Positions 1-56,584 of a DNA stretch of 56,584 bases are shown here, in pieces. The DNA is from Rhodospirillales bacterium (GTDB taxonomy: Bacteria; Pseudomonadota; Alphaproteobacteria; Rhodospirillales; Defluviicoccaceae). Numbering within the stretch: the stretch's first letter is position 1; every line of letters begins with the position of its first letter. The DNA is taken from positions 1 through 56,584 of the forward strand of contig REES01000096.1 of assembly GCA_007694935.1 (NCBI GenBank), read 5' to 3'. The notes under the pieces were generated by a model. The model was not told the DNA's origin. It made no database searches and saw only the letters and a program-made list of their open reading frames with translations. A program made the translations under genes and the position numbers.

Positions 1-888
<888 letters not shown>

Positions 889-892
<4 letters not shown>

Positions 893-1386
893 ACCTCGAT
901 GAGGGCGGCGGCCGGCGTGAACCGTGGTGTGGACACGGTCGGCGAGGCCGCGGCCGCCACCAGGGCGCCGACCACGACGGCGGTGACGGGAATGCGAAGA
1001 CGCATCCACCAACGGGGCGCAAGGCCGCGCACCCACGCCCATCGATCCAGCAGCAGCACCGCGGTCAGGCCGGCGGCCACCGCCGCAATGCCGCGTTCCG
1101 GGGCCAGCAGCAATGCGCCCCAGGCGAGCAAGGCGGGCAGGGTGGCGGCGGACAGCAGCCCCCAGCGGCCCTTGAGCGGACCCGGTGCCGACGTGACGAA
1201 CCCCCAGTGAATGCCGCCAATGAATGACAGGATGACCGCGCCGTAGGCAATCATCGCGCGCACCGCCAGTTCGCCGGGCAGGGGGCCCGCCAGCCACGCC
1301 AGGGCTGCGCCGGCCAGAAACGGCAGCGCCCCGGCTGCCGTCAACCAGGCGGCCGCGCTCGGCACCGCAAGGCCGGCCGGCTTCAC
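889..1386 (-). CDS. DUF3429 family small integral membrane protein
   Basis: A 165-residue, strongly hydrophobic protein with about five predicted membrane segments. It contains [18 protein letters not shown], the conserved centre of the DUF3429 family. Function is unknown. It sits between an SDR oxidoreductase and DUF2256, with 4-base ATGA overlaps on both sides (its ATG at 1386-1384 overlaps the SDR stop). The three genes therefore form one translationally coupled transcript. The context, divergent from an RpoH-type sigma gene, fits a stress-linked membrane role, but that is inference. Confidence 0.85.
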
Positions 1387-2297
1387 GGCCGGCCCGGGCT
1401 GGAGCGGCGTGCCGGGCGGGCGGGCGTCGGCGATGCCGCCATCCGCGCAACCACCTCCCGCATCGCCACGCCCAACACCCGGGTGAGCAGGCAGCGCGGA
1501 AGCAGTGCCGGGGCGAGGTAGGCTTGGTCGATCCCGGTGACCTTCACCCGTTGCCGGCCAAGTGCCGCCAGCGCCTGGCGGGCGACCGTCTGCGGGTCCA
1601 TAGCACCCGGCAGGTTGCTCGCCGAGAGGCCGGCGCGCGACCCGAACTGGGACCGGGTGGCGCCGGGACAGAGAGCAAGCACGTCCACCGGCTGAGTTCG
1701 CAGTTCCTCGGCCAGACCTTCCGCAAACGACAGATCGAAGGCCTTGCTGGCGGCGTACGTGGTGAAATACGGAACGGGTGCAAAAGCGGCGGTGCTGGCA
1801 ACGATGATCAGGCCGGCCCGGCGTCGTTCCCGGCGGGCACGATCGATCATGCCCGGCAGCAGACCCCGGCTCAGCTGGACCACCGCCAGCACGTTGACGG
1901 CGGCGGTCTCGCGCTCGGCACGGGCCGAGTTGTCGATCACCGCGCCAAGCCGGCCGGTACCGGCGTTGTTGATCAGCAGGTCGATGCCGAAACCGTCGGC
2001 CCGGGCGATGAGGTCGGCTACCGCCGCCTCATCGGCGAGATCGGCGACGATGGTCTCCACCCGTCGGCCGGGCCGGTCCAGCTCCCGTCTCGCTTCGTCC
2101 AGCGTTGCGGCGTTTCGTCCGACCAGGAGCAGATCGGTTGACGCGGGCAGCACTTGGGTGAAGGCCCGGCCGATGCCGCTGGAGGCTCCGGTAACCAGCG
2201 CCCGCTGATAGGACACGGCGCCGCGTGCGGCAGGTGTACCGCCGGCCGAGGCTGCGGCAATCAGGTGGTCAAGCAAGCAGCGGTCAGAATGTGCCAT
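1383..2297 (-). CDS. SDR family NAD(P)-dependent oxidoreductase
   Basis: A classical-type short-chain dehydrogenase of 304 residues. The Rossmann nucleotide motif TGASSGIG is at about residues 36-43, NNAG follows in the middle, and the catalytic YxxxK appears in [11 protein letters not shown]. The substrate cannot be read from sequence. I chose the ATG at 2297 because a GAGAGG ribosome-binding site lies 7 bases upstream. The frame stays open 51 bases further upstream, but without a comparable site. The stop overlaps the start of the DUF3429 gene. This is the first gene of the leftward SDR-DUF3429-DUF2256 operon, divergent from rpoH. Confidence 0.88.
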
Positions 2298-2355
2298 GCG
2301 GATGCCTCTCAGCAATTGGGATCGGCTGATTTGCGGCCGGCTGGCCACGACCCCC

Positions 2356-2385
2356 GTCGTACGGCGTGACCGCGCCGGCGGATCG
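2356..2385 (-). promoter_or_regulatory. Possible ECF-sigma-type promoter for the SDR-DUF3429-DUF2256 operon
   Basis: On the minus strand CGATCC is followed after 18 bases by TACGA. This resembles, with one mismatch in each box, the TGATCC and TAAGA boxes I recall for RpoE-ChrR-type (singlet oxygen) promoters. It lies about 60 bases upstream of the SDR start. The match is short and found by eye in GC-rich DNA, so it is only a candidate. Confidence 0.2.
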
Positions 2386-2512
2386 CTGTCCGCCGGCGAG
2401 GTGCGCGCCTGACTGGCTCCGGGGGCTCATCCGCCGCAGCCTTTTCCCCGTATTCCTGACCGAACATCGAACGAATGACGGTTTCGGCGAACCCTGAGAG
2501 AGGTGCTCCGAC

Positions 2513-3454
2513 ATGATGATGTCAAATCGGCGGTGGACGTTCCAGTCCCCACCTGATGAGTCTGTTGGCTCCTACATTCGACGCGTTCAAAAGTTCCCGT
2601 TGCTGACCGCCGAGCAGGAACTGATGCTCGCCAAACGGTTCGCGGCGAACGGCGACAAGGACGCTGCTCACGCTCTGGTTTCCAGTCACCTCCGGTTGGT
2701 CGCGAAGATCGCCATGGGGTACCGCGGCTATGGCCTGCCGGTGGATGAGCTGATTTCCCAGGGCAACCTCGGCCTGATGCAGGCGGTCGACCGCTTCGAT
2801 CCGGAGCGCGGGTACCGGTTGGCGACCTACGCCATGTGGTGGATTCGAGCGGCCATCCAGGAATACATCGTGCACTCCTGGTCGCTGGTGAAGATGGGTA
2901 CCACCTCGGAACAAAAGAAGCTGTTCTTCAATCTCCGCCGCATCAAGCGCCAGATCCAGGCCGTCGAGGAAGGCGACCTCCATCCGGAGAATGTGACCGA
3001 GATCGCGACCCGGCTGAAGGTTCCGGAAGCCGAGGTGGTGAGCATGAATCGGCGGCTTGCCGGCTCCGATGCTTCACTCAACGCCCCGCTGCGCGACGAA
3101 AGCGAGTCCGAGTGGCAGGATTGGCTTATGGATGAAACGGAGGATCAGGAAGCCCGTCTGGCCGCGACCCAGGAACGGGATGAGCAGCGGCGGATGTTGG
3201 GCAGTGCCATGGGGGCCCTCTCCGCACGGGAGCGCGACATCGTGTCGGAACGACACCTCAACGAGAGTCCGATGACCCTGGAGGCCTTGAGCCGGCGCTA
3301 CGGCATCTCACGCGAGCGGGTGCGGCAGATCGAGGTCGGCGCCCTGGCCAAGCTGAAGAAGGCGGTGCACAAGGAATCGCGACGAGGCGCCTTCCCTGCC
3401 ACCCGAGGCCCCGATGGCCGCGACGTCCCGTCCGGTCGGTTCTGCGCCGCCTGA
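2513..3454 (+). CDS. rpoH: RNA polymerase sigma factor, RpoH (sigma-32) family
   Basis: A 313-residue alternative sigma factor. The RpoH box QKKLFFNLRR is at residues 134-143 and separates the RpoH family from housekeeping sigma-70. Region 2 (DELISQGNLGLMQAVDRFD, then RLATYAMWWIRAAIQ) and region 4 (the helix-turn-helix around YGISRERVRQIE) are complete. The first ATG of an ATG-ATG-ATG start is preceded by GAGAGAGG at a normal distance. Alphaproteobacteria usually carry two RpoH paralogues, heat shock and oxidative/singlet-oxygen; the sequence alone does not tell me which this is. The neighbouring SDR-DUF3429-DUF2256 set hints at the oxidative-stress type. folE follows after about 170 bases. 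Confidence 0.95.
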   Translation: MMMSNRRWTFQSPPDESVGSYIRRVQKFPLLTAEQELMLAKRFAANGDKDAAHALVSSHLRLVAKIAMGYRGYGLPVDELISQGNLGLMQAVDRFDPERGYRLATYAMWWIRAAIQEYIVHSWSLVKMGTTSEQKKLFFNLRRIKRQIQAVEEGDLHPENVTEIATRLKVPEAEVVSMNRRLAGSDASLNAPLRDESESEWQDWLMDETEDQEARLAATQERDEQRRMLGSAMGALSARERDIVSERHLNESPMTLEALSRRYGISRERVRQIEVGALAKLKKAVHKESRRGAFPATRGPDGRDVPSGRFCAA

Positions 3455-3622
3455 TGGTCTTGGCCCGTGACCCGAGCGGGTGCCGGGCCAGAACCGCTCA
3501 GGCTGGGTATCCCTTCTAACATCCCTGACAACAAAATACCTGGAAGGGGAAGGCCCCACCCGCAAGACATGAACAACTTCTTCCAAACCAATCAAAATGT
3601 ACACAGAAAAGGGATCGCGATC

Positions 3623-4258
3623 GTGACCATACACACTCAGATGCAGCTTGAAGATGACTCCGAGGTGCTGCTGTCACGCCTTCGCCCGAGCCGGGCGGAG
3701 GCGGAAGCGGCGGTACGAACACTAATACTATGGGCGGGCGACGATCCGGCGCGCGAGGGACTCGCCGGGACGCCCGACCGGGTCGTCCGCGCCTATGAGG
3801 AGTTCTTCTGCGGCTATCAGGAGGACCCGGCTGCTCTGCTGTCCCGGACCTTCGAGGAGGTGGATGGCTACGACGAGATGGTGCTCCTTCGGGACATCGG
3901 TTTCGAGAGCCACTGCGAGCACCACATGGTCCCGATCATCGGCAAGGCTCATGTCGCCTATCTGCCGGACCGGCGCGTCGTCGGCATCTCCAAGCTCGCC
4001 CGGGTGGTCGAGGCGTTCGCCCGGCGCCTGCAGATCCAGGAAACCATGACGGCGCAGATTGCCAACACCATCGAACAGGTCCTGGAGCCCCGGGGTGTCG
4101 CGGTGGTGGTGGAGGCCCAGCACCAGTGCATGACCACCCGGGGCATCCGCAAGCCGGCGGTCTCCATGGTGACCAGCCGCATGCTGGGGGCGTTCCGCGA
4201 CGATCCGATGACCCGTCGGGAATTTCTTGCCATGATTTCTCCCTCGTCAGGGCGCTGA
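3623..4258 (+). CDS. folE: GTP cyclohydrolase I
   Basis: Converts GTP to dihydroneopterin triphosphate, the first step of folate/pterin synthesis. The product is 211 residues from the chosen start. The zinc ligands are visible: Cys98 and His101 in [10 protein letters not shown], and Cys169 in [21 protein letters not shown] near the C-terminus is also typical. I chose GTG at 3623, with AAAGGGA 8 bases upstream, giving the usual family length. Alternatives are ATG at 3641 (shorter) and ATG at 3569 (18 residues longer), and the N-terminal extension up to 3467 looks non-conserved. Placement after rpoH suggests stress co-expression, which is inference. Confidence 0.93.
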
Positions 4259-4393
4259 TCACCACCCGACTTCCCCCATTCAGGTGCCAGTCCTGCGCTT
4301 ACTCCGCCCCTGCTGGATGACCGTCCGGCGGGGGCGAGGCCACTCAATCCCCAACTGAACCGCCCGAATTCCGTCGTGGTGGCCGGAAAAAGC

Positions 4394-4415
4394 ACGTCAG
4401 GCATCTGCCTGACGT
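4394..4415. repeat. Perfect inverted repeat, 10-base arms
   Basis: ACGTCAGGCA and its exact complement TGCCTGACGT are separated by two bases. No T-run follows on either strand, so it does not look like an intrinsic terminator of folE. It sits just upstream of a TTGACA box and could be an operator for the PHA-module promoter. Confidence 0.6.
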
Positions 4416-4428
4416 TGGGTGACCTGCC

Positions 4429-4457
4429 TTGACATTTCCGACACGTGGCGCGATCGT
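4429..4457 (+). promoter_or_regulatory. Possible sigma-70-like promoter upstream of the PHA module
   Basis: A perfect TTGACA is followed after 17 bases by GATCGT, which matches only half of the -10 consensus. The site would leave a leader of about 265 bases before the first MaoC gene. Weak on its own, but it is the best candidate in this interval. Confidence 0.25.
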
Positions 4458-4727
4458 GCCGCCCCGAAGGGAGGATCCGAGGGAACGCTGACGGCGGGGA
4501 CCCACAGGCTTACTGCGCCGGGTGTTTCCACGGAACCCAAGATCGGTGTCCAAGACCCGACTCGAGCCGTGCAAGTTCCGTCGAGTATCGTTGCGCGACC
4601 TCTGAGCCACGCTTTCCCTGAGCGGTCACGCCGTTGTCTTTCGGCCGGGACTGTCGGGTCCTTATCCGTGGTCGTTCCGCGTCCACAGTTTTGAGTACAG
4701 GTTCAATAAACAGCGAGGGACAAGGGG

Positions 4728-5168
4728 ATGATTGACAAGAAGCACATTGGACGGAAAACGACACCGCAGACGGTGGACGTGGAAAAGGGGCGCCTGAAGT
4801 TTTTCGCCAAGGCCATCGGTGAGACCAATCCGATCTACAGCGATGAGGAGGCAGCCAGGGCCGCCGGCTACAAGACCATCCCGGCGCCGCCGACCTTTGC
4901 ATTTTGCCTGGAGATGGAAACCAACTCATTGTGGGATAACATTGCCGCCATGGGCGTGCCGGTGGGCAAGATCCTGCACGGTTCCCAGAGCTTCACCTAC
5001 CATGCCCCGATCCATGCCGGCGATCAGATCACCTTCGAGACCACGGTGTCGGACATCTACGACAAGAAAGGTGGTGCGCTCGAGTTCATCGTGGAGGATA
5101 CCACCGCCAAGAACCAGGACGGCGCACTGGTCTGTGAACTGCAGCGGGTGATCGTCGCCCGCAACTGA
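4728..5168 (+). CDS. MaoC N-terminal (FAS1-like) hotdog dehydratase subunit, probably non-catalytic
   Basis: A 146-residue single-hotdog protein resembling the MaoC_dehydrat_N family and the HadA-type subunits of heterodimeric (R)-3-hydroxyacyl dehydratases. Where catalytic MaoC/PhaJ proteins carry GDxNPxH, this one reads GETNPIY, so the catalytic Asp is Glu and the His is Tyr. By analogy with HadA it may bind the acyl chain and pair with the next gene's product, which keeps Asp and His. PAPPTFAF after the motif is typical of the family. The start has GAGGGA 7 bases upstream. It leads a rightward set with the second MaoC gene, phaE and phaC. Confidence 0.85.
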   Translation: MIDKKHIGRKTTPQTVDVEKGRLKFFAKAIGETNPIYSDEEAARAAGYKTIPAPPTFAFCLEMETNSLWDNIAAMGVPVGKILHGSQSFTYHAPIHAGDQITFETTVSDIYDKKGGALEFIVEDTTAKNQDGALVCELQRVIVARN

Positions 5169-5197
5169 GTCCCGTATTCGGAAGGGGAGGGAACGAA

Positions 5198-5617
5198 ATG
5201 GCTGTTCCAAGTTTCGACTCCGTTAACGTAGGCGACGAGCCGATCCACCTGGAAACCGAACCGGTTGCCCGTGCGACGCTGGCGCTCTACGCCGGTGCGT
5301 CCGGCGACCACAATCCGATGCATATCGATATCGACTATGCCAAGAAGGCCGGGGAGAGCGACGTCTTCGCGCATGGCATGTTGGTCATGGCCTACCTGGG
5401 GCGGTCACTGACCGACTGGGTGCCGCAGACCGCCGTCCGCAGCTTTACCGCGCGCTTCACTGCGATAACCCGTGTGGGCGAGAAGATCATCTGCACCGGC
5501 AAGGTGGCGGAGAAACTGGAACAGGACGGCGAGAAGCGGGTGAAGGTCGAGCTGTCCGCCGCCAATCAGGACGGGCAGGTGAAGGCCGCGGGAGAGGCCA
5601 TCGTCGCACTGGCCTGA
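5198..5617 (+). CDS. MaoC-type (R)-specific enoyl-CoA hydratase/dehydratase subunit
   Basis: A 139-residue hotdog protein with the full hydratase-2 motif. YAGASGDHNPMHID supplies Asp and His at the PhaJ catalytic positions (about residues 37 and 42), followed by FAHGMLVMAYLG. Such enzymes interconvert trans-2-enoyl-CoA and (R)-3-hydroxyacyl-CoA. It lies 29 bases downstream of the non-catalytic MaoC subunit and has a GGAGGG site before the ATG. Next to phaE-phaC, the likely job of the pair is supplying (R)-3-hydroxyacyl-CoA monomer to the PHA synthase, an inference from context. A role in another dehydration step cannot be excluded. Confidence 0.88.
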   Translation: MAVPSFDSVNVGDEPIHLETEPVARATLALYAGASGDHNPMHIDIDYAKKAGESDVFAHGMLVMAYLGRSLTDWVPQTAVRSFTARFTAITRVGEKIICTGKVAEKLEQDGEKRVKVELSAANQDGQVKAAGEAIVALA

Positions 5618-5821
5618 CCAGGCCTGCGGGAGGCCAGGAGATCATGCGGCGGGATGCCTGCCATCGGCACGGGATGCACGGCCCGATGCGGGCTTCGCAG
5701 GATGACCCTGTGCCTTGCCGGGAGCAATTTCCGGCGCTCTCGGCAGTCCGCCGGGGGCATTTCGTGCGGCCGGCCCGGATGCGCCGGCGCACATGAGAGA
5801 TCACATACGGAGCGGTTGAAA

Positions 5822-5846
5822 GCCGCCGTGCAACGCATGCGGCGGC
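5822..5846 (+). promoter_or_regulatory. Hairpin just upstream of the phaE ribosome-binding site
   Basis: GCCGCCG pairs with CGGCGGC across a short loop that itself contains a TGC/GCA pairing. It lies in the 250-base gap between the second MaoC gene and phaE, about 20 bases before the phaE ATG and directly ahead of its GAGGAGG site. There is no T-run. It could attenuate, stabilise the phaE-phaC mRNA, or do nothing. Confidence 0.4.
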
Positions 5847-5867
5847 ATCATTCAGAGGAGGACCATC

Positions 5868-7070
5868 ATGGACTGGGCTGAGCAAACCAATGACGTGATC
5901 AAGCACTGGACCGATGCGCAGAAGGAGCTTTGGTCCAGTTGGATGCGCATGATGCCGGGTGCTTCGGCCGGGACCGGCGGCTGGCCCGGCATGCCCGGGA
6001 TGGGCGGCGGCTGGCCCGGCATGGGCGGCATGGGCGGCGGCTGGCCCGGCATGCCGGGGATGGGTGGCATGGGTGGCATGGGTGGTTTCGATCCCAGCCA
6101 ATGGTTGAAGACGATGGGGGAATCCTGGGCCGGACAGGGCAGTTCGGCCCAACGCGTGGCCGGCAACCTGGTGCAGACGCCGGACATGCTGGTACGCAGC
6201 ATGAACCTGCTGATGAAGGCATGGCAGGTCGTGGCGCCGAAGATCGAGGAGGGCAAGCCGTGGCAGCCTGACCTGCAAAAGGTGATGCAGGAGTGGCAGC
6301 AGCGCCTGGCCGAACTGCCGGAGCGGGCCAGCGCCACCACCAATGAATTCACCGAACTCACCAAGACCCTGTTCGAGAAGTGGACGCCGATCACCGGTCC
6401 CTGGATGCAGATGGTGGCGCAGGCGACAGCGAGCGGTCATCCCGGTGCGGCGTTCATGGGTGGCACCGCTCCGATGACGCGGATCCTGGGCTTCGAGGAA
6501 GGTCTGTTCCCGATGCTTACGGGCGTGTCCGATCTGCCTCGGGCCACCGTCGTCCGCCAGAAGATGGGCAAGATGCTGGAAGCCGTGGATGCCTTTGGCG
6601 ACCTGCGCAAGGCCCAGGCGGCTTTCCACAAGAAGATGGGCGAAGCCATGGGCACGGCGGTTGAGCGCACCATGGACCACCTGGCCAAGGTGGCGGAGAA
6701 AGGCGAGCCCATCACGAGTGTCCGCGACCTGATCCGGACCTGGTTCACTGTCGCCGACAAGACCCTCAACGAGGCGTTCACGTCCCAGAATTTCCTGGAG
6801 ACCCAGGATGACATGATCCGGGCGCTCCTGACCTACAAGGTCAAGCAGCGCGATGCCCTGGAAATCATCTACGACGCGATGGACATCCCGACCCGTACCA
6901 ACCTCGACGAGGCGTACAAGGATATCCAGGAGTTGAAGCGGGAAGTGCGCCGGCTGCGGCGTGAACTCGGCCAAGTCTCGCATGGTGCCGTGGCCGAGTC
7001 GCCAGGCAAAAAGGCGGCAGCGAAAAAAGTGTCGAAGGAGCCGGCCGGCAAGGAAGCGGCCACCTCGTAA
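5868..7070 (+). CDS. phaE: Class III poly(R)-hydroxyalkanoic acid synthase subunit PhaE
   Basis: The non-catalytic partner of PhaC in class III PHA synthases. It activates PhaC on nascent granules in the cytoplasm. The 400-residue protein begins with an amphipathic stretch (MDWAEQTNDVIKHWTDAQ) typical of PhaE. A Gly-Trp-Pro-Met repeat at residues 37-73 follows, then a helical core, the conserved DMIRALLTYKVKQRDALE segment and a predicted coiled coil (DIQELKREVRRLRREL). A Lys/Ala-rich tail resembles that of phasins. The start has GAGGAGG just upstream. phaC follows after 72 bases, and the two presumably share a transcript. Confidence 0.93.
   Translation: MDWAEQTNDVIKHWTDAQKELWSSWMRMMPGASAGTGGWPGMPGMGGGWPGMGGMGGGWPGMPGMGGMGGMGGFDPSQWLKTMGESWAGQGSSAQRVAGNLVQTPDMLVRSMNLLMKAWQVVAPKIEEGKPWQPDLQKVMQEWQQRLAELPERASATTNEFTELTKTLFEKWTPITGPWMQMVAQATASGHPGAAFMGGTAPMTRILGFEEGLFPMLTGVSDLPRATVVRQKMGKMLEAVDAFGDLRKAQAAFHKKMGEAMGTAVERTMDHLAKVAEKGEPITSVRDLIRTWFTVADKTLNEAFTSQNFLETQDDMIRALLTYKVKQRDALEIIYDAMDIPTRTNLDEAYKDIQELKREVRRLRRELGQVSHGAVAESPGKKAAAKKVSKEPAGKEAATS
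5976..6086 (+). repeat. In-frame repeat encoding Gly-Trp-Pro-Gly-Met units in PhaE
   Basis: Three copies of GGWPGM recur with a 10-residue (30-base) period, followed by several GMGG triplets, at PhaE residues 37-73. It is a low-complexity segment in the variable N-terminal part of the protein and may vary in length between strains by slippage. Confidence 0.9.
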
Positions 7071-7142
7071 GCGTGACGGATCGCCGCCGCAACGCGCAGT
7101 ACGCTACGGCCACATAGCCTGGCCAGAGAGGAGATCGAAACG

Positions 7143-8249
7143 ATGACGCAGTTTCCCATTCAAATCCGGCACGATGACATCGCCCGCGAACTTGCCGAAA
7201 TCGAACGCAAGGTCGCGGTCGGGTTGGAGCGGCTGACCGACCTCAAGGAAGAAGATGTCGATATCGGCAGCTCGCCCAAGGACGTCGTCTATGAGCGCGA
7301 GACCTGGAAGCTGTACCACTACAAGCCGATGGTCGAGCCCAGCAAGATCCACCCGATCCCGATGCTTATCGTTCCACCACTGATCAACGGGTATGAAGTC
7401 GCCGATCTGCAGCCGGACCGGTCGCTCGTTCGCAACTTCCTCAAAGAAGGGATTGACGTCTATCTCGTCAACTGGGGCTATCCCAAGCGCTGTGACATGT
7501 ACCTGAAGACGGATGATTACGTCTGTGACTTTATCGACGACGCGGTCGACTTCATCCGGCGGGAACGGGATCTCGACAAGGTCAACCTGTTCGGCATCTG
7601 CCAGGGTGGTACGATGGCGACGTGCTACTCCGCGCTGTCGCCGGAAAAGGTGAAGAGCCTGGTCTTGACGGTGACGCCGATCGACTTCAGCCGCGGCAAG
7701 GTCGAGGGGCAGCCGCACGTGGGCCTGCTGTTCGAGATGGGCAAGACCGCCGATGTCGACCTGATGTTCGAGGCTTTCGGCCTGATCCCCGCCGATGTCC
7801 TCAACATCTCATTCCTGATGGCGTCGCCGTTCACCCTGATGTTCGGCAAGTACGCCGACACCATCGACATGGTGGGCGACCGTGATGCCATGCTCAACTT
7901 CCTCCGGATGGAGAAGTGGTTGTTCGGCGGTCCGGGGGTCGCCGGCGCGGTTTATCGCGACCTGGTCAAGAAGTTTCTCCAGGGCAACCAGCTGGTCAAA
8001 GGAGAACTGGAGCTGGATGGCCGCAAGGTCGACCTCGGCAATCTGAGCATGCCTGTTCTCAACATCTACGCCGAGCGTGACCACTTGGTGCCGCCGAACT
8101 GCACCATTGCGTTGGGCGAGCATGTCGGCAACAAGAAGGACTACAAGGAGCTGCCGATCAAGACGGGACACATCGGCATCTACACCGGCGGGGCCTCGCA
8201 GAAGATCCTGGCGCCCCAAGCCGCCGCGTGGCTGCGCGAGCAGAAGTAG
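7143..8249 (+). CDS. phaC: Class III poly(R)-hydroxyalkanoate synthase, catalytic subunit PhaC
   Basis: Polymerises (R)-3-hydroxyacyl-CoA into PHA. The 368-residue length fits class III (about 355-365), not the longer class I enzymes. The alpha/beta-hydrolase triad can be read directly: Cys153 in the lipase-like box GICQGG, Asp313 in ERDHLVPP and His343 in KTGHIGIYTGG. The N-terminal half has the conserved PPLINGYEVADLQPDRS and DVYLVNWGYP stretches. GAGGAGATC precedes the ATG. It works as a complex with PhaE from the preceding gene, and the MaoC pair upstream probably provides monomer. A hairpin at 8268-8301 likely ends the transcript. Confidence 0.96.
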   Translation: MTQFPIQIRHDDIARELAEIERKVAVGLERLTDLKEEDVDIGSSPKDVVYERETWKLYHYKPMVEPSKIHPIPMLIVPPLINGYEVADLQPDRSLVRNFLKEGIDVYLVNWGYPKRCDMYLKTDDYVCDFIDDAVDFIRRERDLDKVNLFGICQGGTMATCYSALSPEKVKSLVLTVTPIDFSRGKVEGQPHVGLLFEMGKTADVDLMFEAFGLIPADVLNISFLMASPFTLMFGKYADTIDMVGDRDAMLNFLRMEKWLFGGPGVAGAVYRDLVKKFLQGNQLVKGELELDGRKVDLGNLSMPVLNIYAERDHLVPPNCTIALGEHVGNKKDYKELPIKTGHIGIYTGGASQKILAPQAAAWLREQK

Positions 8250-8267
8250 GCTCCGAGACATCTGGCT

Positions 8268-8301
8268 GAGGGCGGGGGCGCGGCCAAGCGCGTCCGCCCT
8301 C
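8268..8301 (+). terminator. Putative terminator after phaC
   Basis: GAGGGCGG and CCGCCCTC flank an inner GGCGC/GCGCG pairing around a GGCCAA loop, forming a long GC-rich hairpin 19 bases after the phaC stop. No clear T-run follows (GCTTCGTC), so it is only a probable terminator. Confidence 0.5.
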
Positions 8302-8383
8302 GCTTCGTCATGACGCGACCACGGGAAGCAGGCCGGCCCGGTTGCGGGCCAAATCCGCTCTTTTGCGCCTGGATGAGGCTGCC

Positions 8384-9058
8384 ATGATTTCGATCCGTGT
8401 CGCCGCCGCCTTTGCCGAAGCCGGGGTGAGCGCTCGGCTTGGCTGCGTCTCGGCACGGGTGGAGATCCGGCGTACCGACGAGGCGTTGGAACGCACCCTG
8501 GATTGGGAAGTGTCTCGCGTGGCGGACGACAGCCAGCGGCATCCGGTCGGGGACGTCGCCCCGATCGCCGCAACCCGCCAAGCCTATCGGGCGCTCGGCA
8601 AGGACCCGAGCCGCTACCGCCCGGCGTCGGAGGCGCTGCGCCGGCGCGTTGCCGACGGCAAGGGCCTGCCGCGGGTGAACACCGCCGTCGATACCGGCAA
8701 TCTGGTGTCGCTAAGGACCGGGCATGCCGTCGGCGTGTACGACTTGGCGGCGATCACAGCCCCGGTGCTGCTGCGCCCGGGCGCCGCTGGTGAAGGCTAC
8801 GAGGCGATCGGCCGTGGTCACTTCAACCTGGAAGGGCTACCGGTTCTGACCGACGCCGAGGGGCCGTTCGGCAGTCCCTCCAGCGACAGCACCCGGACCA
8901 TGATCAGCTCAGGCACGCGGCAGATCCTCATGGTGCTCTATGCCTTCGGTCCGAGTGCCGACCTCGATCGCAACACGGCTTTCGCAGCGGCATCGGTCGG
9001 CGCCTACCTCGGTGGTCAGCACGTGGAGAGCGCGGTCGTCCAAGCGCATCCGGCCTGA
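8384..9058 (+). CDS. B3/B4 domain protein (PheRS beta-like editing domain, COG3382)
   Basis: A 224-residue stand-alone B3/B4 domain, the fold that in phenylalanyl-tRNA synthetase beta clears mischarged Tyr-tRNA. Recognisable family stretches are ATRQAYRALGKDPSRYRPAS, LPRVNTAVDTGNLVSL and YDLAAI, with an STRTMISSGT segment towards the C-terminus. Free-standing versions may act as trans-editing factors or bind small ligands; their role is not settled. I used the ATG at 8384, with GAGG 6 bases upstream, rather than the TTG at 8342. It is flanked by the phaC hairpin and a 428-base gap, so it appears monocistronic. Confidence 0.85.
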   Translation: MISIRVAAAFAEAGVSARLGCVSARVEIRRTDEALERTLDWEVSRVADDSQRHPVGDVAPIAATRQAYRALGKDPSRYRPASEALRRRVADGKGLPRVNTAVDTGNLVSLRTGHAVGVYDLAAITAPVLLRPGAAGEGYEAIGRGHFNLEGLPVLTDAEGPFGSPSSDSTRTMISSGTRQILMVLYAFGPSADLDRNTAFAAASVGAYLGGQHVESAVVQAHPA

Positions 9059-9486
9059 AGCCGGTTGCGGCAGGGGCGCCTTTCCTTCATCGGCTCCCAA
9101 CGCCCCTTGGTCGCCCTCGATCCCAACAAGAGTAATCGGCGGTTGCATGATTGTGCCGGTGGACACATCTGCATTCGGCCGGACTGCGGCCGGCGGCCGC
9201 CTTACGCCACCCAGCGAGCTCGTCGGGTTGCTGCGGCGGTGGACACCCATCCCTGGAGGGAGCCCGGGTGCCTTGGGATCCGCGCTTAACTTGCGGTCCA
9301 AAAACTGTTACAAAGAGTCTAAGCTGGGTGAAACAATGCGTGCGCCGTCAGTAACATGGAGCATCGCTGGCAAGGGTTCGCTTGCTCGTGAAGCAAAATC
9401 CGCTGATCCGGCGCCGCATGAACGTGTTGTAATCCGTCGTCTCGTGCACGTCACATGAGAGCACATCCTAAAGAAAGCGCCATGCC
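9059..9486 (+). other. Gene-free interval upstream of the exosortase
   Basis: About 430 bases without a convincing ORF. The second half (from about 9295) is noticeably more A/T-rich than its surroundings and includes CTGTTACAAA at 9306-9315, as expected for a promoter region. No clean sigma-70 box pair is visible. I looked for a small gene encoding a PEP-CTERM or VPLPA-type sorting tail and did not find one. Confidence 0.5.
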
Positions 9487-11085
9487 ATGAGTGTTGAAGC
9501 AGGGACGCACAATGGCCGGATTGGGGTAGGTCAAGCCTCCTGGTTTGCCCTGGCGGCTGCGGCTGTATTGGTCATTGTCGGCTCATGGATCGTTTTTTAT
9601 GATGGCCTCTCCCAAATGGTGAAGATGTGGGGCCGGGAGGAGTACAACTACGCTTACCTCGTTCCGCTGATCAGTGCCTGGCTGATCTGGCAAAAGCGGG
9701 GCGAGCTGGCCGAGATCGGCGTCCAGGGGGCCTGGACCGGGGTGCTGGTGATCGCGGGCGGGCTGTTGCTGGCGTTCTTCGGCGAGCTCAGCACGATCTA
9801 CACCATCATCCACTATGCCTTCATCGTGACCATCGCGGGGGTCGCGCTGGCCTGGTTCGGCTGGCGGGGACTGGTGGTGCTGGCGGCACCCCTGTTCTAC
9901 CTGGTGTTCATGGTGCCGCTGCCGGAGTTTCTGTACCAGCAGGTCTCCGGGCGGATGATGCTGATTTCCTCGGAACTGGGCGTCGCCATGCTCCGCCTGT
10001 TCGGGATCAGCGTGTTCCTGGAGGGCAACGTCATCGACCTCGGGGTCTACAAGTTACAGGTCGTGGAGGCGTGCAACGGCCTTCGCTACCTGTTTCCCCT
10101 GCTCAGCTTCGGGTTTCTCTGCGCCTACCTCTACAAGGGGCCATTGTGGCACAAGCTGCTCCTGATGGCCTCCACCGTCCCCATCACGATCGTCATCAAC
10201 AGCTTCCGGATTGCCGTCACCGGAGTCCTCGTCGAGAATTTCGGCGTCGAGATGGCCGACGGCTTCATGCATTTCTTCGAGGGGTGGGTGATTTTTCTTG
10301 CTGCCGTGGCCCTGTTCTTCGGGCAGATGGTGGTACTGGCGCGGTTGAGCGGCCGTCGCGCCGGGCTTTCGGAACTGCTGCGCCTGGAACTGGTGCTGCC
10401 GCAGCGGGGGGTAAGCCGCAATGCCGGGTGGCTCCGCCCCAGCCGCCCGTTGATTGCCGGGGTGGCGCTGTTGACGGTGACCGCGGTGGCGGTGGCGGGC
10501 CTGCCGGAAAGGAAGGAATACATTCCAGACAGGCGGGATTTTGCAGCTTTTCCGATGCAGGTTGGAAGCTGGCGGGGCCAGGAACTGATCCTCGAGAAGA
10601 AGTACGTCGATGCCCTCAGGATCGACGATCACATTCTTGCCAACTTCCACAACTCGGACGACCCGATGCATGTGAACTTCTACGTGGCCTATTACGGCTC
10701 GCAGCGCAAAGGTGCTTCCGCGCATTCGCCACGGTCGTGTATCCCCGGCGGCGGCTGGGAGATCACGAGCCTGACCAACCGCGTCATCGACGGTGCCGGG
10801 CCCAACGGTGAGCCCATCCGGGTGCAGCGCGCCGTGATCTCTCTGGGGTTGGCGCAACAGGTGGTCTACTATTGGTTCGACCAGCGGGGACGCCACCTCA
10901 CCAATGAATATCACGTCAAGCTGATGATCTTCTGGGATGCCATGACCCGCAACCGGACCGACGGGGCGCTGGTCCGGCTGGTGACGCCGGTGGCACCGGG
11001 CCAGACGGTGGAGAGCGCCGACACCCGGCTGGAGGACTTCATGCGGAGCGTCTACACCAAGGTCGAGGGGTTCATCCCGAGTTGA
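9487..11085 (+). CDS. xrtD: Exosortase fused to EpsI domain (XrtD type)
   Basis: An integral membrane cysteine transpeptidase-like enzyme of the exosortase family, predicted to process C-terminal sorting tails of exported proteins at the inner membrane. Of 532 residues, roughly 1-300 form the multi-pass exosortase domain with the triad Cys196 (VVEACNGLRYLFP), Arg241 (INSFRIAVTG) and His262 (MHFFEGW). Residues about 330-532 form an EpsI/DUF3485 domain with HSPRSCIPGGGWEI. This fusion is characteristic of XrtD, which recognises VPLPA-type tails. No sorting-tail protein or EPS cluster is adjacent, so its substrates lie elsewhere. The start has only a weak ribosome-binding site. Confidence 0.92.
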   Translation: MSVEAGTHNGRIGVGQASWFALAAAAVLVIVGSWIVFYDGLSQMVKMWGREEYNYAYLVPLISAWLIWQKRGELAEIGVQGAWTGVLVIAGGLLLAFFGELSTIYTIIHYAFIVTIAGVALAWFGWRGLVVLAAPLFYLVFMVPLPEFLYQQVSGRMMLISSELGVAMLRLFGISVFLEGNVIDLGVYKLQVVEACNGLRYLFPLLSFGFLCAYLYKGPLWHKLLLMASTVPITIVINSFRIAVTGVLVENFGVEMADGFMHFFEGWVIFLAAVALFFGQMVVLARLSGRRAGLSELLRLELVLPQRGVSRNAGWLRPSRPLIAGVALLTVTAVAVAGLPERKEYIPDRRDFAAFPMQVGSWRGQELILEKKYVDALRIDDHILANFHNSDDPMHVNFYVAYYGSQRKGASAHSPRSCIPGGGWEITSLTNRVIDGAGPNGEPIRVQRAVISLGLAQQVVYYWFDQRGRHLTNEYHVKLMIFWDAMTRNRTDGALVRLVTPVAPGQTVESADTRLEDFMRSVYTKVEGFIPS

Positions 11086-11400
11086 TGGGGCGGCGCTCGT
11101 TGGATCCGCCGGGTGGCACTCGGCCGAATTCATAGAGTTTGCTGATCGCAAAAGCGCGCCATCCTCCGGTCAGGGTGTGGTCCGTCTGGACAGTTCCCCG
11201 GGTCTTCCTTGGCGGAAGCCGCCGTGCGAGTGCAGGGGACGGCGTCGCCGGCGGCCTCGGGGCGTCCGGAGTTCGGGCAACGGAAGTGGCATGCGGATGG
11301 GTTGCCCGACTGCGGCGGCGTTTCTATGTTAGCCGGGATCTGAGGATTCCCGGCCGCGGCCTCTTGGCCCGGCCCCTGTCAACCGTCGGTTCGTATCCAC
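11086..11400 (+). other. Gene-free interval between the exosortase and ppiD
   Basis: About 315 bases. I see no ORF I would support and no strong promoter or terminator. A small GGCGG/CCGCC hairpin lies near 11215. It presumably contains the ppiD-trpE promoter. Confidence 0.4.
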
Positions 11401-13281
11401 ATGCTCAGCGGTATCCGTAACTTCTTCGCGTCGCTCGCCGGCAAGGTCGTCTTCGTTTTCATTCTCCTCGCCTTCGCCTCGGGGTTCTGGTACTTCGGCG
11501 GTCCCACCGGCGGCGGCGAAGCTGCCTGGGCGGTGCGGGTGGGGGACCAGACCATCGCCGCCGAGACCGTCCGCGCCGACTACGAACGGGAACTGGGCCG
11601 GTTGCGCGCCGAACTGGGCGGGCAGGTCGACAGCGCCCAGGCCAGGGCCATGGGTCTTCCCGGCGTCGTCATCAACCGGCTGGTCAACCAGACCCTGCTG
11701 GACCTTGCCACCGCGGACCTGGGGCTGGCCGCCAGTGACGACCTGGTGCGGGACGCCATTCGCCGCAATCCGGCGTTCCAGGGGCCGGACGGCCGGTTCG
11801 ATCGGGCCATTTATGGCCAGACGCTGCGGTTCGCCGGCTTTTCCGAGCGGCAGTTCGAGGAAATGGTGCGCCAGGAGATCGCCCGTAACCAGCTTCTGGC
11901 CAGCCTCGACGCTGCCGTGGCGGTTCCGGATGCCCTGCTGACGCCACTGTTCCGGCACTATCACGAGCGCCGAACCGCCACCGTGGTGCGGGTCGCCGAC
12001 CAGGATGTCGCCGGCGCGGCGGAACCGGTATCGGACAAGGACCTGATCGCCTTCCACCAGGCCAACGCCGAGCGGTTTACGGCGCCGGAATACCGGTCGG
12101 TCACCGCCATCATCCTCGGCGTCGACCACCTGGCACCCCAGATGGCCGTCAGCGAGGCGGAGATCCGCGCCGCGTACGAGGATCGGGCGGACGAGTTCTT
12201 CGAGCCCGAGCGGCGGTCATTGCAGCAGATCGTGCTGGCCGACCGCGAGGCGGTGGACCGGGCGCTGCAGCGGATCCGCGACGGCGACGATTTCCTGACC
12301 GTGGCGGAGGAGGAGGCGGGACTTACCCCGGATGCGGTCGACCTCGGCACGGTCACCCGCCGCTCCCTGCTGCCGGCGCTGTCGGAAGCCGCCTTCTCGG
12401 TTGGGGCCGGCGAGGTGGCGGACCCGGTGCAGAGCCCGATCGGCTGGCACCTGCTCAAGGTGACCGAGGTGATCGAGGCCAGTACCGTTCCCCTCGCCGA
12501 CGTGCGCGATGAAATCGCGGCGGACCTCGCGGCCGACAAGGCACGGGACGCGCTGTTCGACCTGTCCAATCGGTTGCAGGACACCCTGGGGGCCGGGACG
12601 TCGCTCGAGGAGGCCGCCGACCGCCTGGACCTGCCGCTGGTCCGGGTGGAGGCCGTGGATCGGCAGGGGCAGGACCGCTCCGGCGATCCTGTCGACGCCC
12701 TTCCGCAGGAGGCGGTGACCGAAGCGTTCATGCTCACGCCCGGCGACGAGAGCCTGCTTCGCGAATACGGGATCGAAGGCTATTTCATCGTCCGCGTCGA
12801 CGATGTGATCGAGCCGGCGTTGCGGCCGCTCGATGAGGTGCGGGATCGTGTGCGGGACGCCTTGATGGCCGAGCGTCTGGCCGACGCGGCGGCGGAGCGG
12901 GCGGAAGCGATCGCCGCGGCCGTCCATTCCGGGCGCGACTTGGCCTCGGTGGCTGCTGATCAGGGCTTGGAAATCTCCACGTCGCCGCCGTTCACCCGCA
13001 CCGGCGAGGGCGCTTCCGACTTGCCCCGGGACCTGATCGAAGCGCTGTTCGCAGTGGACACCGGGCAGGCTGTGGTGGTGCGGGGAACGGACGCGACCTT
13101 CATCGCAGAAGTCCGGACGGTGGAAACCGTCGACCCGGCTCTGGCACCGGAGCGGGCCAATGCTTTCCGCAACGAGTTGCGCTTCGCCTTCGGCAACGAC
13201 TTGGTCGCTCAGTACCTCGACGCGCTGAGGCAGCGCCATCCGGTGGCCGTCAACACCGAGGTGATGGACCGGCTATTCTAG
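11401..13281 (+). CDS. ppiD: Peptidylprolyl isomerase PpiD/SurA-type membrane chaperone
   Basis: A 626-residue inner-membrane-anchored periplasmic folding factor. The N-terminus has one transmembrane anchor (KVVFVFILLAFASGFWYFGG, about residues 15-34). A SurA/PpiD-like N-terminal domain follows (RVGDQTIAAE, then PGVVINRLVNQTLLDLA). A parvulin-like PPIase segment lies around residues 265-360 (RRSLQQIVLADREAVDRALQ, then SPIGWHLLKVTE), and a second SurA-like region follows. These proteins help outer-membrane and periplasmic proteins leaving the Sec channel to fold. trpE begins 25 bases downstream, a gene order common in Alphaproteobacteria, so the two are probably co-transcribed. Confidence 0.92.
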   Translation: MLSGIRNFFASLAGKVVFVFILLAFASGFWYFGGPTGGGEAAWAVRVGDQTIAAETVRADYERELGRLRAELGGQVDSAQARAMGLPGVVINRLVNQTLLDLATADLGLAASDDLVRDAIRRNPAFQGPDGRFDRAIYGQTLRFAGFSERQFEEMVRQEIARNQLLASLDAAVAVPDALLTPLFRHYHERRTATVVRVADQDVAGAAEPVSDKDLIAFHQANAERFTAPEYRSVTAIILGVDHLAPQMAVSEAEIRAAYEDRADEFFEPERRSLQQIVLADREAVDRALQRIRDGDDFLTVAEEEAGLTPDAVDLGTVTRRSLLPALSEAAFSVGAGEVADPVQSPIGWHLLKVTEVIEASTVPLADVRDEIAADLAADKARDALFDLSNRLQDTLGAGTSLEEAADRLDLPLVRVEAVDRQGQDRSGDPVDALPQEAVTEAFMLTPGDESLLREYGIEGYFIVRVDDVIEPALRPLDEVRDRVRDALMAERLADAAAERAEAIAAAVHSGRDLASVAADQGLEISTSPPFTRTGEGASDLPRDLIEALFAVDTGQAVVVRGTDATFIAEVRTVETVDPALAPERANAFRNELRFAFGNDLVAQYLDALRQRHPVAVNTEVMDRLF

Positions 13282-13306
13282 CCCAGGTGCTTCCCGGGGA
13301 CCATAG

Positions 13307-14824
13307 ATGATCCTGAGCCCGCCCGCGGCCGAGTTTGCCACCTGCTTCGCCGCTGGGCGACCCCAGGTGGTGTGGACGACGCTGCCCGCCGACCTGGAAA
13401 CCCCGGTCTCGGCCATGCTCAAGCTCGCCGATCGCCGGCCCAACAGCTTTCTGCTGGAATCGGTCGAGGGCGGCGCCATCCGCGGGCGCTATTCCGTCAT
13501 TGGCCTGGCGCCCGACCTGATCTGGCGCTGCAGTCGTGGCGGCGCCGAGATCAACCGCAACGCCGCGGCCGACCCGGACCGCTTCGAGCCTTGTCCGGTC
13601 GCCGAACGGGACGGCATCCAGGCCTCGTTGCGCGCGCTGATGGCCGAAAGCCGCATCGACCTGCCTGAAGGACTGCCGCCGATGGCGGCCGGGCTGGTGG
13701 GGTATATTGGCTATGACATGGTGCGTTACGCCGAACGACTGCCCGATGCCAACCCCGATGTCCTCGGCGTGCCGGAGGGCCTGCTGCTGCGGCCCACGGT
13801 GATGGCCATCTTCGACAACGTCGACGACACCGTGACCGTGATCACCCCGGTATGGCCTGATCCGGCCCTGTCGGCGGACGCCGCCCTGGGGCTGGCCGAA
13901 CGGCGGCTGGCCGAGGTCATCGCCGGACTGGAGGGCAGCCTGCCGCGACCTCGTGCTGCCGTGGCGGAAGCAGGCGTGGGGCCGGAGCCCGCTTCCAACA
14001 CCGGCCGCGCGGGCTACTGGGCGATGGTGGAGCGGGCCAAGACCTACATTCTGGCCGGCGACATCTTCCAGGTGGTGCCGTCCCAGCGGCTGCGGGTTCC
14101 GTTCAACCTGTCGCCGTTCGCTCTCTACCGGGCGCTGCGTCGGCTGAACCCGTCGCCGTTTCTGTTCTTCCTGGATTTCGGCGGGTTCGCGGTGGTCGGC
14201 TCCAGCCCGGAAATCATGGTCCGGGTGCGGGGCGGCACCGTCACCATCCGCCCCATCGCCGGCACCCGTCCCCGCGGCGCCACGCCGGCGGAGGACAGGG
14301 CGCTGGCCAATGACCTGCTCGCCGATCCGAAGGAGCGGGCGGAGCATCTGATGCTGCTGGACCTCGGTCGCAACGACGTTGGACGGGTGGCCAAGGTGGG
14401 TACGGTCAGGGTGACCGAGCAGATGGTGATCGAGCGGTACTCCCACGTGATGCACATTGTCTCCAACGTCGAGGGGGAACTGGACCCGGCTCACGACGCG
14501 GTCGATGCCCTGTTCGCCGGCTTTCCCGCCGGAACCGTTTCCGGGGCGCCCAAGGTCCGCGCCATGGAGATCATCGACGAGTTGGAGCCGGAGCGGCGGG
14601 GGATCTACGGCGGCTGCATCGGCTACCTCAGCGCCAACGGCGACCTGGACACCTGCATCGCCCTCCGTACCGCGGTGATCAAGGACGGCGTCCTGCACGT
14701 CCAGGCCGGCGGGGGAGTCGTCGCCGACAGTGTCCCGGAAACCGAGCACCAGGAAAGCTGCAACAAGGCCCGGGCCCTGCTGCGCGCCGCCGAGGAAGCC
14801 TGGCGCTTCGATCGGGTCGGCTGA
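13307..14824 (+). CDS. trpE: Anthranilate synthase component I
   Basis: The large subunit of anthranilate synthase, converting chorismate (with ammonia from TrpG) to anthranilate. The 505 residues cover the N-terminal Trp-feedback domain (SFLLESVEGG, containing the LLES inhibitor-binding element) and the chorismate-binding domain (IFQVVPSQRL, GSSPEIMVR, PIAGTRPRG, GTVSGAPKVRAMEIID, YGGCIGYL). GGGGA lies just before the ATG. It is separated from trpG, trpD and trpC by a leftward copper module of about 3 kb. A hairpin at 14875-14891 probably ends its message, so trpE is likely expressed with ppiD and independently of trpGDC. Confidence 0.97.
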   Translation: MILSPPAAEFATCFAAGRPQVVWTTLPADLETPVSAMLKLADRRPNSFLLESVEGGAIRGRYSVIGLAPDLIWRCSRGGAEINRNAAADPDRFEPCPVAERDGIQASLRALMAESRIDLPEGLPPMAAGLVGYIGYDMVRYAERLPDANPDVLGVPEGLLLRPTVMAIFDNVDDTVTVITPVWPDPALSADAALGLAERRLAEVIAGLEGSLPRPRAAVAEAGVGPEPASNTGRAGYWAMVERAKTYILAGDIFQVVPSQRLRVPFNLSPFALYRALRRLNPSPFLFFLDFGGFAVVGSSPEIMVRVRGGTVTIRPIAGTRPRGATPAEDRALANDLLADPKERAEHLMLLDLGRNDVGRVAKVGTVRVTEQMVIERYSHVMHIVSNVEGELDPAHDAVDALFAGFPAGTVSGAPKVRAMEIIDELEPERRGIYGGCIGYLSANGDLDTCIALRTAVIKDGVLHVQAGGGVVADSVPETEHQESCNKARALLRAAEEAWRFDRVG

Positions 14825-14874
14825 TCCGCGTGGCAGCGCGCCGGCAATATTCCCTTCCGACAGGAAATTTTACG

Positions 14875-14891
14875 CCCCAGCCCCGCTGGGG
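14875..14891 (+). terminator. Putative terminator after trpE
   Basis: CCCCAGC and GCTGGGG form a perfect 7-pair stem with a 3-base loop 50 bases after the trpE stop, followed by TTAAGCTTT. The T content downstream is modest. Confidence 0.5.
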
Positions 14892-15118
14892 TTAAGCTTT
14901 GCGCGAGCGGCATCGCATGCTATAAGTATCTTACCGCGCGCGCTTCCTCACGGGTGGAGCAGCGACGAGATTGCGACGAGCGCACGAAATCTTCGTCCGC
15001 GCTCCTCGATCAAAGTCAAAGCAAGAATCGGTTGCGCGCGCGGCCCAACCCCCTTCAGCAGCATGCGACGGGTCGAAGCAGAGCGACCCTCACAACCGGT
15101 TGGTCGCCCGACCGATCG
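14892..15118 (+). other. Gene-free stretch with an isolated promoter-like signal
   Basis: No ORF is supported here. TATAAG (14921-14926) lies 17 bases after TTTGCG, pointing rightward into 190 bases that hold no rightward gene before the leftward copZ. The stretch has several short pairings, including CGGTTGGTCG with CGACCGATCG (two G-U pairs) near the copZ stop. It could encode a small RNA, act in 3' processing of copZ, or be spacer. Confidence 0.3.
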
Positions 15119-15325
15119 CTAGCCCGCTGATCCCAGGAACCTGAACCCTGCACCCGCGACGGCGTCGCGGATGGCGGCCTCATCGGTCCCGTCGCCAACC
15201 CGGACGGTTCCCGCCTCAAGATCGACATCGACCGCCGCGTCCGGGACCCGCTCCCGGATGGCGTTGCCGACGGCACGAACGCAGCCCTGGCAGGTCATGC
15301 CTTCCACACGATACGTCTTGGCCAT
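15119..15325 (-). CDS. copZ: Heavy-metal-associated (HMA) domain copper chaperone
   Basis: A 68-residue single HMA domain with the metal-binding motif GMTCQGC near the N-terminus and the usual ferredoxin-like alternation afterwards. It is the expected length for a CopZ/Atx1-type cytosolic chaperone that passes Cu(I) to the P-type ATPase encoded immediately upstream on the same strand. The gap to copA is 162 bases, so it may be on the copA transcript or have its own promoter. Copper rather than another soft metal is inferred from the neighbouring ATPase. Confidence 0.92.
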   Translation of the reverse strand: MAKTYRVEGMTCQGCVRAVGNAIRERVPDAAVDVDLEAGTVRVGDGTDEAAIRDAVAGAGFRFLGSAG

Positions 15326-15487
15326 TATCTTGCGCCCTTCCCGTTGTCATGGCGTCTCGATCGCCGTGCTGCCGCCGCGGTCGTCGGCCAATCCGCTTGG
15401 CTGGCGGCTGCGGCACGCCGATGCTCTCCTAGCAGCGATCGGGCCCGGCCGAAAGCCTGCCTGCCGCGCACGGGGACCGCTGCCCCC

Positions 15488-17941
15488 TCAGGCCGCAGCC
15501 CCCCGGCCATCCGCCGCCGCCGGCCGCCAGCGGCGCAGCCGAAGCGCGTTGGTGACCACCGAGACGCTGCTGAAGGCCATCGCTGCGCCGGCGATCACCG
15601 GGCTCAGCAGGCCCGCCGCCGCCAGCGGCAGCGCCGCGACATTGTAGATGAACGCCCAGAACAGGTTCTGGCCGATCTTGCGGTGGGTCGCCCGGGAGAC
15701 GCCGAGCGCGTCGGCCACCAGGCGCGGGTCCGGGCGCATCAGGGTCACCGGCGCCGCCTGCATGGCCACATCGGTGCCGGCGCCGATGGCAATGCCGACG
15801 TCGGCGGCGGCCAGCGCCGGCGCGTCGTTGATCCCGTCACCCACCATTGCGACGATCCGACCCTGACCCTTTAGCCGCTCCACTTCGGCGGCCTTGTCCT
15901 CGGGCATGACCTCGGCCAGGACCCGCTGGATACCCACCATCCGAGCCATCGCCTGGGCGCTGCGGACGTTGTCGCCGGTGATCATCACCGTTTCAATCCC
16001 GCTCCGCTCGAGCAGCGCCACCGCCTCGGCCGCGCCGTCGCGAAGGCGGTCGCCGGCGACGATGCAGCCCAGCAGCCGCGGTGCCGCGCCGGCCTCCGCT
16101 ATCCACATCACCGTTCTGCCCTCGGCTTCGGCCGCGCGGGCTTGGTCTTCGAGGGGAGCGGTCTCTATCCCGGAAGCAGCGAGAAGCGACCGGTTGCCAA
16201 TCACCAGCTCGCGGCCGTCGACCCGTGCCTTCAACCCGCGCCCGGCCACCGCCTGGAACGTTTCCGGCCCGGGCAGGTCCACATCACCCAGTTCGGCCAG
16301 CACCGCCCGGGCCAGCGGGTGCTCGCTTCCCTGCTGGGCCGTGGCGGTCAGGTGGAGCAGCGCCGGACCGTCCCCGTCCACGGCATGGATGGCGGTGACC
16401 CGCGGCCGACCCTCGGTCAAGGTGCCGGTCTTGTCGAATACCAGGGTGTTCACCCGGTGCGCCCGCTCCAGTGCCGTCGCGTCCTTGATCAGGATACCGC
16501 TGCGGGCGGCTACGCCGGTGCCCACCATGATCGCGGTCGGGGTGGCCAGGCCCAGCGCGCAAGGACAGGCAATCACCAGCACGGTGACCGCGTGGATGAT
16601 CGCCATCTCGGCCGACACCCCGGCCCACCACCAGCCGGCCAGCGTGACCAGGGCGATCACCACCACCACCGGCACGAATACCGCCGCAACCTGGTCCACC
16701 AGGCGCTGCACCGGCGCCTTGCTGGCCTGGGCCCCCTGCACCAGGGCGATGATCCGGGACAGGGTGGACTGGGCTCCCACGCGGGTGGTGCGGATGCGCA
16801 GCAGGCCGCTGCCGTTGATGGCGCCGCCGGTGACCGCATCGCCCACATCCTTGGTCACCGGCAGGCTCTCGCCGGTGATGAGGGATTCGTCCACCTGGCT
16901 GATTCCGTCGATGACGTCCCCGTCCACCGGGATCCGTTCGCCGGGACGCACCACCACCACATCGTCGACGGCGACCCGGTCGACCGCCACCTCGACCTCC
17001 CTGCCGTCGCGGATGATGCGCGCCCGCTCGGGCCGGAGCCGCATCAGGGCGCGGATCGCCGCCGTGGTCCCCCGCTTGGCCCGGCTTTCCAGCCAGCGTC
17101 CCAGCAGCACCAGGGTGATGATCGCGGCCGAGGCCTCGAAGTACAGGTCGCCGTTGTCCGGCCCCGGCGCCAGGGTGTGATAGACGCTGAGGCCGTACGC
17201 GGCGCTGGTGCCCATGGCCACCAGCAGATCCATGTTGCCGGTGCCGGCCTTGAGCGCGCCCCAGGCCGCCCGATAGAAGCGTGCCCCGGCCCAGAACTGC
17301 ACCGGGGTGGCCAGGGCAAGCTGCACCACCGCCGGTAACGCCCAGTGCAGGCCGAACGGGTGCCACAGCATCGGCACCACCAACGGCACGGTGAGAACGG
17401 CGGCAATGGCGAAGTTGACCAAGTCCCGACGGGCGCGCTCTTGAGCGGCATCCTCCTCCTCGCTGCCGGCGGTGGCTTCGTCGGTAGGGGCGGCGTCGTA
17501 GCCGGCCCTCCGCACGGCCGCAACAAGGTCATCGACCCCGGCCGCACCCGCCGCAATCGTGACCATCGCCCGTTCGGTGGCGAGCGATACCTCGGCGTCG
17601 GTGACCCCCGGCACCGCCCGCAGGGCCTTTTCGACCCGACCGACGCAGGACGCGCAGGTCATGCCGTCGATGCGGACTTCCACGGTCTCGCTCGGAACGG
17701 CATATCCGGCACGCCGGATCGCTTCGGCCAGATGTTCCGGAGCGACCCGCCCGGGCTCCACCGTCACCTCGGCCCGTTCCGTCGCCAGGCTCACCGATGC
17801 CGCCCTCACCCCGGGGAGCCGGTGCAGTGCCCGCTCTACCCGGGACACACAGGACGCGCAGCTCATGCCTTCAATCCGCAGAGAAAGGACCTCCGTCCGG
17901 TTCTCGTCTGCGGCTGCGGTGGTTGTGACCACCGTGTCCAT
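15488..17941 (-). CDS. copA: Copper-exporting P1B-type ATPase
   Basis: An inner-membrane Cu(I) efflux pump of 817 residues. Two N-terminal HMA domains carry CASC at residues 28-31 and 96-99. The membrane CPC motif is at 459-461 ([15 protein letters not shown]), the phosphatase TGES at 356-359, and the phosphorylation site DKTGT starts at Asp503. [11 protein letters not shown] is present near the C-terminus. I placed the start at 17941 because AAAGGAGGG lies 6 bases upstream; the frame remains open 84 codons further but looks non-coding. It is divergent from trpG across 232 bases and is followed by copZ. No CueR-type operator was recognised. Confidence 0.95.
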
Positions 17942-18173
17942 GCCGTGCCCTCCTTTCGCCCCACCGTGGTCCGCCCCGGCAACCGGCCGGGACGCGACGC
18001 TCGGCCGCCCGCATTGATCTGGGTATGGGATCGGGGCGGGAGAAGGCCAGCCCCTGCCGGCACCTGTTCTTGACGCCGACGCCGGCCTGGGGGCATGGTG
18101 CGGCGGCATCGGGCGGCAATTGCCGAACAGGGCTGGGGCCCGTCGTCTTCGCCGCATCCTTGCGGAGCTCCGG

Positions 18174-18761
18174 ATGTTCCTGCTGATCGACAACTACGAC
18201 AGCTTCACCTACAACCTCTTTCATCTACTGGGTGAGGTCGGGGTCCAGACGGTGGTCAAGCGCAACGACGCCCTGTCGGCCGAGGCGGCGCTTGCGCTCG
18301 GGCCGGAAGCGATCGTCATCTCCCCCGGCCCCTGTGATCCCGACCGCGCCGGCATCTGCCTGGATCTGATCCGGCGGGCGGCCGGGCGGGTGCCGATCCT
18401 CGGGGTTTGTCTCGGCCACCAGAGCATCGGCCAGGCGTTCGGCGGACGGGTGGTGCGGGCGCCGGCGCCGATGCACGGCAAGGTCAGCGCCATCCGTCAC
18501 CGCGGCACCGACCTGTTCGAGGGCCTGTCGTCTCCGTTCACTGCCAACCGCTACCATTCGCTGATGGTGGCGCGGGACGGCCTGCCGTCCTGCCTCAAGA
18601 TCACCGCGGAGAGCGAGGACGGGGTGATCCAGGGCCTCGCCCACGTGGACCATCCTGTGTACGGGGTCCAGTTCCATCCCGAGAGCATCGCCACCGAACA
18701 CGGCCATGCGCTGGTTGCCAATTTCAAGCGGCTGGCCGGCTCTGCCCGGGCGGCAGCGTGA
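18174..18761 (+). CDS. trpG: Anthranilate synthase component II (glutamine amidotransferase)
   Basis: The class I glutamine amidotransferase subunit that delivers ammonia to TrpE. Its 195 residues start with [13 protein letters not shown]. The nucleophile Cys is in [15 protein letters not shown] and the His/Glu pair in [15 protein letters not shown]. Start ATG at 18174, with GGAG upstream; the in-frame extension to 18120 is not conserved. It starts a compact trpG-trpD-trpC run whose last two genes overlap. It may also serve a para-aminobenzoate synthase, as some TrpG/PabA proteins do. Confidence 0.96.
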
Positions 18762-18783
18762 TCCCGGCGGCGGGGTGGCGGTG

Positions 18784-19830
18784 GTGACCGACAGCCTGAC
18801 CCGGATGAAGGGGGTGCTGGGCACGCTTGCCGCCGGCGACACCCTGAGCGAGGCCGAGGCACACGAGGCTTTCGCCATTATCATGGCCGGGGACGCGACG
18901 CCGGCGCAGATCGGCGCCTTCGTGATGGCGCTTCGCGTGCGCGGCGAGACGGTGGAGGAGATTACCGGCGCGGTCCGCGCGATGCGCGAGAAGGCGCTCA
19001 AGGTGAGCGCTCCCGACGATGCCATCGACCTTGTGGGGACCGGCGGCGATGCGGCCGGGACGTTCAACATCTCCACCGCTGCGGCGATCGTGGTGGCGGC
19101 CTGCGGCGTGCCGGTGGCCAAGCATGGCAACCGGGCCCTGTCGTCCCGGTGCGGTGCCGCCGACGTGCTGGCAGCGCTCGGCGTCAACCTGGACGCCGAC
19201 CTCGCCAACGTGGAGCGGTCGATCCGCGAGGCGCGCATCGGCTTTCTGATGGCGCCGCGGTATCACAGCGCCATGCGCCACGTGGCCGGACCCCGCACCG
19301 AGATCGGCACCCGGACGATCTTCAACCTGCTCGGCCCCCTGTCCAACCCCGCCGGGGTGCGGCGCCAGTTCTCGGGGGCCTTCGCGCGGGAATGGATCGA
19401 GCCGATGGCGCACGTTCTGGCACGGCTTGGGAGCGAGCGGGCTTGGGTGGTGCACGGTGCTGATGGGCTGGACGAGCTGACCACCACCGCCCCGTCGTTC
19501 GTGGCCGAGCTCGACGACGGCGTGGTGCGGACGTTCGAGATCACGCCGGAGGATGCCGGACTGCCGCGGGCACAACCGGAGGACCTCAAGGGCGGCGATG
19601 CCGAGACGAATGCCGCTGCCATGCGCGCCCTGTTCGGGGGGGAGCACGGCCCGTTCCGCGACGTGGTGCTGCTGAATGCCGCCGGCGCGCTGGTGGTGGC
19701 GGGAACGGCCTTCGATATCCGGGACGGCGTCGCCATGGCGGCAGAGGCCATCGATACCGGTGGCGCGCGCACCACACTGGCGCGGCTGGTGGAAATTTCC
19801 CATTCGGTACCGCCGGGTCGCGTCCCATGA
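18784..19830 (+). CDS. trpD: Anthranilate phosphoribosyltransferase
   Basis: Transfers phosphoribose from PRPP to anthranilate. At 348 residues it is a normal length. The PRPP-binding [14 protein letters not shown], then [17 protein letters not shown], and [12 protein letters not shown] are all present. I chose GTG at 18784, with GGGGTGG 5 bases upstream; a second GTG three bases earlier and ATG at 18805 are alternatives. It lies 22 bases after trpG, and its stop overlaps the trpC start (ATGA), indicating translational coupling. Confidence 0.95.
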
Positions 19831-20627
19831 GTGATGTGCTGGCCCGGATCCTGGCGGACAAGCGCGCCCATGTGGACGCGCGCAAGCGGGTGCTGCCGTT
19901 TCCGGAACTGGAGTCCGCGGCGCTGGCGGCCCCGCCGGTCCGTCACTTCGCCGCCCACCTCGCCGATGCCGCCAGCACCGGCTATGGCCTGATCGCCGAG
20001 ATCAAGCGGGCCTCGCCGTCCAAGGGCCTGATCCGGGAGGACTTCGAGGTGGCGGCGCTGGCCCAGGCCTACGCTCTCGGCGGTGCAACCTGCCTGTCGG
20101 TGCTGACCGATGTGCCCTATTTCCAGGGCAGCGATGCCGATCTCACCGCCGCCCGCGCGGCGGTCGCCCTGCCGGTCTTGCGCAAGGATTTCATCATCGA
20201 TCCCTACCAGGTGGCGGAAGCCCGTGCCATCGGCGCCGATGCGATCTTGGTGATCATGGCGGCGGTCGATTACGCGACTGCCCGCGATCTATCCATCCTC
20301 GCGCATGATTTCGGTATGGATGTGCTGGTGGAAGTGCACGACGCGTCCGAGCTCGACCGAGCGCTCAGGCTCGGCACTTCCATGGTGGGGATCAACAACC
20401 GCGACCTCAAGACCCTGGCCGTCGACCTCGGCACCGTCGAGCACTTGGCGCCACGGGTGCCGGCGGATCGCCTGGTGGTGGCGGAAAGCGGGCTGTCCCG
20501 GCCGGAGGACCTGGCCCGGCTGGCCGCCATCGGCATCCGCTGCTTCCTGGTGGGGGAAGGACTGATGCGCCAGCCGGATGTGGCGGCGGCAACCCGGACG
20601 CTGCTGTCCGGCAGCATTCCTGCGTGA
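19827..20627 (+). CDS. trpC: Indole-3-glycerol phosphate synthase
   Basis: Closes the indole ring by converting carboxyphenylamino-deoxyribulose phosphate to indole-3-glycerol phosphate. Its 266 residues contain the TIM-barrel signatures [46 protein letters not shown] and VAESGL. It is not fused to trpF. The ATG overlaps the trpD stop by four bases. The Alphaproteobacteria-typical followers (moaC, moeA, lexA) are absent, and glutathione reductase comes next. Confidence 0.97.
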
Positions 20628-20644
20628 GCGCCGGGCTGGCCGCC

Positions 20645-22021
20645 ATGAGGACCTACGACTTTGACCTGATCACCATCGGCGCCGGCTCCGGGGGCGTGCG
20701 GGCGAGCCGGCTGGCCGGCGGCTACGGCGCTCGTACCGCCATCGTCGAGCAGAGCCGGGTCGGCGGCACCTGCGTGATGCGCGGCTGCGTGCCGAAGAAG
20801 CTGCTGGTGTACGGTGCCCACGTCGCCGAGGAACTTGAGGACGCCCGGGGCTTCGGCTGGTCGATCACGGAAGCCGACTTCAACTGGCCGGCTCTGATCA
20901 CTGCCAAGAACCGGGAGCTGGAGCGCCTGGAAGCGATCTACGAGCGGATCCTGCGGGAGAACCGGGTCCAGCTGATCCGCGGCAGCGGCCGCCTGGTCGA
21001 CGCCCACACGGTGGAGGCGGACGGCCAGAGGGTCACCGCCGAGCGCATCCTGATCGCCTGCGGTGGCTGGCCGTCGACGCCCGAGATCCCTGGCATCGAG
21101 CACGTGATCAGCTCCAACGAGGCGCTTGACCTGATGTCTCTGCCGAAGCGCCTCGTGATCGTCGGCGGCGGCTACATCGGCGTCGAGTTCGCCGGCATCT
21201 TCAACGCCTTGGGCGTGGAGGTGACCCAGGTGATCCGGGCCGGCGCGGTGCTCCGCGGCTTCGATGACGATGTCCGGGAATGCGTCACCCATGACATGGA
21301 ACAGCGGGGCGTGCGGCTGATCCGGGAGTCCGAGGTGCGCTCCATCGAGAAGACCGGAGAGGGATACACGCTTCGCATCGCCGGCAGCGACACGCTGCTG
21401 GAAACCGACTTGGTGATGTACGCTACCGGCCGTGCGCCCAACACCGCGGGCCTCGGGCTCGCGGAGGCCGGTGTCGCGGTCACGGAGACCGGCGCGGTAG
21501 TGGTGGACGAATGGAACCGCAGCTCGGTGGAGAGCGTCTTCGCCCTCGGCGACTGCACCGACCGGGTACAACTCACCCCGGTGGCGATCGCCGAGGGCCG
21601 GGCGTTCGCCGAGACCTTCTTCCACGACAACCCGATGACCGTGGACTACCGGGCCATCCCCTCGGCGGTGTTCAGCCAGCCGCCGGTGGCCACGGTCGGC
21701 CTGTCGGAGGCGGAGGCGCGCCGGCGCGGTGCCATCGACGTCTACGTCTCCCGTTTCAAGCCCCTGAAGCATACCCTCTCAGGGCGCGAGGAGACGACAC
21801 TGGTCAAGCTGGTGGTCGATGCCGAGTCCCAGCTGGTGCTGGGCTGTCACATGGTCGGACCGGATGCGCCGGAGATCGTCCAGGGCTTGGCAATCGCCCT
21901 CAAGTGCGGTGCGACCAAGGCTGATTTTGATGCCACCGTGGGCATTCACCCGACCGCGGCGGAGGAATTCGTGACGTTGCGGGACAAGCGGCCCGATCAC
22001 CCGGCCCGGGCGGCGGAGTAG
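20645..22021 (+). CDS. gor: Glutathione-disulfide reductase
   Basis: An FAD/NADPH oxidoreductase that regenerates reduced glutathione in the cytoplasm. Its 458 residues contain the FAD motif IGAGSGG, the redox-active disulfide GGTCVMRGCVPKK, the NAD(P) motif GGGYIGVEFAG, and the C-terminal HPTAAEEF with the catalytic His and Glu of the partner subunit. The first ATG at 20645 is preferred; a GTG at 20624 would overlap the trpC stop. Dihydrolipoamide dehydrogenase and mercuric reductase are less likely given the RGCVPKK pattern. It may be co-transcribed with trpGDC. Confidence 0.93.
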   Translation: MRTYDFDLITIGAGSGGVRASRLAGGYGARTAIVEQSRVGGTCVMRGCVPKKLLVYGAHVAEELEDARGFGWSITEADFNWPALITAKNRELERLEAIYERILRENRVQLIRGSGRLVDAHTVEADGQRVTAERILIACGGWPSTPEIPGIEHVISSNEALDLMSLPKRLVIVGGGYIGVEFAGIFNALGVEVTQVIRAGAVLRGFDDDVRECVTHDMEQRGVRLIRESEVRSIEKTGEGYTLRIAGSDTLLETDLVMYATGRAPNTAGLGLAEAGVAVTETGAVVVDEWNRSSVESVFALGDCTDRVQLTPVAIAEGRAFAETFFHDNPMTVDYRAIPSAVFSQPPVATVGLSEAEARRRGAIDVYVSRFKPLKHTLSGREETTLVKLVVDAESQLVLGCHMVGPDAPEIVQGLAIALKCGATKADFDATVGIHPTAAEEFVTLRDKRPDHPARAAE

Positions 22022-22048
22022 ATCCGGGGCCGAAATCGGCAGCGGCGG

Positions 22049-22077
22049 TTGAAAACCGGCGAGGACGAGCTTATAGC
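22049..22077 (+). promoter_or_regulatory. Sigma-70-like promoter of the DAHP synthase gene
   Basis: TTGAAA and TATAGC with an exact 17-base spacer lie 39 bases upstream of the ATG at 22116. Five of six -35 bases and four of six -10 bases match consensus, making this one of the cleanest promoters in the window. Confidence 0.6.
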
Positions 22078-22115
22078 CTCCCCATCAAGAAAACGGATGG
22101 GTAACGAGTGAACCG

Positions 22116-23531
22116 ATGAGTGAAGCGGTCAAGCCGGTGGTGGTGCCGGAGCCATGGACCCCGGACTCCTGGCGCGCCAAGCCGGTGTGCCAGGTCCCGG
22201 AGTATCCCGATCCCGACCGCTTGGCTGCGGTCGAGGCCGGACTGGCCCACTTTCCGCCTCTGGTGTTCGCCGGCGAGGCGCGGCGTCTTCGCGACTCCCT
22301 GGCGCAGGTGGTGGAGGGCAAGGCGTTCCTGCTGCAGGGCGGCGACTGTGCCGAGAGCTTTGCCGAGTTCCATCCCAACAACATCCGCGACACGTTCCGG
22401 GTGCTGCTGCAGATGGCGGTGGTGCTGACGTTCGGCGCCGCGGTGCCGGTGGTGAAGGTGGGGCGCATGGCCGGGCAGTTTGCCAAGCCCCGCTCCTCCG
22501 ATACCGAGACCCAGGATGGCGTGACGTTGCCGAGCTACCGCGGCGACATGGTCAACGGCATGGAGTTTACCGCAGAAGCCCGGGTGCCCGATCCGCAGCG
22601 GCTGATCGCCTGCTACAACCAGTCGGCGGCGACGCTCAACCTGCTTCGCGCCTTCGCCCAGGGCGGCTACGCCGACCTGCATCAGGTGCACATGTGGAAC
22701 CTGAGCTTCGTCTCCGACAGCCCCCAGGGCAACCGCTACCGGGATCTGGCCGACCGCCTGGCGGAGGCCCTGGACTTCATGGCGGCCTGCGGGATCTCCT
22801 CGGTCAATACCCCGCAGATCCGCGAGACTGACTTCTTCACCGCCCACGAGGCGCTGCTGCTTCCCTACGAGCAGGCGATGACCCGCGTCGACAGCACCAC
22901 CGGGGACTGGTACGACACCTCCGCCCATTTCCTGTGGATCGGGGAGCGCACCCGCCAGCCCGACGGGGGCCATGTCGAATATCTTCGCGGTGTCGAGAAC
23001 CCGATCGGCGTGAAGCTGGGTCCGGACACCGACGCCCAGCAGATGATGCGGTTGATCGACCGGCTGAACCCGTTGAACGTACCGGGGCGGCTTACCCTGA
23101 TCGTGCGCATGGGGCCGGACAAGATCCGCGACCGTCTGCCGTCCCTGATCCGCACGGTCGAGCGGGAGGGGCGGCGGGTGGTGTGGGTCTCCGATCCGAT
23201 GCATGCCAATACCGTGTCCACCTCCAGCGGCTACAAGACCCGTCACTTCGATCGAATCCTTGACGAGGTGACCACCTTTTTCCAAATCCACCGGGAAGAG
23301 GGAACGTACGCTGGCGGGGTCCATTTCGAGATGACCGGCCAGGACGTGACAGAGTGCGTGGGTGGTGCCCAGGCGATTACCGAGTCCGCCCTCGGCATTC
23401 GCTATAACACCCATTGCGATCCAAGGCTGAATGCCAGTCAGGCCCTGGAACTGGCTTTCCTGCTGGCGGAGATGCTGAAGGAAAGGCGCTCTCGTGACCG
23501 TGCCCGCCGGCGCTCCGTCGCCGCTTCCTGA
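22116..23531 (+). CDS. 3-deoxy-7-phosphoheptulonate (DAHP) synthase, class II
   Basis: Condenses phosphoenolpyruvate with erythrose-4-phosphate, the first step of the shikimate pathway. It is a class II (plant/AroA-II) enzyme, as shown by its 471 residues and the motifs [40 protein letters not shown]-like [11 protein letters not shown], and [11 protein letters not shown]. It is unrelated in sequence to class I AroFGH. Its position directly after trpGDC-gor fits precursor supply for tryptophan. The last 38 bases overlap the nicotinate phosphoribosyltransferase gene in another frame. Confidence 0.95.
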
Positions 23532-24735
23532 TCCTGAAGTCGAGACCGCGGCCGCCGCAACCGACCGATCGACGCTCCTGCTGCCGGTACCGGCCGATAT
23601 CGGCCGCTGGACTGACAGCTATTTCGTCAAGACCAAGGCGATCGTCGGCCGGTTCGGGGACAAGACCGTGACCTACGCCGTGTTCATGCGCCGCCCCGTG
23701 GTGTTCGCGCCGAAGCTCGCGGTGCGCTGGCTTGAGCAGGTGGCGGCGTCGCGGGGCGTCGCCTTTGACATCGCCCTCACCCATGGCGAGGGCGAGTGGG
23801 TCGGCGCGGGTGAGCCGCTGATCTATCTGACCGGCTCGCTGTATCACTTGGCGGACCTGGAGACGCTGTACCTGCAGAAGCTGGGGGCGGCGTGCGTCGC
23901 CGCCTATAACGCCTTCACCATGTGCTGCGATCTGCCGCAGACCGCGTTTCTCGCCTTCGATGCCCGCCACTGCGCCGGGATCGAGATGGAGGAGATGATG
24001 GCCTACGCCGCGGCGGTCGGTTCCGCCGCCGCCCGCCGGGAGCGGGGTGCCAAGGGGTTCATCGGCAATGCCAACGACGCAACGGCGCACTACTTCGGGC
24101 GGGAGCGCGGGCTCGGCACCATGCCGCACGCCCTGATCGGCTATGCCGGGTCCACGGTGAGGGCCGCTGAGATGTTTGTCGACGCGTTCCCGGATGACGA
24201 TCTGATCGTGCTGGTGGATTATTTCGGACGAGAGGTCAGCGACTCCCTGGCGGTATGCGAGCGGTTTCCAGACATGGCGGATGAAGGGCGGGTCGGAATC
24301 CGCCTGGACACCCACGGCGGGCGGTTCGTGGAGGGACTGGATCCGCAGGAATCCTATGCGGTGCTGGAGCGCCACGCACCGATCGCCGTGCGCCGCTACC
24401 GGAACGACACCGAGCTTCGCTACTTGACCGGCACCGGCGTGTCCGCGGCCGCGATCTTTCACCTTCGCGAGCGGCTCGATCAGGCCGGCTTCCCGAGCGT
24501 ACGCATCGTCGCGTCCTCCGGCTTCAACGTCGACAAGTGCAGGGTCATGGCGGACGTGGCCGCTCCCATCGATGCGGTCGGCACCGGCTCGTTCCTGCCG
24601 GAGAGCTGGAAGGAAACCTACGCCACCGCCGACATCATTGCCTACGACGGCGTGGCATCGGTGAAGGTGGGACGGGAGTTCCTGCAAAAACGCTGGCGGC
24701 AGCCCAGGCGGCACGTCCGATCGCCCGGACGTTGA
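23494..24735 (+). CDS. pncB: Nicotinate phosphoribosyltransferase
   Basis: An NAD-salvage enzyme coupling nicotinate to PRPP. Its 413 residues carry typical NAPRTase blocks: TDSYFVKT near the N-terminus, [24 protein letters not shown] and SSGFN in the C-terminal phosphoribosyl-binding region. It starts at GTG 23494, inside the DAHP synthase gene, with AAGGAAAGG 7 bases upstream. The next gene, NAD synthetase, acts two steps later in the same pathway. The C-terminal tail is rich in Arg and not obviously conserved. Confidence 0.9.
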
Positions 24736-24761
24736 CAGGGGTCAGATTCTGTTCCTACGTT
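24732..24761 (+). promoter_or_regulatory. TTGACA-type signal upstream of nadE; possible mobile-element scar
   Basis: A perfect TTGACA overlaps the pncB stop and is followed after 18 bases by TACGTT, a possible promoter for nadE. The same bases, ACAGGGGTCAGATTCTGTTC, also resemble end sequences I associate with small REP-type or transposase-linked elements. Nothing else of such an element remains here. Confidence 0.3.
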
Positions 24762-24825
24762 TGCCCCATGGCGATCGGGGGCCCGGACTCCTTTCTCGTT
24801 TTCTTGGGACGACCTTAGGCGAGCA

Positions 24826-26481
24826 ATGACCGATACGCTGGCCGTGGCACTGGCTCAGATCAATCCGACCGTTGGCGACATCGGCGGCAACGTCGAGCGG
24901 CTGCGTACCGCGCGGACGGCGGCACCGGAGGCCGATCTCGTGGTCTCTGGCGAACTGGTGCTGTCCGGCTACCCGCCGGAGGACCTGGTGCTGAAGCGGC
25001 TGTTCCAAGAGCGGATCGAGGCGGCGGTGGCGGCGCTCGCCGACGACACCCGGAATGGCGGTCCGGCGCTGCTGGTGGGTGCGCCGTGGCGCCAGGATGG
25101 CCGGCTCCATAACGCGGCGCTGCTGCTGGACGGCGGGACGGTGGCCGCGGTGGTGCTCAAGCACGAGCTGCCCAACTACGGCGTGTTCGACGAGGTCCGG
25201 GTGTTCACCCCCGGGCCGCTGCCGGAGCCGGTTCTGTTTCGCGGCGCGCGCCTTGGCGTGATGGTGTGCGAGGATATGTGGAAGCCGTCGGTCAGCCGCC
25301 ATCTCAGGGACCGCGGCGCCGATGTCATGGTGGTGCTCAACGGCTCGCCATTCGACCTGGAGAAATGGGGGGTGCGCCGGCGGATGGCCCAGGAGCGGGT
25401 GGCCGAAGTCGGCGTGCCCCTGATCTACGTGAATCTGGTAGGCGGCCAGGATGAATTGGTGTTCGACGGCGCCTCGTTCGTGCTTGCCGCCGACGGCAGC
25501 TTCCAGGTGCAGGCGCCGGAGTGGTGTGTCGGCGTGGTGCCGACCGTGTGGCGGCGTTCGGAGGCCGGTTGGGCTTGTGAGCCGGGGGTCGTCGCGCGGC
25601 GTGCCGAGGGGCTCGAGGCCATCTACCAGGCCATGGTGGTGGGCTTGCGGGACTACGTGGGCAAGAACGGCTTTCCCGGTGTGGTCATCGGGCTCTCGGG
25701 CGGCATCGACAGCGCGCTGACCGCCGTCGTTGCGGTCGATGCACTGGGACCGGAGCGGGTGCGCTGCCTGATGATGCCATCGCCGTTCACCTCCCAGGTG
25801 AGCCTGGAGGACGCCGGCCTGGTGGCGGATCGGCTTGCCGTACGGCTCGACAGGGTCGACATCACCCCCGCGATGACGGCGTTCGACGGCATGCTGCAGG
25901 ACCTGTTCGCCGGCCTGGAGCCCGATACCACCGAGGAGAACATCCAGGCCCGGGTGCGTGGCATCGTCCTGATGGCCGTCTCCAACAAGTTCGGCCACAT
26001 GGTGCTGACCACCGGCAACAAGTCGGAAATGTCGGTGGGGTATTCGACGCTGTATGGCGACATGTGCGGCGGTTTCTCGGTGCTGAAGGACGTGTACAAG
26101 ACCACCGTCTTCGCGCTCACCCGCTGGCGGAACGCCGTCCGGCCGCAGGGCATGCTGGGACCCGACGGGGTGGTGGTGCCCGAGCGCATCCTGTCGCGTC
26201 CGCCCACTGCCGAGCTCAAGGAGGGTCAGACCGACCAGGACAGCCTGCCGCCCTACGAGGAGCTGGATGCCATCCTTCACCGACTGATCGAGGACGAGCA
26301 GTCGGTTGCCGAGGTGGTCGCCGCCGGCTTCGACGAGGCAACGGTACGCAGGACCTGGCGGATGCTGGACCGCGCCGAGTACAAGCGGCGGCAGGCCCCG
26401 CCTGGGGTCAAGATCACCGATCGGGCGTTCGGGCGCGACCGCCGTTATCCCATCACCAACCGGTTCATCAACGGCATATGA
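24826..26481 (+). CDS. nadE: Glutamine-dependent NAD+ synthetase
   Basis: Amidates nicotinate adenine dinucleotide to NAD+. Of 551 residues, the N-terminal nitrilase-type glutaminase domain shows the triad Glu43 (SGELVLSGYP), Lys112 (VLKHELPNYGVFDE) and Cys148 (GVMVCEDMWKP). The C-terminal ATP-pyrophosphatase domain has IGLSGGIDSALTA and TTGNKSEMSVGYSTLYGDM. The frame is complete and a normal length. Its stop overlaps the gltX start by four bases (ATGA). The pncB gene 90 bases upstream supports a dedicated NAD-salvage pair. Confidence 0.97.
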   Translation: MTDTLAVALAQINPTVGDIGGNVERLRTARTAAPEADLVVSGELVLSGYPPEDLVLKRLFQERIEAAVAALADDTRNGGPALLVGAPWRQDGRLHNAALLLDGGTVAAVVLKHELPNYGVFDEVRVFTPGPLPEPVLFRGARLGVMVCEDMWKPSVSRHLRDRGADVMVVLNGSPFDLEKWGVRRRMAQERVAEVGVPLIYVNLVGGQDELVFDGASFVLAADGSFQVQAPEWCVGVVPTVWRRSEAGWACEPGVVARRAEGLEAIYQAMVVGLRDYVGKNGFPGVVIGLSGGIDSALTAVVAVDALGPERVRCLMMPSPFTSQVSLEDAGLVADRLAVRLDRVDITPAMTAFDGMLQDLFAGLEPDTTEENIQARVRGIVLMAVSNKFGHMVLTTGNKSEMSVGYSTLYGDMCGGFSVLKDVYKTTVFALTRWRNAVRPQGMLGPDGVVVPERILSRPPTAELKEGQTDQDSLPPYEELDAILHRLIEDEQSVAEVVAAGFDEATVRRTWRMLDRAEYKRRQAPPGVKITDRAFGRDRRYPITNRFINGI

Positions 26482-27902
26482 GCGTTACCGTCCGCTTTGC
26501 CCCCAGCCCCACCGGCCGGCTGCATGTGGGCAATGCCCGCACGGCGCTGCTGAACTGGCTGTTCGCCCGCCGGCATGGCGGCCGCTTCATCCTGCGCCTG
26601 GATGACACCGACCTCGAGCGCTCTGAGGAGGCGCACGCGGTATCGATCCAGTCCGATCTGCGCTGGCTGGGTCTCGACTGGGACCTGATGGACCGGCAGT
26701 CGGCGCACATCCCACGGTACCGCGATGCGTTCGAGTGTCTTCGGGATGCCGGCCGAGTTTATCCGTGCTACGAGACACTGGAGGAGCTGGAGTTCAAGCG
26801 GCGCCGGCTGCTGGCGCGCGGCCGGCCGCCGATCTATGACCGCGCAGCCTTGAACCTCAGCGACGACGACCGCCAGCGGCTGGAGGCGGGGGGCCGGCGG
26901 CCGCACTGGCGGTTCCGCCTGGATCACGGCGACGTCACCTGGGACGACTTGGTGCGTGGGCCGCAGCAACTCGGCGCAGGCCGCATCAGCGACCCGGTGC
27001 TGGTGCGGGGCGACGGGACCTTCCTCTACATGCTGCCGTCCGCGGTGGACGACATTCGCCATGGTGTCACCCATGTCATCCGCGGCGAGGATCACGTGGT
27101 CAACACCACGGTGCAGATCCAGATTCTCAGGGCGCTCAGCCACCCGCCGCCGGCGTTCGCGCACGTGCCGCTGCTGACCGACCTGTCCGGCAAGGGCCTG
27201 TCCAAGCGGATCGGCTCGGTCACGCTGGATTCCCTGGCAGATACGGGAATCGAGCCGATGGCGCTGGCCGCCTACCTGGCCGCCATCGGAACGGCGGAAC
27301 CACCGGATCTGTGCCCGACTCTCGGTGATCTCGCCCGGTCGTTCGATATCGCCAAGTACGGCCGGGCGACACCTAAGTTCGACGAAGCCCAGCTCTGGCA
27401 CCTGAATGCACGTTGGCTGCAGACCCTTCCCTGGGATGCCGTGGCAGCCCGCCTCCATGCCATGGGTCTGAACCGGGCGGACCCGGCGTTCTGGAACGCC
27501 GTGCGCTCGAATCTGGAACGGTTCGAGGATGTGGCCGGCTGGTATGCGGTGTGTTTCGAGGACATTCTGCCGATCATCGATGATCCTGAGTTTGCGCGGG
27601 CGGCGGCCGAGCTGCTGCCGCCCGAACCCTGGACGGACGCCACCTGGTCGGCATGGACGGCTGCCGTGGTGCGCGTCTCCGGACGGAAGGGGCGGGCGCT
27701 GTTTCGGCCGCTGCGCCTGGCGTTGACAGGGGAGGAGCATGGCCCCGAGCTCAAGACCCTGCTGCCTCTGATCGGTCGTGAGTTGGCTTGGCAGAGACTG
27801 ACGGCGCGGAATGCCCGGACCTCTCAGGCGATGCCACCGCTGGCCCATCCCGTGCGGATGGCCGATGCCGCCGAACCGGGTCCGGGTCGAGGCCGGGGCT
27901 AG
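26478..27902 (+). CDS. gltX: Glutamyl-tRNA synthetase
   Basis: A class I aminoacyl-tRNA synthetase of 474 residues. The HIGH motif appears as HVGN (residues 16-19, in FAPSPTGRLHVGNART) and the KMSKS loop as GLSKRIGS. Alphaproteobacteria often have two GluRS paralogues, one misacylating tRNA-Gln; the sequence here does not settle which this is. The last 25 or so residues are Pro/Gly/Arg-rich and look unconserved. The true start is the ATG overlapping the nadE stop, although the frame is open far upstream. Confidence 0.95.
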   Translation: MSVTVRFAPSPTGRLHVGNARTALLNWLFARRHGGRFILRLDDTDLERSEEAHAVSIQSDLRWLGLDWDLMDRQSAHIPRYRDAFECLRDAGRVYPCYETLEELEFKRRRLLARGRPPIYDRAALNLSDDDRQRLEAGGRRPHWRFRLDHGDVTWDDLVRGPQQLGAGRISDPVLVRGDGTFLYMLPSAVDDIRHGVTHVIRGEDHVVNTTVQIQILRALSHPPPAFAHVPLLTDLSGKGLSKRIGSVTLDSLADTGIEPMALAAYLAAIGTAEPPDLCPTLGDLARSFDIAKYGRATPKFDEAQLWHLNARWLQTLPWDAVAARLHAMGLNRADPAFWNAVRSNLERFEDVAGWYAVCFEDILPIIDDPEFARAAAELLPPEPWTDATWSAWTAAVVRVSGRKGRALFRPLRLALTGEEHGPELKTLLPLIGRELAWQRLTARNARTSQAMPPLAHPVRMADAAEPGPGRGRG

Positions 27903-27943
27903 CGCCGCGCGCCGGCGCCGGCCGGTGGCTTCGAGGGGGATGC

Positions 27944-29314
27944 ATGGACCTTCACGTCTACAACACCCTGAGTCGGCAGAAGGAGCAGTTCCGGCCGCTC
28001 GATCCCGACCATGTCCGGATGTACGTCTGCGGGCCCACGGTGTACGACCTTGCCCACATCGGCAATGCCCGGCCGGTGGTGGTGTTCGATGTTCTGTACC
28101 GTCTGCTGCGGCGGCTGTATCCCAAGGTCACCTACGTCCGCAACATCACCGACGTGGACGACAAGATCATTGCCGCCCACCGCCGGACCGGCGAGCCGAT
28201 CGCCGAGATCACCCGGCGGACGACCGAAGCATTCCATCGGGACATGGCGGCGCTCGGTGCCCTGCCGCCGGACGTGGAGCCGCGGGCGACCCGGCACATC
28301 GGCAAGATGATCGCGATGATCCAGGTGCTGATGGACGGCGGCTACGCCTATGCTGCCGACGGCCACGTGCTGTTCAGCGTGCCGTCATGGCCGGACTACG
28401 GCCGGCTGTCCCAGCGCAACCGCGACGAGCTGATTGCCGGCGCCCGCGTGGAGGTGGCGCCCTACAAGCGGGATCCCGCCGACTTCGTGCTGTGGAAACC
28501 ATCCACCGAAGACGTTCCCGGCTGGGAGTCACCGTGGGGCCACGGCCGCCCCGGCTGGCACATCGAGTGCTCCGCCATGAGCCAAGCCTATCTCGGCGAG
28601 ACCTTCGACATCCACGGCGGCGGCCAGGACCTGATCTTTCCCCACCACGAGAACGAGATCGCCCAGAGTACCTGCGCTCATGGCGGCCGGCCGTTCGTCC
28701 GGTACTGGATGCACAACGGCTACTTGATGGTGGAGGGGGAGAAGATGTCCAAGAGTCTCGGCAACTTCTATACCGTGCACGACCTGTTGAAGACGCTGCC
28801 GGGAGAAGCGATCCGCCTGGTGCTGTTGCAGACCCACTATCGGCAGCCGCTGGACTTCACCCACGATGCCGTGGCGCAGGCCCGGCATGCGCTGGATCGG
28901 CTGTATGGGGCGCTTCGCGGGATCGATGCGCCGGCGACCGAGCCGCCCGAGCCGGTTCTGCACGCCCTGGCGGACGACCTGAACACGCCACTGGCCCTCA
29001 GTCACCTGCACGAGACAGCAGCTGCCCTTCACCGCAGCAGGGACGCGCAAGACCGGTACCGGCAGGCCGGGCGGCTTCGCGCGGCCGGGGCGGTACTCGG
29101 CCTGCTGCAGGGGGATCCGGAAGCTTGGTTCCGCTGGCAGCCTGAAGGCGCAAAAGGTGTTCCCGATGACGAGGTCGAGCGCCTCATCGCCGAGCGCGCC
29201 AAGGCCCGCAAGACCCGCAACTTCGCTGCTGCCGACGCGATACGGGACCGTTTGCAGGAGGCCGGTGTGGTGCTTGAGGATACGCCCGCCGGAACGGCCT
29301 GGCGTCGAACGTGA
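27944..29314 (+). CDS. cysS: Cysteinyl-tRNA synthetase
   Basis: A class I synthetase of 456 residues with YVCGPTVYDLAHIGNAR (zinc Cys and HIGH variant HIGN), GWHIECSAMS, GGGQDLIFPHHENEIAQS and GEKMSKSLGNF. GAGGGGGA precedes the ATG at 27944, 41 bases after gltX. It appears to be the last gene of the DAHP synthase-pncB-nadE-gltX-cysS rightward run. Confidence 0.97.
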   Translation: MDLHVYNTLSRQKEQFRPLDPDHVRMYVCGPTVYDLAHIGNARPVVVFDVLYRLLRRLYPKVTYVRNITDVDDKIIAAHRRTGEPIAEITRRTTEAFHRDMAALGALPPDVEPRATRHIGKMIAMIQVLMDGGYAYAADGHVLFSVPSWPDYGRLSQRNRDELIAGARVEVAPYKRDPADFVLWKPSTEDVPGWESPWGHGRPGWHIECSAMSQAYLGETFDIHGGGQDLIFPHHENEIAQSTCAHGGRPFVRYWMHNGYLMVEGEKMSKSLGNFYTVHDLLKTLPGEAIRLVLLQTHYRQPLDFTHDAVAQARHALDRLYGALRGIDAPATEPPEPVLHALADDLNTPLALSHLHETAAALHRSRDAQDRYRQAGRLRAAGAVLGLLQGDPEAWFRWQPEGAKGVPDDEVERLIAERAKARKTRNFAAADAIRDRLQEAGVVLEDTPAGTAWRRT

Positions 29315-29455
29315 TGGTTGCTTGCGGCATGACCCGCGAAGCGCGATAACCCACCGCGTCCGCCCTGGCGGCTCTGTGTGCTCCGGCAGTGGAGAACGCT
29401 ACCGCCGTCGTGCGCTGGCCGTCCTCGACGGGCTCCCGTTACGGGCGAAGCCCGG

Positions 29456-29599
29456 TTACTTCTCGGCCTTCTTGTCGGCCTGCAGTTGCTCCTGCATCTG
29501 CCGCGCCAACTCGCGCTTGCGTTCCTCCCGCTCGCGGCGCTCGATCTCCGCCGCATCCACCTTCGGCTCGCCTTCTCGCTTCTTGAACAATCCAAACAT
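29456..29599 (-). CDS. Small charged coiled-coil protein (47 aa), unknown function
   Basis: It starts MFGLFKKREGEPK and then runs as an uninterrupted Arg/Glu-rich helix (AAEIERREREERKRELARQM), ending DKKAEK. The ATG is preceded by GGAGGAGAG at good spacing, which is why I accept so short a frame. An amphipathic N-terminus plus charged helix suggests membrane-surface or protein-protein contact, which is inference. It lies between cysS (convergent) and a second tiny ORF on the same strand. Confidence 0.65.
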   Translation of the reverse strand: MFGLFKKREGEPKVDAAEIERREREERKRELARQMQEQLQADKKAEK

Positions 29600-29765
29600 G
29601 CTGTCTCTCCTCCGCTGCGTGGAGCTTTTATCTATACCAGCACGCAAGATTCTCCCGCTTCCTTCGCTCCGATTCAAGCGAAACCGGGACGACCAACGTG
29701 ATTTTTCACGGAGGCACGGCGGCCGCCGAGCCCGGCCGCCGCCGATGGCGGCGGCCGGATGGGCG

Positions 29766-29906
29766 CTACAGGCCGAGCAAGACAATGGCGAGGTGGGCGC
29801 CGACGGCGACGGTGAACGACGCGAACACCACACCGACGATGCAAAGGAAGCTTGGCGCCGCCGAGGGCGCCGGGGGATTCCAGTGTCGACTACGCGGATG
29901 GGGCAT
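29766..29906 (-). CDS. Small single-pass membrane protein (46 aa), unknown function
   Basis: Translation gives MPHPRSRHWNPPAP followed by one strongly hydrophobic helix (FLCIVGVVFASFTVAVGAHL, about residues 20-39). GAGAGAGGAGAG lies about 10 bases before the ATG. The basic, proline-rich N-terminus and single transmembrane helix are coherent for a small inner-membrane protein. I recognise no family. It is upstream of the 47-residue ORF on the same strand and could share a transcript with it. Confidence 0.5.
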   Translation of the reverse strand: MPHPRSRHWNPPAPSAAPSFLCIVGVVFASFTVAVGAHLAIVLLGL

Positions 29907-30122
29907 CACGGAACGGCTCTCCTCTCTCAAGGTCATCGTCCCACTGTTGGTACGTGGGGGCGGGATCGCAAACCTTGCGGCAGAGTGTACCCCATAGGGG
30001 TGCTATGTACAACCCTCTGGTAACGATGGTTGCGCATATGGATGCCGCGGCCGGCGAGGCCCGCTGCCGCGTCGGCGGATGCTCACGTCGTGAAAGCGTC
30101 GCCGCCGATGGCGCCACCCGGC

Positions 30123-31337
30123 CTATGCGAGCGGCAGAGAGAGCAAGCCGTCCGCGAGCTTGGGATCGAACCAGGTGGACTTGGGCGGCATCACCGCGCC
30201 GGCATCGGCCACCGCCATCAGATCGGCGAGGGCGGTGGGATACAGGGCGAAGCCGACCGCCCAGTGGCCGGAAGCGACACGGCGTTCGAGTTCGGCCAGA
30301 CCGCGATCGCCGCCGACGAAATCGATCCGGGAATCGGTGCGCGGGTCGCCAATCCCCAGCAGCGGTTCCAGCACGTGCCGACTGAGGCGGCTGACGTCGA
30401 GGCGGTCGACCCCTTGATCCTCGTTCATTGCGTCCCGCAGGCGCAAGCGGTACCAGCGCCCGCCCAGCACCATGGCAAACACGCCCGGGCCGGACGGCCG
30501 CGGCGGTGTCGCGGCCTCGACAACCTCGAACGTCGCAGCGAGATCTGAGAGGAATCGTTCGGGACTGCGGCCGGCGAGGTCGCGAACGACGCGGTTGTAG
30601 TCGAGGATCCGCACCTCGTCCGCCGGAAAGCTGACCGCCAGAAAGTGGTCTGCCGCCGGGGCACGCACCTCGGCCACCCGGGCAGCCGCCGCAGCCCGAT
30701 GGTGGCCGTCGGCGATATAGACGGCCGCCATGCCGGCGAACGCGGTGGTGAGACGGTCGGTCACCGAGGGGGCGTCCGCGACCCAGATCCGGTGGCGCAC
30801 GCCTTCATCGCTGACGACATCGGCGACTGGTTCCCCCGCGGTGGCCCCGGCGAGACAGGCCGACACTGCGGCATCCGGCCGGTGGGTCAGGAACACCGGC
30901 CCGGTGTGGGCATCCACCGCCGTGATCTGTCGAACGCGATCGGTCTCCTTGGCGGGACGGGTGTGCTCATGGCGGCGGATCCGGCCCGAGGTGTAGGCGG
31001 CGACCGGCGCTGCGGCGGCCACCCCGGTCTGGGTGTGGTCGCGGGCGTCCAGTCGGTAGACGTAGAATGCGGGCCTCCCATCCCGGACCAGCACGCCTTC
31101 GGCGAGCATCCGCCGGAAGGCGTTGCCGGCCGTGGCGTAGACCTCGGCCGCATGGGGGTCGGTTCCGGGCGGCAGGTCGATCTCCGCCCGCGAGACATGC
31201 AGAAAGCTCCACGGCCGTCCGGCGGCCCGGTCGCGCGCCTCCTCGGTGGAGACGACGTCGTAGGGCGGTGCGGCCACCTCATGAGCCCGGCCGGAAGCCG
31301 GGCGGATCGCCCGAAAGGGCAGCAGCAAGGGTTCCAC
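30123..31337 (-). CDS. DUF1015 family protein (COG4198)
   Basis: A 404-residue cytosolic protein with DUF1015 signatures: LLPFRAIRP and VAAPPYDVVS at the N-terminus, RRHEHTRPAKETDR in the middle, and IADGHHRAAAAAR at about residues 208-220. The biochemical role is not established to my knowledge. Homologues often sit beside serine-biosynthesis genes (serA/serC) in other phyla, pointing to serine or phosphoserine chemistry. Here the GTG start is 7 bases after the trpB2 stop, so the two are almost certainly co-translated. The open frame extends into trpB2, but VEPLLLPFRA is the conserved beginning. Confidence 0.85.
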   Translation of the reverse strand: MEPLLLPFRAIRPASGRAHEVAAPPYDVVSTEEARDRAAGRPWSFLHVSRAEIDLPPGTDPHAAEVYATAGNAFRRMLAEGVLVRDGRPAFYVYRLDARDHTQTGVAAAAPVAAYTSGRIRRHEHTRPAKETDRVRQITAVDAHTGPVFLTHRPDAAVSACLAGATAGEPVADVVSDEGVRHRIWVADAPSVTDRLTTAFAGMAAVYIADGHHRAAAAARVAEVRAPAADHFLAVSFPADEVRILDYNRVVRDLAGRSPERFLSDLAATFEVVEAATPPRPSGPGVFAMVLGGRWYRLRLRDAMNEDQGVDRLDVSRLSRHVLEPLLGIGDPRTDSRIDFVGGDRGLAELERRVASGHWAVGFALYPTALADLMAVADAGAVMPPKSTWFDPKLADGLLSLPLA

Positions 31338-31344
31338 CGGGTGG

Positions 31345-32718
31345 CTACTCCGCCGCGCTGACCTCGGGCAGCCCACCCAGCGAGCGAGTGAGCGACGCTT
31401 CGCTGTACGGACGATCCTCAAGCTTGCCGGCGAAATAATCGGCGTAGGCCTGCATGTCGAAATGTCCATGGCCGCAAAGGTTGAACAGGATGGTGCGGGC
31501 GCGCCCCTCCTGCTTGCACACCAGCGCCTCGTCGATGACCGCCCGGATCGCGTGGTTGGCCTCCGGTGCCGGCACGATCCCTTCGGCCCTGGCGAAGGTC
31601 ACGCCGGCGGCGAAGCAGGGCGTCTGGTCGTAGGCCCGGGCCTCGATCAGACCCAGGTCCAGCAACTGGCTCACCAGTGGTGACATGCCGTGATAGCGGA
31701 GGCCACCGGCGTGAATGCCGGTGGGGACGAACGTGGACCCGAGCGTCCGCATCTTCAGCAACGGGGTGAGATGGGCGGTATCACCGAAGTCGTAGGCATA
31801 GGCCCCGCGGGTCAAGGTCGGACAGGCGGTGGGTTCGGCGGCGATGATGCGGTAGCGCCGGCCGCCCCGCAAGGTCTCGGCGAGAAAGGGGAACACCAGT
31901 CCGGCGAAGTTGCTGCCGCCGCCGGTGCAGCCGACAATCACGTCCGGCACCGCATCGGCCAGCGCCAACTGCTCGATGGTCTCAAGGCCGATGACCGTCT
32001 GGTGCAGCATGACGTGGTTGAGAACGCTGCCGAGCGCGTACTTGGTGTCCTCACGGGTCGCCGCGGTCTCCACCGCTTCCGAGATGGCGATGCCCAGACT
32101 GCCGGTCGATTGAGGGTCCTCCGACAGGATCTGCCGACCGGCCGCCGTCTCCTCACTGGGGCTGGCGACGCAGCGGGCGCCGTAGGCTTCCATGGCGGCG
32201 CGTCGGTACGGCTTCTGATCGAAGCTCACCCGCACCATGAAGACATCCACCGGCACCCCGAAGATACCGCCGGCGAATGCCAGAGACGTGCCCCATTGGC
32301 CGGCGCCGGTCTCGGTCGCCAGCCGGCGGGTGCCGTCGGCGTGGTTGAAGAAGGCCTGGGCGACCGCAGTGTTGGGCTTGTGGCTGCCAGTGGGGCTGAC
32401 ACCCTCGTACTTGTAATAGATGCGGGCCGGGGTATCGAGCGCCCGCTCCAGAAAGCGGGCGCGGAAGAGGGGAGTCGGCCGCCACAGGGCGTAGACCTCC
32501 CGGACCGGTTCCGGGATTTCGATCTCCCGTTCCGTGGCCATCTCCTGGGCGATCAGGCTGGGCGGAAAGATGGCCGCCATATCGGCGGGGGTCACCGGCG
32601 CCCGCGTCTCCGGATGGAGGACCGGCGATGGCGGCTCGGGCAGATCCGCCGCAATGTTGTACCAGGACCGTGGAATGCGGTCATCGCCGAGCAGAAACTT
32701 GATCGCCTCGGACGCCAT
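31345..32718 (-). CDS. trpB2: TrpB2-type tryptophan synthase beta-like PLP enzyme
   Basis: A PLP enzyme of 457 residues, longer than standard TrpB1 (about 400). The cofactor lysine is Lys114 in [11 protein letters not shown], the catalytic Glu region reads ETGAGQWG (TrpB1 has QHG), and the phosphate-binding loop is [11 protein letters not shown]. TrpB2 enzymes join indole to serine or, in some archaeal members, to O-phosphoserine, without a TrpA partner; indole salvage is a common proposal. The start at 32718 has GGGGGG 7 bases upstream. It follows degP and is directly coupled to the DUF1015 gene. Confidence 0.93.
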
Positions 32719-32755
32719 GTCGGTTCCCCCCCGTTGGATTGCTCTTGTTGTCTCA

Positions 32756-32783
32756 GCGGCGGCACCGCCCCCGGTGCCGCCGC
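32756..32783. repeat. Strong hairpin between degP and trpB2
   Basis: GCGGCGGCACCG pairs perfectly with CGGTGCCGCCGC across a 4-base loop. It lies between the degP stop and the trpB2 start, on the transcript of both. There is no T-run on either strand, so it may be an mRNA-stability or processing element, or a factor-dependent terminator, rather than an intrinsic terminator. Confidence 0.6.
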
Positions 32784-32809
32784 CGGATCTGCCGAGCGCC
32801 GCTGATCGC

Positions 32810-34375
32810 CTATCCCTGACCGATGCGGACGGCCACGAAGCGGGGCCCGCCCACACCTTCCACAAGCATCAGCACGGAGGCCCGACCGGCCTCACGAGCT
32901 TCCTCGACCCGGGCAACGACGTCGGCCGGGGTCCGCACCTCCTGCTGCCCGACCTCGACGATAACGTCGCCGCGGCGGATCCCGTGTTCTCCGGCGATGC
33001 TGCCGGGTTCCACGTCGGTCACGACCACACCCGCGGTGGTATCGCCGAGTTCGAACTGCTCACGCAGGTTATCATCGATCTCCGCCACGGTGATGCCGAG
33101 CGCATCCACCGCAAGCGACGGCGGTTCACCGGGCTGCTGCCGCGGGGCGCGGCCGCTGACCTGCACTTCCTCCTCTTCCAGGGCGCCGACGGTCACGTCG
33201 ACGGTGATTTCGCGCCCGCCCCGCCAGACCTCGACACCGACGGTCCGCCCGACCTCGGTATCGGCAACGATGCGCGGAAGCTGACGCATCTCATTGACCG
33301 AGCGTCCGTCGAACTGCAGGATCACATCGCCCTTTTCGAGGCCCGCCGCCGCTGCCGGACCGTCCGCCATCACGTCGGCGACGAGGGCACCGCGCGCACG
33401 CTCAAGCCCGAAGCTCTCCGCCAGTTCCTCGGTCACCGTCTGGATGCGGACCCCGAGCCAGCCGCGACGCACCTCGCCGTGTGCGATCAACTGGCGGATG
33501 ACCGGTTCCGCGACGTTGACGGGAATGGCGAAGCCGATCCCGACACTGCCGCCCGACGGGGAGAAGATCGCGGTGTTGATGCCGATCACCTCGCCATCCA
33601 GGTTGAACATCGGGCCGCCCGAATTGCCCCGGTTGATGGACGCATCGGTCTGCAGGAAATCGTCATAGGGACCGGCCTGGATATCACGGCTGCGCGCCGA
33701 GATGATGCCGGCAGTGACGGTGCCGCCGAAGCCGAACGGATTGCCGATGGCAAGCACCCAGTCCCCCACCCGCGCGACATCGGAATCGCCGAAGGTGATG
33801 GCCGACAGGGTCGCCGGCGGCTCGACCTTGAGGACCGCGATATCGGTCTTGGGATCGCGGCCCACCACTTCCGCCGCCAGGCGCGTCTCATCGTGCAGGA
33901 TGACGGAGATTTCGTCGGCATCCTGGATGACGTGATTGTTGGTAACGATGAAGCCCGAGGCGTCGACGACAAAACCCGAACCCAGCGAGGTCGCGCGCCG
34001 CTGGCGCGGCTCGCGCGGCTGGCTCCGCTCGAAGAATTCGCGGAAAAACTCCTCGAAAGGTGAACCCGGCGGGACGACCGGTGGTTCGATCCCGGGCTGT
34101 CTTTCCGCCACCTGGGTGGTGGAGATGTTGACGACGGCCGGGAGCAGCCGTTCGGCGAGGTCGGCGAAGGAGTCCGGCGCCGACCGTGCCTGAACCCCGC
34201 CGATGGGCGTTCCGACGACGACAGCGACCGCCACCACGGCCGCGACCCATCGGCTGGCCCAGATCGCGACCTTGCACCGGTTGCCGCGCCGTTCAAGGCC
34301 GTTCGGCTGCGGCGCAGGCTCGAAGTCAGCCAGTCGCGGCCGGCCCGGCGCAGCACACTCATTCGTTCGGATCAT
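32810..34375 (-). CDS. degP: Periplasmic serine protease of the DegP/HtrA (Do) family
   Basis: Degrades or refolds damaged envelope proteins in the periplasm. Its 521 residues begin with a charged stretch and one hydrophobic segment (about residues 36-62), which is a signal or anchor. The trypsin-like triad follows: His in TNNHVIQDA, Asp in KTDIAVLKV and Ser in GNSGGPMFN. Two PDZ domains come next ([10 protein letters not shown] onward, and [14 protein letters not shown] onward). The ATG at 34375 has GGGAG at long spacing, and a start further in is possible. It ends the hflK-hflC-DUF2065-degP order common in Alphaproteobacteria. Confidence 0.95.
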
Positions 34376-34546
34376 TGCTGAGCGATGCTCCCGTAAGTCA
34401 TGATGGCGGCGATGTAGAATGTCGAGGGGCCAGGGTCAACCGCTGCCGCGCAGGACGATTGAACCCGAAGTGTTGAATACGGTGCCGTCGTTTCGCCGGC
34501 CCCGTCGCGAGGCATCCGGCCATCTTGGTTCGGCCGGCAGGAGGTC

Positions 34547-34732
34547 TCACCCCCGGACCATCCACACGATGCCACAGCCGATCGCCACGGCGACGATTCC
34601 GGCCCAGCGCAGGTGTCCCGGCGGTTCAGCCAGCACCTGCATCATCAGGCTTTTCACGCCTTGGGGAAACAGTGCGAAGGCGATGCCCTCGATGACGAGG
34701 GCGAGACCGATGGCCGTAACCAAGTCGGCCAT
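34547..34732 (-). CDS. DUF2065 family small inner-membrane protein
   Basis: A 61-residue protein with two transmembrane helices separated by a short loop (LFPQGVKSLM). It matches the DUF2065/YjeT family normally found just after hflC. It may be an accessory of the HflKC complex, but no function is established. It lies 59 bases downstream of hflC and 170 bases upstream of degP, all on the same strand. Confidence 0.88.
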   Translation of the reverse strand: MADLVTAIGLALVIEGIAFALFPQGVKSLMMQVLAEPPGHLRWAGIVAVAIGCGIVWMVRG

Positions 34733-34791
34733 CGGTTCCCGCCGTCATCCTGACAGAGGCTGCTGGCACGAGGCCGGAGCCGGGCAGCGCG

Positions 34792-35757
34792 TCAGCGCGC
34801 CGCCTGGCCCACGACGTTCCCTTCCTCGCCGTCGCGCGCCGCCTGGCGCACGACGTTCCCGTCCTCGCCGTCGCGCGCCGCCTGGCGCACGACGGTGCCG
34901 TTATCGCCGTGGAAGAACCGGAAGAACTCGGAATCGGCCCCAAGCACCAACCGGGTCTGGCCGGTACGCAGCGCGTCATAGGCTTCCAGCGACCGGAAGA
35001 AGTCGAAGAACTCGATATCCTGCCCGTAGGCGGTGTTGAGAATGCGGGTCCGTTCCGCTTCCCCTTCACCGCGCAGGATACGCGACTGGCGGGTGGCCTC
35101 GGCCATGATCACCGTCCGTTCGCGATCCGCCTCCGCCTGGATGCGGGCCTTGAGCTCTTCACCCTCGGCACGAAGCTGCGCCGCCTGAGCGACACGCTCC
35201 GACCGCATCCGATTGTAGACCGACTGGCTGGTGGCTTCCGGCAGATCGGTCCGGCCGATGCGGACATCCACCACCTCGACCCCGAAGTCCTCGGCTTCAC
35301 GACGAAGCTGATCGGTGATCTGGTTCATCACCACCGCACGCCGGGGCGACAGCATGTCGATCAGCGACGCCCGGGCGATCTCCCCCCGCACCGAAGAGTT
35401 GAGTCGGGCACCGAACAGGCTGTTGAAGTTGTTCACGGTGACCGCCCGCTGCTTGAACATCAGCGGATCGACGATGCGATACCGGGCGAAGGAGTCGACG
35501 TTGATGCGCTTCTGGTCCGCCAGCAGAACCTCCTGCACCGGCGGATCCAGGGCCAGAATACGGCGCTCGAAGATTTCCACGTTCTGCACGATCGGCAGCT
35601 TGAAGTGCAGCCCCGGATCCTGCTCCACCCGGACCGGCTGACCGAACTGCAGCACCAGCGCCTGTTCGGTCTGGCGCACGGTAAAGATGGAACTGAACGC
35701 CAGAATACCGATCACGACGACGACAACGCCGACCACGGCAAGGTTGATACGCTTCAT
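34792..35757 (-). CDS. hflC: HflC, SPFH/band-7 protein of the FtsH-modulating complex
   Basis: A periplasm-facing SPFH protein that assembles with HflK into a cage around the FtsH protease. Its 321 residues have an N-terminal membrane anchor (VVGVVVVVIGILAFSSIF), a band-7 domain (QTEQALVLQFGQPVR, DPGLHFKLP) and a long coiled coil (AEGEELKARIQAEADRERT). The C-terminus is unusual: after RFFHGDNGT come near-identical 13-residue repeats of the type DGEDGNVVRQAAR. The start overlaps the hflK stop by one base (TAATG). Confidence 0.95.
   Translation of the reverse strand: MKRINLAVVGVVVVVIGILAFSSIFTVRQTEQALVLQFGQPVRVEQDPGLHFKLPIVQNVEIFERRILALDPPVQEVLLADQKRINVDSFARYRIVDPLMFKQRAVTVNNFNSLFGARLNSSVRGEIARASLIDMLSPRRAVVMNQITDQLRREAEDFGVEVVDVRIGRTDLPEATSQSVYNRMRSERVAQAAQLRAEGEELKARIQAEADRERTVIMAEATRQSRILRGEGEAERTRILNTAYGQDIEFFDFFRSLEAYDALRTGQTRLVLGADSEFFRFFHGDNGTVVRQAARDGEDGNVVRQAARDGEEGNVVGQAAR
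34795..34911 (-). repeat. 39-base tandem repeat at the 3' end of hflC, three copies
   Basis: Three head-to-tail 39-base units encode HGDNGTVVRQAAR, DGEDGNVVRQAAR and DGEEGNVVGQAAR. The period is a multiple of three, so the repeats only lengthen the C-terminal tail. Copies two and three are almost identical at the base level, suggesting recent duplication. Confidence 0.9.
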
Positions 35758-36872
35758 TATCGTGTCTCCTGCCCGGTCCGCACTTCCGCCGTGCGGCGAT
35801 GCAGCTCATGCAGTGGCAAATACGGTACCACCCCCTGGGAACCAGCCGCCCCATTGTCGATGATCACGGTCTCCGTCTCGCTGAAAATTTCCTGCATCTT
35901 CTCGAGATACAGCCGCCGAATGGTGACGTCCCGGCCTTCGGCATAGGCCGAGAAGACCTGGTTGAACCGCTGTGCCTCACCTTCCGCCTCCCTCAAGAGA
36001 CGGTCGCGATACGCCAGGGCACCCTGGATGACGCGCTCGCCCTCACCCTTGGCCCGCGGGACGATGTCGTTGCGGTAGGCGAGGGCTTCGTTGACTGACC
36101 GCTCCTTGTCCTGGCGCGCGCGCTGCACGTCATTGAACGCGTCGATCACTTCCGAAGGCGGATCCACCTTGAGCTGGCGAACGTCGGCGATGTGGACGCC
36201 GGCACCGTAGCCGTCCAGGATCTCCTGGAGAAGGACGCGGGTGCGTTCATCCACTTCCTGACGCTTGATGGTGAGGGCATCCTCGAGCGGGGTCTGGCCC
36301 ACCACTTCGCGCATGGCGCTCTCGCCGGCGAGCTTGATGGTGTTTTCCGGGTCGCGGATATTGAACAGGAAGTCAGCGGCATCCTTGATCCGCCACTGGA
36401 TCACCACGTCGACGTCGATGATGTTCTGGTCGCCGGTCAGCATCAGGCTTTCCCGCGGAACGTCGCGGGTGACGTCGCCGGCACCGCGGAAGCCGATGGT
36501 GACGGTGTTGGTCTGCTCCACGTTCGGTGTGATCACTTCCCCGAAGGGGGCGGGAAACCAGTAGTTCAACCCAGGCGGGGTGATCTTGACAAACTCGCCG
36601 AATAGCAGTTCCACGCCTTGTTCGCCCGGCTGCACCCGGTAGAAGCCAGTGGCAAGCCAGATGGCGACGACGCCGACCAGAATGAGGGCGATTCCACGGC
36701 CGCCGCCAAAACCGCCCGGCATGAAGCTCTTGAAGCGCTCCTGCGTCCGTCTCAGCATCTCCTCGACGTCGGGTGGGGGATTGGATTGCGAACCGCCGCC
36801 GCCGCCCCAGGGGCCGCCGCCATTGCCGCCTCCCCAGGGACCGCCGCCGCCGCCTTTTTGATTCCAGGCCAT
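35757..36872 (-). CDS. hflK: HflK, SPFH/band-7 protein of the FtsH-modulating complex
   Basis: Partner of HflC in regulating FtsH membrane proteolysis. Its 371 residues open with a Gly/Trp/Asn-rich segment (GGGGGPWGGGNGGGPWGGGG), then a transmembrane helix (IALILVGVVAIWLATGFY), the band-7 domain (QPGEQGVELLFGEFV, PGLNYWFPAPFGEV) and a coiled coil with RAKGEGERVIQGALAYRDR. GAGAGGAG lies about 11 bases before the ATG. It heads the leftward hflK-hflC-DUF2065-degP run, divergent from the Mrp gene. Confidence 0.95.
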   Translation of the reverse strand: MAWNQKGGGGGPWGGGNGGGPWGGGGGSQSNPPPDVEEMLRRTQERFKSFMPGGFGGGRGIALILVGVVAIWLATGFYRVQPGEQGVELLFGEFVKITPPGLNYWFPAPFGEVITPNVEQTNTVTIGFRGAGDVTRDVPRESLMLTGDQNIIDVDVVIQWRIKDAADFLFNIRDPENTIKLAGESAMREVVGQTPLEDALTIKRQEVDERTRVLLQEILDGYGAGVHIADVRQLKVDPPSEVIDAFNDVQRARQDKERSVNEALAYRNDIVPRAKGEGERVIQGALAYRDRLLREAEGEAQRFNQVFSAYAEGRDVTIRRLYLEKMQEIFSETETVIIDNGAAGSQGVVPYLPLHELHRRTAEVRTGQETR

Positions 36873-37086
36873 AGGGGTCTATGCTCCTCTCTCGCGTTCG
36901 GGATTTGAGAGGGTCTGCCTGCCGCGACGACGATCGGGGAACGTGGCGGCAATCAGCCCATGATCACTATATAAAGGCGCATCCGGAGATCGCCTAATCG
37001 GGCAGCGGAAAAATAGTCCGGAAGGAACGCACGTTCAACGCGAAGCGGTCGCGCGAGCCGCAAGGTTTTGGCAGGAGAGGGAGATC

Positions 37087-38220
37087 ATGACGGAGCTTAC
37101 GGAACGGGACGTGCTCGACGCGCTCGCCACGGTGATTGACCGGGAACGGTGCCAGGACGTGGTGACTCTTGGCATGGTCAAGGGCCTTCGCATCCAGGAT
37201 GGCCACGTGATGTTCGCCCTCGAGGTCGAGGCGAGTCGGGGGCCACGGCTGGAACCGCTGCGCAAAGAGGCGGAGGAGGTGGTGCACAAGCTCAAGGGTG
37301 TGGTCACCGCCCGCGCCATGCTCACGGCCGAGCGGCCGGCGTCAACCGGCGGGCCTGCGGCACCGCGGCGCTCCGCGGGCGCCCCGCAACGCCAGGCGCC
37401 GATGCACGGTGAGTTGCTGCCGGAGGTCAAGGCGATCGTGGCGGTGGCGTCCGGCAAGGGCGGTGTCGGGAAGTCCACCACCGCCGTCAACCTGGCCGTG
37501 GCGCTGGCCCGGCAGGGGCACCGCACCGGCTTGCTGGATGCCGATGTGTACGGCCCGTCGATGCGCCGGCTGCTCGGCATCGCCGGCAATCCCGGCTCCA
37601 GTGATGGGGTGCGCCTGGATGCGATGGAGAGGTTCGGCATCAAGGCGATGTCCATGGCCTTCCTGGTGGAGGAGGAGACGCCGATCGTCTGGCGCGGGCC
37701 GATGGTACAGTCGGCGCTTGAACAGATGATGCGCGACGTTGCCTGGGGGGCTCTCGATGTCCTCGTAGTGGATATGCCGCCCGGCACCGGCGACACCCAG
37801 CTCACCATGGCCCAGCGGGTGCCGCTGGCCGGCGCGGTGATCGTGTCGACGCCCCAGGACATCGCCCTGATCGATGCCCGCAAGGGCCTCAACATGTTCC
37901 GGAAAGTGGACGTCCCGGTGCTCGGCATCATTGAGAACATGAGCTACTTCATCTGCCCGCACTGCCAGGGGCGGACAGACATTTTCGGCCACGGCGGCGC
38001 CGAGGAGGAGGCCCAGCGGCTTGGCGTCGACTTCCTGGGCGGCATCCCGCTGGATGTGGCGATCCGCGAGACCTCGGACGGTGGCACCCCCATCGTCGTC
38101 GCCGACCCGGACGGCGAGCATGCCAAGGCCTACCTTGGCATCGCAAGCCGGGTTTGGGAGAGGGTCGAAGCGGTGATCGCCGGGCGTGCCGCCTCGGCGC
38201 CGCGAATCGTCATCCAATAG
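37087..38220 (+). CDS. mrp: Mrp/ApbC-type iron-sulfur cluster carrier P-loop ATPase
   Basis: A 377-residue cytosolic Fe-S carrier. An N-terminal DUF59/FeS-assembly domain (about residues 1-85) is joined by an Ala/Pro-rich linker to the P-loop domain with GKGGVGKSTTAVNLA. A cluster-binding Cys pair follows in ICPHCQG. GGAGAGGGAGATC precedes the ATG. It likely delivers [4Fe-4S] clusters to client enzymes. It is divergent from hflK and followed after 144 bases by the Zur-box-preceded GTPase gene. Confidence 0.95.
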   Translation: MTELTERDVLDALATVIDRERCQDVVTLGMVKGLRIQDGHVMFALEVEASRGPRLEPLRKEAEEVVHKLKGVVTARAMLTAERPASTGGPAAPRRSAGAPQRQAPMHGELLPEVKAIVAVASGKGGVGKSTTAVNLAVALARQGHRTGLLDADVYGPSMRRLLGIAGNPGSSDGVRLDAMERFGIKAMSMAFLVEEETPIVWRGPMVQSALEQMMRDVAWGALDVLVVDMPPGTGDTQLTMAQRVPLAGAVIVSTPQDIALIDARKGLNMFRKVDVPVLGIIENMSYFICPHCQGRTDIFGHGGAEEEAQRLGVDFLGGIPLDVAIRETSDGGTPIVVADPDGEHAKAYLGIASRVWERVEAVIAGRAASAPRIVIQ

Positions 38221-38285
38221 GGTGGATGCCGCCACCGCCGGGACATCGACACCGGAGCTGCCGGACAGGGGCTCCCGTCTCCTGT

Positions 38286-38302
38286 ATGTTATACTATAAC
38301 AT
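38286..38302. promoter_or_regulatory. Zur box (zinc uptake regulator operator)
   Basis: ATGTTATACTATAACAT is a perfect 17-base palindrome around a central C, 63 bases before the GTPase start. It fits the TGTTAT-N3-ATAACA type of operator bound by alphaproteobacterial Zur. It stands out as A/T-rich within GC-rich surroundings. No zur gene is in the window. Confidence 0.8.
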
Positions 38303-38364
38303 TCGGGTTGACGGTGCCGTGGCGCTGAGGTGTTATCCGGCCGGTCCACCGAGCGGAGGCTGTC

Positions 38365-39492
38365 ATGTCCTTGATCCCCGTGACCCTGCTGACCGGCTTT
38401 CTCGGCAGCGGCAAGACCACCCTGCTGAACCGGGTTCTCCGGGATCCGCGGTTCAGCGACACGGCGGTGGTGATCAACGAGTTCGGTGAGATCGGGCTCG
38501 ACCACTTCCTGGTGGAGATCAGCCGCGAGCAGACGGTGCAGATGACCTCGGGCTGCCTCTGCTGCACCGTCCGCGGCGACATCAGCAAGACCCTTCTGAA
38601 TCTGTATTCCCGGCGCACCATGGGCGAGGTGCCGACCTTCTCTCGCCTGATCGTGGAGACCACCGGGCTCGCCGACCCGGCGCCGGTGATTCACACCCTG
38701 ATGGGCGATCCCCGCCTCGCCCGCCGGTATTCCCTCGGCGGCATTATCACCACCGTCGACGCGGTCACCGGCGCGGGGACTCTCAAGACCCAGTGGGAGA
38801 GCCTGAAGCAGGCCGCCGTTGCCGATCGCCTGGTCCTCACCAAGACCGACCTGGTGGGCGATGATGGCCCGTCGCAAGCGGCACTCGCGGTGCTGCGCTC
38901 CGACCTGTTGTCGATCAATCCGGGTGCGGCGGTCCTGGATCGGGCCGCGCCGGATTTCGACCTGCGCCGACTGTTCGACACCGCACTCTATGATCCCGCC
39001 ACCAAGTCGTTCGACGTGCAGGGCTGGCTCAAGGCCGAGGCTTACGGTGATGACGGGCACGATGCGGGAGACCACCATGCCGACGGCCACAAGCACCACC
39101 GCCACCACGGTGACCAGGATGTGAATCGCCACGGCGATTCCATTATCGCGTCCAGCCTGATCCTGGAGGAGCCGATCGGCACAACCGCGTTCGCGGTGGC
39201 CTTGGAACTGCTGGCCGCCAACGCCGGGCCGGACCTGCTCCGGGTCAAGGGGATCGTCAACCTGAAGGAACAGCCGGGCATGCCGGTGATCGTGCACGGG
39301 GTGCAGCACGTGTTCCACCCGCCGGTGCGTCTCGATGCCTGGCCGACCGATGACCAGCGCACCAAGCTGGTGTTCATCACCCGCAACATACCGAAGCACA
39401 CGCTCGACGTGTTCTTCCGGGCCTGGACCACGGTGAGCGACGAGGTGCTGGCTGCGGTCAGCGGGGACGATCCGTCGGCCGCCGCCGGCTGA
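38365..39492 (+). CDS. COG0523 (CobW-family) metal-chaperone GTPase, probably zinc-related
   Basis: A 375-residue G3E GTPase. The Walker A is [12 protein letters not shown] (about residues 11-22), the COG0523 metal motif CLCC is at residues 64-67, and the NKxD-type motif appears as LTKTDL. A His-rich loop at residues 232-256 has nine His and several Asp. A CobW C-terminal domain follows. GGAGG lies just before the ATG. The upstream Zur box argues for induction under zinc limitation and a role in delivering zinc (ZNG1/ZigA-like) rather than cobalamin synthesis. Client proteins cannot be named from sequence. Confidence 0.93.
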
Positions 39493-39508
39493 CCCGCCGC
39501 GTCAGCCG
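39486..39508. terminator. Hairpin overlapping the GTPase stop codon
   Basis: CGGCTGAC and GTCAGCCG form an 8-pair stem with a 7-base loop between the convergent GTPase and purH genes. No T-run is evident, so it may be a modest bidirectional terminator. Confidence 0.4.
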
Positions 39509-39622
39509 ATCGGCCTCAGCTTGCCCGCGCGTCGGGCCGGCTGCGAGCGTCCGGTTCCAGCAGCAGGCCCATTCGGCGCAGCGCCAGCAACACGCGCTTG
39601 GTGTCGGGCATGAACGGCACCG

Positions 39623-41194
39623 TCAATGGCGGAAATGGCGGAGGCCGGTGAACACCATGGCCAGGCCGTGGTCGTCGGCGGCGGCGATCACCTCGTCATC
39701 CCGGACCGATCCCCCCGGCTGGATGACCGCGGTGGCACCGGCCTCGGCACAGGCGATCAGCCCGTCCGGGAACGGGAAGAAGGCGTCGGACGCAACCACC
39801 GCGCCCTCGGTTCGGGGCATCGCCTCGCCCGCGGCTTGTCGCGCCTCCTCGGCCTTCCAGGCGGCGAGCCGGGCGGAGTCGACCCGGCTCATCTGGCCGG
39901 CTCCGACGCCGACGGTGGCCCCGTCCTTGCAGAACACGATGGCGTTGGACTTGACGTGCTTGGCCACCCGGTAGGCGAACATCAGGTCCGCCATCTCGGC
40001 GTTGGTCGGGCTGCGACGGGTCACCGTGCGCACCTCGGCGGCGGTCACGGCATTGTCGCGGCCTTGCAGGAGATAGCCGCCGGCGAGGCTCCGGACGGTC
40101 ATGCCGGGGGCCGCCGGATCGGGCAGGCCGCCCGCGTCCAGCAGGCGCAGGTTCTTCTTCGCGGCCAGGATCGCCTTCGCTTCGTCGTCGACCGCGGGGG
40201 CGATCACCACCTCGAGGAAGATCTCGGCGATCGCCCGGGCGGTGGCGGCATCCAGCGGCCGGTTGACGGCGACGATGCCGCCGAACGCGCTGACCGGATC
40301 GCAGGCGAAGGCCTTGGCATAGGCGTCGGCCAGGCTGGTGCCGATGGCGACGCCGCAGGGGTTGGCGTGCTTGATGATGGCGACCGCGGGCTCGTCGAAC
40401 TCCGCCACAAGCTCGAACGCCGCGTCGGTATCGTTCAGGTTGTTGAAGCTGAGCTCCTTGCCTTGGATTTGCCGGGCGCTGGCGACCCCGGGGCGCGCCT
40501 CGCCACCGACATAGAACGCGGCGCTCTGGTGCGGGTTCTCGCCATAGCGCAGCATCTGCCGGCGGCTGCCGGCCAGCACCAGCCGTTCCGGCAGCGGCTC
40601 ATCCAGCACGCTAGCGAACCAAGCGGCGATGGCCGAGTCGTATGCGGCCGTGTGGGCGTAGGCCTTGGCGGCGAGGGCTTGGCGCAAGGCGTCGGGAACA
40701 CCGCCGCCGCCCACCTGCATCGCCTCCATCACCCGGGGATAGTCGGCGGCATCGACCACCACGGTGACGAAGGCATGGTTCTTGGCGGCAGCGCGGATCA
40801 GCGCCGGGCCGCCGATATCGATGTTCTCGATACAGGCGTCGAACGGCTGACCCGCCGCCACCGTTGCCTCGAACGGATAGAGGTTGACCACCAGGAGGTC
40901 GATCGGGGCGATGCCATGGAGCTGCATCGCCTGCTCGTGCTCGGGGTTGTTGCGGATACCGAGCAGGCCGCCATGGATGCGGGGATGCAAGGTTTTTACC
41001 CGTCCGTCCATGATCTCCGGGAAGCCGGTGTGGGCGGAGACCTCGACGACGCTGACACCCGCTTCGGACAACGCCCGGGCGGAACCGCCGGTGGACAGGA
41101 TCTCCACCCCCTGGCTCGTGAGGAAACGGCCGAAGTCGGCCAGTCCGGTCTTGTCGGAGACGGAGACGAGGGCGCGGCGTATGGGGAACGGCAT
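39623..41194 (-). CDS. purH: Bifunctional AICAR transformylase/IMP cyclohydrolase
   Basis: Carries out the last two steps of de novo IMP synthesis. Its 523 residues comprise the N-terminal IMP cyclohydrolase ([33 protein letters not shown]) and the C-terminal AICAR transformylase ([50 protein letters not shown]). The ATG at 41194, with GGAAAGAG upstream, gives the conserved N-terminus; a TTG 27 bases earlier is also in frame. It ends a leftward run that begins with the heparinase-type gene, but polysaccharide genes now separate the two. Confidence 0.97.
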
Positions 41195-41296
41195 CGGGTC
41201 GACTCTTTCCGAGAGTGGCAAGGAAGATCGCGCCGGGCCCTATAGCAGACGCCGGGGACCGCGCACACCCTTGGAATGGCCTCCCGTCAACTGCGA

Positions 41297-43246
41297 TCAG
41301 GCGGAGGCGGCGAGGGGGCTTGCGCCGGCGCCGGCGCCGTCCTGGTACTCCGGCACCAGCCGCCGGATCACGGCAACGAGGCCCTCGGCATCGGCCGCAT
41401 CGCACGCCGCGGCCAGTTGCTCCAGGTATGGCAGGAACGTCCCGAGATCGGCCGGTTGCGGGGCCGCGAGCCGCAACCCAGGATTGTCGGTCGGCACTGC
41501 ATCCTCGCCCGGGTTGAACAGTTCCTCGAACAGCTTCTCGCCCGGCCGCAGGCCGATGAAGCGGATGTTGACGTCCACATCGGGGGTGAGCCCGGCCAGG
41601 CGGATCATCTGGCGCGCGAGCTCGACGATGCGAACCGGCTCACCCATGTCCAGGACGAAGATCTTGCCGGCAGACGCTACCCCGTCCTGGGCCAGGACGG
41701 AGGCTTCCAGGATCAGCTCCACCGCCTCCCGCACCGTCATGAAGTAGCGGCGCATGTCCGGGTGGGTGACGGTGATCGGTCCGCCGTTGGCAAGCTGGCG
41801 CTGGAACAGCGGCACCACCGACCCGGTGGAGCCGAGCACATTGCCGAAGCGGACGGTGACGAAGCGGGTTCCCTGGCCGCCATCCCGCCGCATGTCCAGG
41901 GCCTGGCAGTAGCGCTCGGCGATGCGCTTGGAGGCGCCCATGATGCTGGTGGGATTGATCGCCTTGTCGGTGGATACCATCACCATGGTGCCGGCACCGG
42001 CAGCCACCGCGGCATCCGCCACGTTGATCGAGCCGAACACATTGGTGGCAATGCCTTCGAACGGGTTGGCTTCCACCAAGGGCACGTGCTTCAGGGCCGC
42101 GGCGTGGAACACCAACTCCGGCCGGAGGTCCAGGAACAGCCGCTGCAGCCGGTCGCGGTTGCGGACGTCGGCGATAACGGGGGCGGTGCGGAGCCCGGGA
42201 TGCCGGCTGCGCAACTCGCCCTCGGTGGTGTAGAGGTTGAATTCCGACTGTTCGATCAGCAGCATCTCCGCCGGCTTGAACCCGGCGAGTTGGCGCACCA
42301 GTTCGCTGCCGATGCTGCCGCCGGCGCCGGTCACGGCGACCCGCCGGCCGGTGATCAGCGCCCGCATCGCGTCGCGGTCGAGCGGCGTTTGCGGGCGGCA
42401 GAGCAGGTCCTCGACCGCGATCGGCCGAACCTCCACCCGATCCGGATGTCCCGCCCTGAAGTCGGTCACCCGGGGCGCCCGGGCCATGGTCAGGCCGAGC
42501 GCGGTCGCCGAGTCCAGCAGCCGGCGGACCAGCGCGCCGTCCGGCTTGTCCTTGGCGAGGACCAAGCGTTCCGGCGGCATCCCCGACGCTTTCACCGCCT
42601 CCACCACGCGGGGAAGGTCATCGACCACGCCCAGCACGGGCACACCGTGGAGGCGTTGCCCGACCCGCTTCTGCTTCTCGGCGACGATGCCGACGACGTC
42701 ATAGACGCACTTGGCATCTCCCTTGATACCGCGGATGAACAACTCCGCCTCCGAGCCGGAGCCGACCACCAGCACCGGGATGCGATGGCCGGCTTCTGCA
42801 GCCTGCCGCCGCTCCAGACGGCGATCCTTGCGAATCCGGTACAGGAACCGAGGCCCGCCCAGCAGTGCCATCAGGACAAACCAGTTGATCAGCGGCACCG
42901 ACCGCGGCATCGGCTCGAGCCGGGTCCAGACGAACAGGACGACAAGGAACGCGACAATGGTCAAAGTGGCGGCACGCGCGATCGCCATGAGATCGGGTAT
43001 CGATGCATAGCGCCAGATGCCCTTGTAGAGGCCGGTCAGCAGAAAGACCCCCGCCGCGATGACCGTGAACACCGCGGTGGCGATTATCAGATCGGGCAGG
43101 GAGAAGTAGAAGTAGATGGTGTCGCCGACACGCAGGTAGAGGGCGAGGATGAACGACAGCGCGGCCGCCACGAGGTCGTGGCCGAACACCAGCCAGCCGC
43201 GCCGTGGGAACACGAAATGCTGAAGGATTGCCTGCTTGCTGATCAC
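41297..43246 (-). CDS. Membrane-anchored nucleotide-sugar 4,6-dehydratase (WbpM/CapD/FlaA1-like)
   Basis: A 649-residue polysaccharide-biosynthesis protein. About four N-terminal transmembrane helices (starting GHDLVAAALSFILALYLRV) precede a nucleotide-binding domain with VLVVGSGSEA. The SDR-type catalytic domain follows (TGAGGSIGSELVRQ, FHAAALKHVPL, STDKAINPTSIMGASKR, RFGNVLGSTGSVVPLF). Relatives dehydrate UDP-GlcNAc as the first step to 2,4,6-trideoxy or related sugars. The GTG start at 43246 overlaps the stop of the preceding epimerase gene (GTGA); the open frame upstream of it is not conserved. Confidence 0.92.
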   Translation of the reverse strand: MISKQAILQHFVFPRRGWLVFGHDLVAAALSFILALYLRVGDTIYFYFSLPDLIIATAVFTVIAAGVFLLTGLYKGIWRYASIPDLMAIARAATLTIVAFLVVLFVWTRLEPMPRSVPLINWFVLMALLGGPRFLYRIRKDRRLERRQAAEAGHRIPVLVVGSGSEAELFIRGIKGDAKCVYDVVGIVAEKQKRVGQRLHGVPVLGVVDDLPRVVEAVKASGMPPERLVLAKDKPDGALVRRLLDSATALGLTMARAPRVTDFRAGHPDRVEVRPIAVEDLLCRPQTPLDRDAMRALITGRRVAVTGAGGSIGSELVRQLAGFKPAEMLLIEQSEFNLYTTEGELRSRHPGLRTAPVIADVRNRDRLQRLFLDLRPELVFHAAALKHVPLVEANPFEGIATNVFGSINVADAAVAAGAGTMVMVSTDKAINPTSIMGASKRIAERYCQALDMRRDGGQGTRFVTVRFGNVLGSTGSVVPLFQRQLANGGPITVTHPDMRRYFMTVREAVELILEASVLAQDGVASAGKIFVLDMGEPVRIVELARQMIRLAGLTPDVDVNIRFIGLRPGEKLFEELFNPGEDAVPTDNPGLRLAAPQPADLGTFLPYLEQLAAACDAADAEGLVAVIRRLVPEYQDGAGAGASPLAASA

Positions 43247-44229
43247 CGTCCCCGCCGCTCGGCCGCGAACCACGCCGCAGTCGACTGCAAAGCTTGTACC
43301 ACATTCCAGGTGGGGGACCACCCCAGTTCTTCGCGGATTCGGCTATCGTCGACCCGAAACGACGACAGCAGCCGCGAGACCGCCGCACCACCACCGGTCA
43401 AGGCGCCGCCGAGCCGCAGCAGCGCGCCCGGCACCGGCAGCAGGGGCACCTTCCTCTGCATGCCATCCGCCAGGATGCGGACGATCTCCGCGGTCGACAG
43501 GTCCTCGCCGTCCCGCACCAGATAGGTCCTGCCCGCGGCCGCCGGGTGGGTGATACCGGTGACGATGGCGTCCGCCAGATTGCCGACGTGGATCAGGCTC
43601 CGCCGGTTGCGCACGCGGCCGAACGGCAGGACCGGCGCCCGGGCCGTCAGCTTCAGCAGGGCGAGAAAGTTGGCCTTGACACCGGGGCCGTACACCAGCG
43701 GCGGCCGCAGCACGACGATTTCCGGAGGCGGGACCCGATCGCGGGTTTCGACCGAGACCGCGGCCAGAGCCTGCTCCGCCTGCCACTTCGATTGGGCGTA
43801 GAGGTCCTGGGGATTCGGCATGTCGGTTTCACGAAACGCCTGATCGGCGGCGGTGCTGTCGCCCATCACCTTGGCGGAGCTGATGTAGACGAATCGGCGC
43901 ACACCGGCCCGGGCGGCATCCAGCGCCAGCTTGAGGGTGCCCTCCACGTTGATCCGCTGGTATTCCCGCAAGGTGGCCTCATCCGCCGCTTCGTCGACGA
44001 CATGGGCGCGCCCGGCCAAGTGGACCACGGTATCGACGTCCCGCAGCACCCCGCTCCAGTCGATACGCGGCCCGATCCCGGGGATGGAACGTGCCTCCAC
44101 CTGTGCCATGGCCTCCGCCAGCCGGGGGTGGCGGGTGGCCACCGCCACCGTCATGCCGTGGCCGGCAAGGACCGGGCACAGCGCCTGTCCGATGAAGCCG
44201 GTGCCGCCGGTGACCAGAACGCGTCGCAT
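43243..44229 (-). CDS. NAD-dependent epimerase/dehydratase (sugar-nucleotide reductase type)
   Basis: A 328-residue extended SDR with TGGTGFIG at the N-terminus, VVHLAGRAHV, and the catalytic YAQSKWQAE. RNRRSLIHVGNLADAI towards the C-terminus is typical of enzymes that act on UDP-hexosamine-derived 4-keto sugars (WbpV/WbfT-like). Next to a WbpM-like dehydratase and a WecA-like transferase, a role in making the sugar that the transferase loads is likely. The exact product is unknown. It lies 6 bases downstream of the transferase gene. Confidence 0.88.
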   Translation of the reverse strand: MRRVLVTGGTGFIGQALCPVLAGHGMTVAVATRHPRLAEAMAQVEARSIPGIGPRIDWSGVLRDVDTVVHLAGRAHVVDEAADEATLREYQRINVEGTLKLALDAARAGVRRFVYISSAKVMGDSTAADQAFRETDMPNPQDLYAQSKWQAEQALAAVSVETRDRVPPPEIVVLRPPLVYGPGVKANFLALLKLTARAPVLPFGRVRNRRSLIHVGNLADAIVTGITHPAAAGRTYLVRDGEDLSTAEIVRILADGMQRKVPLLPVPGALLRLGGALTGGGAAVSRLLSSFRVDDSRIREELGWSPTWNVVQALQSTAAWFAAERRGR

Positions 44230-44235
44230 GGGGAA

Positions 44236-45285
44236 TCAGGGTTCCTTGCCTGGGGGGTCGTGGGACCCTGAGCGCGGGCCGGCCGCAACCCGCTTGGGGG
44301 GCGCCAGGACCATAAGCAGGATGCCGACGGCGACGCAAGCGGCGGCCAGCGCCGCTCCGCCGTGGCCCAGTGCCGCCAGCGCCGCCAGCGCCATCAGGAT
44401 CATGTTGACCGCCAGCACGCGCCGAACCACCCAGCCGTGGCCGACGCCGGCCTGCACCGCCCGCTGGTAGAAGTGCTCGCGGTGAGCCTGCCAAGGCCGT
44501 GCGCCGCGCATGGTCCGCCGCGCCAGGGTGATCGACGCATCGGCCAGATAGTACAGGGGCAGGATCAGCGCCGCGACCGGCTGGCCCGACGCCGCCAGGT
44601 GAAGCAGGAGCCAGCCGAGCAGAAAGCCGAGCGGGATGCTGCCGACGTCGCCCAGGAACAGTCGCGCCGGCGGCCAGTTCCAGACGAGGAACCCGAGCGC
44701 GGCCGCCGCCATCACCAGCCCGAACAGCGGCAGGCCGAGGCCGAGGCCGGCGATCGCGGCCACCACCGCCACGCCGAGACCGAGGGTTGCCGTCTCCACC
44801 CCGGCGATCCCGTCGATGCCGTCCATGAAGTTGAACAGGTTGATGAACCACAGCCACAACAGGCCCGCCGCCGCCACATCCAGGGGTGCCGGCAGCCAGC
44901 CCGCGAACACCGGTCCCGGCAGCGGGGCAGCGGCCAGCACCAGCGCCACCGCCGCCGCCTGGGTACCGAGACGGAACGCCGCCGACAGGCCGCGCAGGTC
45001 GTCCATCCAGGAAACCGCTGCCAGCACCGCCGCGGCTGTACACACGAAGACGGCCTCCCGATGCGTCGGTACCACGCCCAGTGCCACGGCAAGCCAAGCC
45101 GCCAATACCACCGGTACCACGGCAAGGCCGCCACCCCGGGGGGTGGCAACGGCGTGGCTGCTCCGGGCATTGGGGTGGTCGAGCACCGCCCACCCCAGCA
45201 GCAGCCGGCGCACCGCACCGGTGCCGAAGGCGGTTGCGGCGAACACGGCGGCCGCGAGCGCGGCGATCGCGACTGCGGCCGTCAC
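44236..45285 (-). CDS. Glycosyl-1-phosphate transferase, WecA/MraY (GT4) family
   Basis: A polytopic inner-membrane enzyme (349 residues, about 10-11 helices) predicted to transfer a sugar-1-phosphate to undecaprenyl phosphate, starting a surface glycan. Motifs in order are LDHPNARSSH, SWMDDLRGL (Asp pair), NLFNFMDGIDGIAG, RLFLGDVGSIPLGF and the cytoplasmic HREHFYQRAV. MraY itself is less likely given the context. It begins one base after the methyltransferase stop, so the genes form one transcript. Confidence 0.92.
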   Translation of the reverse strand: MTAAVAIAALAAAVFAATAFGTGAVRRLLLGWAVLDHPNARSSHAVATPRGGGLAVVPVVLAAWLAVALGVVPTHREAVFVCTAAAVLAAVSWMDDLRGLSAAFRLGTQAAAVALVLAAAPLPGPVFAGWLPAPLDVAAAGLLWLWFINLFNFMDGIDGIAGVETATLGLGVAVVAAIAGLGLGLPLFGLVMAAAALGFLVWNWPPARLFLGDVGSIPLGFLLGWLLLHLAASGQPVAALILPLYYLADASITLARRTMRGARPWQAHREHFYQRAVQAGVGHGWVVRRVLAVNMILMALAALAALGHGGAALAAACVAVGILLMVLAPPKRVAAGPRSGSHDPPGKEP

Positions 45286-45286
45286 G

Positions 45287-46531
45287 TTACGCCAAGCGCG
45301 GTTCGGGCAGCGGGACGATGAATCGCCCGCCCACCCCTAGACAGGCGCGGTGGCGGGCGACCATGGCCTCCGCATGTTCCCAGGCGAACACGATCACCGC
45401 ATCGGGCGGGCGCTGGTACAGCGCCTCCGTGGGTCGGATCGGGATGTGCAGGCCGGGCGTGCAAAGGCCCTGCTTCCAGGCGGAGTCGTCGGCGATGAAG
45501 TCGATGACATCGGGGCCGAGGCCGAGCTGATACAACAGGGTCGTCGACTTGGCCGGAGCGCCGAGGCCGACGATCAACCCACCCGCCTGTCGTACCGGTT
45601 GCAGCAGCGACCACAGTGCCCGCCGGGTGGCTTCGAGACGGCGGGCGAGACCCCGGAACGCGCCCACCGTGGCCAGGCCGGCACGCGCCTCCAGTTCGCT
45701 CAGCGCCTGCACCGTCGGGTCCAACCGCTGCCCGCTCCCCAGCCGGCGGACGAAGCCGCGAAGCCGACCGTTCAGCCGCTGGATCGCGACCAGCTCCATG
45801 TCCCAGGAATGGAAGAAGCGGACCAGCGGTGCCACCGTGTGGTAGTCCAGGTTCTCGTGGCGGATGGCATCCACCAGACCCTGCTCGACGATGTCGAGCA
45901 GATAGGCGACGTCGAACACCAAAGTGCCGTCGCGGGCGAGAAGCTGCTGCACCCCCTCGATCACGCCGGCGAGGTCATCGGCATGGGCGAGGATGTTGTG
46001 GGCGATGATCAGCTCGGCCCGACCACGCTCCTCCTCGATGCGCTGGGCGATGCCGGGGGAGAAGAAGCCGGGAAACGTGGGTACGCCGCCGCTGATGGCG
46101 CTGCGGGCGAGGTCCACTGCCGGCTCGATGCCTTGCGGGCGCATTCCCGCTTCGTCGAAGCGGCGGAGCATGGTGCCATCGTTGGAGCCGATACCGACCA
46201 CCAGCGCACCCCGCCGCGGCCGCAGCCGATGGATCAGGTCATCGGCCCAGGCATCGGAGGATTCGACGCCACCCGGGACCTCCGCGGTGGCCGATCGATG
46301 GCGCTGGAACAGCCATTGGGGATCGAGCACGTCGAGCAGCTGGGCATGGCCGCATTCGTCGCAGAGGTGGATGTCCAAGGGAAAGCGCGCCTGAGGCGTG
46401 TCCCGGTCGGCGGCATCGACGAAGGCGTTTGCCGGCGGGGTCGGCTCCAGCGCGAGGGCCAGGGTGAGGGCGGTGCTGCCGCAGAGCCGGCAGGTGGCAC
46501 GCCGCCGGACCGCCTCAACCATCGGCGTCAT
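45287..46531 (-). CDS. SAM-dependent C-methyltransferase-type protein with zinc motif
   Basis: A 414-residue protein with the three-part layout of sugar C-methyltransferases. The N-terminal zinc-binding segment has CRLCG (Cys14, Cys17) and HLCDECGHAQL. The middle SAM-binding domain contains VVGIGSNDGTML and IAHNILAHADD. The C-terminal domain has VGLGAPAKSTTLLYQLG. Such enzymes act on keto-deoxysugar nucleotides, and the neighbouring dehydratase and epimerase fit that. The start overlaps the heparinase gene by 17 bases; an ATG three codons in is an alternative. Confidence 0.88.
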   Translation of the reverse strand: MTPMVEAVRRRATCRLCGSTALTLALALEPTPPANAFVDAADRDTPQARFPLDIHLCDECGHAQLLDVLDPQWLFQRHRSATAEVPGGVESSDAWADDLIHRLRPRRGALVVGIGSNDGTMLRRFDEAGMRPQGIEPAVDLARSAISGGVPTFPGFFSPGIAQRIEEERGRAELIIAHNILAHADDLAGVIEGVQQLLARDGTLVFDVAYLLDIVEQGLVDAIRHENLDYHTVAPLVRFFHSWDMELVAIQRLNGRLRGFVRRLGSGQRLDPTVQALSELEARAGLATVGAFRGLARRLEATRRALWSLLQPVRQAGGLIVGLGAPAKSTTLLYQLGLGPDVIDFIADDSAWKQGLCTPGLHIPIRPTEALYQRPPDAVIVFAWEHAEAMVARHRACLGVGGRFIVPLPEPRLA

Positions 46532-48164
46532 CCCGCCGGAAGGCCCATTTCACTTGGCCGCCGGTTTCCTTCGGCGCGCCGGAAACGACGATCTGGGTGG
46601 ATGGGCACGGGGTGTCGTCGGCATCGAGGTAGACCGATTCCTCGAGGTCGACCCGGCCGCCCACCGCCAGGAAGCGCCAGCGTTCGCCGCCGGGCAGGCC
46701 GAGTTGCACCGACGCCACGTCCGCATCTGCCGACGGCTGGATCGCCGGATGCAGGTGGAAGCGCAGCTTGAAGGGATAGCGGCCGGGTCCGTCCAGGCTG
46801 TCCTCGCCGCGGATGTCCTCGCCGGTCGGATCGACGTAGATGCGCCGCCGGTGCACCAGGCCGAAAGGACGCCGGTAGCCGTCATGGGACGCTTCCACCC
46901 ACACCGAGCCGTCGGTTTCCCGCCGCGCCGCGGTGACCGCGATGCTGCGGCGTCGGAGGCTTCGTCGGCCCTCCACCGGCAGCACGCTGGCATCGTTGAC
47001 GATCAGCGTGGAATGGGCGTCGCCGGATCGCAGCGCGCTCTGCCAGCGAGGATCGTCGCCGGCGTAGCCGCCGCAGTTGACCACCACCCGGTCATGCCCG
47101 ACACTCATCTCGAAGGCCAGCGGCGCGGCGTGGGCCAGTGTTCCCGGTGGCACCGGGCCCACATCGAAGAGCACCGCCGTTCGTCCCGCCGCGAGCCGCT
47201 GGAACCCGACATCCCGGCCATTGTCCCGGGGCCGCCCCTTCTGACCGGACCGGCCGATCACCGCATCGATCAGGCGGCGATCGTTCTCCTTGCCGCCGTG
47301 GAACTGGGCCAGCCCGCCGTCCCCCAGGCGATACGCGCGCAGCATCGGCACCATCCGGTCGATGGCGTCGGCTAGGGCCGGCGGTGGTTCACGCCGGGCC
47401 GCTTGCAGCGCCGTTCGGATGTCCAGGAGATCCCGGAGGATCGCCAGGTGCAGCGCCGGCGCCCGCTGCAGCTGACCGCCGTCGGGAAGGACCTGGCGCT
47501 CGGTCTCGTCCCTCAGGTAGCGTTCCGCGCGGGCGATGTCACCGGCACCGAGACAGAGGGCGGCGAATATCCTGGCTTTCGCCACCGTGAACGCCTCGGC
47601 CCGGCCGGATGCCTGCCCGGCCACCCGGGCGAGGTGGCGCGCCTGCACCGCGGACGCGCCCAGGAACCGCGGGGAGAACGAGGGGTTGGCGCCGGTCAGA
47701 AGGAAGTCCGCCGCGGTAAGCCAGGCGGCGAGGCGCCGGGCCAGGATCGCCGGCCGCCAGGCAGGGGCGTTCCAACGGCCGTAGTGGTCGATCCAGGCCT
47801 CGATCAGCGCTTGCGCCCGCAGTTGCGCCGCCTTGGAGCCGTTGGCGCGGAGATCGTCCAGCCAGCCATAGCCATGGAAGGCGGCGGCAGCGCTCGGCGA
47901 GGCGGCGATCGCCGGCCACGGCGGGTTGCCGAGGGGGATCCGCCGCCCCTGCAGGGCCAACGTGCCGTCCATAATCGCCTGCGCCTGAAGGCGGTCGTCG
48001 GGCCAGGAGATCGGCAACACCAGCCGCAAGTGATCGGGCGTGCGGCCGGCGAGGCTGAGCCGATAGGGCAGGGAGCGATACACGCCGCTTCGCACCGCGT
48101 CCCAGCCCTGAGCCAGCCATGACCAGGCTGCCGGCAGGGGAAGATCGACGGTCGCGGTGGTCAT
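46515..48164 (-). CDS. Heparinase II/III family protein
   Basis: A 549-residue protein with an alpha-helical N-terminal half and a beta-rich heparinase II/III-like C-terminal half (GGLAQFHGG, AGRTAVLFDVGPVPPG, FEMSVGHDRVVVNCGGY, SGDAHSTLIVND). Alphaproteobacteria commonly have this gene just before purH, and its true substrate is unknown. There is no clear signal peptide, so an extracellular lyase role is uncertain. Here it is the first gene of a leftward transcript running through the sugar cassette to purH. Confidence 0.9.
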   Translation of the reverse strand: MTTATVDLPLPAAWSWLAQGWDAVRSGVYRSLPYRLSLAGRTPDHLRLVLPISWPDDRLQAQAIMDGTLALQGRRIPLGNPPWPAIAASPSAAAAFHGYGWLDDLRANGSKAAQLRAQALIEAWIDHYGRWNAPAWRPAILARRLAAWLTAADFLLTGANPSFSPRFLGASAVQARHLARVAGQASGRAEAFTVAKARIFAALCLGAGDIARAERYLRDETERQVLPDGGQLQRAPALHLAILRDLLDIRTALQAARREPPPALADAIDRMVPMLRAYRLGDGGLAQFHGGKENDRRLIDAVIGRSGQKGRPRDNGRDVGFQRLAAGRTAVLFDVGPVPPGTLAHAAPLAFEMSVGHDRVVVNCGGYAGDDPRWQSALRSGDAHSTLIVNDASVLPVEGRRSLRRRSIAVTAARRETDGSVWVEASHDGYRRPFGLVHRRRIYVDPTGEDIRGEDSLDGPGRYPFKLRFHLHPAIQPSADADVASVQLGLPGGERWRFLAVGGRVDLEESVYLDADDTPCPSTQIVVSGAPKETGGQVKWAFRRDDADG

Positions 48165-48290
48165 GTCGGGTCAGGCGGCTCGGCGATAGCGGCCCCGGCG
48201 TCTTCCATCAACAGGGCGGGCAGCCGACTTGGTACCAGCTTCCCCCCACGCCCGCAAGGTGACCCTGAGGATGGTCCCCGGCCGCCGTGG

Positions 48291-49502
48291 TCAGTCCTCC
48301 ACCGGGCGGAGCCGGACGAGGGGCGCGCTCCGGTCATCGACCAGGACATAGACGAAGCCGTCGTCCGGTCCCACCGCGACATCCCGGATGCGCCAACCGG
48401 CATCGTCCAGCAGCCGTTCGGCGAACTCCACCTCGTGGCCATTCACGGTGAATCGGCCGAGGTAGCGGTGCGGGAGGTTGCCCATCAGCGCGTTGCCCCG
48501 CCATTCCGGGAAGGCGTCGCCGAAGTAGAAGGTGAAGCCCGAAGGGGGGAACCCCTCGGGATGGGTATGATCCCAGTGGTACACCGGGTTGACGGTATCG
48601 GGATTCTCCGGCGGTGTCGGCGCAAATTTGAGGCCGGTGCCGTAGCGGCGTCCATACGTGGCGATGGGCCAGCCATAGTTGCCGCCGGCCTGGATCACGT
48701 TGATCTCATCGCCGTTCTGCTCGCCGTGCTCGTTCTGCCAGATTTCGCCGGTCTCCGGGTGCACCGCCATGCCCTGGGAATTGCGGTGGCCGTAGGAGTA
48801 GATGGCATCCAGCACGTCCGGATCATCGACGAACGGGTTGTCGGCGGGGATGCTGCCGTCCGCCTCCAGCCGCAGGGTGGTGCCGATGTGGGTGCTGCGA
48901 TCCTGGGAGTGGTGCTCCGGCCCGAAATTCTTGAAGTTCCGGTCGCCCACGGTGACGTAGAGCCGCTTGTCCGCATCGAACACGATGCGGGAGCCATAGT
49001 GTGCGGTGCTGTCGACATGCGGTTCGGCGATGAACAGCACGGTGAAATCGGTCAGGGCGGGCACCTCCGGATCAAGCCGGCCGCGGCCGACGTAGGTCGC
49101 GGTCAGCCCGGCTTCATTGCGGCCGGCCCAGGTGAGGTACACCCAGGGGTCCTCCGGGAAGTCCGGGTGCAGCGCCACGTCCAGGAGCCCGCCCTGGCCG
49201 CGAACATCCACCGGCGGCACGCCACCGACCTCCTGCACCGCGCCGGATTCGTAGTCGACCAGGTTGAGCCGGCCGGGCCGTTCGGTGATCAGCATGCGGG
49301 TCCCGTCCGGCAGGAACGCCATCCCCCAGGGATGTTCGAGCCCCTCCACCAGCCGTTCCACCCGGTAGTCGGACTCTGCGGTCTCGGCGGCGTTGGGTAC
49401 CGGCCCGCAAGCGAGTACCGCCATGACCAGGGCGGCGGTCAGGGGCACGCTGAGGGCTCGGGGGACCGGCTTGGCGATGGTGATCATGGAGATGTTGATC
49501 AT
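48291..49502 (-). CDS. PQQ-dependent sugar dehydrogenase (soluble aldose dehydrogenase type)
   Basis: A 403-residue exported beta-propeller enzyme related to YliI/soluble glucose dehydrogenase, oxidising aldose sugars with PQQ in the periplasm. The N-terminus is a signal segment ending in MAVLACGP, which could be a lipobox, so it may be a lipoprotein. Typical stretches are GLEHPWGMAFLPDGTRMLITERPGRL, YGHRNSQGMAVHP, WQNEHGEQNGDEIN and GGNYGWP. AGGGAGG lies 5 bases before the ATG at 49502. It is separated by 120 bases from the amidohydrolase homologue upstream on the same strand. Confidence 0.93.
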   Translation of the reverse strand: MINISMITIAKPVPRALSVPLTAALVMAVLACGPVPNAAETAESDYRVERLVEGLEHPWGMAFLPDGTRMLITERPGRLNLVDYESGAVQEVGGVPPVDVRGQGGLLDVALHPDFPEDPWVYLTWAGRNEAGLTATYVGRGRLDPEVPALTDFTVLFIAEPHVDSTAHYGSRIVFDADKRLYVTVGDRNFKNFGPEHHSQDRSTHIGTTLRLEADGSIPADNPFVDDPDVLDAIYSYGHRNSQGMAVHPETGEIWQNEHGEQNGDEINVIQAGGNYGWPIATYGRRYGTGLKFAPTPPENPDTVNPVYHWDHTHPEGFPPSGFTFYFGDAFPEWRGNALMGNLPHRYLGRFTVNGHEVEFAERLLDDAGWRIRDVAVGPDDGFVYVLVDDRSAPLVRLRPVED

Positions 49503-49622
49503 GGCCGCCTCCCTGAGGACATTCGGATCGGGCACGCCCGTCGGGGTCTGTGTCCGCGCGCATGATGCCTCAACCCGCCCCGGCCGGGAAGGTTCCAAGG
49601 GCGGTTGCGGGGCGCCGCGGGC

Positions 49623-51137
49623 TTAGGGCAGGTCGGCGAGTATATCCGCCGGGTCGTACACCACGCCGGCCTTGATCACCCGGTGGATGGCACGGGTGTT
49701 GCTGATGTCCTCAAGCGGGTCGGCATCGAGGATCACCAAGTCGGCGAGCTTGCCGGCCGCCACCGTGCCGAGGTCATCGCTCCGGCCGAGTGCGGCGGCA
49801 CCGCCTTGGGTGGCGGCGATCAATGCCTCCATCGGGGTCAGGCCGGCACCGACCAACAACTCCAGTTCCCGGTGCAGCGCCGGGCCGTGCAGCGAGCCGA
49901 TATTGCCGGCGCCGCTGCCGGCGGCGATGGTGATGCCGGCGTCCCTGGCGCGGATCAGGTTCTTCGCGGCGATGGGGTCGAGAGGACGCGGCTCCCGCGG
50001 CCTCACCCACGGCGGCACCAGTTCCGGAGGCAGAGACGCCAAGTCGTCGAGGGAGGCGAGGGCCTCGGGGTCGGCGACCCTGCGTTCCAGCTCGGTAAGC
50101 TGCAGGTGGTGCCCGAACACCTGGCGATGCCGCTCGTCCACCGCGAGACTGGTGATGTAGACGACGTTGCGGTCCATCATGTCCCGGGCGAGGGGGGGGT
50201 CCAGAACCTCGTCGGTGATGCCGTGCGCCAGCACCGCCACACCCGCCGCTGCAATTGTTGCGGCAACCTCCTGGCTGGCGACGTGGGCGCCGACCCTGAT
50301 CCCGGCCGCCGCGCCGCTTTCGATCACCGCGCCGACCCAGGCGGCGACGGGCTCGGCCACCGGGCCGGCCTCCACCAGCCACAGCATCAGCAGGTCGGGC
50401 TGGTACGGCAGGACCCGAGCGACCGCCTGCACCGCCTGCTCGGGGGTGGCGATCGGCAGCAACGGCGGGTCATCGCCTTCGGTCAGTTCCGGCGGGGCGG
50501 CGGCGGCAAGCAGGGGGCCGGCGACCGCGACCCGGGGCGCCCGCGGGATGCGGGCCGCGAGGGCGCGCACGTCATAGGTCCAGAACGGCCCGCCCAGGTC
50601 GAGAACCGCGGTGACACCGCTCGCGATGAAGCGGGCAAAGGTTTCCGGCACCCGCTCTCGGGCCAGCAGCAGCTCTTCGTCGTAGGGCCGGACATGGCGG
50701 AGGTCGATCAGATCGGGCCGGCTGTACAGCCCGCCGGACTGGAAGAAATGGATGTGGGCGTCGATCAGGCCGGGGATCACCCACTTGCCGGCGCCGTCGA
50801 TGACGGTGGCTTCCCCCGGCACCTGCATGTCGTCGGCCGACCCCAGCGCCGCGATCTCGGTGCCCTGGATGAGAATCGTGCTGTTGGGACGGACCGGCCC
50901 GCCGGTGCCGTCGATCACCGTGGCCCCGACGATGGCGAGCCAGCGGCCCGGGACCTGGGCCTGCGCCTCCCACCGCTCCGCCCCCGCGCCAAGGACCAGC
51001 GCCAGCACCACGCCCAGGGTTGCGGTGAGCCGCAGCAACAAGGCCACGAACGGAACCGGCAGCACGTCGACGAAGCCTCGTTGGCGAGGGTTGCCCTTGC
51101 TCCCACTCCTATCACGCCGGCTGCCGGCTGTCGTCAT
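49623..51137 (-). CDS. Amidohydrolase-family protein lacking expected catalytic residues
   Basis: A 504-residue exported homologue of imidazolonepropionase-like amidohydrolases. A hydrophobic N-terminal segment (about residues 28-50) follows a basic leader. The fold markers ATVIDGTGGP, VIPGLIDAHIHF (first metal His pair), RVGAHV, VLAHG and LHGPALHRELELLVGAGLTPMEAL are clear. The usual metal-bridging Lys (family pattern IKxW/V) is Met in LLMLWL, and the usual GTDAGN Asp is missing in GSGAGN. It may be inactive or use altered chemistry. Its start overlaps the 3' end of the LysR gene by 26 bases. Confidence 0.85.
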   Translation of the reverse strand: MTTAGSRRDRSGSKGNPRQRGFVDVLPVPFVALLLRLTATLGVVLALVLGAGAERWEAQAQVPGRWLAIVGATVIDGTGGPVRPNSTILIQGTEIAALGSADDMQVPGEATVIDGAGKWVIPGLIDAHIHFFQSGGLYSRPDLIDLRHVRPYDEELLLARERVPETFARFIASGVTAVLDLGGPFWTYDVRALAARIPRAPRVAVAGPLLAAAAPPELTEGDDPPLLPIATPEQAVQAVARVLPYQPDLLMLWLVEAGPVAEPVAAWVGAVIESGAAAGIRVGAHVASQEVAATIAAAGVAVLAHGITDEVLDPPLARDMMDRNVVYITSLAVDERHRQVFGHHLQLTELERRVADPEALASLDDLASLPPELVPPWVRPREPRPLDPIAAKNLIRARDAGITIAAGSGAGNIGSLHGPALHRELELLVGAGLTPMEALIAATQGGAAALGRSDDLGTVAAGKLADLVILDADPLEDISNTRAIHRVIKAGVVYDPADILADLP

Positions 51138-52113
51138 CGGCTTTCGCGGATCGGTTGTCGACCGCAGCCGGGGCGGCGGCATCGGCACGGCCCACCGGGC
51201 TCACGTCGGTGGACCACGGCGGCGACGGGGTGAACTTCTGGACCAGGAAGTCGACGAACGCCCGCACCTTGGGTGCCAGGTGCTGGCGGTGCGGATAGAC
51301 CGCGTGGATCGGCACAGGCTCGCTCAGGTGGCAGTCGGTGAGCAGCGGCACCAGCCGCCCGGCCCTGATGTCCGCCCCCACCCGGAACTCGGAGATTCGA
51401 GCGATGCCGAGCCCTGCCCGGGTCATCTCGTACAGGGTCTCGCCGTTGTTGACCTCGGCATTGCCGCCGGCCCGGATGGCGATGACGCCGTTGGGCCCGG
51501 TGAATTGCCAGTCGTTCAGCCGGCTCTGTTCCCCGGTCCAGGCGAGGCAGTTGTGCCCGGCGAGATCGGCGGGGCCTTGGGGGGCGCCGTGCCGCTGGAG
51601 GTAGCCGGGTGCGGCCACCAGAATGCGGCGGGTCTCCGCCAGCAACCGGGACACCAGCCGGGATTCGAACCGGGCACCCATGCGGATGCCGAGATCGGCA
51701 CCTTCCTCCACCAGGTCGACCACCCGGTCGGTGATGGTGAGCTGCACCTGCATCAGCGGGTTGCGCTCCAGGAATTCCGGCAGCAGCGGCACGACTTGGT
51801 AGGTGAAGAACGCGACCGCCGCATTGATCCGCAGGACCCCGCTGGCCAGCCCGCTGATCCGCGCCACCGCGTGCTCGGCCTCCTCGATGTCCTGGAGAAT
51901 GCGGGCGCTGCGTTCATAGAACGCGTGCCCTTCCTCGGTCAGGCCGAGACTGCGGGTGGTGCGCTGGAACAGCCGGACACCCAGCCGGTCCTCGATCCGG
52001 CCCACCGCCTTGCTGACCGCCGACGGCGTCAGGCCGAGTTGGCGTGCCGCCGCGGAGAAGCCGCCGGCCTCCACCACGCGCACGAACACCATCATCTCGC
52101 CGGGCTTGTCCAT
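51112..52113 (-). CDS. LysR family transcriptional regulator
   Basis: A 333-residue DNA-binding regulator. The N-terminal winged helix-turn-helix reads FVRVVEAGGFSAAARQLGLT, then PSAVSKAVGRIEDRLGVRLFQRTTRSL. A LysR substrate-binding domain of the CrgA/DsdC-like group follows, then an Ala/Pro-rich tail. I used the ATG at 52113 because the protein then begins at the conserved MDKPGEMMVFVRV; the frame is open well upstream. It overlaps the amidohydrolase gene downstream and is divergent from a small ORF and glucokinase. Likely targets are its own operon or the divergent genes. Confidence 0.92.
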   Translation of the reverse strand: MDKPGEMMVFVRVVEAGGFSAAARQLGLTPSAVSKAVGRIEDRLGVRLFQRTTRSLGLTEEGHAFYERSARILQDIEEAEHAVARISGLASGVLRINAAVAFFTYQVVPLLPEFLERNPLMQVQLTITDRVVDLVEEGADLGIRMGARFESRLVSRLLAETRRILVAAPGYLQRHGAPQGPADLAGHNCLAWTGEQSRLNDWQFTGPNGVIAIRAGGNAEVNNGETLYEMTRAGLGIARISEFRVGADIRAGRLVPLLTDCHLSEPVPIHAVYPHRQHLAPKVRAFVDFLVQKFTPSPPWSTDVSPVGRADAAAPAAVDNRSAKADDDSRQPA

Positions 52114-52238
52114 CGACCTGATTGGTGAATTTCTGTCACAGGAGATTTTCCGGAAAGACGGATTATAGCGATCCAGGAAATGATGTAAATGGATGGTTGT
52201 GTTCTGCCCGCGTGGATTCGAGTGATTGGAGCGCAGAG

Positions 52239-52448
52239 ATGGACGTCGGCGAGAAGTATCGGTGCCCTTCCCCGGAGGAGATGAATGCCATCTTGTGGCG
52301 GGTCCGCCAGGAGCGGAGCGCGGCGATGGCCCGCTTCCTGCGCCGCGTGGGGGCCGGGATCGTGCGTTGCGTCCGCGGCCTTCGCCATGCCGATGCCCGG
52401 GCCAAGGCAGCGTCGACCGCAACGCCGGGGCGCCTGCAGACCCGTTGA
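52239..52448 (+). CDS. Small basic protein (69 aa), unknown function
   Basis: It starts MDVGEKYRCPSPEEM, then an amphipathic, Arg-rich helix (RQERSAAMARFLRRVGAGIV) and an Ala/Arg tail. GGAG lies 7 bases before the ATG. The layout (short acidic start, then helix with xxMARFLRR) is reminiscent of small basic alphaproteobacterial proteins such as the DUF1127 group, but I cannot assign it to a family. It is divergent from the LysR gene and 121 bases ahead of glucokinase. Confidence 0.55.
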   Translation: MDVGEKYRCPSPEEMNAILWRVRQERSAAMARFLRRVGAGIVRCVRGLRHADARAKAASTATPGRLQTR

Positions 52449-52569
52449 CGCGCCTTCGGGCCGCCGCCGGCGAGGATGGAAATACCTGTCGCCGGTCCCG
52501 CTTCGGATGCCGTACCATCACCGGCCAGGTCGCTGGCGACCTCCGGGGTGGGACTCAGGGGCGGGAACC

Positions 52570-53535
52570 ATGGGCGGTGATGGTGACGAGCGGTTGTTGG
52601 CGGACATCGGTGGCACCAGTGTCCGATTCGCGCTGCAGCGCCCGGGCGGGCGGCCGACCCGAATCGCGGTGCTGGAGACCGGTGACTATCCGGGCCTGAC
52701 CGAGGCAGTAACCGCCTATGAGGACCGCTGCGGAGGCGTGCGGCCGCGTGGCGGGGCCTTTTGCGTCGCTTCCCCGGTCACCGGGGATGTGGTGAGCATG
52801 ACCAATGCGCCTTGGGTCTTCTCAATCTCGGAGACCCGCCGGGCGCTCGGCCTGGATCGCCTCGCGGTGGTCAACGATTTCACCGCGGTGGCTCACGCTG
52901 TCCCTCACCTTCGGGCGGACGATCTGGTTCGGATCGGCGGCGGCGAGGTCGAGCCGCGTGCTGCCGTGGGCGTGCTCGGCCCGGGCACCGGGCTCGGCAC
53001 CTCCGGTCTGATCCCGGCGGGGGCTGGGTGGACCGTGCTGGAAGCAGAAGGCGGCCATGTCACCATGGCCCCGGCGGATGAGCGCGAGGATGCGGTACTC
53101 GCGCAACTGCGCCGCCGATTCGGCCACGTGTCCGCGGAGCGGGTGGTCAGCGGTGACGGTCTGGTCAACCTCTATACCGCGCTGGCCGATATCGACGGCA
53201 TCGAGCCCCGGCAGATCGCGCCCCATCAGGTCTCAGACGACGCGCTCGCCGGGCGTTGTCCCATCTGTGCCGAAGCGCTCTCAATGTTCTTTGCCATGCT
53301 GGGAACCCTGGCCGGCAATCTCGCGCTGATCCTGGGCAGCCACGGCGGCGTGTACCTCGCGGGCGGTATTCTGCCCCGGATGCCGGAGGCGCTGATCGCC
53401 TCGCAATTCCGTTCCCGCTTCGAGGCCAAGGGCCGGTTCCGGGACTATCTCGGCCGCATTCCCACCCTGCTCATCACCGCGGAGCTGCCGGCGTTCATCG
53501 GCCTTGCCGGCATCCTTGACCGGCAGGAGGGGTGA
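52570..53535 (+). CDS. glk: Glucokinase (ROK-unrelated, bacterial Glk family)
   Basis: Phosphorylates glucose with ATP in the cytoplasm. At 321 residues it is a normal length for proteobacterial Glk. Motifs in order are LLADIGGTSVRFAL (ATP phosphate 1), NDFTAVAHAVP (catalytic Asp), LGPGTGLGTSGLIP (phosphate 2), EGGHVTMAP, ERVVSGDGLVNLY and GSHGGVYLAGGILPRM. GGGGCGGG lies shortly before the ATG. It is convergent with the histidine kinase gene, only 12 bases away. Together with the nearby PQQ sugar dehydrogenase it gives two routes for glucose use. Confidence 0.95.
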   Translation: MGGDGDERLLADIGGTSVRFALQRPGGRPTRIAVLETGDYPGLTEAVTAYEDRCGGVRPRGGAFCVASPVTGDVVSMTNAPWVFSISETRRALGLDRLAVVNDFTAVAHAVPHLRADDLVRIGGGEVEPRAAVGVLGPGTGLGTSGLIPAGAGWTVLEAEGGHVTMAPADEREDAVLAQLRRRFGHVSAERVVSGDGLVNLYTALADIDGIEPRQIAPHQVSDDALAGRCPICAEALSMFFAMLGTLAGNLALILGSHGGVYLAGGILPRMPEALIASQFRSRFEAKGRFRDYLGRIPTLLITAELPAFIGLAGILDRQEG

Positions 53536-53541
53536 TCGGGA

Positions 53542-53562
53542 CGCGGCTTACGGTGAGCCGCG
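53542..53562. terminator. Hairpin between convergent glk and histidine kinase genes
   Basis: CGCGGCT and AGCCGCG form a 7-pair stem with a 7-base loop, overlapping the kinase stop codon. It is placed correctly for a bidirectional terminator but has no T-run. Confidence 0.4.
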
Positions 53563-54984
53563 CGGCAGGGTAACGGTGACGGTCAGGCCACCGCTCGGGC
53601 CCGGATCCAGCGCCACCTCGCCGCCGTGGGCCCGCACCGCCGAGCGCACCACCGCGAGGCCGAGGCCCACGCCGCCGGTATCCCGACTGCGCGATCCCTC
53701 GATCCGGTAGAACGGCTCGAACACCCGCTCCCGTTCCTCGGGCGGGATGCCCGGTCCGTCGTCGGCCACCGCCACCGTGACCGTGTCCTCCGCTGCCATG
53801 GCGGTGACCCGGGCGCATCCGCCATAGGCGAGGGCGTTGCGGATGAGGTTGTCGAACGCGCGCCTCAGCGCGGTGGGCCGGCCGGTAAAGGCGACGTGGG
53901 CGGGACCGTCATAAGTTGCCGCCGCGCCGGCGTCGGCCGCGTCAGCGACCAGGGACTGCAGGAGTGCGGCGAGGTCCAGCGGCTTCGGCGATTCCCGCGC
54001 CGGGTCGTCCCGCGCGAACGACAGGGTGGCGGCGATCATCGTCTCCATCTCGGCCAAGTCCGACAGCATCTTGCGGCGCTGGTCCGGATCATCCATCAAC
54101 TCGGCCCGCAGCCGCATGCGGGTGATGGGGGTGCGCAGATCGTGGGAGATGGCCGCCAGCATCTGCGTCCGGTCCCGCACGAAGCCCTGGAGCCGCCCCT
54201 GCATCTCGTTGAACGCGCAGGAGGCGAGGCGCACCTCCCGCGGTCCTTGTTCGGAGAGCGGTGGCGCGCCGATATCGAGACCAAGCCGTTGGGCCGCCGC
54301 GGCCAGTGTGGTCAGCGGCCGGCTGGCCCACCGTACCGCCCACACCGAGGCGCTCAGCGCGATCACCAGGGTGGCGGCGATGATCATGAAGAACTCGGTG
54401 GACCAGAACGGCCGGAGGTCGGCAAAGGCGGTGGCGAAGTTGAGCCAACTCCCGTCGCCGAGGGCGAGCGAGCCGGCCAGCACCCGAACCTCCACCCCGT
54501 CCGGCAGGGCGGCATGGGGCGCCGGTCGCGGCGTGGCGCCGCGGCCGAGGCGCTGGCCATGGGGCAGGGCGTCGGAAAGGCGCTCACCGGGCGCGAGAGG
54601 CCGGAGATGGATACGCAAGTGATCCGCCGGGATGTCCAGTGCTTCCCTGAGGGCCCGGTGCACCCGCCGCGCCTGCCACGACGGGTCGCTCTGCTCCAGC
54701 AGCGGCCGCGACGACCAGGCGAGGCGCATGCCTGGCACCCGCAACTCCCGCAGCAGTGCCGGCCGTTCCACTGCCGGGGTTTCGTCCAGCACTTGCGCCA
54801 CCTGGACCACCCGCTCCGCCAGCACCCGGCCCCACGTGGTGCTGGCGAGATCGATGCGCTCGCCGGTGTAGACGGCGATGCCGATCAGGTTGGACAGCAT
54901 CAGGCCGATCAGCACCACCAGAACGGCCCGCCCCACCAGGGTGTCCGGCCAGAGGTGCAACGGCCAAGGCAACGCGCGCGACAT
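53548..54984 (-). CDS. EnvZ-type sensor histidine kinase
   Basis: A 478-residue membrane kinase. One transmembrane helix lies near residues 15-40 and a second around residues 205-225, enclosing a periplasmic sensor domain of about 160 residues. A HAMP domain follows ([17 protein letters not shown]). The H-box is [20 protein letters not shown], the N-box [11 protein letters not shown], and the G-boxes [20 protein letters not shown] and [12 protein letters not shown]. It is downstream of, and very probably partners, the OmpR-type regulator. An 18-base tandem duplication spans the junction with that gene. The sensed signal is unknown. Confidence 0.94.
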
Positions 54985-54985
54985 T

Positions 54986-55021
54986 TCAGAAGGGCTCCGA
55001 AGGTCAGAAGGGCTCCGAAGG
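54986..55021. repeat. 18-base tandem duplication at the regulator-kinase junction
   Basis: TCAGAAGGGCTCCGAAGG is present twice, head to tail. The second copy encodes the last residues and stop of the response regulator; the first copy fills the gap before the kinase ATG. Read on the gene strand, each copy carries a GGAG. Confidence 0.9.
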
Positions 55022-55750
55022 GACCGGTTCCACTGCCGGTGTGAACATGTAGCCGCCACCGCGCACGGTCTTGATCAACCGCGGCTCGCGCGGGTCGTCA
55101 TTCAGCTTGCGCCGCAGCCGGCTTACCTGGACGTCGATGGCGCGGTCGAACGGTTGCGCTTCCCGGCCGCGGGCCAGGTCCAGGAGCTGGTCGCGGCTCA
55201 GCACCCGTTGCGGATGGGTCACGAACGCGGCGAGCAGGCCGAACTCGCCGCCGCTCAGCGGCACCAACAAGCCCTCGGGGGACTTGAGCTCGTGTCGATC
55301 CAGGTCGAGCCGCCAGCCGGCGAAGCCGACAGTCCCGCCATCCGACTCCCGCCGCCCGCCGGCGAAGCCGCCGCCGGTACCGCCTGTACGGCGGAGCACC
55401 GCCTTGATCCGTGCTTCCAGTTCGCGCGGGTTGAACGGCTTGGCCAGGTAGTCGTCGGCCCCCATCTCCAGCCCAATGATCCGGTCGATGTCTTCGCCGC
55501 GGGCGGTGAGCATGACCACCGGCACGGATGATTCGGCCCGCAGCCAGCGGCATAGCGCGAGGCCGTCTTCGCCGGGCAGCATCAGGTCGAGCACCACCAG
55601 GTCGATGGCGTGCTCGGCCAGCATCTTCCGCATGGCGCGGCCTTCCGCCGCCGCCGACACGCGGAAGCCCTGCTTGACCAGGTAGCGGCCGAGCAGGTCG
55701 CGAATCTCCCGGTCGTCATCGACCACCAGGATGTGTGGTTGTCCGTCCAT
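55004..55750 (-). CDS. OmpR family response regulator
   Basis: A 248-residue two-component regulator. The receiver domain has the acidic pair in [10 protein letters not shown], the phospho-acceptor Asp in [14 protein letters not shown], and the Lys in [14 protein letters not shown]-terminal winged helix of the OmpR/PhoB type follows ([22 protein letters not shown], then [14 protein letters not shown] and [11 protein letters not shown]). The kinase gene starts 20 bases downstream. It is divergent from the EF-hand gene, an obvious candidate target. Confidence 0.96.
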
Positions 55751-55832
55751 CGCTGAACACTACCAGGGACGTCGGGTTCGCCAACCGGAATCGACTAACG
55801 TCGCGTTGCGCCTGGGCCGGCCGCAACAGTCT

Positions 55833-55871
55833 GTTACAAAACTCCGCCGCTGCCGACATCGGTCGGTTACA
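55833..55871. promoter_or_regulatory. Candidate operator: two GTTACA direct repeats
   Basis: GTTACA occurs at 55833-55838 and 55866-55871, 33 bases apart (three helical turns), in the 198-base gap between the response regulator and the EF-hand gene. OmpR-family proteins bind direct repeats, so self-regulation or control of the EF-hand gene is plausible. Short motifs like this also occur by chance. Confidence 0.3.
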
Positions 55872-55948
55872 TGCCGGCGGTACTGTGGGGACCATCGGAT
55901 CGGCGGGAAGCAAAGTTGCTCCCCACCCGAGCCACGAGGAGATGAACG

Positions 55949-56494
55949 ATGACCCGCAAGACACTTCTGGCGACGACCGCCACCATCGCAGCGCTGGCGT
56001 TTGCCGCTGCGGACCTCGCGCCCGCCCTGGCCCAGGCCAAGGGATACGAGCGCGGCCCGGGCCCGCGCCAAGCCGAACGGGCGACGATGATGGTCGACCG
56101 GCTGTTCGACCGCTTCGACATCGACGGCGATGGCACTATCACCCGCGAAGAGTTCGAGGCCGTGCATGCCGAGCGGTTCGACGCAGCCGACAAGGACGGT
56201 GACGGCCAGATCACCCTTGAGGAATGGCTGGCCACCCGTCCCGGCACCGGCTGGCGCACCGACCGTGCCGAGGCGGTGTTCCACCGCCTGGACCAGGCCG
56301 GCGACGGCGTCATCACCCGCGAGGAGTTCGATGCCATGGCGTCATGGCGCTTCGATCAGCTGGATCTGGCAGGCGATGGCGTCGTCACCCGTGACGAAGC
56401 GACCGAGGCGATGGCCCAGATGCGCGGCCGCATGCAGGACAAGCGCGGCATGGGCCCCGGCCGAGGGATGATGGGCCCCGGCCCTACCCAGTGA
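55949..56494 (+). CDS. Secreted EF-hand calcium-binding protein
   Basis: A 181-residue protein with a cleavable signal peptide (residues 1 to about 29, ending APALAQA) and four EF-hand loops. These are DIDGDGTITREE (57-68), DKDGDGQITLEE (81-92), DQAGDGVITREE (115-126) and DLAGDGVVTRDE (139-150). Loops 3 and 4 have Ala at the third calcium-ligand position, so they may bind weakly. The tail is Met/Gly/Pro-rich. GAGGAGATG precedes the ATG. A perfect terminator follows. It lies divergent from an EnvZ/OmpR-type pair, a layout known for calcium-responsive systems, so it may act as a periplasmic calcium buffer or sensor. Confidence 0.93.
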   Translation: MTRKTLLATTATIAALAFAAADLAPALAQAKGYERGPGPRQAERATMMVDRLFDRFDIDGDGTITREEFEAVHAERFDAADKDGDGQITLEEWLATRPGTGWRTDRAEAVFHRLDQAGDGVITREEFDAMASWRFDQLDLAGDGVVTRDEATEAMAQMRGRMQDKRGMGPGRGMMGPGPTQ

Positions 56495-56550
56495 TCCCAT
56501 CGTTGAGTACCTGACTACCTCCTACCCTCCTTCCCAACCCCTACCAACTC

Positions 56551-56584
56551 GCCGGCCGGTGGCAACACCGGCCGGCACTTTTCT
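56551..56584 (+). terminator. Intrinsic terminator after the EF-hand gene
   Basis: GCCGGCCGGTG and CACCGGCCGGC form a perfect 11-pair stem with a GCAA tetraloop, followed by ACTTTTCT at the window edge. The clearest rho-independent terminator in the window. Confidence 0.9.

Follow-up and report, generated by a model that had tools for sequence, protein, structure and literature searches.

In the stretch of 56,584 nucleotides from a Rhodospirillales bacterium that was analyzed here (hereafter the window), a perfect palindrome, ATGTTATACTATAACAT, is located in front of a gene for a COG0523 GTPase. The palindrome is a predicted operator for the zinc regulator Zur, and expression of the gene is very likely induced by zinc starvation. 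The combined reading of a Zur operator and a GTPase for zinc delivery is the best explanation of the data, and we hold it with considerable confidence. The features of the locus are given in Table 1.

Table 1. Features of the GTPase locus, in window coordinates.
Feature	Position	Strand	Basis
Zur operator (predicted), perfect 8-1-8 palindrome ATGTTATACTATAACAT, core GTTA-N5-TAAC	38286..38302	.	Shuffles, genome scan, clade conservation
Tentative promoter TTGACG-N17-TGTTAT, immediately after the operator	38308..38336	+	Read from sequence; same-genus counterpart
GGAGG, probable ribosome-binding site, with a 5-nt spacing to the ATG	38355..38359	+	Read from sequence
COG0523 (G3E) GTPase, 375 aa, CLCC and His-rich loop 232-256; probable zinc metallochaperone	38365..39492	+	Motifs, domains

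The GTPase and its metal

The original prediction of a CobW-family GTPase with CLCC and nine histidines within residues 232-256 was borne out by both motifs and domains. The Walker A, ExxG and [NT]KxD motifs are present as GFLGSGKT at residue 11, ETTG at residue 98 and TKTD at residue 159, and CLCC at residues 64-67 matches the CxCC metal motif that has been described as a mark of the COG0523 family (PMC2770081). The stretch 232-256 contains exactly nine histidines, and the Pfam domains cobW (PF02492, 147 bits) and CobW_C (PF07683, 63 bits) both score over their cut-offs.

Among solved structures, only chains of E. coli YjiA were matched by sequence. This protein belongs to the same family, and the GTPase part aligns with it (1nij) over residues 2-206 (4.1e-39), but the score is below the NCBIfam equivalog cut-off for YjiA proper (NF008578; 169.9 vs 361). 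The equivalog cut-off for ZigA was not reached either (NF038288; 99 vs 600), and identity with CobW was rejected, with a score of 117.9 vs a cut-off of 332.1 for TIGR02475. The genome's own CobW is a separate gene on contig C64 that scores 489.7 with the same model (cut-off 332.1). The genome has eight matches to PF02492, of which the five strongest, including the GTPase of the window, were examined. Genes elsewhere in the genome presumably encode HypB, UreG and a MeaB-like protein, named from their sequences rather than by a family search.

Other COG0523 relatives, such as CobW, UreG and HypB, handle Co or Ni, and a Zur-controlled GTPase could likewise be devoted to another metal, or could store zinc rather than deliver it. 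A NicO-family gene (PF03824) follows the GTPase gene in the related locus L166 and a DUF1007 gene follows it in L191, which would fit with such a role. We nevertheless consider this unlikely, since the control by Zur and the regulon shared with ZnuABC point to zinc, and since the genome has a separate CobW. A zinc metallochaperone is also the family reading for Zur-linked COG0523 proteins (PMC2770081, PMC6103462), and by analogy with these relatives the GTPase is a probable zinc metallochaperone that would bind zinc and transfer it to other proteins.

The gene is preceded by an mrp/NUBPL gene (37087-38220) and followed by purH (39623-41221), which faces it on the other strand. FolE (GTP_cyclohydroI, 3467-4258) and CysS (27788-29314) are zinc enzymes that are both encoded in the window, and neither gene has a Zur box, the genome holding two palindromes only. 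They had been put forward as possible clients of the GTPase, but nothing speaks for this except that they share the same 56 kb. Elsewhere in the window, a gene for a P-type ATPase with heavy-metal-associated domains (15488-18193, minus strand) is located between a trpE-like gene and downstream trp genes, and an exosortase with a fused DUF3485 domain (9487-11085) is encoded about 30 kb from a polysaccharide-type cluster (41297-46531).

The operator and the sign of control

The 17-mer, a perfect palindrome as originally noted, consists of two 8-nt arms that flank one central base, and its end (38302) is 62 nt from the ATG of the GTPase gene (38365). The core corresponds to GTTA-5N-TAAC, described as the proteobacterial Zur motif (PMC4176598). 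A mechanical promoter scan found no promoter, and the tentative promoter in Table 1 was read from the sequence; a genome of the same genus has TTGACC-N17-TGTCAT at the corresponding place. If the promoter is real, the operator is located directly upstream of the -35 element. In the account given for Caulobacter crescentus, Zur-repressed sites overlap promoter elements and a Zur-activated site is located upstream of the -35 element (PMC4176598), so that the placement observed here is that of the activated site and counts against repression.

Activation of the GTPase gene by Zur from such a site is nonetheless very unlikely in our view. The promoter is unproven, the boxes of the members of its clade (see below) are placed at variable distances, 17-62 nt from the assigned start, and the known Zur-controlled COG0523 genes go up when zinc is lacking (PMC5387054). 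By analogy with these genes, repression is the likelier sign of control.

Zur and the second operator

The genome from which the window comes is 97.6% complete, with 3.09 Mb in 145 contigs, and contains exactly two sites with the core GTTA-N5-TAAC, one at the GTPase gene and the other at znuA/zur-znuC-znuB. A control pattern with a reversed core occurs five times in the same genome, which counts against the Zur reading. When the full 17-mer was searched at up to three mismatches, there were two genomic sites and none for the control. A scan for the palindrome and for zur and znuABC had been proposed along with the original prediction, and the second palindrome was found in the intergenic region between divergent znuA and zur-znuC-znuB on contig C116, where a Zur homologue adjoins znuA, znuC and znuB.

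The regulator encoded on C116 matches the structure of E. coli Zur (4mtd, 1.9e-29). Its best NCBIfam match is Zur, yet below the equivalog cut-off (123.2 vs 167 bits), which was passed by none of the 100 genomes searched, its own included. In an alignment judged by eye, the regulator keeps two CxxC pairs and a regulatory-site cysteine, with FIAC, CRGC and CRSC aligned to YVLC, CDRC and CAAC in E. coli Zur. Cysteines C88 and C103 are needed in Zur (PMC4219657). From its place and its operator, the protein is likely to act like Zur. The ZnuA protein of the genome (L006:6816-7904) has a long loop rich in His and Asp. FolE2 (PF02649) was not found in the genome, and a single HisI was identified.

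Conservation in other genomes

Palindromes with at most two mismatches were found in 78 of the 100 genomes, including the one studied here, and their positions were listed for 43 of the 78. Among these 43 genomes, the palindrome is within 300 bp of a match to the Zur model in 25 and within 2.5 kb in 28, which ties the motif to Zur independently of the gene in the window. A Zur match is defined here as a match to the model at 1e-10, and the weaker matches could represent other members of the FUR family; no such match was found in four of the 43 genomes (G018, G043, G052 and G090), which counts against the Zur reading.

When 140 COG0523 proteins were arranged in a quick tree without bootstrap, the GTPase of the window fell in a clade of eight members (SH-aLRT 95), of which L191 and L166 were flagged for their letter composition. 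One locus (L009), whose contig has the same length as that of locus L169 of genome G001, was taken as the same record and was left out of both the tree and the counts of upstream palindromes. In all eight members, the 150 nt before the gene contain a Zur-like palindrome at four mismatches or fewer, one of them weak (0, 3, 3, 3, 2, 4, 2 and 1 mismatches). The weak box, with four mismatches in L167, was equalled by 30 of 1000 shuffles, as compared to 0 or 1 for the other boxes of the clade; L167 was first grouped as box-less in the tree and is counted here with the clade. Among the other homologues, boxes with up to three mismatches were found for only 6 of 132, and the remaining 126 have six or more mismatches. 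The genome of the same genus has kept both the mrp-like neighbor and a box with an intact core at the GTPase gene, and another core-keeping box is located beside its zur gene.

As a point against this conservation, close homologues of the GTPase are absent from most genomes of the same family, only G006 (1.9e-48) among G002-G010 giving a match better than 1e-25, and the gene is thus patchy in the family, having been either lost or acquired. In the clade relatives L166, L191 and L198, the GTPase gene is followed by NicO-like genes, and in two of them also by DUF1007-like genes; these names were assigned by eye for L198 and, in L191, for the NicO-like gene. L166 also has hisI.

The conservation data also bear on which regulator uses the operator. 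Three FUR-family proteins are encoded in the genome, and the site could in principle serve Fur or Irr, in which case the GTPase would answer to iron. The other two proteins score best as IrrA (over the cut-off) and as Fur (under the cut-off), and Fur or Irr control was rejected on these model scores. Given the twin site at zur/znuA, and given that 25 of the 43 genomes with listed positions have a palindrome beside a match to the Zur model, we consider control by either of them highly improbable. The reading of the palindrome as a Zur box, on the other hand, gains support from the location of the sole other palindrome found in the genome in the zur/znuA intergenic region and from the retention of the box in front of the closest GTPase relatives, and Zur would be expected to bind the box as in related bacteria.

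A chance match has a negligible probability: when the window was shuffled 100 times by dinucleotides, no match to the 17-mer at up to three mismatches arose, none of 1000 shuffles of the upstream stretch equalled it, the twin site and the conservation in relatives argue against chance, and no points in its favor were found.

Comparison with known systems

The locus is a further case of the known Zur-linked COG0523 arrangement, now in a new organism, and is in that respect an ordinary finding. In Paracoccus denitrificans, also an alphaproteobacterium, a Zur motif is located before the COG0523 gene pden1338 and in the divergent zur/znuA promoter, the expression of pden1338 is increased when zinc is limiting, and gel shifts showed binding of Zur to several promoters, that of zur/znuA among them (PMC5387054). 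However, the Paracoccus gene heads an operon of seven genes with an ABC transporter, whereas the gene in the window stands alone, and the arms of the motif are slightly different (PMC5387054).

The zrpW-zrpX unit of C. crescentus, another alphaproteobacterium, resembles the locus in having a COG0523 protein, repression by Zur and an operator core of GTTA-N5-TAAC. It differs in that zrpX probably shares a transcript with zrpW, a putative transporter gene that is repressed by Zur, and in that ZrpX has two CobW domains (PMC4176598). With the Zur-linked COG0523 proteins described by Haas et al. (2009), the locus shares the family, the CxCC motif, the His stretch, the link to Zur and the znu genes; unlike that set, as presented there, the two-site regulon found here contains no paralogs of zinc enzymes (PMC2770081).

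hisI in the Zur locus of relatives

In many relatives, the GTPase gene follows hisI, often in the order znuA-hisI-GTPase and divergent from zur. Loci such as L158-L164, L172 and L192 have hisI between znuA (or zur) and the COG0523 GTPase gene, behind a Zur-like palindrome; the gene names at these loci were given partly by eye, with PF01502 tested in one. Within up to 2 kb upstream of hisI, palindromes with at most four mismatches were found in 17 of 25 such loci, two of which have four mismatches and could be due to chance, as compared to none of 25 control stretches downstream of the GTPase gene at up to five mismatches.

HisI was identified in 91 of the 100 genomes of the order (96 copies), 82 of which also have a Zur match, and in 42 of these 82 the HisI gene is within 4 kb of the Zur-model match. 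No second HisI was found in 40 of these 42 genomes, and 28 of the 40 are at least 95% complete. Thus, hisI seems not to be in the Zur locus as a spare copy, and the spare-paralog reading, as in Haas et al., is wrong for most of these genomes.

The catalytic zinc of HisI is held by three cysteines, described as universally conserved in the source (PMC8102479). All 40 sole HisI copies near Zur keep the first of these, in the motif DCD. In contrast, the only HisI in the genome of the window (L218:1381-1848, contig C124), which is encoded away from the Zur locus, has DDDQD in place of the usual DCDxD, such that one zinc-site cysteine is an aspartate, and DDD is found in all eight genomes of the same family for which a HisI was found. 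For single-copy HisI proteins, we counted 40 DCD near and 32 DCD far from Zur, and 0 DDD near and 13 DDD far, where near means within 4 kb of a Zur-model match and far means elsewhere, on another contig or with no Zur match; L280, in which the HisI motif was not found, was left out. Eight of the 13 DDD genomes are from the family of the window and hence are not independent, and the counts are uncorrected for kinship. Two genomes, G065 and G073, have both HisI types, and in each of them it is the DCD copy that adjoins a GTPase gene, although in G065 a weak FUR match (89 bits) is located 3.8 kb from the DDD copy. A rule by which a DDD-type HisI always means that hisI is located away from zur is suggestive only. 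We did not find the hisI pattern described in the full text of openly licensed papers.

One speculation is that HisI is the chief client of the GTPase lineage, and that in the family of the window the DDD-type HisI eases the need for zinc, so that the GTPase would stand alone under Zur control and serve other clients. We consider this unlikely.

Proposed mechanism and implications

We hypothesize that when zinc is ample, zinc-loaded Zur would occupy the operator at the GTPase gene and keep the gene off. As zinc drops, Zur would leave both this operator and the znuA/zur-znuCB operator, the only other one found, so that zinc import and the GTPase would be switched on together. The GTPase would then bind zinc, probably via the CLCC motif and the His-rich loop, and hand it to zinc enzymes whose activity has to be maintained, using GTP binding and hydrolysis.

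There is thus good evidence for linking to zinc starvation a gene that would otherwise be annotated as CobW-like, and the Zur regulon of this bacterium looks lean, with two operators identified by this search, one for import (znu) and one for allocation (the GTPase). The hisI lead is the part worth following up, and would provide the COG0523 proteins with a testable client.
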